A DNA stretch of 64,000 bases from Corbicula japonica (lineage: Eukaryota; Mollusca; Bivalvia; Venerida; Cyrenidae), in assembly GCA_038501625.1 (NCBI GenBank), contig JAZAYU010000356.1, positions 62,001-126,000 of the forward strand, read 5' to 3'. The notes beneath the pieces are model-generated. The model had not been told where the DNA came from, ran no database searches, and saw only the letters and a program-made list of their open reading frames with translations. Positions within the stretch are counted from its first letter, which is position 1. Each line of letters begins with the position of its first letter. Made by a program: the position numbers and the translations under genes. Below, piece by piece: positions 1 through 64,000 of this stretch.

Positions 1-1609
1 AAAGGAGCATAAGGCCCATCGACGGAACAATCAGATGCATGGAGTTTTTCTTGAAAACAAGATGTAAGGCTGGTGAGAACCAACTTTTATGTGAAGTTGA
101 ATTGTGAACTGGACCTCGCAATATTCAGTCACTCAGTCACATTGTGAGACACTCTGAGCTTAGCGAAGACCAGCGCCACAATTCAGTTTTGTATAAGTTT
201 TTTGTCACTGGTCATGTTCGTCATTCAGACATGTAAGCTCATGGAAGTCGAAGATATTGTTTGTGAGAGTACTGAACACGAGGTATGAGATTTCTTTTAT
301 TTATTCTTATAAAATACATGGCACAAGAGCAAATCTACACCACAGGGGCGTTGAAGACTGACCCTGTTTTCTAAAACAAAAAGAAACTGGCCGCCGCCCC
401 TCCCCCCTAGAAAAAATGAGGGTCTACACTGGGTCTACACTGCATAAACATAATGTTTATTGTTTTGGTTGATAGATTGGGATCGTTATCAGTCTATTCA
501 AACCAAATTTATGATCAAATACCATGGAATTGGTATATGGATTACAGTAAATAGGCCACAAACAAGTCAAATGAGCCACACTTTATTTTGAAAAAGCTCA
601 AATAGGCCTCAAAAATAGGCCACATTTTTATTTTATTTATAAAGTTTTTAGTATCATTGTGTTAATATGTTCTATGTCAGTTTATGATGTTTTATAAAAT
701 ATTTTTCATGAACAAGTTGCTTCATAGATTGGACATTTTGTACAAAGCATCATGTACTTTTTCCAGATTTTTGTCCGAGACTATCATGACTAAACAGGTG
801 GGAAAACAATTAACAAAATGTTGCAACAAAAGAAAAGACATCATTTATATGTCAATATGCTCTTTTGATCAATGACCTTAGTCTACAAAAGTCACTCTGT
901 CTACACTAGCACAGAATCAACTATTGATGGTTGCAACATAAGCTTAGTATTTTGCATTGTCCAACATGGAAATTGGTTTAGAAATAAATTTATTTATTTA
1001 AATATGACACCTTTGATTGCATTAGCACCTCTGACTTTTACTGCTAGTGTTGTAAATTGTGATCTTATATAACAGTGTGACACCCAGACAAAACTGATTG
1101 AATCAACACCTTGGGTAGGTTTAGAGAAGAGGTTATGACTGTAACATAAATTACTTTACTTTATGGTGACAGCCCAATTTTTAAGCAAAAATGACAATCA
1201 GATGATGTTTTAATTTGTTCTTGGGTTTCAGGATGACAAGCAAAATTTTATATATCAATTAAGCAATGATACTATTTTTTAAAAGCTTGTGTAAATCTAA
1301 AAACAAAACTAACTCTTGACAGTGATTGCCATACACAATAGACTTACAAGTACTGTCTGAATTGACTTGTGGCTTATTTGACATGGTACCTCCACTCCAG
1401 AAACATTTTTTTTTAAATATTTTGGCCAAATACATGACAGATTGTTCTAAATGTATGAAATTTCAGGTTTTATAAATTGAATAGACAATTATTTTCTCAA
1501 AGTAACTACTGAGTATGACCTTTTTAATTTTAATACACAGTACTGTAGTATCAGATTTTAACTAAAAGAGAAATTTACCCTTTTACTCTATGCCTTTTTA
1601 CCCATGTGA

Positions 1610-1770
1610 GACCGGTGTAGATTCAGATTAGCTGGCACATCTATTCAGGATCTGCACTGTTCACTTTTTGGTCAGAAATAACCTAATGATTTAAACAAGT
1701 GAACATTGCAGATCCTGATCAGACATCATTGATGTGCTGGCTGATCTGAATCTACACAGTTTTTCCATGT
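1610..1770. repeat. Palindromic element, 'gatctgcactgttc' family (copy 1)
   Basis: The two arms, near 1616-1665 and 1700-1762, are imperfect inverted complements: gtgtagattcagattagctg against cagctgatctgaatctacac-like sequence. They flank the spacer 'ggtcagaaataacctaat'. The same spacer and arms recur at 6533-6690, 20230-20400 and, partly, at 26840-26940 and 27617-27670. This is a dispersed foldback/MITE-like family. The 0.9 kb TIR element sits in its right flank. Confidence 0.75.
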
Positions 1771-1786
1771 CATAAAGGGGTTGTGG

Positions 1787-2681
1787 GTAAAACCCTGACC
1801 AGACCCAGACCCAGACCAGACCCCGTAAACTAACGGTATGGTACGGAAATCTTCGCTCGTTTCCGACAATCGTCAAAAACTATCACGGTGACTATTTATA
1901 AAGAGATTAAACTTTTTGTCTATTTCGTGAAAAACTATAGATTTTTTTCAGGATTAAACATTCTATAAGATGTGAGCGCTAATGATTTTTTTTTTCAAAT
2001 TGAGATTTGCCCTAAAGAACATTTAAGCAAAAATATATTAAAACGTACGAAATATTTTCATTCAGTTCTGGGATTGTATTAATTTTATAATCAATTAGGT
2101 ACGCAATTTAATTTGATGAAATTCTTTAATTTTAAGTAATGTAAATTATAGAAAATTACAGTAAATAAGATCATTGAGTTTGGTATTGTGTATTTACTGA
2201 ATAATTAAGCTGTGCAAAGTCACCGCTTAGCACTTAAGAATCGTACTATGATTATTATGCTGATTTGTCTTTAAATGTTTTAAAAATTATTGTCTTGTCT
2301 GATAATTGATTTAAAATCACTTTTTCATAGCTAGTGATGAAAGTATTTGGCGAAAGTTGCAATAAACAGAATATTGACTAAAGCTTTCTCATATATTATA
2401 CACTGATCGAGTTTTGTCGGGCCAATAATGATTATGGAGATTGCAACGCAGTCTGTTTTCAATTAATTCTGAAAATTATTATTTCATATTTTTCTGACAG
2501 TGAAAAGAATTAAAATTTGGAAATAATTTCAAGCTTCAAAAACAAAAACAAAAAACAACGCGAATCACTAATAAGCACACAATTGTTATCGTAATGTAAT
2601 GTCGGAAACGAGCGAAGATTTCCGTACCAAATCGTTAGTTTCCGGGGTCTGGTCTGGGTCTGGGTCTGGTCAGGGTTTTAC
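1787..2681. mobile_element. 0.9 kb non-autonomous DNA element with ~80-bp TIRs
   Basis: The left end (1787, gtaaaaccctgaccagaccc) is matched in reverse complement by the right end (finishing gggtctggtcagggttttac at 2681). The inverted match continues about 80 bp inward with a few mismatches, to the 'cgctcgtttccgaca' block near 1855 and its complement near 2600. The interior is AT-rich and has no ORF. The segment is absent from the second copy of the duplication. A TA target duplication (1788-1789 and 2679-2680) is compatible, but the left flank differs from the empty site by a few bases, so the target duplication is not certain. Confidence 0.85.
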
Positions 2682-4466
2682 ATGAAGGAAAGGGTTAATC
2701 TCCAATATATTATCATCAGTTGGGACCAAAAAGTTTGACCAGAAAGCAGAATACATGTGTACCAAGAATAGCATCAAATATCAAGTTAATGCTCATTTTG
2801 GGAATTAAAAGTGTTCAATTATTAACATATTTTCTGTCATGAGCACATTTCAACATGATTTCATAATCAAAATATGTATGTGAGGTACATGTATAATCAA
2901 ATACACTATTTACAAGGTGTCTGTTTTATTTTTGCAAATTTTGTAAATATTCATGGTGTCACTAAATTTGCATCAAGAAGTTGTGATTTAGAAAATAAAA
3001 AGATCAGAGCTTTCATAATCATTTAAATTGTTGAAAAAAGTAGATTGCTGTGAAGAGGAAGAGAAACATTTCTTGCCATGTCAGTGGGTTTTTGGCCTCT
3101 TTAAATACATGTAAAAATCTGAATATACCGGTACTTGGATTTGCTTAAGCTGGACTTTAACACAAAAAAACTGGAAATTGCACTCATAATAAAAACAATG
3201 ATTTTTTTCTTTGTATGTTTATGTTTTAGCGATGTAACAGTAGAAATTTACATTTTTTAATATATGGTACTTTTTAAAGAGAATTTACCTATCATATTTT
3301 AAAGTAGTTGTGCCTAAATTTCTGCAACGAAAAATACAAAATCAAGAAAATATCAACTGGAATGAGCTTCAGAATTTTGAAATTCACATTTTCCAGTAAA
3401 TATATTACATTTTTAAAATACTTACCAGACAGAGATTCAAAAGTGGTTATGAATAATGGCATGTTAATGTGTTCATGGGTTTAAATTTTTTTGCAAACAA
3501 TCTCTTAAAATTGTTATTATACATTTTAAAAAATAGACCAACAACATTTTCAATGCATGATTTGATTGGCAAGCGCAATTCATTTATGTAATGAAAATAG
3601 ATATAAAGAAGCATTTTGTTTCAAATCAGTTACTTAGACCTGTAAAGGAGTGTACCATATGGTTAATCAGACTACATGATATTGTAAATGTTTATGTTTA
3701 ATTCATTGAGATTATTTCATCTATTTTGGCCCAATAGCTGAACTATTTTTCAACTTAAATAAGTAACTATCATGCACATTTAAGTAACTTGGCTCAAATA
3801 TGTACCTTATTGTCACCAAATGTGTATCATAATGTCACAATATTTTTCACACAGCATCTATAGCTTCAAAATTACTGTTGTTAATAACTGAAAATTGTCA
3901 TTCCTGGAGATATTTTCAAATGACTTTGCACAAATATGCCCCAAAATCTAGTTGATGTATCACACTAAATATTGAAGTCTCAATGTGGTGTTAATGTGAT
4001 GTACATGTATATTAAAACAGTACTTTTTAGGACTATATTATAACTTTATTCATTACATGCATATATATTTTTTGAATAGCATGGCACAATTTTGTGCAAT
4101 TGCAAGTGTAATCAAGGTAACATTTTAAAAAATAAAATTTATTTTTCAGACAATAATATATTTATTTTATGCACATGTGACAATATAATATTTTCATGTA
4201 TCAATGAAGAATTTATCAATATTCAATATTGCATTAAGTGAGGTAATGGAACACAGTTGGGTGTAAATTTAAGCACGTAGCCTTTGTGTTTACACATAAA
4301 AAGCCCAAATGTTTAGTAAAAGTCAGATTGCCAGTTGTCCAGCTGAATTAAGTTTATGTAGACTTAAATTCTTTCCAAAAATCACATAATTTTATCGTGC
4401 ATGAGTAGGCTAACTAATGTTAGAAACAAATTATTTTTTAATATAAATAATTATCTGAGATTAATA

Positions 4467-4925
4467 TCGAGCTCTAGCTCGGGTCACGAAGCGACCCGAG
4501 CGTTAAGCTCGTCTTAAGGTCGCAGGAATGCCCATTCACTAAGGAGAATAAAAAGTTGTCCACCTCCGTTTGTGCTGGTTTCCGGTTGTGCACAGCATAA
4601 GGCAATGTAAATACGGGGAAAAACCTGACCGGTAAAAACTTACGGCAAAGTTTTGTTTTTACAAATTTTGTTATTGGCTATATTTTTATAAATTGCTAAT
4701 GGCGAAATATCTTTAAAAATTAAAACTTATAATTCGGTAGCATTGTAATCGGACTAGCATTTTGGAAAGATAAAAAACTAAATCGTCTGTTTAGAGAGTA
4801 GGTTGTCGTTCGTTGTAACCAATAGCAATACTAGCAATCGGCCATTTTGAGAAATTAGGCTGAAGAAGTCAAGTTGAAAACAACTGAATGTTAGCTTGTC
4901 AGTGGATTATTAGGCCTTTAAATTC
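4467..4925. other. Spacer between the two segmental copies
   Basis: This is single-copy sequence within the window. It opens with a hairpin (gctcgggtc-acgaa-gcgacccgagc around 4475-4502). No gene is supported. If the window starts inside the duplicated unit, this spacer may itself be part of a larger unit. Confidence 0.6.
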
Positions 4926-7900
4926 AAAGGAGCATAAGGCCCATCGACGGAACAATCAGATGCATGGAGTTTTTCTTGAAAACAAGATGTAAGGCTGGTG
5001 AGAACCAACTTTTATGTGAAGTTGAATTGTGAACTGGACCTCGCAATATTCAGTCACTCAGTCACATTGTGAGACACTCTGAGCTTAGCGAAGACCAGCG
5101 CCACAATTCAGTTTTGTATAAGTTTTTTGTCACTGGTCATGTTCGTCATTCAGACATGTAAGCTCATGGAAGTCGAAGATATTGTTTGTGAGAGTACTGA
5201 ACACGAGGTATGAGATTTCTTTTATTTATTCTTATAAAATACATGGCACAAGAGCAAATCTACACCACAGGGGCGTTGAAGACTGACCCTGTTTTCTAAA
5301 ACAAAAAGAAACTGGCCGCCGCCCCTCCCCCCTAGAAAAAATGAGGGTCTACACTGGGTCTACACTGCATAAACATAATGTTTATTGTTTTGGTTGATAG
5401 ATTGGGATCGTTATCAGTCTATTCAAACCAAATTTATGATCAAATACCATGGAATTGGTATATGGATTACAGTAAATAGGCCACAAACAAGTCAAATGAG
5501 CCACACTTTATTTTGAAAAAGCTCAAATAGGCCTCAAAAATAGGCCACATTTTTATTTTATTTATAAAGTTTTTAGTATCATTGTGTTAATATGTTCTAT
5601 GTCAGTTTATGATGTTTTATAAAATATTTTTCATGAACAAGTTGCTTCATAGATTGGACATTTTGTACAAAGCATCATGTACTTTTTCCAGATTTTTGTC
5701 CGAGACTATCATGACTAAACAGGTGGGAAAACAATTAACAAAATGTTGCAACAAAAGAAAAGACATCATTTATATGTCAATATGCTCTTTTGATCAATGA
5801 CCTTAGTCTACAAAAGTCACTCTGTCTACACTAGCACAGAATCAACTATTGATGGTTGCAACATAAGCTTAGTATTTTGCATTGTCCAACATGGAAATTG
5901 GTTTAGAAATAAATTTATTTATTTAAATATGACACCTTTGATTGCATTAGCACCTCTGACTTTTACTGCTAGTGTTGTAAATTGTGATCTTATATAACAG
6001 TGTGACACCCAGACAAAACTGATTGAATCAACACCTTGGGTAGGTTTAGAGAAGAGGTTATGACTGTAACATAAATTACTTTACTTTATGGTGACAGCCC
6101 AATTTTTAAGCAAAAATGACAATCAGATGATGTTTTAATTTGTTCTTGGGTTTCAGGATGACAAGCAAAATTTTATATATCAATTAAGCAATGATACTAT
6201 TTTTTAAAAGCTTGTGTAAATCTAAAAACAAAACTAACTCTTGACAGTGATTGCCATACACAATAGACTTACAAGTACTGTCTGAATTGACTTGTGGCTT
6301 ATTTGACATGGTACCTCCACTCCAGAAACATTTTTTTAAATATTTTGGCCAAATACATGACAGATTGTTCTAAATGTATGAAATTTCAGGTTTTATAAAT
6401 TGAATAGACAATTATTTTCTCAAAGTAACTACTGAGTATGACCTTTTTAATTTTAATACACAGTACTGTAGTATCAGATTTTAACTAAAAGAGAAATTTA
6501 CCCTTTTACTCTATGCCTTTTTACCCATGTGAGACCGGTGTAGATTCAGATTAGCTGGCACATCTATTCAGGATCTGCACTGTTCACTTTTTGGTCAGAA
6601 ATAACCTAATGATTTAAACAAGTGAACATTGCAGATCCTGATCAGACATCATTGATGTGCTGGCTGATCTGAATCTACACAGTTTTTCCATGTCATAAAG
6701 GTGTTTACATGAAGGAAAGGGTTAATCTCCAATATATTATCATCAGTTGGGACCAAAAAGTTTGACCAGAAAGCAGAATACATGTGTACCAAGAATAGCA
6801 TCAAATATCAAGTTAATGCTCATTTTGGGAATTAAAAGTGTTCAATTATTAACATATTTTCTGTCATGAGCACATTTCAACATGATTTCATAATCAAAAT
6901 ATGTATGTGAGGTACATGTATAATCAAATACACTATTTACAAGGTGTCTGTTTTATTTTTGCAAATTTTGTAAATATTCATGGTGTCACTAAATTTGCAT
7001 CAAGAAGTTGTGATTTAGAAAATAAAAAGATCAGAGCTTTCATAATCATTTAAATTGTTGAAAAAAGTAGATTGCTGTGAAGAGGAAGAGAAACATTTCT
7101 TGCCATGTCAGTGGGTTTTTGGCCTCTTTAAATACATGTAAAAATCTGAATATACCGGTACTTGGATTTGCTTAAGCTGGACTTTAACACAAAAAAACTG
7201 GAAATTGCACTCATAATAAAAACAATGATTTTTTTCTTTGTATGTTTATGTTTTAGCGATGTAACAGTAGAAGTTTACATTTTTTAATATATGGTACTTT
7301 TTAAAGAGAATTTACCTATCATATTTTAAAGTAGTTGTGCCTAAATTTCTGCAACGAAAAATACAAAATCAAGAAAATATCAACTGGAATGAGCTTCAGA
7401 ATTTTGAAATTCACATTTTCCAGTAAATATATTACATTTTTAAAATACTTACCAGACAGAGATTCAAAAGTGGTTATGAATAATGGCATGTTAATGTGTT
7501 CATGGGTTTAAATTTTTTTGCAAACAATCTCTTAAAATTGTTATTATACATTTTAAAAAAATAGACCAACAACATTTTCAATGCATGATTTGATTGGCAA
7601 GCGCAATTCATTTATGTAATGAAAATAGATATAAAGAAGCATTTTGTTTCAAATCAGTTACTTAGACCTGTAAAGGAGTGTACCATATGGTTAATCAGAC
7701 TACATGATATTGTAAATGTTTATGTTTAATTCATTGAGATTATTTCATCTATTTTGGCCCAATAGCTGAACTATTTTTCAACTTAAATAAGTAACTATCA
7801 TGCACATTTAAGTAACTTGGCTCAAATATGTACCTTATTGTCACCAAATGTGTAACATAATGTCACAATATTTTTCACACAGCATCTATAGCTTCAAAAT

Positions 7901-8494
7901 TACTGTTGTTAATAACTGAAAATTGTCATTCCTGGAGATATTTTCAAATGACTTTGCACAAATATGCCCCAAAATCTAGTTGATGTATCACACTAAATAT
8001 TGAAGTCTCAATGTGGTGTTAATGTGATGTACATGTATATTAAAACAGTACTTTTTAGGACTATATTATAACTTTATTCATTACATGCATATATATTTTT
8101 TGAATAGCATGGCACAATTTTGTGCAATTGCAAGTGTAATCAAGGTAACATTTTAAAAAATAAAATTTATTTTTCAGACAATAATATATTTATTTTATGC
8201 ACATGTGACAATATAATATTTTCATGTATCAATGAAGAATTTATCAATATTCAATATTGCATTAAGTGAGGTAATGGAACACAGTTGGGTGTAAATTTAA
8301 GCACGTAGCCTTTGTGTTTACACATAAAAAGCCCAAATGTTTAGTAAAAGTCAGATTGCCAGTTGTCCAGCTGAATTAAGTTTATGTAGACTTAAAATCT
8401 TTCCAAAAATCACATAATTTTATCGTGCATGAGTAGGCTAACTAATGTTAGAAACAAATTATTTTTTAATATAAATAATTATCTGAGATTAATA
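4926..8494. repeat. Segmental tandem duplication, copy 2 (lacks the TIR insertion)
   Basis: This is the second copy of the 3.57 kb segment, offset 4925 bp from copy 1. At about 6700 it carries the unoccupied equivalent of the element found at 1787-2681 in copy 1. Removing that element leaves two copies of equal length (about 3569 bp). I see no coding gene here. Confidence 0.93.
6533..6690. repeat. Palindromic element, 'gatctgcactgttc' family (copy 2)
   Basis: This is the duplicated counterpart of the palindrome at 1610-1770, with the same arms and spacer. Its right flank (ccatgtcataaaggtgttta) is uninterrupted here. Confidence 0.75.
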
Positions 8495-8575
8495 AAGCTA
8501 GAGCTCGATAAGAGGCAGTGCCTTAGTTCATATTAAAGCTAGAGCTCGATAAGAGGCAGTGCCTTAGTTCATATT
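8494..8575 (+). repeat. 41-bp direct repeat, two copies
   Basis: The unit starting 'aaagctagagctcgataag' at 8494 is repeated exactly at 8535. The 14-mer agctagagctcgat in it is the reverse complement of the 14-mer at 4466-4479, which lies at the matching edge of copy 1. Confidence 0.85.
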
Positions 8576-9738
8576 ACGGATGATGCTTTCCTTCGAAATT
8601 TTCTTTATCTCTCCATCTAACTTCCGAGAAAATGTTGCCATTTTGTTGGAACCGCATCACATGTCCGGCACGTGACTCCTAGCAACCTAATGTGCGACGC
8701 GTGTCACAATTGCGGACCCTTTAGCGACTGCAAACATCCCCTATTGTATGTTAGCTGGTACTTGAGTATTATTGCAGCTATCAGACGTCTTTTCGATGAA
8801 ATGAACACTGCGTATGAAATTTTAAACACCCCTATGGCAACTTGTCACAATCCTGAAAACTATGATCTAGGCAATAAAATCTCATTTTTCAAGCAAATCC
8901 CTTTATCAAAGCGTTGATCGTTTTGTACATATAACGGGTATATAAACTCATTTTTCTTTTCTCTACAGACGTTTCGATTTGAACTTTGAGTTGTAAATAT
9001 TTCACAAGGGATGTTCCAATGTTTATTCTGTTATTGTTTACATGCCACCCTATAGAAGCGAGCGCGGAACCCTCGTTGGTTGCTAGTGACGGGAGCTATC
9101 GTGACATAGTCAGTTTCACAGATTGCTGATAACATCACTTATATGAGATTGTCGATCACTTCCTACCATATCTATATTAGACAGTTTTGTGGTTCTGTTC
9201 TTTAGAAATACCGAAATTGAAAGTCATTGTAATATTGAGTAAATTTTACGTGTCCGAATAATGTGAAAATACTGCAGATGTCGTAAAATAACGACGACTT
9301 GCAGAAACACGTTTTTTTACACATAAGATTTTTTTTTCATTAAATACTATACAGATAAATCGTCTAGACGACACTTTCTGTTTCTGTTACTGGAAAATAC
9401 AAACTTTTTGTTATATCGAACTGTAACCCGTTGTAGCGTAGGTGTTGTTAACATCGTGAAATAGTGAAATATATAGTATAATTATGCTATTTTTCTTGTT
9501 TTAGACAACTTCTCACGTTGTCATATGATATGTATTTAACTTCTGTAAAATATATATACCATTTAATGTTTCAGTATAAACACGTATTTTATGTCTGAAG
9601 AGCAGCCAGATAGCCATGACAATCGAAGTAACACATATTCAGTAATGATTAGGGCCAGATAAGGGTCTGTTCCCGTCAACGTTGGTTTTATTTGGCCATA
9701 CTTGTCGGTATAAGTAGTCTAATAACCGGACATCCAGT
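8576..9738. other. Non-coding stretch with a GC-richer patch
   Basis: No gene is supported. Around 8640-8720 the DNA is richer in CpG and contains cacgtg and cctagcaacc. Around 9055-9110 there is ggttgctagtgac. Both look like promoter-type motifs (E-box, RFX half-site), but no transcript can be inferred. An 81-codon frame starts at 8672 and shows no recognisable protein. Confidence 0.4.
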
Positions 9739-9856
9739 GCCCAAGGTTATAAAAATGAGAATGGAAACCAGTCTCAAATCTCAAGCAATTGATTGGCTGA
9801 AATGGCTACCAGTTTGAGACTGGTTTCTAATCTCAGTTTTATAACATTGGGGCCTG
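9739..9856. repeat. CCAAT-core palindromic element, member 1
   Basis: This is an inverted repeat. The left arm is 'cccaaggttataaaaatgag' with 'gtctcaaatctcaagc'. The right arm is 'gagactggtttctaatctca' with 'ttataacattggggcc'. The centre carries gattggctgaaatgg. The family recurs about ten times between 9.7 and 26.1 kb. Confidence 0.8.
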
Positions 9857-9879
9857 TTGGCTTAGAGATTACAATATAA

Positions 9880-9914
9880 GAGTGAACTGACGTTACAATT
9901 TAGACGTTACAATG
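9880..9914 (+). repeat. Isolated copy of the 21-bp 'gacgttacaattt' repeat
   Basis: The sequence agtgaactgacgttacaatt, followed by a partial second unit, matches the unit of the 12006-12131 array, 2.1 kb away in the same orientation. Confidence 0.75.
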
Positions 9915-11329
9915 GGGGGGGGCGTGTAGGGTACGATACTGCCGCCTGTGGCATACACAGTACTTGAATATAATTTCTTACCGGATTCAATTCATGTTTA
10001 CCGATGATTTGATGCTTAAAGGTGAATTTTCAGTGTCTAATCATTTAAAGCTGAGATTATGCCTTCTGTATTTTTTTTTGTTAAAACTAAATATGCGACA
10101 CGTTTTTGATGCATCGTGTTTAGAGGTAACGCTTGCCAATAAATGAAAAAATATAAAATGCCAAAATATTAAATGTTAAAGGTTAAAGAAGCATGCGTTC
10201 CTCTAAATATTTGGAGTAACATATAAAATGCACCAAACAGTTTAAGAGAACATTTCTTTTTTTATAAAGCAGAAAAACTAAAGGCTAATAGGCCTACCTG
10301 TTTGTTAACTACAACAAAGTCCTATTTGCATAATCTGGAAATTTCTTTGAAACTGATACATATCGAGCTTAAAACTCAAAAAATAACTTTCTATGGCACG
10401 TTGTTATTGTTTACATGGGGTATTGATCTCCATTTTGTGATGTTACGCGTGACGTCATCGCAGTTCAAACAGACCGGGGAAGTTCTCAAAATCCATTTTG
10501 ACTGTCAAAATGTTATCACCCTTGCCTTACAGAGAAGTTATTTATGATTCCAACCGATTTGTGATGTTTTGGATAAAAACTTTTATCACTCTTTACAATC
10601 TCTTTTTCACTCTAAGATAAGCACAGTTTTACCACAACATGTTAATTTTAATACTCGCCCCCACGTTTTAACTGATGACTAAAAACGCGAGGGATCCGGC
10701 ACATGAGAGATCATTGTTCTTTTATTTATAAATATAATCCGCTCTCATCACCAATTGCGGTATGTCTTATATTCTTCTTTATTTTCGTTCGCACACAAGG
10801 AGTGCTGACCGGAGTGCTAATATTCACGGCTACCATGAATAATTCGTTCTAGTAAGAAAAATAGACCTGAGGAAAATATTTATTTAGTGGGTAACGATAT
10901 TTTTATAGAGCTTCATTTCAGTTTTTGATAGTTTCAATCAGTATTGTTATTATTTACCATCTTTGAAAGCCGTTTATTATGTGCAGTACATATATTTGCG
11001 TAAACATTGAGTAGCGCACAACTTGGGGCTAGGCGGCGAGGACAGTTAGATCTATATGCATTTTCGTTTTTTACTGCCCATAAACAGTATCAATCAAACC
11101 GAACATGTGGTTTTTTTGATACGTATCATATTCGAAGTTTTTTTTTCATATACATTTATTCACACACCAGAAGAAAAGAATTAAATCAGCGTATATTTCT
11201 ATGTTGTTGTTCGTATTACACTGCCTTTGTTCTGATTTGATGGGAATCTAGAATACGTAGGACCAGCCAAAACTGGGGTATACATTACGGTGTTCCGTTG
11301 AGGCCATCGTTGTTTCGCCCTGTCGACGG
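9915..11329. other. Non-coding stretch; CRE palindrome at 10450
   Basis: No gene is supported; the 60-81 codon frames here have no recognisable content. A perfect cAMP-response-element octamer (tgacgtca) lies at 10450-10457 within the CpG-containing context acgcgtgacgtcatcgca. Any role for it is speculative. Confidence 0.4.
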
Positions 11330-11851
11330 CAAGGGCGAGAACACGAAAACGCGATGCGCGATCGCAAAACAATGATACGAGATTGCGAAACAACGATGCG
11401 AGATCGTGAAAACACGATGCGAGGTCGCGAAAGCACGATGCGATATAGCGATATTTATATCCCACCCTCGCAATCTCGCAGCTTTTTTTCGTGCTTTCGC
11501 ATCTTGTTTTTGCATTTTCGTGGTCTCGCCCCGATGCGAGAACTCGAAACAACGATGCGAGATCGTGAAAACACGATGCGAGGTCGCGAAAGCACGATGC
11601 GATATAGCGATATTTATATCCCACCCTCGCATCGTACTTTCGCAATCTCGCATCTTTTTTTTTCGTGCTTTCGCATCTTGTTTTTGCATTTTCGCCCCGA
11701 TGCGAGAACTCGAAACAACGATGCAAGATCGCGAAAGTACGATGCGAGAACGCGATATTAATATCGCACCCTCGCATCGTACTTTCGCGATCTCGCATCG
11801 TTGTTTCGCGTTCTCGCATCGTACTTTCGCGTTTTCGTGGTCTCGCCCTCG
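11330..11851. mobile_element. Foldback-type element built of 21-bp repeats
   Basis: The ends are inverted: aagggcgagaacacgaaaac at 11331 and gttttcgtggtctcgccct ending near 11849. The interior is a mosaic of a roughly 21-bp unit (acgatgcgagatcgcgaaa-type) in both orientations. Direct-orientation blocks lie at 11340-11450, 11530-11610 and 11700-11755, and reverse blocks lie between and after them. Because 21 is a multiple of three, long frames of 7-residue repeats open on both strands; these are by-products, not genes. The structure resembles Foldback elements, whose long inverted ends consist of short tandem repeats. Confidence 0.7.
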
Positions 11852-12005
11852 GGGTATTAACATTCAGGGTATATATATTAGAATTTACCTACAGTTTCAA
11901 CATGCCGACTGCCCACTAAATCTAATGGTATTTCCGTTACCATTATTTATTTTTAAATCATCCAGGCAACAGCCTAAAATGATGGCTTCTTTTTTGTTTC
12001 TTTCG

Positions 12006-12131
12006 TGACGTTACAATTTAGTGAACTGACGTTACAATTTAGTGAACTGACGTTACAATTTAGTGAACTGACGTTACAATTTAGTGAACTGACGTTACAA
12101 TTAAGTGTATTGACGTTACAATTATTTACGT
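12006..12131 (+). repeat. 21-bp minisatellite, about 6 units
   Basis: The unit agtgaactgacgttacaattt is repeated about six times. The last units are diverged (aagtgtattgacgttacaat). Each unit contains tgacgtta, one base from the CRE octamer. A related single unit lies at 9880. Confidence 0.92.
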
Positions 12132-12327
12132 TTATTTATAAGTGTGATCGACTACTGGTATTATCGCCTTTGATTATTCTTAACACAAATAAAATACAGA
12201 CAAAAAGCATATAGAACACACTTTTTACGTTCATTTTGCTGTTACATTAAATGTTTAACAGAAACGTATTTAGGTTCTTTCTTACAAGTTAGTCTGTGTT
12301 TTTTGTAAATGCTGTCTTTGTATATCA

Positions 12328-12425
12328 GGGCCCAAGATCATAAAAAACAAGATTGGAGACCAGTTGCCATTTCACCATTGATATTTGAGACTGGTCTCCA
12401 GATTTAGTTTTATGAAACTAGTCAT
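12328..12425. repeat. CCAAT-core palindromic element, member 2 (diverged)
   Basis: 'gggcccaagatcataaaa' and 'gattggagaccag' on the left pair with 'gagactggtctccagattta' and 'gttttatgaaact' on the right. The centre is shorter than in other members. Confidence 0.7.
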
Positions 12426-12566
12426 AGGTTTATATCTTCCCTACGTGTATATGTTAACCAATTACTCGTCATATATGAGACAATGAAGTATGCGATTTTC
12501 TAGATATAATAGCATATTAATAAATGACAAAATCGTGGAGCTAAGAAATGCAAGAATTGAACATAC

Positions 12567-12905
12567 CTGCCGGAAAAGGGATGCCGAAGTGACCATGGTA
12601 ACAGTTACCATGGCCACCGTTGCCGTTAATGTATTCCGGTTCCATGCACACGCTTCCTGGCCACTGTGGCCCAGCTTCCTGATTCGCCGGTAGATACAGC
12701 TTGAATGTTGAGTTTTACCAGTAGAATTCCTAGTCCTTCCTGTACAATAGTTCTTTATTCCCCAAGTTTTTACAATCGTTATTCTATCGCGGAATTTTGT
12801 TTCACAGTTTAGTCGTACAGTTTCTAGTCTAATGTCGACGCACTGTGGCAATTGTTGGTACAGAACAAATATGTCTGTGTAACATCTAGTTGTTGTTTGA
12901 TAGAT
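12567..12905 (-). CDS. Candidate internal exon of an unidentified minus-strand gene
   Basis: Read on the minus strand, this 339-nt block is preceded by a strong acceptor (ttccttctttttttgcag ending at 12906) and followed by a consensus donor (cag|gtatgtt at 12566). It is open across its full 113 codons in one frame, from IYQTTTRCYTD at the start to SASLFRQ at the end, with six cysteines. A second frame is open over the last third and reads GNGGHGNCYHGHFG, which also looks protein-like, so the true frame is undecided. No family is recognised and no partner exon was found. The centre holds the perfect palindrome ccatggtaacagttaccatgg-type sequence at 12593-12613. The splice signals are what I see; that it is coding is inference. 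Confidence 0.45.
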
Positions 12906-13047
12906 CTGCAAAAAAAGAAGGAATATTTGACTGTTTCGGCAAGTATTAAGCTGGTTCTGCAACGATATAGATTAGCTTAGCAAAGGGGTTAAGGCGAGAT
13001 TATCAATCTTGCTGCCCAAGTAGGTGCACACTGCAGGGTCAGATTCA

Positions 13048-13195
13048 AGGGCCCAAGATCATAAAACTAAGTTTTGAGATCAGTCTCAAATCTCAAGGAT
13101 CTGATTGGCTGAAATGTCGACTTGTCGCCATTTCAGCCAATCAGATGCTTGAGATTTGAGACTGATCTCCAGATTTAGTTTTATGATCTTGGTCA
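13048..13195. repeat. CCAAT-core palindromic element, member 3 (full length)
   Basis: This is a nearly complete palindrome. The left arm is 'gggcccaagatcataaaact' and 'gatcagtctcaaatctcaag'. The right arm is 'cttgagatttgagactgatc' and 'gttttatgatcttggtc'. The centre holds gattggctgaaatg and its complement catttcagccaatc. Confidence 0.88.
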
Positions 13196-13354
13196 CAGAT
13201 TTCCAGAGATATAGAGTTGGTTTCGGACAGTCTTAGGGTAATTTCATGATACTATACTTTTTTGTTTCTAGAATGTAAGATAGCAAGTGTGAATCGGTGA
13301 TACCGAAAAATTGTTTAACCATATAAATGTATAATCTAAAACTTAATTGCAATT

Positions 13355-13486
13355 TAAGGTAATAGTCCTTACATTATTTGAAAGACTTTGAAATATTTTT
13401 ACTTTTATCTTTTACTTATACCGATTTAAATCACGTTGGTGATTGCAATCGTTTAAGGTAATAGTCCTTACATTATTTGAAAGAAT
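13355..13486 (+). repeat. Short direct repeat, ~98-bp spacing
   Basis: The block taaggtaatagtccttacat followed by tatttgaaaga occurs at about 13355 and again at about 13453. Confidence 0.8.
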
Positions 13487-13581
13487 GTATTTACAGCTAT
13501 GTACACAATTCAAAATTCATCATTTCAAAAATAGTTTCCTAAAATAAACAAATCTGTACAAAGCCAATATCTTGAATATCT

Positions 13582-13692
13582 AGGTCCCAATAAACAAACT
13601 GCATGCATTTTCTTATGACCAGTCGCCATTTCAGCCAATCAGATGCTTGAGATTTGAGACTGGTTACCATGCTCAGTTTTATAACATTGGGC
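13582..13692. repeat. CCAAT-core palindromic element, member 4 (half)
   Basis: The right half is well preserved: catttcagccaatcagatgc, then gagatttgagactggt and ttttataacattggg. The left half is diverged, with only 'aggtcccaataa' at about 13582 recalling the usual end. Confidence 0.7.
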
Positions 13693-14430
13693 GTAGTTCT
13701 TTTCGTCAGTAGCCCACTTTACTTATTTACTTACAATATGCGAATTCGTTGCTGACATTTTATTACTATTCGTGAATCAATTTAGAATTTTACACTAAAA
13801 TATTGATTAAGGATTGAACAAACGGTATAGTAGTTGCAATGGCTCATGAAAGATGAGAGGCGATTTTATCATGTGTAAATAGTAAAAACAACGGGTAAAT
13901 ATTGACCGAAAAATGAGATATTGTCTCTTATAAAAGTAGAATATAAATCACTATTCCTTTTGGAGAGGCGACGATGGTGGGGGTATTATAAAGCTGTCCT
14001 GTATCAAAAAGATATCATATAATTTAATTCTACGAACAATTGAAGGTTACAATTAACGTATTTATTTTATTATGGCTAGTTTAAACAATCTCGTAAATTT
14101 TGAAAAAGTTTCCGTTTATAGAAAACCACTTAACGTCTTTATAAAAAAGGGAATTATTGCTCTTTGAAGATAACAGTTGAAGTTGCAAAAAGACAAATAG
14201 TGATCACAGATTAGCTTATAGTAGATCTTACATTTTCAGGATTGGTCACAAAAGCGATCGTTGATTAGAAGATGCAATAAAACATGGTTCAATGTTGAGA
14301 GTTTGAGTTCCCGAATTCGATTTATCACGAATCCTCGCGAAGTAGTTTCCGCAGTTTTTTGGAACCATAGAGACCACTCGATCGTATTAATAGAATATGA
14401 CAGGACTTTCAGAATTGCATAAAATGTAAA
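13693..14430. other. AT-rich stretch, nothing recognised
   Basis: No coding frame, repeat or RNA gene could be supported here. Confidence 0.5.
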
Positions 14431-14434
14431 CGCA

Positions 14435-14992
14435 CATTTGTCTTATGATGTTTGGGCCTTGTTTTGTTTTAGTAGCCTATGTCTGAAGACGTTTGGTCCT
14501 TGTCATGTTTTATAATATCTTATCTTGTGACGTTTGGACCTTGTTATGACGTTTGGAAATTGTTTTATTTTAGACTGTGTCTTATGACACATGGACCTGT
14601 TATGTTATAGGATGTCTTATGAAGTTTGAAGTTTGCTATGTTTTATGATGTCTTATGACATTTGGACCTTGTAATGTTTAGGACGTCTAATGACTTTTTG
14701 ACCTTGTTATATTTTATGATGTCTTATGAGGTTTGGACCTTTTTATGTTTAGGATGTCTGATGACGTTTGGAGTTTGTTATGTTTAACGATATCTTATTA
14801 GGTTTATACATTGTTATGCATTAGGATGTCTTATGAGTTTCGGAACTTGTTATGTTTTAGGATGTCTTATGACGTTTGGTTTCTATGTCTTATTATGTAT
14901 TTTTACCTCTGGACCTTTTAATGTTTTAGGATGTTCTATGACGTTTGGACCATGTTAGATTTTTGGATGTCTTATAGTGTTTGGACTTTAAA
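14435..14992 (+). repeat. Degenerate ~36-bp minisatellite
   Basis: There are about fifteen diverged copies of a unit close to 'tcttatgacgtttggacctt' followed by 'gttatgttttaggatg'. Units vary in length and sequence, as expected of an old array. Confidence 0.8.
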
Positions 14993-16120
14993 CATATCTG
15001 AACAGGTGGTATTTCAAGAAATTTTTCGAATAGATACGTAATTCCAAACTGGTTGTGAGATGCTCAGTTTAATATTTCAATTCAAACTACAATCGGAAAA
15101 GGGGGCTGTAACTGCTACATGACTGTACAAGATTATCGCTAGAAACAGAATGATACCGAAGCTTGGTATTATAATTATTGAATCTAATCGCAGAAAGCGG
15201 AAATATTCTTAAAGGAAAACGCAACGTTTCTATATAGTGCACTTTGTTGGAAGGATCTTGCAAAAATCATGGTCATATCTGAATGATTTATTAAAAATCG
15301 GTGAAGAAATAATCTCCGAACATGAAGACTAATCATACGTGTATTACTTATGTAGTAATTATGGAAAAAGTCAACATTTTGAAAAATTAAAAATTTTAAA
15401 ATTTACTGATATTAATAGCATTTTTTAAGAAATGCAACAAAGCAAGCGTGATGTAATAAAGAATAGAAAAAAACTATTCCATGTTATATGTATTTTACAT
15501 CAGTGGTATAATACCTTATTATCCAAACAATTGGGTGCGAAGTGTTATGACGTAAAAACACGTTACAATACGGCCTCCGTAGGGCATTTATTCAAACACT
15601 TGAATATTTATAACTTTGTCAGCGATTGTCTGATTTTATAAACTCTTAATATTTATAACTTTGTCAGCGATTGTCTGATTTTATAAACTCTTTCAGTTTT
15701 GTAATCTCCATGTTAAGCCGTTTAGATAAGGTGGATTTATTTCTAGCATTCCGTTGTTCTATGAGTTATGAGTGTAATAAATGTGTGGGGCTTAGAATTG
15801 TAACTTTATTAGTATTTACTGTTTTTATTCTAGTTTGTTCCAATGCACACATAAAGAAAATAGTAGAAGACTAATATTAGAATTATACGAGACAAATTAA
15901 AACCTTACAACAATATCATGTGAAACGATCTTGTGTATGTTTTTAGGAAGAATAACTTCTTACATGGAAGATTTGAATTTTAATATTAAAAGTGCATTTC
16001 ATTAAATAAGATATTATATTATTTTTTTATTTTGCAAGATGTCTGCAATACCTGCTTGTTTTGGTGGTAGTGCAGCCAGCACATATATCCTCCGGATAAT
16101 TGTTTATTTATGCAATTTTT
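14993..16120. other. AT-rich stretch with a 46-bp tandem pair
   Basis: No gene is supported. The sequence aatatttataactttgtcag and what follows is duplicated in tandem at 15602 and 15648 (46-bp period). The short frames at 15432 and 15671 overlap this duplication and show no family features. Confidence 0.5.
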
Positions 16121-16227
16121 AAGATTTATTTGATAAAGTTGTGATTTAGGTATTCTTTTAGACACAGTGCGCGAAATATGTTTATTGCCAATTTTAGATC
16201 TAGCATCACCGTTGGTATGTATGAACA

Positions 16228-16500
16228 GTGTGTGAGTTCGTGGGTATTCATGGTGTACCCGTTTTCGTGTGTGAGTTCGTGGGTATTCATGGTGTACCCG
16301 TTTTCGTGTGTGAGTTCGTGGGTATTCATGGTGTACCCGTTTTCGTGTGTGAGTTCGTGGGTATTCATGGTATACCCGTTTTCGTGTGTGAGTTCGTGGG
16401 TATTCATGGTGTACCCGTTTTCGTGTGTGAGTTCGTGGGTATTCATGGTGTACCCGTTTTCGTGTGTGAGTTCGTGGGTATTCATGGTGTACCCGTTTTC
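16228..16500 (+). repeat. 39-bp minisatellite, 7 units
   Basis: Seven copies of a 39-bp unit (gtgtgagttcgtgggtattc, then atggtgtacccgttttc) are almost identical; one has tataccc for tgtaccc. Since 39 is divisible by three, frames of a 13-residue repeat open on both strands (ENGYTMNTHELTH-type on minus). Having several open frames on both strands argues for a non-coding minisatellite, although a repetitive peptide cannot be fully excluded. Confidence 0.95.
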
Positions 16501-16842
16501 GCGGATTTCTTGTGCAGATCGATCCAGCATAAAGAAAACTGTTAAATTAACATGATTTCAGAAAATAATATAAAAAAAAACACTGTTAAAGCACTGTTCG
16601 AAATGAAATTGCAAACTGATAATTTTTAAATGATTACTACGCACAATCAAAATTCAGTGTCAAATGTAGCCGGCAAAATCACTGTGTGGTTGAAAATTAC
16701 AGAATTAGTAGGCCCTACTTAGTTTCGAATATGATTTCGATGGTTCAAGTCCATTTTTAAATACAAAATCTGTCACTTTTACGAAAAGTAAATAGAATAA
16801 AAAAGACATCATAAACCTCTGCAAAAATATATCTTAAATATT

Positions 16843-16886
16843 AATATAAATAAATAAATAAATAAATAAATGAAAAAATAAATAAA

Positions 16887-16949
<63 letters not shown>
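16843..16949. repeat. (AAAT)n microsatellite
   Basis: This is a run of about 100 bp of aaat/aata tetranucleotides with a few interruptions. Confidence 0.95.
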
Positions 16950-16951
<2 letters not shown>

Positions 16952-18540
16952 TTTTTAAGTCTGAATATGTTCCTCTTTTTATTTGTTTTTGTTTTTGTTT
17001 TTTTTTGCACTTAAACACAGAAACACTCAAAGTTATCTTAAAAGCACGAATTACTGATTAATGACAAAAATTATCTCCTGATTTTAATTTTGCTGTCTAA
17101 ATTTTTCACTGACAGTATTCCCATAGTAAAAAATTCCTATTTTTCCTATTTTAATTAGAAGAAATTCAATGTATTTTAGGCTATGCATTCGTTTTCTTGG
17201 GGACAGGGTGCTTAATCAATATTTCGTTTTCTGCATAAACATTTAGTTTAACTCAAACAAGTTTGAAGCGATTTAAAATAAAGAGAAACATTTTTTAGTT
17301 TTAGCTGAATTAAAATGATGAGAAAATCTGAGAATGATAGATTCATATTCCTATGTGATATTGAAAATTGCGGTTCAACAGAACTTACCTGCTGCTTGGA
17401 AAGATTGTGTAATATTCCTGTTGTTGCTGCTGCTGCTACTACTACTACTGTTGAACTATACTCGTATAATGATCCTTTTTGTATTGTTACCAGCTTTGTA
17501 AGATGGAAATGTTGCTAAGAATTGTGACACTTATGGTCTGTGAAATCCAAAATAAAATGGCGTGGATGTTATATTGCAAGCATTCCGAATCATTAAATCA
17601 CAAGAATACGTACTAAATAGTTAAGCTAAAATAATCACATTCAATGCATAAGCGTAAAATTGGGAAAAAGTAGTTTCTATAGATATATTTGAAAATTTCT
17701 GTCTCAATTTTATCGTCTGCGACAGGGTAGAAATTTCCCGCGCTGAGAGGCTCGCGCTAATCTAACGCTTGTCAATCAATTGATAAGAAGTGAGCAGACG
17801 ACATCGGTATTGGCTCTGTTATTGGATAGAGAGCATCGTAGATCGTCCTCAAATTGATAAATCATGGATAAATTATTGTAATTGCCTGTTAAATAGACAT
17901 TAGTCCCCTTAAATGGCAATTTACGCTCTAGTTTCTTTCCTTGTTGCTTCTTGTTAAATGAAAACATGCAACGAGCGTTTTATACCCCTATGGATTAGTG
18001 TAAACAAACATACAGAAATAGTTTAAAACGCTATACACTGAAGTACCAAATGTATAAGAGCTAAACTTAACCAAAGTTCTTCTTTTACCGATCATGTAAT
18101 GTTAATTTTTCTGCATGGAATAAAAAAACGCTCTTCAAAATGAAAACATGATTATAAGATGATTTTCAATTCTTTTTTGTTAAGAAATTGCCCTGTGCAT
18201 TTGAAAACAGATGACATTAAATTAAGGTAGTAGTTAATCCAAAAGTAACACAATTAAAAGAAGCATTTTGAGAAGCGGGACAAACCGAAATCTGAATAAA
18301 ACGCTGCAAAGTCATATTTTATCCAACTTGGCAATCGCATCATCGTATAATAAGAAAGAATCGTTCGAAAATACGTTAGAATTTTTATTTACAAAGACAT
18401 CGATTTGGATCACCGGAGGACATATCCGCTACCGACGACCTCGTGACTTGTTTTTACCCCTACATATATTAAATGGTTTCCAAAGGTACAAAGGGCATTT
18501 ATTGGTTATCTAAAAAAATAAGTTAAATGTTATATCTTAT
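16950..18540. other. AT-rich stretch, nothing recognised
   Basis: No gene is supported. A short triplet run (tgctgctgctactactacta) lies near 17428, and a GC-richer patch (cccgcgctgagaggctcgcg) near 17735. The 60-80 codon frames have no recognisable motifs or convincing splice context. Confidence 0.5.
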
Positions 18541-18542
18541 TA

Positions 18543-19381
18543 TACACTCATCCAAAGTTCTAATTGGTCATCAATTTTATATGTTTAATATGCATGCTAG
18601 TTTCGTTTCTTCCACGGAGAGGTAGTTAAAAGAACTGTCTTGTCTTGGAATCAATTAATAAATTTCCTTTTAATATGTATTGATTGTTTTCTTAAATGAA
18701 AATTAAACAAAATGGCTGCTAATTACTAAGATTTTATCGTTTTCCTTCTAAAGAGAGGTCTTTTAAAATAATACAAGCAGTTAAGCGCATACCTGTAAAT
18801 GCACGAAATGAAATTTTAGCAAAATCGATTTATCCTTGGAGTTCTACTGGGCGAAGCACTGGCTGGGGTAGTCGATCTGAACCTGCATTGTAGAGACATT
18901 TGCCGATATAGTGGCTTGTCTCATTTAGAAGGGAGGAATGTAGTAGCGTCCATTTTTATACCAGTTATGTAATACGTTGAGCATTTGGTGTAAATCTTGC
19001 GCTGAGCTGGAGATCAGAACGATGTCATCCGCATAAAGCAGTATTGATGGTTTCGAACCCCCTATGTCAACTCCCAGGTTGAGAACATTCACTTCTTGTA
19101 CAAGGTCGTTTACGAAAATGGAAAATGTTGTCGGCGAAATATTATCCCCTTGTTTCACCCCGGATTTACAGTTGAATCACTCGGTGTATTTCCCATTAAT
19201 TCTCACACATGAAGAGGTATGTTGATAAATAGTTTTAATTGAGTTATACATTTTCCCGTCTACTTTATTTAACAAGAGTTTGTATAACATAATATAATCA
19301 CAAATAAAGAGTGATTTCAATATCTTTTTAATAATAAAATACGGACAAAAAGTGACCAATTAGAACTTTTTGTGAGTGTAG
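18543..19381. mobile_element. Mariner-like TIR pair enclosing a LINE fragment
   Basis: The left end reads ta|cactcatccaaagttctaa then ttggtca (from 18545). The right end is its inverted counterpart (gaccaattagaactttttgt then gagtg|ta, ending about 19380). TA dinucleotides flank both ends, as for Tc1/mariner insertions. There is no transposase inside; the only coding trace is a broken reverse transcriptase on the minus strand. The element is therefore a non-autonomous TIR element that captured, or was invaded by, a LINE piece. Confidence 0.65.
18925..19330 (-). pseudogene. Broken non-LTR retrotransposon reverse transcriptase
   Basis: Two adjacent minus-strand frames in the same register read as the centre of a LINE reverse transcriptase. 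They contain DGKMYNSIKTIYQ, then VRINGKYTE, an in-frame stop where a Trp codon is expected, FNCKSGVKQGDNISPTTFSIF, and the catalytic YADD box in ILLYADDIVLISSS. Both ends are truncated: nothing of the upstream fingers or endonuclease, and nothing of the thumb after WYKNGR. The internal stop and the truncations make it non-functional. The TIRs at 18543-18575 and 19345-19381 bracket it closely. It belongs to a CR1/Jockey/RTE-type clade that I cannot resolve further. Confidence 0.85.
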
Positions 19382-19621
19382 AGTGATTTCTCATATATTG
19401 ACATACATGCAATCATTGTGACTGGTAAAAAAGCACACATGAACTATCCTTTAATGAAGATACGGATGGTATGTACTTTGCTGTCTCTCAAATGGTTGGC
19501 TAGGTGCTGCCGCTGTTTTTGTTTGGCTTTGGGGTTATCCATACATTTAAAGCAGTTTTTGTCTTTCTAAAATATTCTAAAAGACTCTTGTAGATAAAGA
19601 GATACAGTCAATAACCTAATA

Positions 19622-19778
19622 ACCAGGGTTGAAGGTTATAAAGCTGAGATTGGAAACCAGTCTCAAATCTCAAGCATCTGATTGGCTGAAATGGCGACTG
19701 GTTGCCATTTCAGCCAATCAGATGCTTGAGATTTGAGACTGGTTTCCATGCTCAGTTTTATAACATTGGGGCCTGATC
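19622..19778. repeat. CCAAT-core palindromic element, member 5 (full length)
   Basis: This is the best-preserved member. Arms ggttataaagctgagattgg/aaccagtctcaaatctcaag and cttgagatttgagactggtt/ttttataacattggggcc enclose gattggctgaaatggcgac and its complement. It could fold into one long hairpin. Confidence 0.92.
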
Positions 19779-20227
19779 TCGTTTCGACAAATATAGTTAC
19801 AAGTTTTGACGTATAATGCGTTTTAAACGTTTAAACCATGCATTGCCTCTCCCACCCACCCCCACACACGAATACAACTTACTTGAAACAGTTCATGTAA
19901 TTATTCTTTTTGAAACAAGTTCCATTAATTTTATTATACAAGCTAGTTGTAACCAAGACGCACTCTACTGTTCATCTTTATTTCAGGTTGTTTAACTGGC
20001 GGACACATGCCCAGCATGCAGGAATTACATTAAGAATACCCTTGTGTAGATGAGCATCATCTTGCCGCCTCTATCAGAATCTTGCACCCGGTCATCTGCG
20101 CCAATGCCGATGAGGCAGTAAGTATCCAAGAAAAAAGAGGAGAAGGGCACATTTTTCAGTACAGTTGAAAGATATATGGTGAAAGTCCGAAACAACCCTT
20201 TTACACCATATATATGCATTGTTACGC

Positions 20228-20405
20228 ATGTACGGCCATTGTAGATCCAGATCTACCGGCACATCTGTGCCGTCTCATCAGGGTCTGCACAATTCGCTTT
20301 TTGGTCAGAAATAACCTAATAAATAAATATTGACAGAGCAGAACCTGATCAGACGGCATGGTTGTGCCGGCTAATCTGGATCTACACTGTTCGCCCACAC
20401 CATAA
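20228..20405. repeat. Palindromic element, 'gatctgcactgttc' family
   Basis: Arms 'tgtagatccagatctaccgg' with 'cacatctgtgccgtctcatc' and 'cagacggcatggttgtgccg' with 'gctaatctggatctacac' surround the family spacer 'ggtcagaaataacctaat'. Confidence 0.82.
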
Positions 20406-20427
20406 AGGTATATATGGAGGAAAGAGT

Positions 20428-20520
20428 GAAGACCACCATTTGAATTGGGGAAATTGTTCTTAATACCAGAGTGGTCTTTATTTCGGAGGAGGGTGTCTTT
20501 AAGAGGGGTTTTACTGTATT
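20428..20520. repeat. Half-copy of the 'acagtgaaacct' inverted-repeat family
   Basis: 'agagtggtctttatttcgga' and the end 'gaggggttttactgtat' match the right half of the element at 23772-23950. Confidence 0.6.
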
Positions 20521-21153
20521 AGCTCAGATAACATAATTTCACTCCGGGAGGCTCGAACCTATCCTGGAGCGAAATACAAGTGATTGACAGTAAGCGACCT
20601 CAAAGACCAGGGCACGGAACCCCCCAGAACGGTATTCAATAATAGTATACTTTTTTTCATTAAACATTTACGCCAGTAATTGTAAAATAGGTTCGACGCT
20701 GTGTAAACGCATTACTATATAATAGATTCCATTGGCAGTCCATAGCGGTGTTTTGTACGATTAAAGAATTTGCTGAAAAACAAACAATTTAGACCCCGAT
20801 CAAACTGCAGTATATATGTGCAGGTTGATCGGGATCTACGTTTGTCAAAAACACACGTTTAGTTAGACCCAGTCGCGAAAGGTTAAACTTAAAATCGCGA
20901 TATTTTAAAACAATAGATATAGATAATTACCTACTTAACAAAATATCGAATTACAGATTAAATTATTTGTAGGTCGTTCTAAAACTACATTACTCAAGTC
21001 TTATAAGATTAGATTTCTTTAAATCAAATCTGATTATGCATAAGCTGCAACGTTCAAACTAAAACTTCGAATTAATGCAGTTGCGGTTAAGTAAATTAGA
21101 AAACATAAAAATTGAAAGTTGAATTAGATCGGATAGCAAAACAAAGTGAGAGG
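20521..21153. other. AT-rich stretch, nothing recognised
   Basis: No gene is supported. A short inverted pair (gaccccgatcaaactgcagt and gttgatcgggatctac) lies near 20792-20838. Confidence 0.5.
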
Positions 21154-21249
21154 ATGGCGACTTTACTTCCGATGATAGACAGTGGCTATCCAGAGGTCAC
21201 TACGAGCCAGGATGTGCTAAGGGCTTTACGGCCTCTCAGTAAAACCAAG
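21154..21249 (+). CDS. Possible short coding fragment before a MITE
   Basis: An ATG at 21154 in a reasonable context (aggATGg) opens a frame beginning MATLLPMIDSGYPEV and reading on through SQDVLRALRPLSKTK. It then runs into the MITE at 21250 and stops inside it near 21290. Composition over the first 32 codons is protein-like, but no family is recognised, and no donor site or other exon was found. It may be a gene remnant or chance. Confidence 0.25.
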
Positions 21250-21483
21250 TATACTGAAAGGATAAAGAAACGCAGGGTAACAATTGGATAGGCAGGTTCG
21301 AAAGCTCATGCTCCACGACGGTTTACACTGAGGCAGTGGAGACAAGTTTTATTCACTTTCGACACATGTTAAGGTGTATCATGACCTAATAACTCAATAC
21401 ACAAAGTTTCACTTTATTTGGAGAACGCGTTCTGAATATATCGGAACAAATGTTACCCTGCGTTTCTTTATCCTTTCAGTATA
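21250..21483. mobile_element. 234-bp MITE with 37-bp TIRs
   Basis: The left end tatactgaaaggataaagaa then acgcagggtaaca is matched in reverse complement by the right end (tgttaccctgcgtttcttta then tcctttcagtata) with about one mismatch in 37 bp. TA lies at both outer edges. There is no ORF of note inside. Size, ends and TA target fit a Tc1/mariner-derived MITE. Confidence 0.92.
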
Positions 21484-22471
21484 AGTTCGTTGGTTGTTTA
21501 CTTACTAGTAAATCAGAACGAAAACCTTATCTCATGTAGCTCGTTTAGGTCTTCTACAGTAATGTCTTCTGGCGAAATGTTGGTGATTAAAAACAAGCAC
21601 GATAATGAGCCAGGGGGTCACGTATCTTGTGCTAATGAAGGTGTCCGCATAAAATTTACCTTATTAAAATTGGCAAATGAAAAAGAATGTATACTCTATT
21701 TCAAAAGAAAGTGTGCACTTTGATTTTCGGCGGTTTTTTTTATTACAAATGTAGCTGGTTTTCTTAATGCCTAAATATTTTATTTCAAATTGAGATAATA
21801 CCATATAAAGTTTTACAATAGAATTTAATTTATCTAATCACAATTTTGATACCAAATAATAAGGCATTAGGAAAGCAGTAAATGAAAAATCACTGAAAAC
21901 AAAGCGCACAATTGCTTTTGGAATAGACTATAAATAAGATTTTCTACAGGAATGTCTTCTGGTGAAATGTTGTTGTAGCTTGTGTCTGGTGCTTATGACG
22001 GTGTCCGCATAGAGATAGATCCCCGATCCTCACTTGCACCTGGGCTCATGTGGTTAAACGAAAAATGAAACGGAAAACCACTGGTCAATGTTTTGAAATG
22101 CTGACATTTTACTTTCATTTAAAGTTATTGAATCGCTTATTTTACTGTCTATCCACTCTATTTCCCCAATTTTAGAGCAAAATACCATCTGGACAAAAAC
22201 CATTTCACTGTATTTTGCATAATATTATTTGGACCAAACCCCCTTTCATTTAGTTTACACGTTGGCAAAACCTTTTAAAGTTCAATAAATTATTATGTAT
22301 AAAATAAAAGAATCAGAAAAAAAAGAATTGTCAACAAATATCCTGAGATTTCACCAAAATGTTGCAGTTTAAGTACTATATTGCGAAAGGGATTTTGTTA
22401 ATTTATGAAAATTTTAGTTTAACCGATTTTGTCCGGAAGGATTTTTAGTTCGTATACCATTTTCCTATTAA
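21484..22471. other. Non-coding stretch with a diverged direct repeat
   Basis: The block 'gtcttctggcgaaatgttg' and 'ggtgtccgcata' at 21559-21650 recurs, diverged and shortened, at 21952-22010 ('gtcttctggtgaaatgttg', 'ggtgtccgcata'). The 77-codon frame at 21490 covers the first copy only and is not supported as a gene. Confidence 0.45.
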
Positions 22472-22635
22472 CATAGTCAAACCTGTGTTAAAGACCACTT
22501 GTAGGTGAAGAGCACGTTTCATTTGTCCCATTGACTGATTTGCGAACAGATTCACTTGTGATTATAGACCACCTGCTTTCAAAGACCACTTTGGGGTTTT
22601 TCCTGATAGGTCTTTGAAACCACTTGTATTCCTCT
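22472..22635. repeat. Member of the 'acagtcaaacctgt' inverted-repeat family
   Basis: It starts with catagtcaaacctgtgttaa and contains repeated 'aaagaccact' blocks. It is related to the elements at 23772 and 28647. Confidence 0.6.
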
Positions 22636-23771
22636 TTCCATTAGCAAAGGACATGTCAGCAACATTTCCTTCTAAGCTTTTACCACCTCGTCACAATGAA
22701 AAATATTTACCAACTACATAAATATTTGTTAATATTCTTAAAATGTACAAAATCCGTCTTGCCTCGCTCTTACCGGTAGCATTTATTGTTAATAACGATC
22801 TTTATATAGAGGGAATCGGGATGACCCCTGGCTCATTAACGTGGCTTGTGTACTTATCACACTGAAGTCATAATACTGTAAGATTTGAGGCTGGTCTCCA
22901 GAGTTAGTTTTTGATCTTGTGCTCCGGTATTACAAAATATTGTAGCGGGTTTCAGGAGATGATTCTAATCAGATTGCGTGCGCACCGACACAAGCTATGA
23001 CATTCTTATTTCTGGTAGTTTTTTATGGCAAGCGCTTGCCATAAGTTGTGGTAGCATTTCTGAAATTCCCGGCAACATAAACTTTTTTTAATGAATTTCT
23101 TATCTCACAAGAGGTGATAAACAACCACAGGGTGTCTTCGAAAGTATAAGCTGAGTGTACGATAAGGGCGAAGTCACAAGTCCTAATCTGACAGACTCAT
23201 TATATAACGCGTACTCAAAATTGACGTAAGAATCAGACTGAACAAATATTACTCTGACTTGCGTTTTCAGATTTAAAAAGGTTCATTATTCTTCAGCCGT
23301 TTATAAATTGGGTAAGCGTTGTAATAATTTAGGTATTGGATTGATTTTTGCTTATCGCAGCTGTGTATATTCCATTAATGTGCAACGAAGGGCTAAACCA
23401 TAAACATTTATTTCATTTATCGAATAATGAAAAAGTGGTTTTGTCATTTATAACATATTTATAAAGGAAGGTACAGATACATTATTTAAACCACGCAAGG
23501 TTTTAATCAATACAAAGACTAAATTACTTATATTTTAAATTAAAAGCCAGGGAAATACATTTAACCGACTGTAGAAAATGTGTTAACGTAATTTGTTATT
23601 GCCAATTAGCGATTAAATTGTGATTAGAGATTTAATTGTGATTAGGGAGTGTTTAAGGAACGACATGACACAGCCCCGGACATTTACGCCGGCTTATCTT
23701 TGGGAAGAGATGGATATGCCGAAACGGCCATGGTGGGTAACTGACTACTTACAAACAATTCTTTTCCGCAT
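22636..23771. other. AT-rich stretch with one palindrome fragment
   Basis: At 22868-22925 there is a right-half fragment of the CCAAT-core family (aagatttgaggctggtctcc, agttagtttttgatcttg). Nothing else is recognised. Confidence 0.5.
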
Positions 23772-23950
23772 ACAGTGAAACCTCTCTACGAAGATCACTT
23801 CTGGGCTGGACAAAGTGGTTTTAATAAGGGGGTGGTCGTAATTTAGGGGAAGAAAAAAGTGCAAAACTGTTAATTGGGAAATTCAAATAGGGGTCTTATT
23901 AATGGGATGGTATTAATTTTAGGATGTTCTTTATGAGGGGTTTACTGTAT
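23772..23950. repeat. 179-bp inverted-repeat element, 'acagtgaaacct' family
   Basis: The left end acagtgaaacctctctacga pairs in reverse complement with the right end ttctttatgaggggtttact|gt. Internal 'agtggttttaataag' and 'ggtggtcgtaatttagg' blocks also pair loosely. Confidence 0.7.
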
Positions 23951-24597
23951 ATAGCGTGTACACATGATTGACATCAGAAAAGAAGCGTAGAAACATGGTG
24001 TTTAAGAATTCCTTTTGTTAAAGGTTATAGCTGATAACAACTAGTTAAACGTTTTATCAAGTGTGAGGGGTGGGTGGAAAGTAATGTTTTCATTTGTATT
24101 GTTATTGCCTAAGCGATGTTAGAGTAAATGTGTGCAGTGCCGACGCTAATGAAACTGTATAATGTCCGAGATCAACAAAGACGTGATACTAGCCCCGCTG
24201 TGTAGCGTACTAGATCAACATTGGGTTGTGTAGGGTTGATGCTAAGGCTATCGTTGAGCGTTTGGCATCAATGTGGTGGCGGTGCTATGGCTATCCAGTA
24301 GTATCCGAGAACAGCATGGTGGCGGTGCCAGGGCCACAGTATAATGACCGACATCGGCATAGAAAGATGCTCGGAAAACTGAGTATTATCTGTCATTTAT
24401 GCAGAGGCTCTGACCTGTTAATCAACAAAACTGCAGCATGTACCGCATCTTTGTTATTAGCATCTTATTACATGTTCGAATTAGCCGGTTTTTCAGACAA
24501 TTCACAACAACAAACAATTATAAAAGCAGTTCCTCACGGACACGCTGAAACTTAAATTGCCCTTTTACTTTCGGTATCTTGACATGAGAATTAAAAG
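23951..24597. other. Stretch without supported gene
   Basis: A 109-codon frame (24226-24555) is open but has no recognisable domain and no splice or promoter context. I treat it as chance. Confidence 0.4.
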
Positions 24598-24600
24598 CAG

Positions 24601-25081
24601 CGATTGCTCTTATCCTCGAGCTGCTAGGTCACGTCGATTGTTCTTATCGTCGAGCTGCTAGGTCACGTCGATTGTTCTTATCCTCGAACTGCTAGGTCAC
24701 GTCGATTGTTCTTATCCTCGAGCTGCTAGGTCACGTCGATTGTTCTTATCCTCGAGCTGCTAGGTCACGTCGATTGTTCTTATCCTCGAGCTGCTAGGTC
24801 ACGTCGATCGTTCTTATCCTCGAGCTGCTAGGTCACGTTGATCGTTCTTATCCTCGAGCTGCTAGGTCACGTCGATCGTTCTTATCCTCGAGCTGCTAGG
24901 TCACGTCGATTGTTCTTATCCTCGAGCTGCTAGGTCACGTCGATCGTTCTTATCCTCGAGCTGCTAGGTCACGTCGATTGTTCTTATCCTCGAGCTGCTA
25001 GGTCACGTCGATTGTTCTTATCCTCGAGCTGCTAGGTCACGTCGATTGCTCTTATCCTCGAGCTGCTAGGTCACGTCGATT
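24601..25081 (+). repeat. 34-bp minisatellite, 14 units
   Basis: About fourteen units of 34 bp (ctcgagctgctaggtcacgt then cgattgttcttatc) are present. Variation is confined mainly to cgattg/cgatcg and one cgtcg/ctcga change. Each unit carries a ctcgag site and a ggtcacgt core, which resembles nuclear-receptor half-sites and bHLH/bZIP sites. The homogeneity suggests recent expansion. Confidence 0.96.
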
Positions 25082-25344
25082 TTTTAAAACACCTTTGCAT
25101 TCTGGGCCCTTTGCGGATTTCATGTAGGTTGTTTCTGGACTTATGGCATTTCTTTGATACTGTATCGTTTGAGCCGTGGCAGTTTAGAGATCAGTTTAGA
25201 TAGAGATTTTCAAAGCAGCTGGGACGCCTTTGCTGTCTTACCTTTATCTACAATGTTTGTTTCTTGGTCAGATATAACCATATGGACTTAAAAGCGTACA
25301 GTGAATATCCCGATCAGTCGGCACTGATGTGCCGAGTGATGTGG
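25082..25344. other. Non-coding, traces of the 'gatctgcactgttc' palindrome family
   Basis: 'cttggtcagatataaccata' (25264) and 'cccgatcagtcggcactgat' (25309) recall the spacer and arm of the family seen at 20228, but the copy is badly decayed. Confidence 0.45.
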
Positions 25345-25425
25345 GCTCAAGATTATACAACAATTATTGGAGACCAGTCTCAAATCTCAAGCATCTGATT
25401 GGCTGAAATGGCGATTGGTGTAGAC
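25345..25425. repeat. CCAAT-core palindromic element, half member 6
   Basis: Left half only: gggctcaagattatacaaca, ggagaccagtctcaaatctc, then gattggctgaaatggcga. Confidence 0.75.
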
Positions 25426-25430
25426 TGATC

Positions 25431-25530
25431 TGGGCTCATGATCATAAAGCTAAAACTGGAGACCAGTCTCAAATCTCAAGCATCTGATTGGCTGAAATGT
25501 CCACCAGTCACCAAGGTCTTGGGCCCATGG
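25431..25530. repeat. CCAAT-core palindromic element, half member 7
   Basis: The left half (gggctcatgatcataaagct, ggagaccagtctcaaatctc, gattggctgaaatgtcc) is followed by 'accaaggtcttgggccca'. It is adjacent to member 6 in the same orientation, so the pair looks like a tandem of half elements. Confidence 0.75.
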
Positions 25531-25786
25531 TCTTCACTGGTTGTCTATGTAATAAAAGCGTCATATCTATGGAGAAAACATTTACGTACATGTGGTAAGA
25601 ATGGTCAGGCATATTTGGCTTGACAGATGAAACGGATACTTAAATGGAGCTTGTACCCAGGACACCTTAGGACTTAAAGCGGCTTAACCATATGGTTTGT
25701 TACCGCAATAGTTTTTATGAATATTTCAAGTACCACACCAAGGCATGCATTTTGGGAATTATACACACAATCTCACCGAAGTCAGG

Positions 25787-25912
25787 GCCTAAGACCAGAC
25801 TAAAAAATCCAAGCATCTGATTGGCTGGTCGACTGGTCGCCATTTCATCCAATCAAATGCTTGAGATATGAGACTTGTTTTTAATTTAGTTTTACGACAT
25901 TGGGTCCTTATG
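25787..25912. repeat. CCAAT-core palindromic element, member 8
   Basis: 'cagggcctaagaccagact' and 'catctgattggctggtc' pair with 'catttcatccaatcaaatgc', 'ttgagatatgagacttg' and 'ttttacgacattgggtcc'. Confidence 0.78.
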
Positions 25913-25929
25913 TGTTAAAATGTTAGATC

Positions 25930-26062
25930 AGGCCCCCCAGGATTATAACATTGAGAATGGAAACCAGCCTCAAATCTCAACGTTCTGATTGGCTGAAATT
26001 GTGACTGGTCAGCCAATCAGATCCTTGAGATTTAAGACCAGTTTCAGATCTCAGTTTGATTA
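25930..26062. repeat. CCAAT-core palindromic element, member 9
   Basis: 'ggattataacattgagaatg', 'aaaccagcctcaaatctcaa' and 'ctgattggctgaaat' pair with 'cagccaatcagatccttgag' and 'atttaagaccagtttcaga'. Confidence 0.8.
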
Positions 26063-26839
26063 TCTATTGAGCACTGATCAAGGTATTGTAGCGGTCTTCA
26101 GAAGATGATTTAAATCAGATTTTAATACACAGTACATTAAATCTATTCTTCGGAATCTACTAATCTCCCACGCTTAAGAAGAACTAAGATTGAAAGTTAT
26201 TAAAATCGTAAATTATTAATATAATATATAACATAATAATGCTTTTTATGAATGTCATAAACATAAACTACTTAATACATTGTATGGATATTTAATACTG
26301 GTATAAAACTTTCACTTTGTAAGATTTAATCAAAGGGGTTGTATCGTTCTGCCAACTCCTTTGTATATAGCTAGATCTATTTGTGACAGACACATTTTTA
26401 TTAATAATGGACAGCAATACAGAGTTAAGGTAGGTAAACTAATTGTCGTAGAATTTGAATTATATTGTAACTGATACTTTTGCATGTAATTGTTTTAACT
26501 CCAACAAAATAATGCCAATTAAAAAGTAATAAAATAAAAATCAACGCGATTTAATGGTTCTTGAATATAAAGGTTTCTCGTAATGGTTACTATAACACAT
26601 TTGAGGAAATGGGTTCTCGCTTTTCAAGGGTTTTCGTGATTTTTTTTTGGGGGGGGGGGGCAATTTGTTAATTCGGGCTAAATAAAGTATAAGAAGTTGT
26701 GTTCCCACAATCTTAGTGTTTTGCATTACTAACTTGCCTTAGCATGTTTCCTTTTATATAAGTTTTATAAGTGTTTGTGAAAATACGGATAATTTCTCCA
26801 TATTTACAGGAACAACGCCTATAGCCCTTTGCTCCATGG
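26063..26839. other. AT-rich stretch with a poly-G run
   Basis: A T8G10-type homopolymer run lies at about 26641-26660. No gene is supported. Confidence 0.5.
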
Positions 26840-26945
26840 GATATGGCTGTTATCCCATAGCGAACAGTTAAGAACCGGATCAGCCGGCACATTTGTGCCG
26901 TCTGGTCAGGATCTTAACTGTTCGCCATTTAGATTATTATGGTAT
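26840..26945. repeat. Palindromic element, 'gatctgcactgttc' family (partial)
   Basis: 'cgaacagttaagaaccggat' and 'cagccggcacatttgtgccg' then 'gtcaggatcttaactgttcg' form an inverted pair around 26857-26930. Confidence 0.65.
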
Positions 26946-28646
26946 TTCTAACCTAGAACCGATCAGCGCAGATACAGATCAGATAGCTCGTGTTAAGGAT
27001 TACCTTAACTGCGCACGGTCTTTTTATTTGACATTAATTTGCAAGTGAAAACCTTGCACATGAATACCAGACGTTAATAAAATATTATATTAACCAGGAA
27101 TCTAAAACTAGGGGACTAGTCTAGATTCCGTAATTAACTGAACTTAGTTGTTATTTAATATTTATTGTTATTAATAATTAAATTGCACTATAGAAATAAT
27201 TACAGCAACAGTATATGTGTGTTCTTTCGAAATGACGGAAATCCGACGGAAATTAACAGTGATATATTACAGTAACTATACTTTGCAACTAGGGCCTGCA
27301 CTCTCTTTCAGAACTATATTTCAGCGTATATTTATGGTAAGAACTTCACTGAATCGTTTTGATTTACAAAAAAATCTAAGCCTGTTGTATCGATTGATTT
27401 TAGATTGCGCAAGTGCTTTTGAAGATAATCCATATCACCACAAAATAAGGCTTTGATTACATTTAGACCTGAAGTGTTTAATCATTCTCTAAACGTACTG
27501 TCTGACACGATCCGCGCTGATGTGTATACCACAATGGTGAATCTATGGACACTTACTTCGCCATGGGGTATCCAAAAAATAAATACAGACAGGAATGAAA
27601 GCGGAGACAAACTCCGTTTTAACCCTTTCTTCCATATATACACCTTTATTGCATAGGCGAACAGTTTTAACACACCTGTAATAGAAGTATCCGAAAGGAA
27701 TTCCGGAAATTTGCGGAGTTCGAATTATCTTACATTACAAATAAATCAGTTAAAAAAACTTATTGCAAGCTACCATTATACGCTTTAAGCTGTACTAACT
27801 TCTTCACGCTCATTAAAGCCAAAATATTGCGCTTTTTATGTAACATACTAAAACCTAAAAATACTTTTTTCATGAACTCAGAAATTACAAGAAACATCTG
27901 CAGTAACTTAACTTATAACAGTATTTTGTCGGCAATTGCGTATTTTTTCTTTTAAAAAAGTCATTTAGCCTTTAAAATTTTAGCCTAGTTTTTCCCGTTG
28001 CAATGTGCGTTTCCCCTTAATGCAAATTCATTGATCATTCCAATGTACTTAAGCTTTTAAAACAAGGATTTAAAGCATGTATTGTTTGATTCGCAATCCG
28101 ATGAAAGACAACATTGATTAATCGAGTACATGATTGAGTGCTAAATCTCTAAAACAATACGCCCTATACTGATTAAACAGCGCTGTCAAACATGTTCACA
28201 TTTCATCAAATGTTTATCTGATCATCAGCAGACGTAGATATATAACCCTTTTGTCTGTATACGGTCATTCCTAGACGTTCCAGGGGCGTATAGGAAAGGT
28301 TGGGGAAAAATGCGCCGTGAATTAAAATATGATAAGCCATGTCCGCTTTTAATGCAACACGACACAAGTGTTTGGTGTTGCAATTTTTCAAATTTATACA
28401 AAATCTCAAGTGTGGCAAACCTTTCAGTTTCCAGATTGGTAATGCATTTGTATTCGTGAGCCCGAAGATTTCGTGATTTCCGGAAAACCCGCATTTCGGT
28501 GATTCATGGATTTGTGTTTTTGATTTTGTTTCAATTTATTATTTTATGTTCCGTTGGATGGAGGAAGTGGGGAATGCGCGGGTTTACATTCAAAGATCAC
28601 GAATAAATATATAAAAGCCAGCATGTTGAAGCCCTCTTATGTTGAT
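26946..28646. other. AT-rich stretch, nothing recognised apart from an element end
   Basis: At 27617-27670, 'taaccctttcttccatatat' and 'gcgaacagtttt' match the outer end of the 'gatctgcactgttc' family (compare 20380-20425). No gene is supported; the 60-90 codon frames lack motifs and occur on both strands. Confidence 0.45.
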
Positions 28647-28825
28647 ACAGTCAAACCTGTATTAAGCAGCTATTTAAGGGAGGTACTAAAGTGGCTGGTT
28701 AACACAGATGGCTGTTACGACATGTAAAAATTAGAACAAAATGTCAATTTAGGACATTTTCAAACTGGCTGTTTAAGACAGGTGGTTGCTGAATGCAGGT
28801 GGCTGCTAAGGCAGGTTTCACTGCA
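28647..28825. repeat. Inverted-repeat element, 'acagtcaaacctgt' family
   Basis: The left end acagtcaaacctgtattaag pairs with the right end ctgctaaggcaggtttcact|g. The interior has repeated 'gtggctg(g/c)t' blocks. Confidence 0.78.
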
Positions 28826-31620
28826 TATTATTCAGCAAATCGTGTCTACTTAAAGATTATCTAAACTAGTTTAAAGTGACACGGTTGGCTCAGACGACGT
28901 GCTACGCCCGTGCGTCGCGTTTGACTACCTCCGGATGATAATGCTTAACAACTAACATGATCGGGTATTCCAGTCTTTAGACAATATCGAGTTTAAAACA
29001 CATGTAAAATGAGAAGTGCTAAAATATTAAAATACCATACACATTTGGAATGTTCTTTATAGTACGCAACCTAATATTCAGAAAGGGCCTAGAAATGTGA
29101 TTTCGTTGCACCCCAAGGGGGGCAAAGGTTGACTGGTACCGTTGGAAAGCTTAGGATGTCTGCAATAAGAATTCACTTGTTAGACATTTATAAAGTGGTG
29201 CATAACCATGGCAACCAGGTTTACATGACCACACCCATAGAAACAACTGTTTTTACACACCACATAGCAACTTGCCTATATCATTTACATAACACAAACA
29301 AATGCTATTTTTATTTGTTGCAAATGTATTATAATGAAAAGAAAACATGTTTGAGTGATTTCAGCAGCACTTCCTTTGTTTTGTAAGTATCCCATGTATG
29401 TTTTATCATCTATTTCCCTTTTTTGTAGTTACGCCATTGCTGTTTATCTTCTTTTCTGTAACAGTTTAGTTTTTAATGTCCTTTTTACACTTTTCGAATT
29501 CAAAATGGTAAGTTAAAATGATATACAACCAATTTGCTAGTAATTTCTAGACCAAATATGTTATATTTAGCTGCTTATGAGATATAGAATTAATGCAGTT
29601 AATGACATCATGACACCATACTCTTTGAACACATGTTTACGTGTTAGTGATAAATTTACACCTTATATTATGAAAATATAGATCTAAATAACAAACCATC
29701 ATCATCTTCATCATTATCATCATCATCATCATCATCATTACATGAAGACTTTTTTTACCATAATGTAATATGTTACCCTATTGCTAATTCAATCATAATA
29801 TTCATATTTTGAGATCAACAAGCATAAAATATAGTGTTTAATTGAATAATTGTGCTTGATAACTATAAGTGTTCTTGAAACTTTCATGACTTCAAAATTT
29901 CAACATACATAACTTATGTCACTCATTAAAATAAGGCTTGTTTTCTTGTTTTATTTGTTTTTAATGGTGTTAGCTGATATCTATTTGAAGACATTAATTA
30001 CGTGTTCTCTTTGCAATGTCCTTATGTTTGTTAGCCCTGTGTAGATTTCTGATTACATTGACATTCGTTTTTTTAACTACCATTACTAATTTAATAAGGT
30101 ATTTTCTCTAAAACTGATATTGTTGTACAAAGAACTGAACACATTTACAAAACTGTATCACAACTATGTTATCATTTAAATTAAACTATAAAATAATAAT
30201 AGTAAGTGGTTCATAGTATATACTTTGTTATGTTATGTGGTTAAAATGTAATAGCATACACATATTGCTTTGTAAAGTGTAACAAACAAAACTAATTAAA
30301 ATTAATTATATGTTACCTAATTATTTAATTAATGTTTTAAGAAAGATGACTAAGAATAAAGAAAACACATTTCTAAATCGAGTTATAGTTTGTATCAATA
30401 TAACCGAAGAGTCACTCATAATGTGAATATTTACTTTCTTTTAACTATAATATTTATTTACTAAAAACAATGTTGAAAGCACCAGTGCTGGTCTTTTAGA
30501 ACAATAATAACTGATATTACTGTTGAATAAAACATGTGAAATAAGAAAAATAAATTGTCCTAAACGAAACGTTATTTTTCATTGTTCAAAGAATTCCTTA
30601 AGATATTTGTAGACTGTGTTTTTCTTAAAGACAATTACTTGTTAAAAAGAAACATCCTAATTTGAAAGACAATCTGTGTAATGTAGGTGATGGTAAACTA
30701 ATAAATAAACTTAAAATCTATTGTGCCATTTGAACACAAGAGCCCGACTTACAGAGCATTCCCGCTTTGTCTGCTGCAACAATGTATATGTTTCCGTCGG
30801 TGTTTTTCCTAAATCGGCGCAAAATTTGATGTTTGCTCTAACCTCCATGCGTTCATGTGATGTCATTTTCACGTTAGATCTAAGACACCGTGACTAGCGG
30901 AAACGCTGTTGTTTTCAAAACGCAACGACCGATTGACGTCAAATTTTGTAATGATGTCACCAAATAGATGCCTTATATGTTCCCTTAGTTTCATGAAGTT
31001 CAGCTGAAAAATGCGTTAAATATAGCTAAACTAATAGGAAAGTGAGAATCGTTTTTTGACCTGGGGCGATATCGCGTTACCAAGGTTATAAAAATTATCG
31101 GTAAATAAAAACAAACGTTAAAGACATCATAAAATCTACATAAAAATAAAGAAAATATCCTGTAGTTTACGTTAATGTAATTGATTTACCAATTGCGCGC
31201 AAATTGATCGAAATATGGTCACAGTCTACGAATATCTGGGTTAACCCTCGTATAATAATTTTTTTAGGTAAAAATTCTTTTACTTGAGTTAAAAGAAATT
31301 GCAATATAATGCTCATGCTGTTTCAATGTTTTACAAATTCTACACTGAACCTAGTATTCTTGATGAATAAAACTACTTTTAAAAATATTTCTTACATCAG
31401 ATAATTTAATCAGCTAATTTGTGTAAAAGAGTTTAAATTAAGTAGCTTTTAAATTTGTTTTATATCAACTTTAACACAATATAATATGTTATAAAAAATA
31501 TTTATCAAAATGTTAACTAATTGTTAGTAGTTTCTTTCTTTTCTTTTCTTATTAGTTTTCTGATTATCAAGGTAAAAATTGGTAACATATTATAAGATGA
31601 CAAAATAAATAAATAGAACA
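28826..31620. other. AT-rich non-coding stretch with a CAT microsatellite
   Basis: An imperfect (cat)n/(atc)n run lies at about 29697-29740. The stretch around 30750-31080 has a more mixed base composition (for example cgaccgattgacgtcaaatt) and may be an old element, but I cannot name it. No gene is supported. Confidence 0.5.
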
Positions 31621-32049
31621 TTAAACAAACAACCAAGACAAATGAGGGGGAAACTGGGAGCTTTATTCATAACTACGCTCCAATACTAAAATTAAAGCGC
31701 GCTGAAATACTGTGGTATCATTATATTCCGCACAGGTTTAAAATACGCGTATTTCCGCGCTAGGGTGAAGCGCAAAAATACATCTGACAAAATACAACTG
31801 CGCGAATAGAAGCCCACGCGAATATCCTTGCAACTTAGCGCGACCATTCTTCCCCGCGAAATTAAATGATACCACAGTCAATACAAAATAATACAAAACT
31901 TGTATCTAAATTCAAAAGTGCATGAAAGCGCGCCAGCATATCATAATACTACACAAATATAATTATGAGCGCATAGAAAATTATACACACAAAAGCATAT
32001 CAAATAATATCAGGTGATTCACAAATTTGTTTGTGTAAAGTTTATCGTC
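31621..32049 (-). repeat. Split direct repeat B2 (429 bp)
   Basis: Same sequence as 32272-32700, with offset 651 and no length difference. It begins ttaaacaaacaaccaagaca and ends gtgtaaagtttatcgtc. The inner part carries an inverted pair: actgtggtatcatt (31710) and aatgataccacagt (31866). Confidence 0.95.
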
Positions 32050-32107
32050 AGCTTCAGAAATAAAGGCATGTTATATCACAACAGCAAAACAAGGGAGGGT
32101 GGGTGGG

Positions 32108-32271
32108 AAGAGAAGCGTCCAGCTATTGCGAGAATCAAGCGCGCACTGCTGCCAACAGAAAGGGGCGAGGGAGCCAAAACTCAGAGAATCCCCTGAGACA
32201 GGTCATGTGACCACAATTAAGGTGCGCCGCTTGATTGCTTGTCTAAACGAAATTAAGGATCTTAATTCTAT
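32108..32271 (-). repeat. Split direct repeat A2 (164 bp)
   Basis: Same sequence as 36311-36474 (offset 4203), from aagagaagcgtccagctatt to aaggatcttaattctat. Confidence 0.95.
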
Positions 32272-32700
32272 TTAAACAAACAACCAAGACAAATGAGGGG
32301 GAAACTGGGAGCTTTATTCATAACTACGCTCCAATACTAAAATTAAAGCGCGCTGAAATACTGTGGTATCATTATATTCCGCACAGGTTTAAAATACGCG
32401 TATTTCCGCGCTAGGGTGAAGCGCAAAAATACATCTGACAAAATACAACTGCGCGAATAGAAGCCCACGCGAATATCCTTGCAACTTAGCGCGACCATTC
32501 TTCCCCGCGAAATTAAATGATACCACAGTCAATACAAAATAATACAAAACTTGTATCTAAATTCAAAAGTGCATGAAAGCGCGCCAGCATATCATAATAC
32601 TACACAAATATAATTATGAGCGCATAGAAAATTATACACACAAAAGCATATCAAATAATATCAGGTGATTCACAAATTTGTTTGTGTAAAGTTTATCGTC
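32272..32700 (-). repeat. Split direct repeat B1 (429 bp)
   Basis: Internal copy of B, directly abutting A2. On the minus strand it follows the recombinase stop codon by 40 bp. Confidence 0.95.
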
Positions 32701-32740
32701 CAAGAGTAATACCCATAATGTAGGAGTAGAGTAGGTAGAA

Positions 32741-33742
32741 TTAAACATGTTTTTGCATGTGCTGTACAATTTTGAAACGTGATTGAATATCATTTTCAAT
32801 ATAAGACTGGTAACAAGTAGAACGCCAGTCACCAAGAAGTTTAAAGCAGTCAGGAGAAAGTCCAACAGAGTAGCAAAAGCTTGCACCACCACGCCTAAAA
32901 GAATGAGTTGCAATGTCTGTTGGATTAACTTTGCACAAGGATAGACAATGCCGAACACGGCCAATAAACTTATCGGAGGTTAAAACAATCAGTTTGTTGT
33001 TCTCGCGGTAGGTGAAGGCGGGACTATCCATGTCCGCGCCCAATGTTAGTTGTTGATAGTTAAAGACAGCTTGAACCGGGCACAACACATTATTCTTCAT
33101 TCGGGGAAACGGAATGTCAAAAGTTCTGGACTGGAACTGTATCACTTTACTCCAGCGAATGTGTAACATGATACCCCAGGGGAAGAATAATATATCGCGC
33201 CGGCGTAAATGTTTGGAAGTGTCAAACTCCGACGCAGATTGAAGAATAACATTGCTGCGTCTTAACAGACCATAAAACATTGTTAGACAGACTGCCCACA
33301 CGGTTGCATCAAAGGAAGAGGTAACATCCAAATGCACGAGAATGTTTTTCAATAGAGCAGGCGTTATAGGTTTTTTGCGAATCACAGAGTCACCAAGATG
33401 GCGTCGAATGCCTTTCATAGTGCACGAAAGTTGGAAATTATCCTTCAGTGGGTTAGGCAGGCCCCATTCATTGTGAAGTAAACGAATCACGTTGAGATAT
33501 TGTTTCACAGAATTGTATTTTATCTTCCTAGCAAGAAACGCTGCATACCGACATATCGTCACAGATGAAGCAGGGACTGGGGCGTATCCCATGTTCTGAC
33601 AGAATTCTAAGTATGATTGACGATGGGTTCTGTAAGTCCTTTTGGTATTCTCTGAGTACGTCCGGCTGTGATAAAAGGCGATCTCATTATCAAGGGCGGA
33701 TTCTAGAGTCCGAATGCTCTCTGCAATGAGAGAAATTGCAAG
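32741..33742 (-). CDS. Retrotransposon tyrosine recombinase
   Basis: This is the integrase of the element. The frame is open from 33742, just after a stop, to 32741. The first Met (33592) would remove about 50 residues that read as genuine recombinase N-terminus (YSENTKRTYRTHRQSYLEFC, a core-binding pattern). Expression by frameshift from the RT frame across the 33703-33742 overlap is therefore more likely than initiation at 33592. Catalytic residues are all visible: first Arg in YGLLRRSNVI, Lys in RWSKVIQF, H-x-x-R in THSFRRGGAS, and LGDWRS followed by the Tyr nucleophile in CYQSYI. The domain is complete and uninterrupted. Confidence 0.92.
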   Translation of the reverse strand, partial: LAISLIAESIRTLESALDNEIAFYHSRTYSENTKRTYRTHRQSYLEFCQNMGYAPVPASSVTICRYAAFLARKIKYNSVKQYLNVIRLLHNEWGLPNPLKDNFQLSCTMKGIRRHLGDSVIRKKPITPALLKNILVHLDVTSSFDATVWAVCLTMFYGLLRRSNVILQSASEFDTSKHLRRRDILFFPWGIMLHIRWSKVIQFQSRTFDIPFPRMKNNVLCPVQAVFNYQQLTLGADMDSPAFTYRENNKLIVLTSDKFIGRVRHCLSLCKVNPTDIATHSFRRGGASFCYSVGLSPDCFKLLGDWRSTCYQSYIENDIQSRFKIVQHMQKHV

Positions 33743-35328
33743 TTATTAATAAGAGACATCAGCCTCGGCACACCACCCGGCTCATGCAACCGACTAACAC
33801 TGTCGGCTAAAATGTTTGATTCTCCGCTGTAATACACGGCTTTGAGGCGGAAATTGAAAACTGCTGACAGCCAGAAGACGCGTCGCAAGGAATCCATAAC
33901 AACAGAATTTTTAGAGCTGCCCTTATTTATAATTGAACAGGCCGCGATATTGTCACAATGTACAAACACTTTTTTGTTGGCTAAAACAGGAGCCCACCTC
34001 CGTATTGCAGGTTCAAGAGCAAGTACTTCAAGATAATTAATTGGCAAGGCCGCGGTCTTTTGGGACCACGGGGTATAAACAAAGTCTCCAAGATAAAATG
34101 CTCCAGCAGCCACTTTACACGCATCAATTGTAATGGGTATAGCCGGTCTACAATCTACAATAGGCATAGTGCCGTTAAAAATATGCATGAAATGCAACCA
34201 CCAAGTCAAATCTTGTTTCATATCATTAGTTACTAACGTCCGATGCCATGGCTTTCGCAGTGTGTTTGACTTGTCAATTAAACGCCGCATGTGAAACCGG
34301 CCGCCATAAATACACTGTGTAATCCAATGCAATTTTCCCGCTAAACTTTGTATGTCACGTTTAGTCACTTTCTTTGACACCAGAAATCTTTTCATGACAG
34401 ACTCAATTTCCATTAGCTTGGGCCTTGGAATACAGAATGTCATGCTGACCGAATTGAGGGTAATTCCTAAGAATACGAGTTCACGTTTTGGCCCTTCTAT
34501 CTTTTTATAATTTATTTGAAATCCCAGATTGCGTAACAGGCGTAACAAGGTGTTCAAGGTAGCCATGCATTCATGGTAAGTCTTAGCCACGATGAAAAAA
34601 TCGTCTAAGTAAACAACTATGTTATGATATCCTTTGCAAGCCATGATAACACGAACGGCTTGAGTTAAGCGATTAAATATCTCTGGAGACCGCGCGGCAC
34701 CAAAGGGAAGTCGTTCGTCAATCATGTATGTGAAATGTTTATTTCCCCGAAAACGCCACTTAAGCCCGGTGGCTTTATAATTAGAAGGGTGTATTTTCAC
34801 GCTACGGTAAGCATTAGCTAGGTCTACTTTGGCAAAAAAGGATCCTGGTGTCACTAAGTCCATTGCATCTTGAAGTGATTGGTACTTGAAGTGATTAGTG
34901 GTAGCGAAGTCATTAAGAGCATGCCCCAGGGGTCTACTAGCATCATGAATTAATCTTACTTTCGAACTGTCTTTCTTTGGGATGGCCCCTAAGGCTGACA
35001 CAATATTGGGTTTTTCACTGACGATCCGGTACCGGCCATTTTCTAATTCCGTAAGGATCTGATCCTCCACGGGCGCGCGCATTTTTTCTGAAGTTGCTGA
35101 CGGGTAATTATTTACCTCGACAAAATTGGAAATGGAGGCGGGATCGACAATGTAAAATCCATCTTTTATTCCAGTTAAGAGAAATTCACGATATTCGTAA
35201 TCCATTGGAAGAGAATGCTCCCAAGCTTCATATAGTAAACTTGCAGATCGGCCACTTATATGTTTTTTGACAAATCCGGTTGCGCTTGATTCTTTGGCGG
35301 CGGGGGTCGTTTGTGTTGATAACGGCAT
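33703..35328 (-). CDS. Retrotransposon reverse transcriptase-RNase H
   Basis: This 541-residue frame copies the element RNA to DNA. RT motifs are in order: IPKKDSSKVRLIHDASRP, FFAKVDLANAYRSVKIHP (motif A Asp), LPFGAARSPEIFNRL (motif B), VVYLDDFFIVAK (YLDD catalytic box), and NYKKIEGPKRELVFLGITL. RNase H follows: ITIDACKVAAGAFYLG (first Asp), NYLEVLALEPAIRRW (Glu), VFVHCDNIAACSII (Asp) and SNILADSVSRL (final Asp). All catalytic acids appear intact. No methyltransferase, protease or integrase is attached. The 5' end overlaps Gag by 73 nt and the 3' end overlaps the recombinase frame by about 40 nt, both in different registers. Recoding or internal initiation is therefore needed. Confidence 0.93.
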   Translation of the reverse strand: MPLSTQTTPAAKESSATGFVKKHISGRSASLLYEAWEHSLPMDYEYREFLLTGIKDGFYIVDPASISNFVEVNNYPSATSEKMRAPVEDQILTELENGRYRIVSEKPNIVSALGAIPKKDSSKVRLIHDASRPLGHALNDFATTNHFKYQSLQDAMDLVTPGSFFAKVDLANAYRSVKIHPSNYKATGLKWRFRGNKHFTYMIDERLPFGAARSPEIFNRLTQAVRVIMACKGYHNIVVYLDDFFIVAKTYHECMATLNTLLRLLRNLGFQINYKKIEGPKRELVFLGITLNSVSMTFCIPRPKLMEIESVMKRFLVSKKVTKRDIQSLAGKLHWITQCIYGGRFHMRRLIDKSNTLRKPWHRTLVTNDMKQDLTWWLHFMHIFNGTMPIVDCRPAIPITIDACKVAAGAFYLGDFVYTPWSQKTAALPINYLEVLALEPAIRRWAPVLANKKVFVHCDNIAACSIINKGSSKNSVVMDSLRRVFWLSAVFNFRLKAVYYSGESNILADSVSRLHEPGGVPRLMSLINNLQFLSLQRAFGL

Positions 35329-36245
35329 GAAACTCCAAACGGACAGCTACCTTTTGCTTTGAAGATTTTACATTCTTCTTTATGTGGCGATTGTGATGGC
35401 GTTCCATTCGACCCTGTCTGTCGAGCGCGTTTTGGCACGAGAATCTGTAATTCCATATGAGGCGAAAACGTACCCCATTTGAACTTATGTTCAGCCTGCT
35501 GCTCGCGATATAGGAAATCAAAGTTCAGTACACTATTCCAGTCATAAATCTCGGCGAATTCAAAGATCTTGGTAGTATACGCAAGATAAAACTCGATTTC
35601 GTCCCTCTTAAGTTGTCCGGATGCGAGCAGATGATTTAACAGACGCATATTTGCAGCACCCCATTCCTCGAGGAAAATACCCAAATAGGGATGCTCGTCA
35701 TCAGTTTTTAGGACGAGTGCTTCTGATGTTTCGGTTCCGGACCTAATCACAAACTCCTTACGTCTATGTTGCCGGCGGCGTTTAGCTTTCTCGGTTAGGA
35801 ACTGCGTGATATGCACGACCTTTGCCGACGTTGCCTTCAATGTTAATATGGTTCGGGGATCCATATGGCTAAATGCATCGTTTGATGTTGCCGATGTGTG
35901 ACCGGAGGGGGCGGTTGTGTTTAATAATAAATCGTCCAAGATCTTACCTGCCCCTGTCAACTGCTCGTCATTTGTCACTTCGTTTGCCATATGAACGGCA
36001 CTTGTGTCGACGTGGTTGGTGTTTTTTGTCCATTGCTCGATTTCACGCAGTAACAGTTTTGTTGTACCCAGCGGAAAGCCAAGCTCCTTCAAGTCCTTAA
36101 GTTCCAGTAACGCTAACACATCTTTAGACGTTAATTCCTCTTGTCTCAGAATCTGAGTCACTTTTCGGCTGAGACCAAGCCTAGATGACCACTCATCGAA
36201 GTTAAAGTCACTGATTTCTGCTGATTCCTGTTCTGTGTCACTCAT
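35256..36245 (-). CDS. Retrotransposon Gag: SAM-like domain plus CCCH zinc finger
   Basis: This is the first ORF of the tyrosine-recombinase element, expected to coat the element RNA. I take the ATG at 36245 (MSDTEQESAEISD), giving 329 residues. An in-frame ATG at 36380 would add 45 residues, but its codons lie in repeat A1. Residues about 16-75 (FDEWSSRLGL through ELGFPLGTTKLLLREIEQW) look like a SAM-type helical domain, with the LxLKDLKELG and GTTKLLL signatures. Near the C-terminus CKIFKAKGSCPFGVSCRYQH fits C-x8-C-x5-C-x3-H, a CCCH RNA-binding finger in place of the usual CCHC knuckle. The end overlaps the RT frame by 73 nt in another register. Confidence 0.85.
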   Translation of the reverse strand: MSDTEQESAEISDFNFDEWSSRLGLSRKVTQILRQEELTSKDVLALLELKDLKELGFPLGTTKLLLREIEQWTKNTNHVDTSAVHMANEVTNDEQLTGAGKILDDLLLNTTAPSGHTSATSNDAFSHMDPRTILTLKATSAKVVHITQFLTEKAKRRRQHRRKEFVIRSGTETSEALVLKTDDEHPYLGIFLEEWGAANMRLLNHLLASGQLKRDEIEFYLAYTTKIFEFAEIYDWNSVLNFDFLYREQQAEHKFKWGTFSPHMELQILVPKRARQTGSNGTPSQSPHKEECKIFKAKGSCPFGVSCRYQHKRPPPPKNQAQPDLSKNI

Positions 36246-36310
36246 GATTATGATAAATAAAGCAAACAGTTCATTTAAGTAATAACACTGAGATAAATAA
36301 CACTGAGATA

Positions 36311-36474
36311 AAGAGAAGCGTCCAGCTATTGCGAGAATCAAGCGCGCACTGCTGCCAACAGAAAGGGGCGAGGGAGCCAAAACTCAGAGAATCCCCTGAG
36401 ACAGGTCATGTGACCACAATTAAGGTGCGCCGCTTGATTGCTTGTCTAAACGAAATTAAGGATCTTAATTCTAT
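36311..36474 (-). repeat. Split direct repeat A1 (164 bp), element 5' end
   Basis: Outer copy of A at the minus-strand 5' end of the element. It overlaps the longest possible Gag start (36380) and would contain the promoter and leader. Confidence 0.95.
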
Positions 36475-37560
36475 ATAAAATGATAAAAATATGTTAATTT
36501 TGTTTATTCTTTCTGAACAAATTAATGTTTTCTGTCTCAATTCAGAGTATCTGAAGTTAGCTTTAGACTGGATGCAACAGCCCATAATTAGTGTAAAACT
36601 AAGCTATACTACAATGTTGTCACTGAGCCATATTGATAGGTTTATTGCTAATTTAAAAAAAATAAAAAGGACGACCATCTACATCACTTACATAAGTTAG
36701 AGACATATCGAGCAGTACACAGTTCATTAACCTCTAAAGTTTAACAATATTTGAATTAAAAAACATAACTGTTTAATATCAACAGCATCAATACCTTAAG
36801 TTTGTAACATAATTCTTATATATTACCTTTTTTATTACAAGATACATAAAGTGCAGGAAGGTTGTTAACCTATACTGGAATAAGATACTGATTTATTAAA
36901 ACAAAACTGGCACTGATTTGTTTACTGTTTAATCACAGCAACAGTCATATTACCTCATTTTACTTATGGTTATAGCAGTGGCTACGCATCAATTACAGGT
37001 AATTTTAATGGAGACGTGTATTGCTTGTCTTTGAAATAAATAAATAATAAAAAAAATCAAATGATATCATGAATACATTTTTACTCATAATATTCTTGAT
37101 AACACAATTATAGCTTATCAAACGCAAATAATTAATTATTTCATTTATATTACTAACTTGAATTTCATAATTTCTTAGTCGCCTTAATTTGAGCACAATT
37201 GATTAAATTTATCACTAGAATCACTATTTCTTATGGATATAATTGTAACTTAAAACAGAAATTCATCTTAAAATGTCTCATTTACTAACTAAGTGCAGGC
37301 TGATGTGTGTTGGTTCTTAAAATACATTATTGTCGCAATTTATCATGAAAGAAGGTATGTAATTTATATCGCTATTGTGCAGTAACTAAAATAGGTAAAT
37401 ACGTTCTTTTTGGGTAACATTTTTTAAAATGGTCATTTATGATAATTATGGTATTTATTTTTATTATGATATAATGCTAACTAATTATTAAAACTCATCA
37501 AGAGGTGTATTTAACAAAAACAATTACACCAAAACTTCAAGTTAATTAACCATAGGCATA
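36475..37560. other. AT-rich stretch, nothing recognised
   Basis: No gene, repeat or RNA gene could be supported. Confidence 0.5.
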
Positions 37561-37565
37561 CGTAT

Positions 37566-37915
37566 ATGTATGGAAAGCCGGAGTACACCCCCGTAAGTAT
37601 TAATAATTTCCTATGCAATTCAGTTGACTCCAATACTTACGCAAAAATGATGATTCCCGCTATTTATAAATTATATCGCCCGAAGTTAATAATTTTTCAT
37701 CTAAAAAACCCGCTAATAGTAACAACGGCTTTTAGTAGTTTATTAACTACGGGATTTATTAACTCCGGAGAAATTTCACCCCGCTAATAGTAAGAAACCC
37801 GCTAATCGTAACAACGGTACAAATAACTCCGGCTTTCCTTTTCGCCCGTAGTTATTTACTAATAACTCCGGGGTGTTAAATCCCGGAGTTATTAAATCCC
37901 GGAGTTATTAAAGTT
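37566..37915. repeat. Repeat module with many 'taactccgg' motifs
   Basis: ggaaagccggagt at 37571 is inverted as aactccggctttcc at 37826. Between and after them the motif aataactccgg/ccggagttatt recurs about six times in both orientations, as do 'cccgctaat(a/c)gtaa' blocks. It looks like a nested or rearranged inverted-repeat element. Confidence 0.6.
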
Positions 37916-37950
37916 ACATACGCTGCTATAGAAAAACCCGATAGATAGTA

Positions 37951-38256
37951 AACCAATCAAATGATTATCCGCAGTTAAAGAAGACCAATCGGAATCGTCT
38001 TTACATCCGCTTCTAGCGTCTAGCGCAAGCATCTGTTTGATTCAGATTTGATAAATTTGATCTTGCCTCAAAATCTTGCATCTCTTCATTAGGTTTGCAA
38101 GCAAATTACATGGTTATATAAACTTTTTTTCGATTTGAAACCCAGAGTATTTTCCGCTGCCGGTTGATAGGTAAATTTGTCATATCCGCTGTAGTTGTCA
38201 AGAAGATTAGAAAACTGATTTGCTGCTGAAACAACTGCTCAAGAACACTGAAGAAG
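37951..38256 (+). promoter_or_regulatory. Promoter and non-coding first exon of the zinc-ribbon gene
   Basis: Two CCAAT boxes (aaccaatcaa at 37951, gaccaatcgg at 37983) are followed by a TATA box (tatataaa at 38115-38122). A consensus donor (gaag|gtaagt) lies at 38256/38257. An untranslated first exon of roughly 38147-38256 contains no ATG. It would splice to the acceptor at 39663, which sits immediately before the start codon. The elements are seen; their use is inferred. Confidence 0.55.
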
Positions 38257-39663
38257 GTAAGTCATTCCAAGTATTTTTCATGTATTCATTGACTGAAGAA
38301 GTGTTTCCTTATTTTTTTTACGCTGTTCCTTTTTCAATTTGAAAATATGGCCTCTAGTTTTTGAATTTTAGACATTTGGAATAGTTTTGGTAGTCTTTTT
38401 CATGTAATAATTTGTAAACTTCAATGAGGTCTGCCAGTAATATTCAATATGCTAAGCATGGTATATTTAAGGCTTGTAGACAGTCTTCATATTATAAGTG
38501 ACTGACTTCATGAACCAATTTTCTTGCTCTTATTTGAACCCTTTCAATTGCTTCAATTTCTTTCTTATATCTTGCATCTACATAAAAAGGTTCAATGATT
38601 CAGGACCGAAAGATTGTTACGCGAGTTAAATTACAGCAATTACTTTGTTACTTGCACCAGACCCACCCATCAATTTAACTAATGCTCTTGGCAGTTTAAA
38701 TTCCTACCATGGAGTGTCGTACAATGAAAAGTTATGCACACGATTTTCCTGTACCCTGGCCTTATCTAGAAAATAATCTTGCAGGACCATATGACAAGTG
38801 CAATTTATTGCTAAATCATAAAAAAAAAATAAAAAAAGATTTTGCTATTTTTCATGTTTTATACGTATGCTGACATTGCAAGCATATAATTTTACAAATC
38901 CTGCATTCTTACCGGTAGTTTGTTCTTGTGTAATTTTGAATTTTGAACTTTAAGGAAATGTAGAAATTTGTGGATGACAAAGAAAGCGGTCACGAGATAT
39001 ATTGTGCTACATACATGTACATATGCCTGTTAATATGCCTAACAGGTATTGAACAAACAAATTACCCCTTTTGTAACTTCAGTACTTACATATAGTTTGT
39101 TATTTTGAATTTCCATGTTTTATTTCCAAGATACTCCATTTTATACAATAAAGCATGACATAGGTTCTTGTACCCAAGTGCCCACTGGTGTAATGAAATG
39201 CTGCACCTGGACTTTTTTCCACCATTTGATAGATCTGGACTAGCCACATGACCTAATAATGTGTTATTGCTACTATAATTAAAACAACAGCCAAGCGCAT
39301 TTATCTGCTTTTCACACTTATGTCATTTGTTGTCCGAGATTATCATTACATACATTTTTGTCTGCTGTTGGCGGAGAATATTATTCTCCAGGATAGCTTC
39401 TATTAGACTCTGAAATTAGTGCAATCTTATCACATACAACAAGAATGCAAGGTGTAACTCACTATCAGCTGCTACAGTATAATATACTGGAACCCAGACT
39501 TGTCACACTTCATTTACTAAACATGTCACACAAATACAGCCAGAAAACTGTGATCAGTTCCTTGCAATGCCTACAGTTTTTCAACGCTTTTAGCAAATTG
39601 ATTCATATTTGTAATTTTTCATGTTATGCAAAAAGTTCTGTAGTGAAATCAATGTTATTTCAG

Positions 39664-42600
39664 ATGTTTTGTGGTAACTGTGGATCTATTAATGAAAACA
39701 CAAATAAGTTTTGTGTGCATTGCGGTTCCCCCCTTGCAAAAGTTCCCAAGACTGGTATGTATACTTAATATTTATTTATGGAACACTTGTGCATAAATAT
39801 TTCATGAAGTTTTTTGTTTAAGTTCACTATTTTCTCAGTTACCATTCAAGGTAGCAATTTGAAATTTAACAATGTTGTCTGATATCACAATAGGAATTTT
39901 CAGTAAAATTTTCATAACTCTTAACAGTATTTGTCAACGTTAGGACAAAATCATAGTTTTGTTGCATTTGAGCTTCTTCTTGTATATAATTATGCCCCTT
40001 TCAGATTACCTGACCTGATACCTATTGTTTTGAGTTGCTTTAAAGTTACTTGTTCTGTTTCCAGAATACTTGAAATACATCATCTTGCTCAGCATAGCAA
40101 TTTCTGACAGGAATGTTTACTCTTAAGGGCCCACAACACAAATGAATGTTACTAATATATCTTTATTTTGCATATGGTATATGCAAAATAAAGATACATT
40201 AGTAACATTCATTTGTGCAGTATCAATGAACGACATTTTGCCATTATTGAGATTTTTATAATTTTCTTTTTGATTGATGAACATGCAGGGGAGGAGGTAG
40301 TGGACTCCTAAACACTGAAATTTAATATTTTATTTCTTATATCATTGTGAATCTTAATGTTTCTTTGAAAGTACTTAGCCTTTCCATAGCTTTTGAAGAC
40401 CATTGGTTGTAAATGTTCCAGGGGTTATGAAAAAATCAGATAATAAAAAATTTTCACATGAAATTCAAATAAGTACATGTATAATACTTTTACCAAACCT
40501 TTAAATAAGCATTAAAAAAAACTTGTTCATTCCTTTGTTGACCAGCAATGCATAGTTCATGGAGTATAAACACCATGTCCACATACATGACCCAGTCACC
40601 TATTTCTGGAAATGTCTATTATATAATGTGTAAAAATGTATGTTTCAATAAATGTGCTGAGATGACTGCAAAAGTGTACCAAATTGACAACATTACTTTT
40701 CCAGCAGTTTTAACCCCCAAACATTGAAAAAGTCCTGAATGTAATTAATGGGGGTCATATTTTCTCATTTGTTGAAAGATCTCCACAGACTGTGCCAGGA
40801 AGGGTGTGGGATTGGCGACGGAGTATTACCTATTAAATTAGGATTCACTGATTTTTAGCTAGACTATTCGAAGAATAGGTGTGCTATCCTACTCGCCCCG
40901 GTGTCGGCGTCGGTATCGGCGTCCGTTAAACAAAAATGCACTTTGGTCCATAACTTTAAAACTACTTATGATATCAACTTGAAACTTGGAATATGTATTC
41001 ACCATCAAATTCTACATCATTACCAACAAGACCCATAACACTGCTATGAATATTTTTCAATTTATGCCCCTTTTTCACTTAAATTTTGCGGTAAGGAAAA
41101 TATGCACTTTGGTCCATAACTTTAAAACTACTTGAGATATCAACTTTTTTTATATTTTGTGTTATGCAAAATATGCATTTTGTCCATAACTTTAAAACTA
41201 CTTGAGATATTGCCTTGAAACTTGAAATATATATTCACAATCAAGATCTACATTATAACCATAAAGACCCATAACCCTGCTTCCAATATTTTTCAAGTTA
41301 TGCCCCTTTTTCACTTAAACTTTTTGTTAAGCAAAATATACACTTTGCCCATAACTTTAAAATTACTTGAGCTATCACCTTGAAACTTGGATTATATATT
41401 CACCATCGAAATCTACGTCATTATCAACAAGAACCATAACTCTGCTACCAATATTTTTCAAGTTATGCCCCTTTTCACTTATGAAATTGTCCCATAACTT
41501 TGAAACGACTGGAGATATTACTTTGAAACTTGGAATATATATAACTCTATTGGAAATATTTCTTTAGGTTATGCCCCTTTTGCACTTAGTTTTTGCATTA
41601 GCCAATATATGCACTGGGTCCATAACTTTGAAACTACCTGAGATTTGAAACTTTGGAACAAATACATTTCAACTTCAAACGAACAACATTTCCACCATCA
41701 TAATCTAGATCACTTTCACCAAGACCTATGTTTTAAACTCGGCCATTTTTTTATTTGAGTGTTTTTTGCTATAACATTATTACAGTGATTGATATGGAAC
41801 TAAAAGTAAATGTCTCCAATCATAAATTACGAACAAGTTTTCTAACTCTTACAAAAATATTTCATAGTTATTCCCAATTTCAGTTCAATATTTATGGTAC
41901 ATTAAGAAGTTATTTCTGTTATTTGAAATTAATGTTCTCCCTTTTTATTTACTTGTTAATATTTTTCCTGAATGCACATGACTGTTCGGCCATAGTTGTT
42001 GTTTTAATCTTCAAATTGCATTTGTTTCAAATGATTCAAATAGTCGAGCGCGCTGACTCCTCTGACAGCTCTTGTTGAAGAGCCCGTAATAAATATGTGA
42101 CTTTAAAAAATATCCATATGTATTTTTAAGGACATGTGTTTTTTCGATGGCAAGGGATAACTGCATCTTTCTCTATATACATCTCTCTATACTGCTTATG
42201 CTCAAATATGAGTATCACGGCAGGTTTGGAAGATTTACAAAAGTTTTGAGACGCGAAGGGAACAAAAATCTAAAGTTTAGGGATTTGGTTATTAGCTAGA
42301 AAAATGTGCTTCAATGAGGAGTTTGAAAATATTTTAAATAAGTACATAAAACCAAGAAGTGTTTCCAATGGCAGTTAGTTACATTGTAGAATTGTTCCTT
42401 CTTCCACAGGAAAAGGTGTTGTTGTATGCCTAATATATCTTTCTATTGATTGATAACCCTGGTGGGTAATATAAACCGTCATTTGACAGTGGAATACATG
42501 TTTTTTTTACTTCCTAATATCAAAAGCAAATGCCACTCGATTAAGTGTAACTAACAGCTATAATTACTGAGTTAATCTGTTAGATATATTGTAATGGTAT

Positions 42601-45600
42601 TGTATAGTACATTTTATATTCACAAACCATTGTAATAGTGGTATTATTGTCATAGTGCTTTTAATTATACCCTTTCTGTTGACAGATAAAGACACTGAGT
42701 CTTCTAAGTTTGTCCTGAGTCAAGGTAATTGTTTATTGAAAACTGCTCTATGTGCTAAATGTTGTTTTTATATGGAAAAAGTAAATATTGTGATAAAAAT
42801 GCAATCATTTGGTCCTTGTAGAATGTTCATACTATATATGTGGTATTGATTGATTTAGATTTCTTTTTTCTAATGAATCTAACAAATATGCATTGAAAAC
42901 AATATTGTTATGTACTTAAAATTAAATAAGAATTTTAATATGTTTTAAATAATTAGAATCAGTTAAATGTTTAAATCATAAAATGTACATGAATACAATG
43001 TACTGGGATATCAACAATAAATTATGTTGTTACATAACATATTTATCACATGAAATTGGATGTACATGAATGATTATAGCATTTTAGAAACCTTCCATTT
43101 TATTTAAAGCATCATAGGTCTTTTTGTCAATTTTTTGGTTTTTAATTTTTCAGGAGCAGCAGAGAGTTTGGACAGACTGAAAGCAAAACATACCCTGCTG
43201 AAAAAGAAAAAGAATATCCCAGAAACTATAGTAAGTACTCTATGTTAGACGACTTTCATGATTTTTTGTGAAGTACTTAATTTCTTGATTTGGTTTATAC
43301 ATCCATTCACAAATTCAAAGCAAACATGAAATACAGAATTTAACTTAACGGTGACCGTTTTAGAATATTAAAAACCATGATGTCAAGAACTCACACAAAT
43401 GATTTTTAACCAAAAACCTAGAATATAAATGCATCCACAGTATAGGAATGGGAAGTTTTCATTAATAATAGAATACATGTTTATTTTATGCTTTCCAGTG
43501 AATTATTTCAAACTGTGGAATGTCATATTTATTTTATTTTTTCATGTCGGTACCCATAGTAAACTAATCCCAGTTCCTGTGATATGTGTTACATTTGTGA
43601 CAACTCTTGTTGGTGACAACAAATGAGTCTGTGTTGACATGGTATGTTAACATTGCTTTCTTCACAACGGGCTCAAGATGTTGCCAACATGCATCTGTTA
43701 TTTACATAAGTTACAAACAGGAAACTTTTGTGTACATTCCCTTAATTTGAAAGGGATTTTGACATTTTGGATTTTGTCCAAAAGTATTTTTATGAAGTTT
43801 ACCATTCTATTATGCTGGTTGTTTTGGTTTAAAACTGGCTTGTTTCTTCTTATTTATTTTCAGGAAATATCCGTGAGATTTATGTCTATCAATAACAAGT
43901 TGCTCAGAAAGGTATTTGATGGAGAAAATGGTCCCACAGGCACCTTTTCATTCAAGGTGCCTCGGGAATCTTCTCGAGAAGATTGGATACATGCGCTTTC
44001 CCAGCTAGGGGGAGTAAAGGAAAGTGATATTGCATTAATGGAGCCAACATCCAGTGGTTATGTTGCAGCAACTTACAAGACTGCAGAAGACCTGATGAAA
44101 AGAAAAACTGCTGCTCATCATAGTCAATTAAAAATTTATGTCAAAATAAAAAATTTAGGTAAGCATACTTAATTTATTTCCAATACATAATATATTCTTT
44201 GCTGGAAATTAATTATTATTCATCAGTTACTAATATTTGAGGTTTGTATAATGAATCATTATAGATTTATCATTGAATTATAAAACAATAACAGTATGTA
44301 AATTAAAAATGATAAATAAATATGAAAATCTTTTCATTGCATGTGCTGTATTATTAAGATTGTAGTTTTTTATAATGATGTTAAGGTACAGTTAAAGTAA
44401 CTTTTAGATAATCATATAAATGAAATGTATGTATACATGTTTTATTTTTACTGTTCTTAAGATCTAACACAGCTTAGGAGGGCATTCAAAGGAAAGGTGA
44501 ACTAGAACAGTATAGTCTGTTTCTTTTTCAACAAAATGATTAGCATGGTATACAAATATATAGAGGAAAAGAAAACATTCTTAATTACAGATGGAAATGA
44601 TGAATGAAATAGTGAGAATGGGTTAATGCAAAACTTTTATTCTATGAGCTGTATTATTAAGATTGTTGTTTTGAGGATTATGTTATGGTACAGTTAAAGA
44701 AGTTTGGATATTCCAATAAAAGAAATCTATACAAGTTTTTTTTACTTTACTAAAGATAAAAGACAGCTTAGTCGTGCGTTTAACGGAAAGGTAAACAAGG
44801 ACAGTTACTTGTGTTGATATTCTTGCCAAGTTCATAGTTCAGCATTTTTAGTGGCCTGTCAGAAGACAGAATGTTTTATATTTGTTCTTTTTCCATCTGT
44901 CTGTGAACACTTTTTGTCTCACCCTTTGGACGAAATGGCGATACATAGGAACTGCTTTGTCCATCCGGTGGTCCAGCGGTCTGTCACGAAAACACAACAT
45001 TGGCTTTAATTTTGCCTTTTCTTAATATTTCTTTATCCAACTTTCAAATTATATTGCTTACGGCAACACACTCGAGATGATGCCATATTCTCAAGGTCAA
45101 GGTCACATTTGATGGAGTTATGCCCCTTTTTCTTGGATTTAGAAACAAAAAACTTATCATTGGGTATAACTTTGTCATTTCTAAATATTTTTTCATCAAA
45201 CTTTCAAATGATATTGCTGATGACAACACGCTCATAATGATGCCAAATTCTCAAGGTCAAGGTCACATTTGATGGAGTTATGCCCCCTTTTGTACTTGGA
45301 TTTTTACATGAAAACTTAATGTTTGTCATTTCTTAATATTTTTACATCAAACTTTCAAATTATATTGCTTATGACAACACGCTCATGATGATGCCAAATT
45401 CTTTAGGTCAACATCACCTTTGATGGAGTTATGCCCCTTTTTGTACTTGCATTTTATTCCACATAGCACCAGAGGGCGACACAAGTGTTCAACTGAACAC
45501 CCATCTAGTTTATCCTGATGATATCACAACAAAACTTCTACATGTACAAATAAAGTGCTATGAACATACAGTCCCCAAAAATGTAATGCAAGGATAATAC

Positions 45601-48600
45601 CAATTTATTTTGAGTCAGCTATCTCATAATTATGTCAAGGTTATAAAATCAAAAAGTGCTTCAACTTGGTCAACTTAAATACATACAGCAGTTACTATAA
45701 CAGTGGCAAAACCACTTGATACTTTTTGTTTGAGGTTATTAGTTCAGAGGTCAATGTTACATAATCTGATATTGAAAAAAAGCTTGTCTTGGTATGATAA
45801 ATAGATGCTACAGTCACCAAAATTGTGTTTAGAAAGCCCATTATGTGAGAGTGATTCCTATTGACTTCCAGGTCAAAGGGCAACGAATAAAATAACTAGT
45901 GCAAAACCTGCATTTCAACTTCTCATTATCTTCTCTTTTTTCATATTCAAACTACAGAAAGAGTTTATTTCACATATATTTTTTATGATGCAGGAGCTTT
46001 AACTCTGCTCTTGCTTATTTTGAATTCAGGTCCCATTACTGATATAATCTTGACCAGAGCTTAACTTTTAAAAGTATATCAAGGACCTTGTTAACATTTG
46101 CCTGCTACAAATGAATAGTGTGGACATTGTCTACCATGGTGGGATATGATTTTGTGGAAAGTTACCAGCATCGTCTCATTTTTTACATTAGCTTCATTAT
46201 TGTTACAAGAAGAAGGCGGTTTAATAAAATTAGAAACTGTTTTCTTGACTCAAAACAAACAAAATGGCAACTGTTTATCAAAATGAAAGCCTGTTCAAAT
46301 GCTCTATATTGCTGGATGAATTCCCTGTTCTTATCTTCTATTGAGACCAGTGTTCTAGTTCAGCAGCATAAACCATATTTGCTTGTTCTACCCTGTTGTG
46401 TTATATGTTACATTGTTGGATTATTTTGTTATTATCCCTCGTTGCGTAGTGGTATGAGGATATAGGAATGGTCTTCGTTCTTCCGTCTGTGCAAATTTTG
46501 GTGTCCGGTCCATAACTTCTCAACCCCTAGAAGGAATTTCAAGCTTTAGTCAAATGTTCTCCCCATCAATACGCATGCAGAACCCATGTTCCAACCTGGC
46601 CGGCTCAAGGTCAAGATCACCACTGGTGTTAGAAGATTTAAGCCATATATTTGATGTACGGTTCATATCTTCTAACCCTTGTTATATATTTCATAAAATA
46701 TTGATCAAATGTTTAGTCCATCAGGACGCTGTGCAGAACCCATGTTCCAACCAAGCCAGCTCGAGATTAAGGTCACTGGTGGTGTTTATACCATGTTTTT
46801 CGTGCCTGGTTCATATCTTCTGAGCCACTGGGCAGAATTTCATGAAACTGGTCAAATGTTAACCGAACTGAGATAATGTGCAGAACCTGTGTTTCAACCA
46901 TCCATAACCTTTTCAACAATCTCGAATGCAGTGGAGGATATTGTTATCCTTCAGACTGCCTTGTTATTAGTTAACTTTTACAATTTTAAGGAATTGTTAA
47001 TAAGATTTGATTGATTAATAGTAATTGTTATGTTTAAACTGTAAACCAAGGGATTATATTATTAAAACAAGTCTAGTATCACTTCGTTTTATTTTCTTTA
47101 TAGATCACTTTCCTGGATAACAAGTTCTTTAAACTTTTAAAGCACATAAAATATATCAATCAAAAGTAAAGTGCTACATAAATATTCACATATTCACAAA
47201 CAAATGAAACTTTAAGAAACTACCGTTAGTTTTACTGAAACTGGTTAGAAATAATCTTGTATTGTTCCTGTTGCATCAAGCAATCAAATTTATCCATTTT
47301 CATATCGACTTTGTGAAAGCCATATTACCTCTGAATAAAATTATTAACCATGATTTTATTACAAAAATCCAGGTTATTATTGGGGTATGGTATTGGGTGG
47401 GCTGGCGTCAACACTCCAGTTAAGATTTTTTGTGGAATTTTTTTCAGTAACCATTCAAGATAGAGCTTTGAAACTTAACATAGTTGTCTGACATCAAAGT
47501 ACCAATTATCAGGACAAGATTAATAACCCCAGACTATTTTGACAAGTTATTCCGCTTTTGGACTTAGAATTTTTGTTGAGTTTTTTTGTGAAAATTGTCT
47601 TTTGTGCAAATTTAGAGTTTGTTTAGAATAACTTTGCAACTGATGAAGGGATTTCATCCACACTACACAGAATTGTTAATGTAAAAATAACAGTATTAAG
47701 AAGTGTAATAACTGTGACCCTACAAAAATGTCTTCATTGGTGGGATGGATCAGGGTGGCTGGCAGTCGCCCCTTGCCAAACCAAAAAACATTTTGTAATT
47801 CCATCAATATTTCTTTAATTATAAAACGTAAACTGACAGACATTTTTTCAGGGGTGGGGTGGGTCTTGGGGGTGGGTTTTCCCAACCAAGAAAGCAATAC
47901 AGTTTTCTTTTTGAATATATTTTTTAAATTATCATGTACTTTTCTAGTAAAAATCTTTAAAATTTATAATACTTTGCAATAAGATAAGAAGTGTTAATAG
48001 TATATTCTGGTGGGGAAAGGGTACCATGGGAATAAACATCATCTATACATTGATAAGAAGTGATGATGGGCTGAATAAAAATTCTTCAGGGATGGGGGAG
48101 GAGGATAGGGTGTGAGTATCTGACTGATCTGGGTACCCCCGACCCCCCAAAAAATCCATGGGTACCTAATTGGGATAGACCCCACTGTAAAGAAATCATT
48201 TGTTTTTACTTTGTACAATCACATTTCTTTTCTTTTTTAATTTATACACTTGCATTGAAATATTTTATTTGGTGGTGCCCCCTTCCCTTTGCCACACAAA
48301 TTTCTTTATTGGTGGGGTTGGGTTGCCGAGGTTGATGATTTATGCCCCTACCCCCCTCTGGTTACTGCAAATAAAGATTCAAATATTTTTTTAATAGACA
48401 CTGTTCCAAAAATTTGAATTTTCTTTTTTTCAGTTTCAGCAGTTATAAACCACATGTGTTATTTATAAAAATACTCATTTCTATCAATAAATAAAAACAT
48501 GGTTTTCGGCATTTGGGGACATTTTTTTTGTTCATATTGGCCCTCTTTTCTGGTATTATTGTATTCTAGTTCTTGATACAGGTCCAGCTAAATTTACAAT

Positions 48601-51600
48601 TCAGCATATGATATGTAATAGTTAATTAATAATAAGATATGTGGCAATGTTTCTTTCTTAAGATTTCCTTATTTATGCAAATATTCCAATATGAATTTCC
48701 CATCCCTAAAAGTAACAATTTAAAGTCTTTTTTAAACAATATAGTTAAGGGTGTTTGAACATTAAAAAAAACACAATAGGATTGTAATAATGATATGGTC
48801 GAATGCTGGGATTTTGCTTTGCATAAATAGCATTAAAAAATTTTAATGTTGTGGTAGACATGATGAGAATATATATTTTACATACTTCAAAAAATATCGC
48901 ACCATATTTTAATTTGGGTGACTTTAATACTTTGAATGTAAAATGGGCAGTTAGAACTAATGAAAAGTGTAAATTGTGTCATTTTCGATATGTAGCCACA
49001 ATCCCATCATCAAAATAATAAAAGTCCCTCACATCAAAGAGAAGAGTGAACTCCATTTCCAAACAAATGTAAATTCCTATTATCCCCATCATTACAAGAA
49101 TTTATATTTTATTTTTAGTGTGCAGAAACCTTCACAAAGGTAACAAAGCTCCCAGCAGAAAAGAAAGATCCGGCAATGTTTGGTGATGATGACGATGATG
49201 ATGATGATGATGATGATGATCATGTGGAGGAGGAGGTGGAGAATCAATTTGGTTCTGGACATCCAAAGGTATTAAAGTTACAGTAAAACTCTTTTGTTAT
49301 GTCAACCAATGCCAGCAATTTCATCAATAACCTATTGAAAAAAAATCATCTTTGTGAAAACAGTATATTATCCCCAGTGGTTATTTTATTGAATTTTCAG
49401 TAATGTGAATAAATAATGCCGTTATTGAGATTCTGTTCACAGAGAGGAAGACATAACTGCCCATTTGCTTTTTCCCTGAAGAAGACTTAAACAGTTTATT
49501 ACTACAATCAGATCATCTTTGTTTATAGGGGATAACTTTATTGTGGTTGTACTTATTCACAAAATACAATTTCTACCGTTAGATTATGATCAAATCATTT
49601 TACTATTTGTTTTGTTTTCAAAATCCTCCTCAAAAATTATTTCTCAGGAAACTAGCAAAATTAATCCTTTCCTCCGTATATTCACATTTTATCACTTATG
49701 CAAACAGTGTGGATCGAGATCAGCAACTGAAATTGTGCTTTCTGATCGTTTTTAACTGTTTGATTCTTTTTCTTAATGCATCTTCAAAACTGTTCATAAC
49801 CCATTCAAACCATATAAGTCCCCATGTTGTCATGGCGCGTCTCATATTTTGTATTGCAATGTGGAACAAATTTAATTTACAAGTGTATTAGTGACAAACA
49901 ATGGCTGTTTGTGAAGAAGGCACGCTAGTTTTGTTTGATATCATTCAGGATAAACCAGTGGAGGAGAAGAAGCCTTTTGGACGGGTGTCTATGTTTTGTC
50001 CTGGCAGTCCTGATTTATTTGGAATATCAAGAAAGTTGAATGGCAAGAAAATAGATACTGTGGAAGAGATGGTAGTGAAGAAACCAGAGGCTAGAAGACT
50101 TGCAGGTAAACATCCTGAACAGTGTAATGGTCATAAGATACTGCTTATTTTTAACCTCTTTTCCATATACCGTATAGCGGGTTATTTCTGCGGTCATAAA
50201 TTTCTGCGTTTTGCCCCCAAAAATGGATGCAAAAATTTCTGTGTTTTTTATTTCTGCGTTTTCGGTTCCCATGAAGGATAAATTTCTGCGGTTCATATTG
50301 GGTAAGGTGTCGTAAGAATAACACGACTATGATATACACATACTATTTGTTTTTCACAGATATTTTATTCATGGGTAATACCTGTTACCTAATTTATTTT
50401 GTCAAAAAATTACAAAGATATTTCTCATCGATGAATAACAACTCTCAAACAACTATTCAACTGAATTCAATGTTTGAGAAATGTTTGAGCAAATGTCGCG
50501 TTTATAGTATGCCTATACGATAACAATGTGCGGTAATTGATCGTAATTATTTTACCCTGTATGTATTGTGAAACGCATTATCTCGGACATGGCCACTCCG
50601 GCGATTTTCGCTTGAAAATGAGCTAATATTTTGCGATTTAAATTTCTGCTGGTATTTTTTTTTGCTGGATATATTTCTGCGATTTCATCCAAAGACCGCA
50701 GAAACGCAGAAATTTGACACCCGCAGAAATTACCCGCTATACGGTATATGGGTTTTATATCATTTGCAGTCTATTCTGGGTCTACATTGGTTGCTTTTTG
50801 GTAAGACAGGTTTGACTGATTGTTACATGACATAATGATAAACGTAAGACCCGTTCAGGTTTGACTGATTGTTACATGACAGACTGATACACATATGACC
50901 CAGTCAGGTTTGACTGATTGTTACATGACAGACTGATAAACATATGACCCAGTCAGGTTTGACTGATTGTTACATGACAGACTGATAAACATATGACCAG
51001 GTCAGGTTTGACTGATTGTTACATGACAGACTGATAAACATATGACCCATTCAGGTTTGACTGATTGTTACATGACAGACTGATAAACATATGACCAGGT
51101 CAGGTTTGACTGATTGTTACATGACAGACTGATACACATATGACCAGGTCAGGTATTACTGATTGTTACAGGACATAATAATAAACATATGACTGTCTGA
51201 TATCCCAGATTGTTGCATGAAATGACTAATATACCATCTTTTTTACTATATTAAAGTTATTTTTTTGCTTCTGAAAAGAATCAAATTATTGTATAAAAAT
51301 ATTACTACCTTTTTACCATTTACATGTTTATATGTTTTCCTAGCGGATCCATTTCTTGGTGGTGAAAATGAAGATCTGTTTGCTGGACCAGTCCAGAAAC
51401 AGGAATTAGACCAACTGGATGAAGTCCGACAGGATGTAAGGAAACCAGAACCTGTCAAGCAAGATGTTAAGAAAGTAAACCCAGTCAAACAGGCATCTGA
51501 AAAGCCATCTACATCCAAAGCAATTTATGTAAGTAAAAGGAATTTTATTGTTATAGGTCTATATATTTGTTTTAACTATTTTCATTTTTCATAAGATATG

Positions 51601-54036
51601 TGAAATAAAGATGCACAAATAACAGTTATTTAGGCGAAATGTTATTGAACTGATCCCCATTGCTGTGAGGAAGATTTTTGCATATTTTGAATTAGCATTC
51701 TTAAAGCATCTTCAAAACTGTTCATAACCCATTCAAACCATATAAGTCCCCATGTTGTCATGGCGCGTCTCATATTTTGTATTGCAATGTGGAACAAATT
51801 TAATTTACAAGTGTATTAGTGGCAAACAATGGCTGTTTGTGAAGAAGGCACACTAGTTTTGTTTGATATCATTCAGGATAAACCAGTGGAGGAGAAGAAG
51901 CCTTTTGGACGGGTGTCTATGTTTTGTCCTGGCAGTCCTGATTTATTTGGAATATCAAGAAAGTTGAATGGCAAGACAATAGATACTGTGGAAGAGATGG
52001 TAGTGAAGAAACCAGAGGCTAGAAGACTTGCAGGTAAACATCCTGAACAGTGTAATGGTCCTAAGATACTGCTTATTTTTAACCTCTTTTCCATATATAT
52101 GGGTTTTATATCATTTGCAGTCTATTCTGGGTCTACATTGGTTGCTTTTTGGTAAGACAGGTTTGACTGATTGTTACATGACAGAATGATAAACGTAAGA
52201 CCCGTTCAGGTTTAACTGATTGTTACATGACAGACTGATAGACATATGACCAGGTCAGGTTTGACTGATTGTTACATGACAGACTGATAAACATATGACC
52301 CAGTCAGGTTTGACTGATTGTTACATGACAGACTGATACACATAAGACCCGTTCAGGTTTGACTGATTGTTACATGACAGACTGATAAACATATGACCAG
52401 GTCAGGTTTGACTGATTGTTACATGACAGACTGATAAACATATGACCCAGTCAGGTTTGACAGATTGTTACATGACAGACTGATACACATATGACCCAGT
52501 CAGGTTTGACTGATTGTTACATGACAGACTGATAAACATATGACCCATTCAGGTTTGACTGATTGTTACATGACAGACTGATACACATATGACCAGGTCA
52601 TGTTTGACTGATTGTTACATGACAGACTGATACACATATGACCCTGTCAGGTATTACTGATTGTTACAGGACAGACTGATAAACATATGACCCATTCAGG
52701 TTTGACTGATTGTTACATGACAGACTGATACACATATGACCCAGTCAGGTTTGACTGATTGTTACATGACAGACTGATAAACATATGACCAGGTCAGGTT
52801 TGACTGATTGTTACATGACAGACTGATAAACATATGACCCAGTCAGGTTTGACTGATTGTTACATGACAGACTGATAAACATATGACCCATTCAGGTTTG
52901 ACTGATTGTTACATGACAGACTGATACACATATGACCAGGTCAGGTTTGACTGATTGTTACATGACAGACTGATACACATATGACCCTGTCAGGTATTAC
53001 TGATTGTTACAGGACAGACTGATAAACATATGACCCATTCAGGTTTGACTGATTGTTACATGACAGACTGATACACATATGACCAGGTCAGGTTTGACTG
53101 ATTGTTACATGACAGACTGATACACATATGACCCTGTCAGGTATTACTGATTGTTACAGGACAGACTGATAAACATATGACCCATTCAGGTTTGACTGAT
53201 TGTTACATGACAGACTGATACACATATGACCAGGTCAGGTTTGACTGATTGTTACATGACAGACTGATAAACATATGACCCATTCAGGTTTGACTGATTG
53301 TTACATGACAGACTGATACACATATGACCAGGTCAGGTTTGACTGATTGTTACATGACAGACTGATAAACATATGACCCAGTCAGGTTTGACTGATTGTT
53401 ACATGACAGACTGATAAACATATGACCCATTCAGGTTTGACTGATTGTTACATGACAGACTGATACACATATGACCAGGTCAGGTTTGACTGATTGTTAC
53501 ATGACAGACTGATAAACATATGACCCGTTCAGGTTTGACTGATTGTTACATGACAGACTGATAAACATATGACCCATTCAGGTTTGACTGATTGTTACAT
53601 GACAGACTGATAAACATATGACCCATTCAGGTTTGACTGATTGTTACATGACAGACTGATAAACATATGACCAGGTCAGGTTTGACTGATTGTTACATGA
53701 CAGACTGATACACATATGACCCAGTCAGGTATTACTGATTGTTACAGGACATAATAATAAACATATGACTGTCTGATATTCCTGATTATTGCATGAAATG
53801 ACTAATATACCATCTTTTTTACTATATTGAAGTTATTTCTTTGCTTCTGACAAGAATCAAATTATTGTATAAAAATGATACTACTTTTTTACCATTTACA
53901 TGTTTATATGTTTTCCTAGTGGATCCATTTCTTGGTGGTGAAAATGAAGATCTGATTGCTGGACCAGTCCAGAAACAGGAATTAGACCAACTGGATGAAG
54001 TCCGACAGGATGTAAGGAAACCAGAACCTGTCAAGC
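39664..54036 (+). CDS. Zinc-ribbon multi-exon gene, family unrecognised (3' end in gap)
   Basis: The coding exons I support, with matching phases, are 39664-39754, 42686-42724, 43154-43230, 43864-44158, 44462-44496 or 44756-44790 (duplicated), 49119-49268, 49949-50105, 51344-51528, 51877-52033, and 53920 into the gap. All have AG/GT borders. Exon 1 begins at ATG and encodes a zinc ribbon (C-x2-C-x10-C-x2-C: CGNC...CVHC). Exon 3 is Lys-rich (LLKKKKN). Exon 4 (98 residues) has alternating strand/helix character with FMSINNKLLRK, GTFSFKVPRE and a C-terminal LKIYVKI strand, like a PB1/ubiquitin-type beta-grasp; this is a guess. The 49119 exon has a run of 12 Asp, then Glu. The last exons are acidic and Lys/Pro-rich, so probably disordered. 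That all exons form one gene is inferred from phase and order. I cannot assign a function. Confidence 0.6.
40137..40217. repeat. 39-bp-arm hairpin with 3-nt loop
   Basis: Arm 40137-40175 (from cacaaatgaatgttactaat) and arm 40179-40217 (ending attagtaacattcatttgtg) are complementary with one mismatch around the loop ggt. It may be a minimal MITE or foldback relic. Confidence 0.9.
40853..41710 (+). repeat. Intronic repeat of ~160-210 bp modules, bivalve type
   Basis: It opens with 'gactattcgaagaataggtg' and 'ccccggtgtcggcgtcggta'. It then repeats a module five to six times: 'ggtccataactttaaaacta', 'cttgagatatcaac', 'ttgaaacttgga' and 'ttatgcccctttt(t)cactta', at about 40945, 41105, 41185, 41350, 41490 and 41618. 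Similar module chains are common in bivalve introns. No ORF is maintained. Confidence 0.8.
44340..44800 (+). repeat. Tandem duplication of a microexon with its upstream intron
   Basis: 'ttattaagattgtagtttt' through 'ggtacagttaaag' and the exon at 44462-44496 are repeated, diverged, at 44650-44790. Both 35-nt exons keep AG/GT borders and phase 1-to-0, coding DLTQLRRAFKGK and DKRQLSRAFNGK. Confidence 0.75.
44925..45515 (+). repeat. Intronic repeat of ~147-bp modules
   Basis: Three modules each contain 'caaactttcaaattatattg', 'gacaacacgctcatgatgat', 'tctcaaggtcaaggtcac' and 'tttgatggagttatgcccc'. They are preceded by 'cgaaatggcgatacatagga' and end with 'caccagagggcgacacaagt'. Confidence 0.85.
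46430..46940 (+). repeat. Intronic repeat of ~145-bp modules, third family
   Basis: Three modules have 'tcatatcttct(a/g)a(c/g)cc', 'tggtcaaatgtt' and 'gcagaacccatgttccaacc'. The leading part reads 'gtccggtccataacttctca'. It is built like the repeats at 40853 and 44925 but differs in sequence. Confidence 0.75.
50170..50744. mobile_element. 575-bp TIR element in TA target, intronic
   Basis: TIRs ccgtatagcgggttatttct and its complement (agaaattacccgctatacgg) are flanked by TA on both sides. Copy 2 has the exact empty site: ccatatatatggg at 52090. The inner part repeats 'atttctgcg(t/g)' many times. No transposase is encoded; the 89-codon minus frame across it is a by-product of those repeats. 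Confidence 0.92.
50806..51195 (+). repeat. 49-bp minisatellite, about 8 units (copy 1 intron)
   Basis: The unit caggtttgactgattgttac, then atgacagactgataaacata and tgacccagt, varies at aaaca/cacac and cccagt/ccaggt/cccatt. It lies between exons A and B of the duplicated pair. Confidence 0.95.
51697..54036 (+). repeat. Tandem exon-pair duplication, copy 2 (truncated by gap)
   Basis: This is the second exon pair: 51877-52033 and 53920 onward. The splice sites and phases match copy 1. The intron lacks the 575-bp element but has a much longer 49-bp array. It ends at the N gap. Confidence 0.9.
52158..53765 (+). repeat. 49-bp minisatellite, about 33 units (copy 2 intron)
   Basis: It has the same unit as the array at 50806 but about four times longer. 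Variant units (cccatt, ccaggt, ccctgt with 'ggtattac') recur in blocks, giving a visible higher-order pattern around 52540-53340. Confidence 0.95.
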
Positions 54037-54536
54037 NNNNNNNNNNNNNNNNNNNNNNNNNNNNNNNNNNNNNNNNNNNNNNNNNNNNNNNNNNNNNNNN
54101 NNNNNNNNNNNNNNNNNNNNNNNNNNNNNNNNNNNNNNNNNNNNNNNNNNNNNNNNNNNNNNNNNNNNNNNNNNNNNNNNNNNNNNNNNNNNNNNNNNNN
54201 NNNNNNNNNNNNNNNNNNNNNNNNNNNNNNNNNNNNNNNNNNNNNNNNNNNNNNNNNNNNNNNNNNNNNNNNNNNNNNNNNNNNNNNNNNNNNNNNNNNN
54301 NNNNNNNNNNNNNNNNNNNNNNNNNNNNNNNNNNNNNNNNNNNNNNNNNNNNNNNNNNNNNNNNNNNNNNNNNNNNNNNNNNNNNNNNNNNNNNNNNNNN
54401 NNNNNNNNNNNNNNNNNNNNNNNNNNNNNNNNNNNNNNNNNNNNNNNNNNNNNNNNNNNNNNNNNNNNNNNNNNNNNNNNNNNNNNNNNNNNNNNNNNNN
54501 NNNNNNNNNNNNNNNNNNNNNNNNNNNNNNNNNNNN
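54037..54536. other. Assembly gap of 500 N
   Basis: Exactly 500 Ns, probably a default-size scaffold gap. It interrupts exon B of the second pair. Confidence 1.
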
Positions 54537-56185
54537 ATAACCACATCAGGGCACTTGTTTGGCTATTTTTGGGTCCGAATATGGGCCCCATTCCCCTCTC
54601 AAAATAGTATGTTTTTTCCCTATCTCAGAAAAAAGTTCCTCTCAACAAATCTAAAAAATAGTTGAAAGGGACTCCAAAAATGCACTTAGTTGATAAATTG
54701 GTATATTTGTCTGTCTAAAGTCACAAAATGTGCTAGCTGTTATAATCAGTGGTAGAACAGTGTTATGGGTAAGTGTGACACTTTAAAGTCAAAACATGCT
54801 TATATGACTTAAAATTCCCTTTTTTGTCTTTTTGTCTTGAAACGACGCAAAATTCCCCATCATAAGGGTGTGGGTACCTGTCCCCGAAAGTCGCCGGGGC
54901 AAATCACCAACAGGTGTATTCTTACAATTATATACGAGGTGTATATCCGAAGCTTGTCGGAGATCGCCAAGTTGATACGATTGATCGCTCTGCTGAAGAT
55001 CCTATGTATAGGATAGAGTCTATTAAGCGAGTGCAGGCTTCTATTTTCTATAGAAACGTCTTAATAGACTCTATCCGACTTAGAAGTTGCCATACATTTG
55101 TAGCCATGCACATGCGCAGTTTAAAATAGATCGATCTATTTTGTTCACTGTAAATAGAACATAGAATGGACTTCTATTGAAATAAATCACTGAGGAATTT
55201 GAATTTTCATAGCTTCTGATTGGTTACAAATGTAGGGCAACTTCTAACAAGAGTTATTGGTTTTCGAGGGGCCAATAGTCCAGTGAGGTAGTTTTTGCAG
55301 TATGTCAATTGCCCTGCACAATTAGGTATACCATCTACAGGTACAAGCTACGCTCCTGAGACGACAACTATCACGACACATTCGCTTTAAACAGAGTATT
55401 GTAACATATCAGGAATTTAGTCCATCTTATCTGTATTGTATAAACCTACTTGACTCGTTATCTGAATATGGTGACAATTAAGAGACGATCTTAATGGATA
55501 TTGCATTGTAGCAATTTACAAAGGTATTTAAAGTCATTTTAGTAGTATATTTAAGAACAATAACATAATACAATGCCGATGCAACATATAAACACTTTTA
55601 CAATAATCAGTTTAATAATACACGTTATTTAAACGTACCTAGAAACTATATTAATACCACTGTATTGATCGTGGTACCGAGTCGCATTCGCGACCGCGTC
55701 AAACATACATAGTTTAATTATGTACAGTACAATCTATTAACTTTTGAGAGCATAAAACGCGTCCAACAAATATATTTAAATTATGTAGAATTATTATTAG
55801 AACTAAATGCTTTATTTGTTTAGGCATTCGGAACAGCTTGAAGCAGGGACAACGCGAAAAATCCAGGTCTACTTTTCAAATAACAATAAAAAGTTTCACC
55901 GGTCGCATTCTTAACAGAGGCGAGGAATTCGATGTCATTCTCACGTAAACAGATAGCATTTTCACAGTATATTTAAAACTTACGTTCATCATTAATTTAC
56001 ATGATTGGCGATGATTAAGGATTTAGAAAACAACTGAGAATTGTATTTGTGTATGATATACACTGAATAAGTGTAGTAATTGTATGATGAACTAGTACAC
56101 ATATTTATTTTGTTACATAATTATTACACATTTTAAGGCAAGTCCGGCCGAGTATAATAAAATCATACATAGCAATTGTTTTCAG
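54537..56185. other. Intergenic or intronic stretch before the GCKR homologue
   Basis: Repeat-like sequence follows the gap (54537-54900). At 55082-55104 and 55222-55245 an inverted pair (agaagttgccatacatttgt / acaaatgtagggcaacttct) marks a ~165-bp MITE. A small hairpin (atagagtctattaag / cttaatagactctat) spans about 55013-55076. An acceptor (ttgttttcag) ends at 56185, so at least one upstream exon exists, but I could not place it. Confidence 0.5.
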
Positions 56186-56194
56186 GCTGATAAA

Positions 56195-59100
56195 ATGACA
56201 ACACCGATTACGGAAGCGGCTAACAGTATAACAGAGGAAATCGACGTTTCCTCGCCACTTGGTTAGTAATTGGATGAATCACAAGTTTAAAAATTTAAGG
56301 TCTTTGAGTAGGTCTCAGAGTATGTATTTGTTTTTATTTACGAAAGACCGTAATGCTTCAAAATAATAGGTTATTGTTTATTCGCACACTCAAATTTCTT
56401 TGATGCAAACCAATCAGCAATTTCCGTTTGTTCAGCTACTATCATCTCTTTTTGACCGAATAGAAAAACAGTTATAAATAAATTATACGTAAAAGAAAAT
56501 ATTTTTCATCGCCGTTTGTACGTACTGGCTTTGTTTTTCCAAGTTCACATGTTCGAAGCAGCAGTCCTTATACTCATGTTTTCCGTTTACTTCTTTTCAG
56601 AAATCGTATCGTTGCTTGAACTTTGCGATCAGGAAGTCTTTGATGGATTTGAAAAGTATAAGGTATATTCTATTTCAGAATCAAATTGGCACATAAGGAG
56701 TAAGTATTATATACTGTATCTTAGAAAAGAAAAGAAATTTATGCGCAACAAAGCGGTGTTTGAACAATCGGCACTATATGACGTATATTTATTATTCACG
56801 ATACATGTAAACAACAGTTGTATGCCACTGACTACAAAAGACCTCGAAGAGACATCTGTATATATAATGCAACTCTGTTATACATGACTGTATTTGTTAG
56901 GATTTTTAATGCCTCCAAGAGGCCAATCCACTTTTGTCAAAAAAAAGTCAATTCCACCGATTGCGAGCCGATCCGGGGTTTTAACTAATGTCGTACTATC
57001 ACATTTTCTTAGTCCACCTTCCCCGCAGAGTAAACAGACAACGAACATACAACAACATACACCAACATCTATTTGTGTGTGTCGTTTTACAGTATTTTTT
57101 TCACAAATATTATTGATGTTTTCCGTATTTCAGTCAATATTTGACGATACGATTTTGGAGACGATCCACAGTATCTCGGGACACGTTCACGAGCTCCTGA
57201 AGGTTTGTGTACACTTTCTGCACTGACACAATAAAGTATGTGAGGACACAGCTAAGAAAAAAACTCAAGACAGTCCACCCCGCCGCTCAAAACTAAGAAA
57301 AAACTCAAGACAGCCCCCACCGCTCAAAAAATACTTTAAAGTAATATAGGTCACACAAGCATTTCTTAAAACACGTCTGAAAGGAGTTAATTTAAATGAT
57401 TAGTACTGGGAAATTTTATTACCATCCAGATTCTCTTTTTTATTAATTGTTTGTGGTGTCAAATTTGAAATTGATTATTTGATAATGTCTTTTTTATGCT
57501 CTCTTTTCCTGTTTACATTTTGGCTGTGCGGTGACGCTGCGTTTTCTGGGTGTAAAAATTCCTGATTTGGATATTTCAGTGTTGTTTTTTTTTTAAATAT
57601 ATTTGCTTCAGGATATTGGTAATGGAATTGTTGTCTTCAGCGGTTGTGGAACTTCCGGTCGACTCGGTTTTATAGTCGCTGTAAGTATTTTTTATTACGT
57701 ACATGTTCTGGCAAAGGGGAATGAAATTGGCTTCACAATTGGATCGAGTTGATCTTAGCTGTAGCTTTTTCAAAATAGGAAAACACTTTATAATGGTATA
57801 CTCAACGAATATCAATTAAAAGTGTACAAACATGTTACCATTCATCTAGTTTTGTGCAGGTTATAACAAATAAAATCAAGAACAACAAATACATATTTCA
57901 TAGCGAAAACTTGTTTTTTATTTTTTTCCAGCGTACATTCAATGAACTGCAAAGACTGAAGGGTCGACGGGAGATATTTCGCTACCTTATCGCTGGTGGT
58001 GACAAGTAAGTATGACGACTTCATGCATGTGTGCTTTCTTTAGACGTTAATTAGTTAGTTAATTTAGTTTGGTAGACCATTAACCCTCGGCAGTATGTGC
58101 TGAAACTACACCTGTTTCACTTTGCATTTCTGTTATTGTTTACTTACTTTCATTACTACAATTTAGAAATTGAATAAGGGTTTTGAAAGGTGCAACATCG
58201 CAACTGGTAATCACTTGATTGATGGGTGGGTTGGAGCTATTTCACCAAGACAAATCTGTTCAGTTTTGTTCTTATTAGAACCTGAAGGGACAAATGAGAG
58301 GTTGGTGCAGCCTAGAACCTGGTTAAGACCCACAGTGGCATTGTTTTGCCACTGACCGTTCCTAGGTGGTTACCTCTCGGGTTCTCTTTTTCCTTAATTA
58401 TTGTAGTGCATTTTTGAAAATGATCTTTTTATAAACCCATGTTCTCGTTTCCTCTCTGATTTTTGAATATATAGCGAGGATGTATGTTTTGAGTGTGGCT
58501 TTTCCTGATATGCATATTTCACAATTTTAGAGCATTGTTCACCTCCCAAGAAGCCCCAGAAGACGACCCACAAGCTGGTGTAGATGCTCTTAAGCAGGTT
58601 TGTAGTATAAAATAAACAAATAAACGTGTTATCCGATAAAATTTATTTACAAGATAAACAACTTGATTATTTTTGAAATGCAATTATTTGATTTAAATTA
58701 ACTGAATATAATGTTTGTTGTAACTGAAGCACTTGCTAGAATATCTTGATTTTCTAAACTTCGTCAGTTTTGGTATCGCCGAAAATCCAGAGTTGCTCTC
58801 CATTATAACTAGATCGCTTTGCGTGTGTTTGCACAACAATGGCTGGTGTTTTGGAGCTTATGAAGGTTTTTAAAGAGCTCTTAAACAACTCTTGAAAAAA
58901 AAGAACATAGAAGCTCGATCAGTTTCCATGATTGTTAAAGCTGTGTCTTCTTAATGTCGCGATTCCTGATATGCATATTTTACTTAAAAAAATTACGAGA
59001 CATCACATTGTCTTACTGTTCAACTCTGCACTCTGGTCGGTTTAAAATGTTAAGTATGGGCCTTAGCAAACATGACATAGCAATTTATTATTAAACTCTA

Positions 59101-62100
59101 GATTTGCCGGTAATAACCAGTTAGATCGCTGCGTTGTTGTGCACCATGCTGGTGCATAAAAGTAGTTGATTGTTTGTTTCTATTTCTTTTTTATTTTACA
59201 ATTATTTGTTTTGTTTCTTAGATATCCCAGGAAGCAGATAGGGTGCTGTTTATAGGGATAACATGTGGATTGTCGGCTCCATATGTTGCCGGTCAGCTAG
59301 ACTACTGCATGAATCACAGCAACACCAAATTTATACCAGTCCTTCTTGGTTTTAACCCGGAGAATTTAGCAAGGTACTCTCTAGGTTAGAATTTCACTTA
59401 GTAAAATATAAAAAAGGATACACTTAAGGTAGAACAATATATTTGTTGCTGCATCAAATTATAGATAATTGTGTAATGACGATATTTTATTATATTGATT
59501 ATCGGTCTGATGAAATTTTAACACCAGCCTTTCCCATCTGTATTCCCAACGCGGAGACAAAAATGGCAATGTAATGTTCAATACCATCCGGGTTTTCTTC
59601 TTTTCCAGTCCTTTGTGATGTGTATTATATTGCAATAATATTGTTATTATGCATTCTTGTTTCCTTGTCGTGCATGTGTGTTGGCTGCTTTTGTACATAT
59701 AAAATTTCCAGTTATGAATATTTATCTTATCCACAGAAATATTGCAATAGAAAAATGGGACAAGACATTTTTACAAGGTATATCAATTTTGTACTTTAAA
59801 AATTTATAATAGGTTCGCGTAAAATAGCCCTGTCCTTACATATCAGTAAAACAAACACAAAATCATTTCTTTTTTAGTTCTTTTAGTAATAAGATAAATA
59901 AATTATAAAAATTATACCGATTTGTAATGCAACACATTCTTAACTGTTTTATTTTTTTTTGTTTCTGATATAAATAGCTTGTATTTAGTCAAACATGACA
60001 ATATTTTAACAACTTTATAAAAAATTTCATAAATGTTTTTATTCCAGTTGTAAATAAACTAAAAGAGTTCCCCAGCGGATATATTCTAAACCCAATAGTT
60101 GGCGTAAGTTTGCATATTTTGTAGTCACATATTTACATATTCTGATCAAAGTCTGGTGTCGAAGTACATGTAAAAATAATTCCATTAGTTAAACTTACAA
60201 CGAGGGAAACTGCAGAAATAACGTATACCGTTGTGGTTGATGTGATTAAGAAAACACTAGCTCGATTTTCAGATGATTATAAGTGTCTGTGATCATCTTA
60301 AACAAAATGTTTCAATATGACAGTAGCGTTGTTTGTGCCTTGTTGCGGCTGTAAAACGTCTCCCCGTACATTCAATCAGTGCCATTATCAGTTACGTCTT
60401 TTGAAGGTCGTTTAGCACGATACTTATGTACTATGTTAACAGTACCTCTAAATTAGTTTTGTTTTAATATTTTGGCCAGTTTTAAGACTGGTGGTTAAGA
60501 TATCCCAGTCAGTTTGGATTTGGATACTGTTCAATCACCCTCAGGATATACCCTCTTTTTGATTGATTGCCTTTGGCGGTCTCTGTGATATGCAGGTTTT
60601 ATATTCTCAGAACCCCTGTTAAAATTCTATTCAGTTCCGTCCATTGTGTTCTCGTTTAGGACAAATGTATTCTTTTATCTCGCGTGCAATACTTTCATGG
60701 TTGCTTTGAAAGTTCCCCTTTCATCAATTTATAATGCGTTTTAATTAGAAAGTGTCTTCTGACTGAGATATTCGACATGTAAATTGTGCAAATAGTAAGT
60801 TCGTCAGGCGTATGTTTATTGAGTGAGTAAATAAATGTGTGAATACATGAGTGAAATTCTTTTCAATGAGTGATATTCATATAACACTATAGACCGGTAC
60901 CATTGCGGATTCAAATATTTGCAATGATTTCTGTGTACAGTAATATATTAGTAAATGAAAGAACATACAACGAGGTAAACTTACAGGTGAATGGATGTTG
61001 TTGATCTTGTTAGTTTTGAGCGCAACTGAAATATTAAACTAAATCCAATTAAACTAAAATCATTACAAAGATAGTGTTATGTATTTATACAGCCGGAGCC
61101 AATCACTGGGTCCAGTAGGATGAAGAGCGGGACAGCAACAAAGATCCTGCTGGAAGTCATCTGTTTGACAGCAGTCATCAAACTATACGATTCCAACACA
61201 AAACTGTAATCCTTTTGTTTCTATCTAGCCAAGTTATATCATCTTTCGCTGACATTATTAAAAGACTGGTTAATCATGTGGTAACACTAAGGTTCTAATT
61301 TTTGTTTATTAACTGTAATGTCTTTTTTTGTAAAAATAATGCTTATTATAATCTTAAAGCGCGAGGCAGTGTTTTCTGATTGTGGCATTTTCTTATATTG
61401 TTCTTTACTTTGTATGTAGGACATATTCAGAACTTCTACTCTGTTACCGAGAGGTAAATCGATCAGTGTACCAGCAGAAGTCTGAGATTGCTACAATTGT
61501 CCAAGAAGCCGGCAAAAGGTTCGAATATACGTTTATTCTCAAAATAACCTGTTTATATCATAATGAAAACTACAATCAATCAATTGAAGTTGGTGTCATT
61601 TAAAACAATTACATGGGCTAGGAATGCATTACGTAAGGTTATACTAGTCTTCGACCGAATTGCATATAATTGAAACTTTAGGTAATTTATGTTTAGTGAT
61701 GAAAAATGAATGTAAAATTGTTTAGTTTGCAGAAAGGAGGCCACATATACTATGTTGGTACGGACAGTCTTGCCTTGATGGGATTGATCGATGCATCTGA
61801 ATGCCCTCCGACCTATGGTGCAAGTTAGTATTCCAATGCCACTTAATTGTTGGATTGATTTATGCATCTGAATGCTCTTCGACCTATGGTGCAAGTTAGT
61901 ATTCCAATGTCACTTATTTGTTGGATTGATTTATGCATCTGTATGACTTCGAGGTAGGCCCTATTGCACAGGGCGTAATTTAATGTCACTGCACTTAATT
62001 GGTTTAGTTATTTTTTTAATTTGTTCAATGTATATTATTATTGCAGATAATTGTGATCATAGTAAATATTTACATAACACCCGTAAATGTCTGTGATGAT

Positions 62101-63779
62101 TTTATTATTTAATTTTTATTTTACAGCACTAGATGACGTTCGTGGCTTTGTTCATATGGGTTATAAAACGTTAAATAATACCGATGGAGATATGTCGTCT
62201 TTGGTATGTTAGTATTCAGGTCGAACCTAATAATTAAATACCACTATATCAGAAATCAAATGCTGAAAGCAGTTATATTAATATCCGTACTTGAAATCTT
62301 GTCGATTGTTCTATAATTTTTCTCAGATAGGACATCATCAAGACTGTATTTAAAAACAAAAATGAAACACAAATATCAGCGATAGTGTCATTAAGAAAAC
62401 ACGGCCAGCCAGTGAAGAAAATAAAACAGAGAGAAATTGCTGAAAATATCACTCATTAAAGAACATGAAGAAGATGAAAAAATACAAACAACGAAAGGAA
62501 CCAATGTACGCCAGTGGCATCAAATGAATTTACTGTGTTGCCTCGTCAGATTTTTAAACCAGGCATACGTCGTCAATGAAGCTCCCGTTTAGAAGATATG
62601 CAGCCCCTAGAAGATAACGTAATAGCGCATCATGCTGTCTAGGAATAATAACAGTTACATGAATAAATCTCGATAATAATCGTTTAAATTGAGCACAGGA
62701 ACAATGAGAGAATAATGAGAAGTCGTCAACTTAATGAATAAGCCTGTACATAGACAGTTGAAGATTCGTAATTTTTTTGCAATGTCCTGAGCGCAAATTA
62801 AATTTTCTTTATTCAGTTGTGATGAGTAACAAAAATTGTACTATCCACAATGGTGGCATGATTCTTTGTCGTGTGGGAGAATTTATAATAAATGTTGCTG
62901 CTTACGTAATTTATGTTGTTCTGCATTTCTGTACAGGGCACACACTTCCGAATATCTCTAGACAACTTTTGTACTGACATAGCACCAACAGATCAGGACA
63001 TTCTGATAGTTGTAAATTCACGTAAGCCCACTCTTGTTTTTATTAATTTATATTTTTGTGTTACGTTGTATCGATAGTAAGATATTCGTGGAGCGATTTC
63101 ATATTTGTGTTTCATAGATGAATTTCCGTTATTGCCTATAAACAGGCTCTATCAAACCGACCATGCAATATTTTCATATTTATAGTGTTCGGTGGCTTTA
63201 AAAGTTCCAATCTCATCTATTTCAGAAAAGCAGTTATTAGTGCCACCCAGATGTCTGAGTTATAATTGTCGGCGAATTCTTATAACTTTTGAAAAGGTCA
63301 TGTAATCCAATTTCTTACATGTACTTTTATATATTTGCTATACTAGTATGTAAACTGTTTGTAAATGGATTATTTAAAGTGGTACCCTTTCGAAGTTAAT
63401 AAAATTGTTCATAGTATTATTTTAGCAGTATTAATATTTTAAAATATTTTAAAAGAATAAGAGAACTTTATTACTTACTAATTAAGTCCAATATTAACTG
63501 TAATGCTTTTGGTTTCGTATTGTCTATACTTGTTTTGTCAATTATTAACAATATAACTTTAAATGTTATGCAGGTATCAACAACTGACTTTGACCAGATT
63601 GTGTGTATCACATTGCCAACAACAAGTTTAGACTCATTGCTTGACCAGGATGTGAAATCCATGTCAATTCAGTTACTTCGGGAGATTGCTGTCAAATGTT
63701 GTTTGAATGCAATTAGTACAGGTGCTCATGTGTTGAAAGGAAAAGTGTACAAGAATATAATGATCGATGTTAAAGTGAG
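56195..63779 (+). CDS. GCKR: Glucokinase regulatory protein homologue, 3' truncated by window
   Basis: Sixteen coding exons join in phase with AG/GT borders: 56195-56261, 56601-56662, 57134-57202, 57612-57680, 57932-58005, 58531-58597, 59222-59373, 59737-59777, 60048-60103, 61093-61205, 61420-61518, 61726-61823, 62127-62203, 62937-63021, 63226-63296 and 63574-63779. That gives 468 codons; the family's usual length is about 620. The first SIS domain has FSGCGTSGR (about residue 75), LIAGGDK (110), QEAPEDD, GITCGLSAPYVAGQ (148) and GPEPITGSSRMKSGTATK (221). The second SIS domain has KGGHIYYVGTDS (about 294) and DDVRGFVHM. STGAHVLKGK lies near 448. Two SIS domains separate it from single-domain MurQ etherases. 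Vertebrate GCKR binds sugar phosphates and inhibits glucokinase in the nucleus; the role here is inferred. The N-terminus is about 30 residues shorter than in vertebrates. Confidence 0.93.
61781..61960 (+). repeat. 71-bp tandem repeat covering the end and donor of GCKR exon 12
   Basis: Units start at 61781, 61852 and 61923 (ggattgat(c/t)(g/t)atgcatctg...). The first two contain the exon tail 'cgacctatggtgca' and the donor a|gttagtatt; the third is decayed. Confidence 0.88.
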
Positions 63780-64000
63780 GTGGGTGAAATTTCAAAATTA
63801 TATCAACTGCATTTATTTTATTCGGTTAAAACAAAATTGTGTTTAGACTAACGTCATTCATAGACAAGCTTAAGGTGGAAGGCGCCCCATTTTTTTCGAG
63901 TTTCCTGACGAAATTTTGCATACATATAATCGAGCATATGCATGATTTGCATGTGAGCTTACTTTTATATTTAGCAATGGTGTGTTTGTTCTGGTAGGCA

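Follow-up and report, generated by a model that had tools for sequence, protein, structure and literature searches.

The window, a 64,000-nucleotide stretch of Corbicula japonica DNA, contains on its minus strand (31621-36474) a structurally complete Ngaro-type tyrosine-recombinase (YR) retrotransposon of 4,854 bp. The element has split direct repeats and three open frames, four near-identical copies of it are present at unrelated sites, and the private changes of a copy are shared between its repeats. We propose, with a probability of about 0.75, that it is a young, complete Ngaro element in which −1 frameshifting would give the reverse transcriptase (RT), splicing would give a fusion of the Gag N-terminus to YR (Gag-N/YR), and a DNA circle would integrate without target-site duplication.

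Along the minus strand, the components are ordered A1-gag-RT/RNase H-YR-B1-A2-58 bp-B2 (Table 1). The repeat borders were set by exact extension, and the members of each pair (A, 164 bp; B, 429 bp) are 100% identical, in agreement with the initial annotation, which had described the repeats as complete and identical. The border between B1 and A2 has the same sequence as the joined ends of a circle. Three other copies show this arrangement with lengths that agree to within 1 bp, so it is not due to chance. The ends are paired by direct repeats only; inverted terminal repeats and an internal complementary region of the DIRS type are absent, and the inverted pairs in the element have 23-nt arms, all inside the B copies. 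A C-rich tract occupies the same position at the A2/spacer border in L019, L020, L021, and L041. Folding of the spacer was no better than that of shuffled sequences, in a model that does not score G-quadruplexes. Neither LTRs nor a DDE integrase were found in the element, and a Pfam scan of two window ORFs outside it gave no match.

Table 1. Positions of the element, its repeats, reading frames, and predicted signals in the window
Feature	Position	Strand	Remarks
Whole Ngaro-type element, 4,854 bp	31621..36474	-	Target-site duplication at most 1 bp
A1, left end of split direct repeats, 164 bp	36311..36474	-	Identical to A2
gag ORF, 329 aa	35259..36245	-	ATG 36245, stop 35256-35258; no internal stop
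Gag SAM-like domain (weak), residues 17-70	36036..36197	-	Pfam SAM_2 E 4e-4; match in 4/25 aligned sequences
Gag CCCH zinc finger, residues 290-311	35313..35378	-	CCCH model matches 25/25 aligned sequences
Slippery heptamer A AAA AAC	35262..35268	-	In gag frame, ends one codon before gag stop; RT in −1 frame
RT/RNase H ORF, 547 open codons	33706..35346	-	No internal stop; RVT_1 at residues 122-297
Predicted intron, 2,227 nt	33721..35947	-	Donor GGGCAG/GTAAGATC at 35948/35947; acceptor CTCTCATTGCAG/AG at 33721/33720
YR ORF, 333 open codons	32744..33742	-	No internal stop; earliest ATG is codon 51
B1, 429 bp	32272..32700	-	Identical to B2
A2, 164 bp	32108..32271	-	Immediately adjoins B1; identical to A1
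Spacer between A2 and B2, 58 bp	32050..32107	-	A2 side C-rich; in 4/4 full copies and a solo A-spacer-B copy
G-quadruplex-capable tract GGGAGGGTGGGTGGG, A2/spacer border	32093..32107	+	Opposite to coding strand; from sequence
B2, right end, 429 bp	31621..32049	-	Identical to B1
AATAAA close to B2 end	31662..31667	-	From sequence; second copy in B1 at 32313-32318

Pfam identified RVT_1 in the RT frame (E 1e-17) and, weakly, an integrase N-terminal domain in the YR frame (E 3e-4). Residues Asp175, Asp248, and Asp249 of RT and Asp408, Glu440, Asp465, and Asp515 of RNase H are invariant in 13/13 aligned sequences, as are Arg161, Lys199, His280, Arg283, Trp306, and Tyr314 of YR in 20/20; we take these to be the catalytic residues, whose presence had already been noted. 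The six distinct minus-strand ORFs of at least 60 codons lying wholly inside the element matched neither a Dam methyltransferase, as previously stated, nor an SGNH hydrolase. The Dam model that misses the element matches 82 places elsewhere in the genome. The split repeats downstream of YR, the combination of RT/RNase H with YR, and the absence of a methyltransferase support the classification of the element as Ngaro-like.

YR is predicted to be made from a spliced mRNA, fused to the first 99 Gag residues. The candidate donor in gag and the candidate acceptor at the RT/YR border are both in phase 1 and would join Gag residues 1-99 to YR. The donor ranks first among the 272 GT dinucleotides of the element, and the acceptor ranks third among 231 AG. 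In 11 families, the donor rank within gag is 1, 1, 1, 1, 1, 3, 1, 1, 2, 2, and 1 (of 34-73), always in phase 1; for the acceptor at the start of YR, the ranks in ten families run from 1 to 14 (of 231-407), always in phase 1 by position. The acceptor ranks give a combined p of 4e-6 (ten families) or 3e-4 (seven), but rank statistics here are biased, since the donors were picked after inspection and the families are related to each other. Almost every other Ngaro family studied has the pair in phase 1, both in this genome and among the contaminant families of two metagenome-derived contigs with a different origin. Among Gag homologues (84 ungapped rows of 91), the donor codons A-G-K/N/E/R are kept, with G in 79 and K/N/E/R in 82. 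The coding of Gag and RNase H accounts for part of the signal conservation. The donor phase does not fit in L020, a broken copy; both signals are absent from L013, and L060 has no readable acceptor.

No protein combining the Gag N-terminus with YR was present among the best 120 of 393 matches to the spliced fusion protein or among the RT and Gag matches listed. When the 300-nt exon junction was searched against the genome, none of the 19 matches ran across it, and there was no spliced retrocopy among them. In C25/L039, an internally deleted copy, the sequence picks up again at element position 3328 and not at the acceptor. The Branchiostoma protein P0218, so named by NCBI, carries about 250 non-YR residues ahead of a YR, a layout that would fit a Gag-N/YR gene model, but it does not match this Gag.

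Alternatively, YR could be translated from unspliced RNA through a further frameshift where RT and YR overlap, re-initiation, or an internal promoter, the splice-like signals being chance or by-products of coding. The two ORFs do overlap, by 39 nt and in different frames, and an overlapping, frameshifted YR ORF is the published reading in the available part of one report (PMC3783388). Furthermore, the donor lies within a conserved Gag motif, and in a second Ngaro group of this genome (L024-L028) the acceptor lies within the stretch coding the RNase H C-terminus. However, the overlap contains no in-frame slippery heptamer, a start at the first YR ATG would lose 50 residues, and donor and acceptor are in phase 1 wherever the families can be read in an unbroken frame. 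We therefore regard unspliced expression as unlikely, though it is the strongest competitor of the spliced fusion.

RT is probably produced by a −1 frameshift at the canonical A AAA AAC after gag. This heptamer is present in 4/4 full copies, and the gag/RT overlap has no other in-frame heptamer of this type. Of 90 Gag homologues, 66 have a readable tail, and 48 of these carry xKN at the position of the slippery site (2.5 expected); 41 read [P/S]KN, the residues encoded by NCA AAA AAC, and 18 lack KN. RNA structure 3' of the site did not exceed that of shuffles (z 0.22; pseudoknots lie outside the model). In sister families (L019/L064 type), RT instead lies in the gag frame behind a single in-frame UGA-C, which suggests a read-through fusion. 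The recoding signal appears to differ between relatives in one genome. We consider it improbable that translation of RT begins at an ATG of its own frame within gag (35328), through leaky scanning or re-initiation: such an ATG does exist about 70 nt ahead of the gag stop, and the lack of a detected downstream structure would suit this route, but the UGA-C arrangement points to fusion with Gag, and Gag tails show KN much more often than expected.

Extending the frameshift and splicing scheme beyond the window element, we lean toward the view that in the Ngaro group as a whole YR is a product of splicing, joined to the Gag N-terminus with phase 1 kept, and that RT depends on recoding whose mode, −1 frameshifting or UGA-C read-through, has changed among relatives within one genome. 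If so, fusion to Gag could serve to anchor the recombinase on the particle or cDNA. The Ngaro and DIRS literature searched, in its accessible parts and with the founding Ngaro papers outside its range, describes neither a spliced YR nor a slippery site in Ngaro. The 2004 Ngaro paper and the 2015 review may mention introns for some YR elements. The proposed expression scheme is the new part of this work, and we do not claim its first description.

RT trees, which were built without named reference sequences, place the element in a supported clade of its own outside the methyltransferase-bearing clade; the nesting among such elements that would have refuted the initial annotation was not observed. 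Union with the L024-L028 group has support of 73/70. The window RT shares 31-33% identity (about 200 bits) with the RTs of that group, and tblastn at E 0.01 gave no match to four methyltransferase loci, whose RTs are partial and which the L024 RT likewise failed to match. These data tentatively suggest kinship with L024-L028 rather than with DIRS or PAT. The element might only resemble Ngaro, being a PAT or DIRS element that has lost the methyltransferase, like a lineage reported in Caenorhabditis briggsae. Convergence of element features is documented in the consulted portion of PMC4157794, and the tests do not reject a union of the element's lineage and the methyltransferase clade (p-AU 0.20 and 0.078). 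Nevertheless, those elements of this genome that bear a methyltransferase fall into a clade of their own in two trees (99/98 and 100/99), and this origin appears very improbable given also the matches to L024-L028.

Three further full-length copies were found in the same 1.07-Gb genome, differing from the window copy by 7, 19, and 11 mismatches over the whole element; internal regions are 99.5-99.8% identical among the four. Each joins its flanks precisely at the same ends of the element, and the flanks (1.1-1.3 kb on each side) share no homology except one 50-bp inverted match between L009 and L010. Near-identity at unrelated sites indicates that the family moved recently. An origin of the copies by old segmental duplication or doubling in the assembly is hardly credible with such flanks and junctions, even though duplication could give copies nearly as alike and one mini-copy was amplified inside another repeat (L037/L038). 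These two solo A-spacer-B copies, 99% identical over 1.9 kb within that longer repeat, are the members read of an 82%-identical A family, which was consequently rejected as a second autonomous family. Insertion was accompanied by duplications of only 0-2 bp in 7/7 copies with both ends read. The extra C of the window copy is found in A1 and A2 alike, and L010 and L011 each have a single-base deletion that occurs in both of their own B copies; the only within-copy repeat difference is one site in B2 of L010. Because private changes occur in both members, the repeat pairs were rebuilt together. Judged by its sequences, the family is young and recently multiplied, and the element may still be mobile. 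No match to it was found in the viral contigs searched.

The original description as an intact Ngaro-like element is upheld by the full split direct repeats, three open frames, missing Dam domain, and four near-identical copies, and its relatives are not solely decayed. The accompanying remark that intact copies are rarely seen does not stand, because other Ngaro families with open frames exist in this genome and many potentially active Xenopus copies are listed in the accessible text of PMC9210276.

We envisage the following cycle. Full-length RNA would be translated into Gag, and some ribosomes would slip by −1 at A AAA AAC before the gag stop to give Gag-RT/RNase H. From a second mRNA, 2.2 kb between gag codon 100 and the RT/YR border would be removed, yielding YR with Gag 1-99, including the SAM-like domain, at its N-terminus. 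RT would copy the RNA, and the abutting B1A2 would serve as a template by which both ends are rebuilt and the DNA circle is closed. Gag-N/YR would then recombine the B/A junction of the circle into the genome with no target-site duplication. The circle steps follow the published model for this retrotransposon order. Few retrotransposons have received as little study as those with a YR, and the portions of the literature consulted do not settle how three proteins are made from one RNA. The conserved splice and recoding signals offer a concrete, cheaply testable scheme with a predicted Gag-recombinase fusion; the four near-identical copies and the sister families with an alternative recoding signal make it testable by ordinary RNA sequencing.

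Compared with the Ngaro-like elements of zebrafish, Xenopus, sea urchin, and Cafeteria, the window element has the same A1-ORFs-B1-A2-B2 order, encodes gag, RT/RNase H, and YR, and likewise lacks a methyltransferase. Cafeteria, too, has solo A-B copies like those found here, according to the part of PMC8547959 consulted. Xenopus families possess an SGNH hydrolase ORF (PMC9210276, in part), which the scanned minus-strand ORFs of the window element do not include. The element further differs from published Ngaro in a Gag with a CCCH zinc finger and a SAM-like domain, and its putative −1 frameshift and spliced YR have no counterpart in the available parts of those descriptions. The L024-L028 group likewise encodes RT/RNase H and YR. 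It shows split direct repeats in 4/5 loci (in L027 only one such repeat pair was found) and the phase-1 gag donor and YR acceptor in 5/5. Unlike the window element, the three scanned loci L024, L026, and L028 carry a GDSL/SGNH ORF. The PAT-like or DIRS-like loci with a Dam methyltransferase (L043-L050) have RT and YR in common with the window element, and an acceptor-like site lies at the YR start in 3/3 related loci checked; they differ by the methyltransferase, a CCHC-type Gag motif in the translations, and their separate RT clade. Retroviruses make Gag and Gag-Pol by recoding and a downstream gene product by splicing. The window element, with no LTRs or DDE integrase, would resemble them in expression logic alone, and its predicted spliced product is an integrase-like enzyme fused to Gag.

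The element in the window is encoded on the minus strand with the layout A1-gag-RT-YR-B1-A2-spacer-B2. Each of the repeats A (164 bp) and B (429 bp) occurs as two identical copies. A2 directly adjoins B1, and a 58-bp spacer separates A2 from B2. All three long frames are uninterrupted. Pfam detected RVT_1 in the second frame and, weakly, an integrase N-terminal domain in the third; none of the six distinct ORFs of at least 60 codons on the minus strand within the element matched a Dam or hydrolase domain. The catalytic residues of RT/RNase H and YR are unvarying across the aligned homologues. The initial annotation, which had described complete and identical split repeats, a full set of catalytic residues, and no methyltransferase, is thus borne out. 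Profile comparison of the aligned Gag sequences identified a CCCH zinc finger in 25 of 25 rows and a weak SAM-like domain in 4 of 25. A C-rich tract, G-quadruplex-capable on the opposite strand, lies at the A2/spacer border; it is also found there in L019, L020, L021 (sister-family loci), and L041, though the remaining spacer sequence differs.

Features located in the window
Feature	Position	Strand	Description
Whole Ngaro-like element	31621-36474	-	split direct repeats and three long open frames
Predicted intron	33721-35947	-	2,227 nt, joining Gag N-terminus to YR
C-rich tract	32093-32107		A2/spacer border
Tandem array	16228-16501		39 bp, 7 copies, 99%, very regular
Tandem array	24601-25081		34 bp, 14 copies, 97%, very regular
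49-bp tandem repeat	50807-51193		8 copies
49-bp tandem repeat	52158-53769		33 copies
Run of N	near 54 kb		500 N, after the 49-bp arrays

In the genome assembly (1.07 Gb, 1,630 contigs), of which the window is positions 62001-126000 of contig C356, the RT protein matches at least 84 places, including four full-length matches at 99-100%. The relatives do not consist of decayed copies only, which the initial annotation would have counted against its reading: L009, L010, and L011 are full-length, with the same arrangement of A, B, and spacer and three open frames each. They differ from the window copy by 7, 19, and 11 mismatches, respectively, and the YR frame of L010 has 357 codons versus 333 in the window. 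Wherever a private indel falls within the repeats, both copies of that repeat carry it (three of three: A1/A2 of the window, B1/B2 of L010, and B1/B2 of L011). This is as predicted if both repeats regenerate from one template in each round; gene conversion is an alternative source of such shared indels. Only one within-copy difference, a substitution in B2 of L010, was found across the 593 repeat positions in each of four copies, which points to very recent insertion of the full copies. Segmental duplication, in place of separate transpositions, is a very improbable origin of the four intact copies, because their flanks (1.1-1.3 kb) are unrelated except for one 50-bp inverted match between L009 and L010.

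The element ends are alike across copies. No regular target-site duplication is present, since the flanks have just 0-2 bp in common at the seven copies whose two ends could both be read (the four full copies, one solo copy, L012, and L016). L009 is inserted in a minisatellite whose adjacent units read across the insertion point; therefore, the insertion seems, from this sequence, to have removed nothing from the host. The right end of the older copies L012 and L016 is a single B, without A2-B2. A solo A-spacer-B copy in contig C13 is 650 bp long and 99.7% identical, and solo A-B copies have also been described in Cafeteria (PMC8547959). In L037 and L038, a solo copy is embedded in a bigger repeat that is 99% identical over 1.9 kb. 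Of the 40 matches to A listed, 14 are at 82% identity, and 13 of these share a single score, suggesting more copies embedded in this manner. Common YR breakpoints were observed in L013, L016, L017, and L018, with element positions 2770-3104 deleted and ~3195-3414 inverted. These loci seem to be a YR-dead sublineage that multiplied, the independence of their insertions being judged by pairwise comparison only, and they were presumably mobilised in trans.

The element represents a new Ngaro-like retrotransposon family. Its kinship was investigated with an RT tree (42 proteins) and an RT + RNase H tree (25 rows), both built without DIRS1, PAT, Ngaro, or VIPER reference sequences. In the former, the element groups with metagenomic RTs and is separate from Gypsy and from the methyltransferase-bearing elements of the same genome (99/98). 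In the latter, its clade of eight rows has a support of 100/99, and the second Ngaro group of this genome (L024-L028) and the methyltransferase-bearing elements each form their own clade. The union of the window lineage with L024-L028 is weak (73/70), and long branches meet there. An RT phylogeny had been proposed earlier as a check; the trees built here place the element apart from the methyltransferase clade, but a grouping with that clade was not rejected (p-AU 0.078 for RT + RNase H and 0.20 for the shorter RT tree). The element is Ngaro-like by structure, and the RT trees leave its deep placement weakly supported. RT relatives occur in MAGs named Candidatus Thiodiazotropha and Sedimenticola, which are bivalve symbionts. 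Among 90 Gag relatives, the bivalve Dreissena polymorpha, with five rows, is the only organism named. Both observations make a bivalve the likely host.

In all four full copies, the gag frame ends in TCA AAA AAC ATA TAA, and RT lies in the -1 frame across it. A AAA AAC, a textbook -1 frameshift form, is the sole in-frame slippery-pattern heptamer in the gag/RT overlap. Among related decayed copies, L015 retains the heptamer and L013 and L014 have it altered. In L012 (RT protein 94% identical), the A-run is longer by one A, so that gag and RT share a frame. The sister families (RT identity 49-68%) have gag and RT in one frame with UGA between them, as TGA CGC (L019, L060, L061, and L066) or TGA CGT (L020-L023, L058, L059, and L064). 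UGA-C is a recognised leaky stop context. The stop is gone in L062, and the decayed copies L060 and L061 have further stops nearby. Of two contaminant loci, L057 has TGA CTC with both genes in one frame, a second in-frame TGA inside gag, and an RT that is broken; L056 shows a -1 arrangement, with C CCA AAA close to the end of gag. The zinc finger and tail are recognisable in 66 of 90 Gag homologues. The tail contains xKN in 48 of these (2.5 expected), as PKN or SKN in 41, and 29 lie within one residue of the end. Judged from these sequences, xKN is the putative protein trace of NCA AAA AAC. Two results count against frameshifting here: KN is absent from the other 18 tails, and folding detected no RNA structure downstream of the slippery site beyond that of shuffles (z 0.22).

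The first 50 codons of YR contain no ATG, and the RT/YR overlap contains no in-frame slippery heptamer. Splice sites were scored with our own simple matrix of general animal sites. The top GT of the element (1/272) is GGGCAG/GTAAGATC in gag, and the RT/YR border holds the third-best AG (3/231), CTCTCATTGCAG/AG; both are in phase 1. The two AGs ranked higher are one site present in both A copies. The predicted join gives a 425-residue protein consisting of Gag 1-99 and YR. The homologous sites of L019 rank 1/236 (donor) and 8/232 (acceptor), and the 13 bases GGGGCAGGTAAGA tie for the longest identical run between the two gag genes (62% identical).

Across 11 families (window, L019, L064, L066, L024-L028, L056, and L057), the phase-1 site is the top-ranked donor of gag in eight, second in two, and third in one. 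The combined value of 1e-8 overstates the case, as donors were selected once the sequences had been seen; a more cautious figure, the top gag donor being the phase-1 site in 8/11, is 0.009 (binomial, treating related families as independent). In ten families (window, L019, L020, L024-L028, L056, and L057), the acceptors rank 3, 8, 1, 4, 1, 14, 3, 2, 1, and 4 of 231-407 AGs and are in phase 1 by position in all. Fisher's combination, corrected for choice among ~5 AGs, gives 4e-6, and 3e-4 on seven families. The donor recurs in 7/7 further loci covering the site (L058-L062, L064, and L066; two already among the 11), and the acceptor in 5/6 (L058, L059, L061, L063, and L065; unreadable in L060). 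Counter-cases are the broken copy L020, whose donor frame misfits, and L013, which has neither signal. At the donor, the Gag codons specify A-G-K/N/E/R; of 84 ungapped rows (91 in all), 79 carry the G and 82 one of K/N/E/R. These residues are mostly encodable by G/GTRA, and part of their conservation may be protein constraint. Direct proof of a spliced YR was found neither among the protein-database matches listed nor in the genome. In methyltransferase-bearing L043, L045, and L046, three of three loci of one family, an acceptor at the YR start ranks 2 of 234-244; therefore, the use of spliced mRNAs for YR may extend past Ngaro to PAT/DIRS-type elements.

Most likely, full-length RNA would yield Gag and Gag-RT, and a spliced RNA would yield YR joined to an N-terminal portion of Gag. 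The RNA would then be copied, with the B1A2 copy as the template for rebuilding both ends, and a circle would form and be integrated by YR. For the circle steps, this scheme relies on the model already published for elements with split direct repeats. Neither a spliced YR nor a slippery site was found described for Ngaro in the literature searched, with two key sources outside that search. The window lineage lacks the SGNH hydrolase, and its Gag carries a CCCH zinc finger and a weak SAM-like domain.
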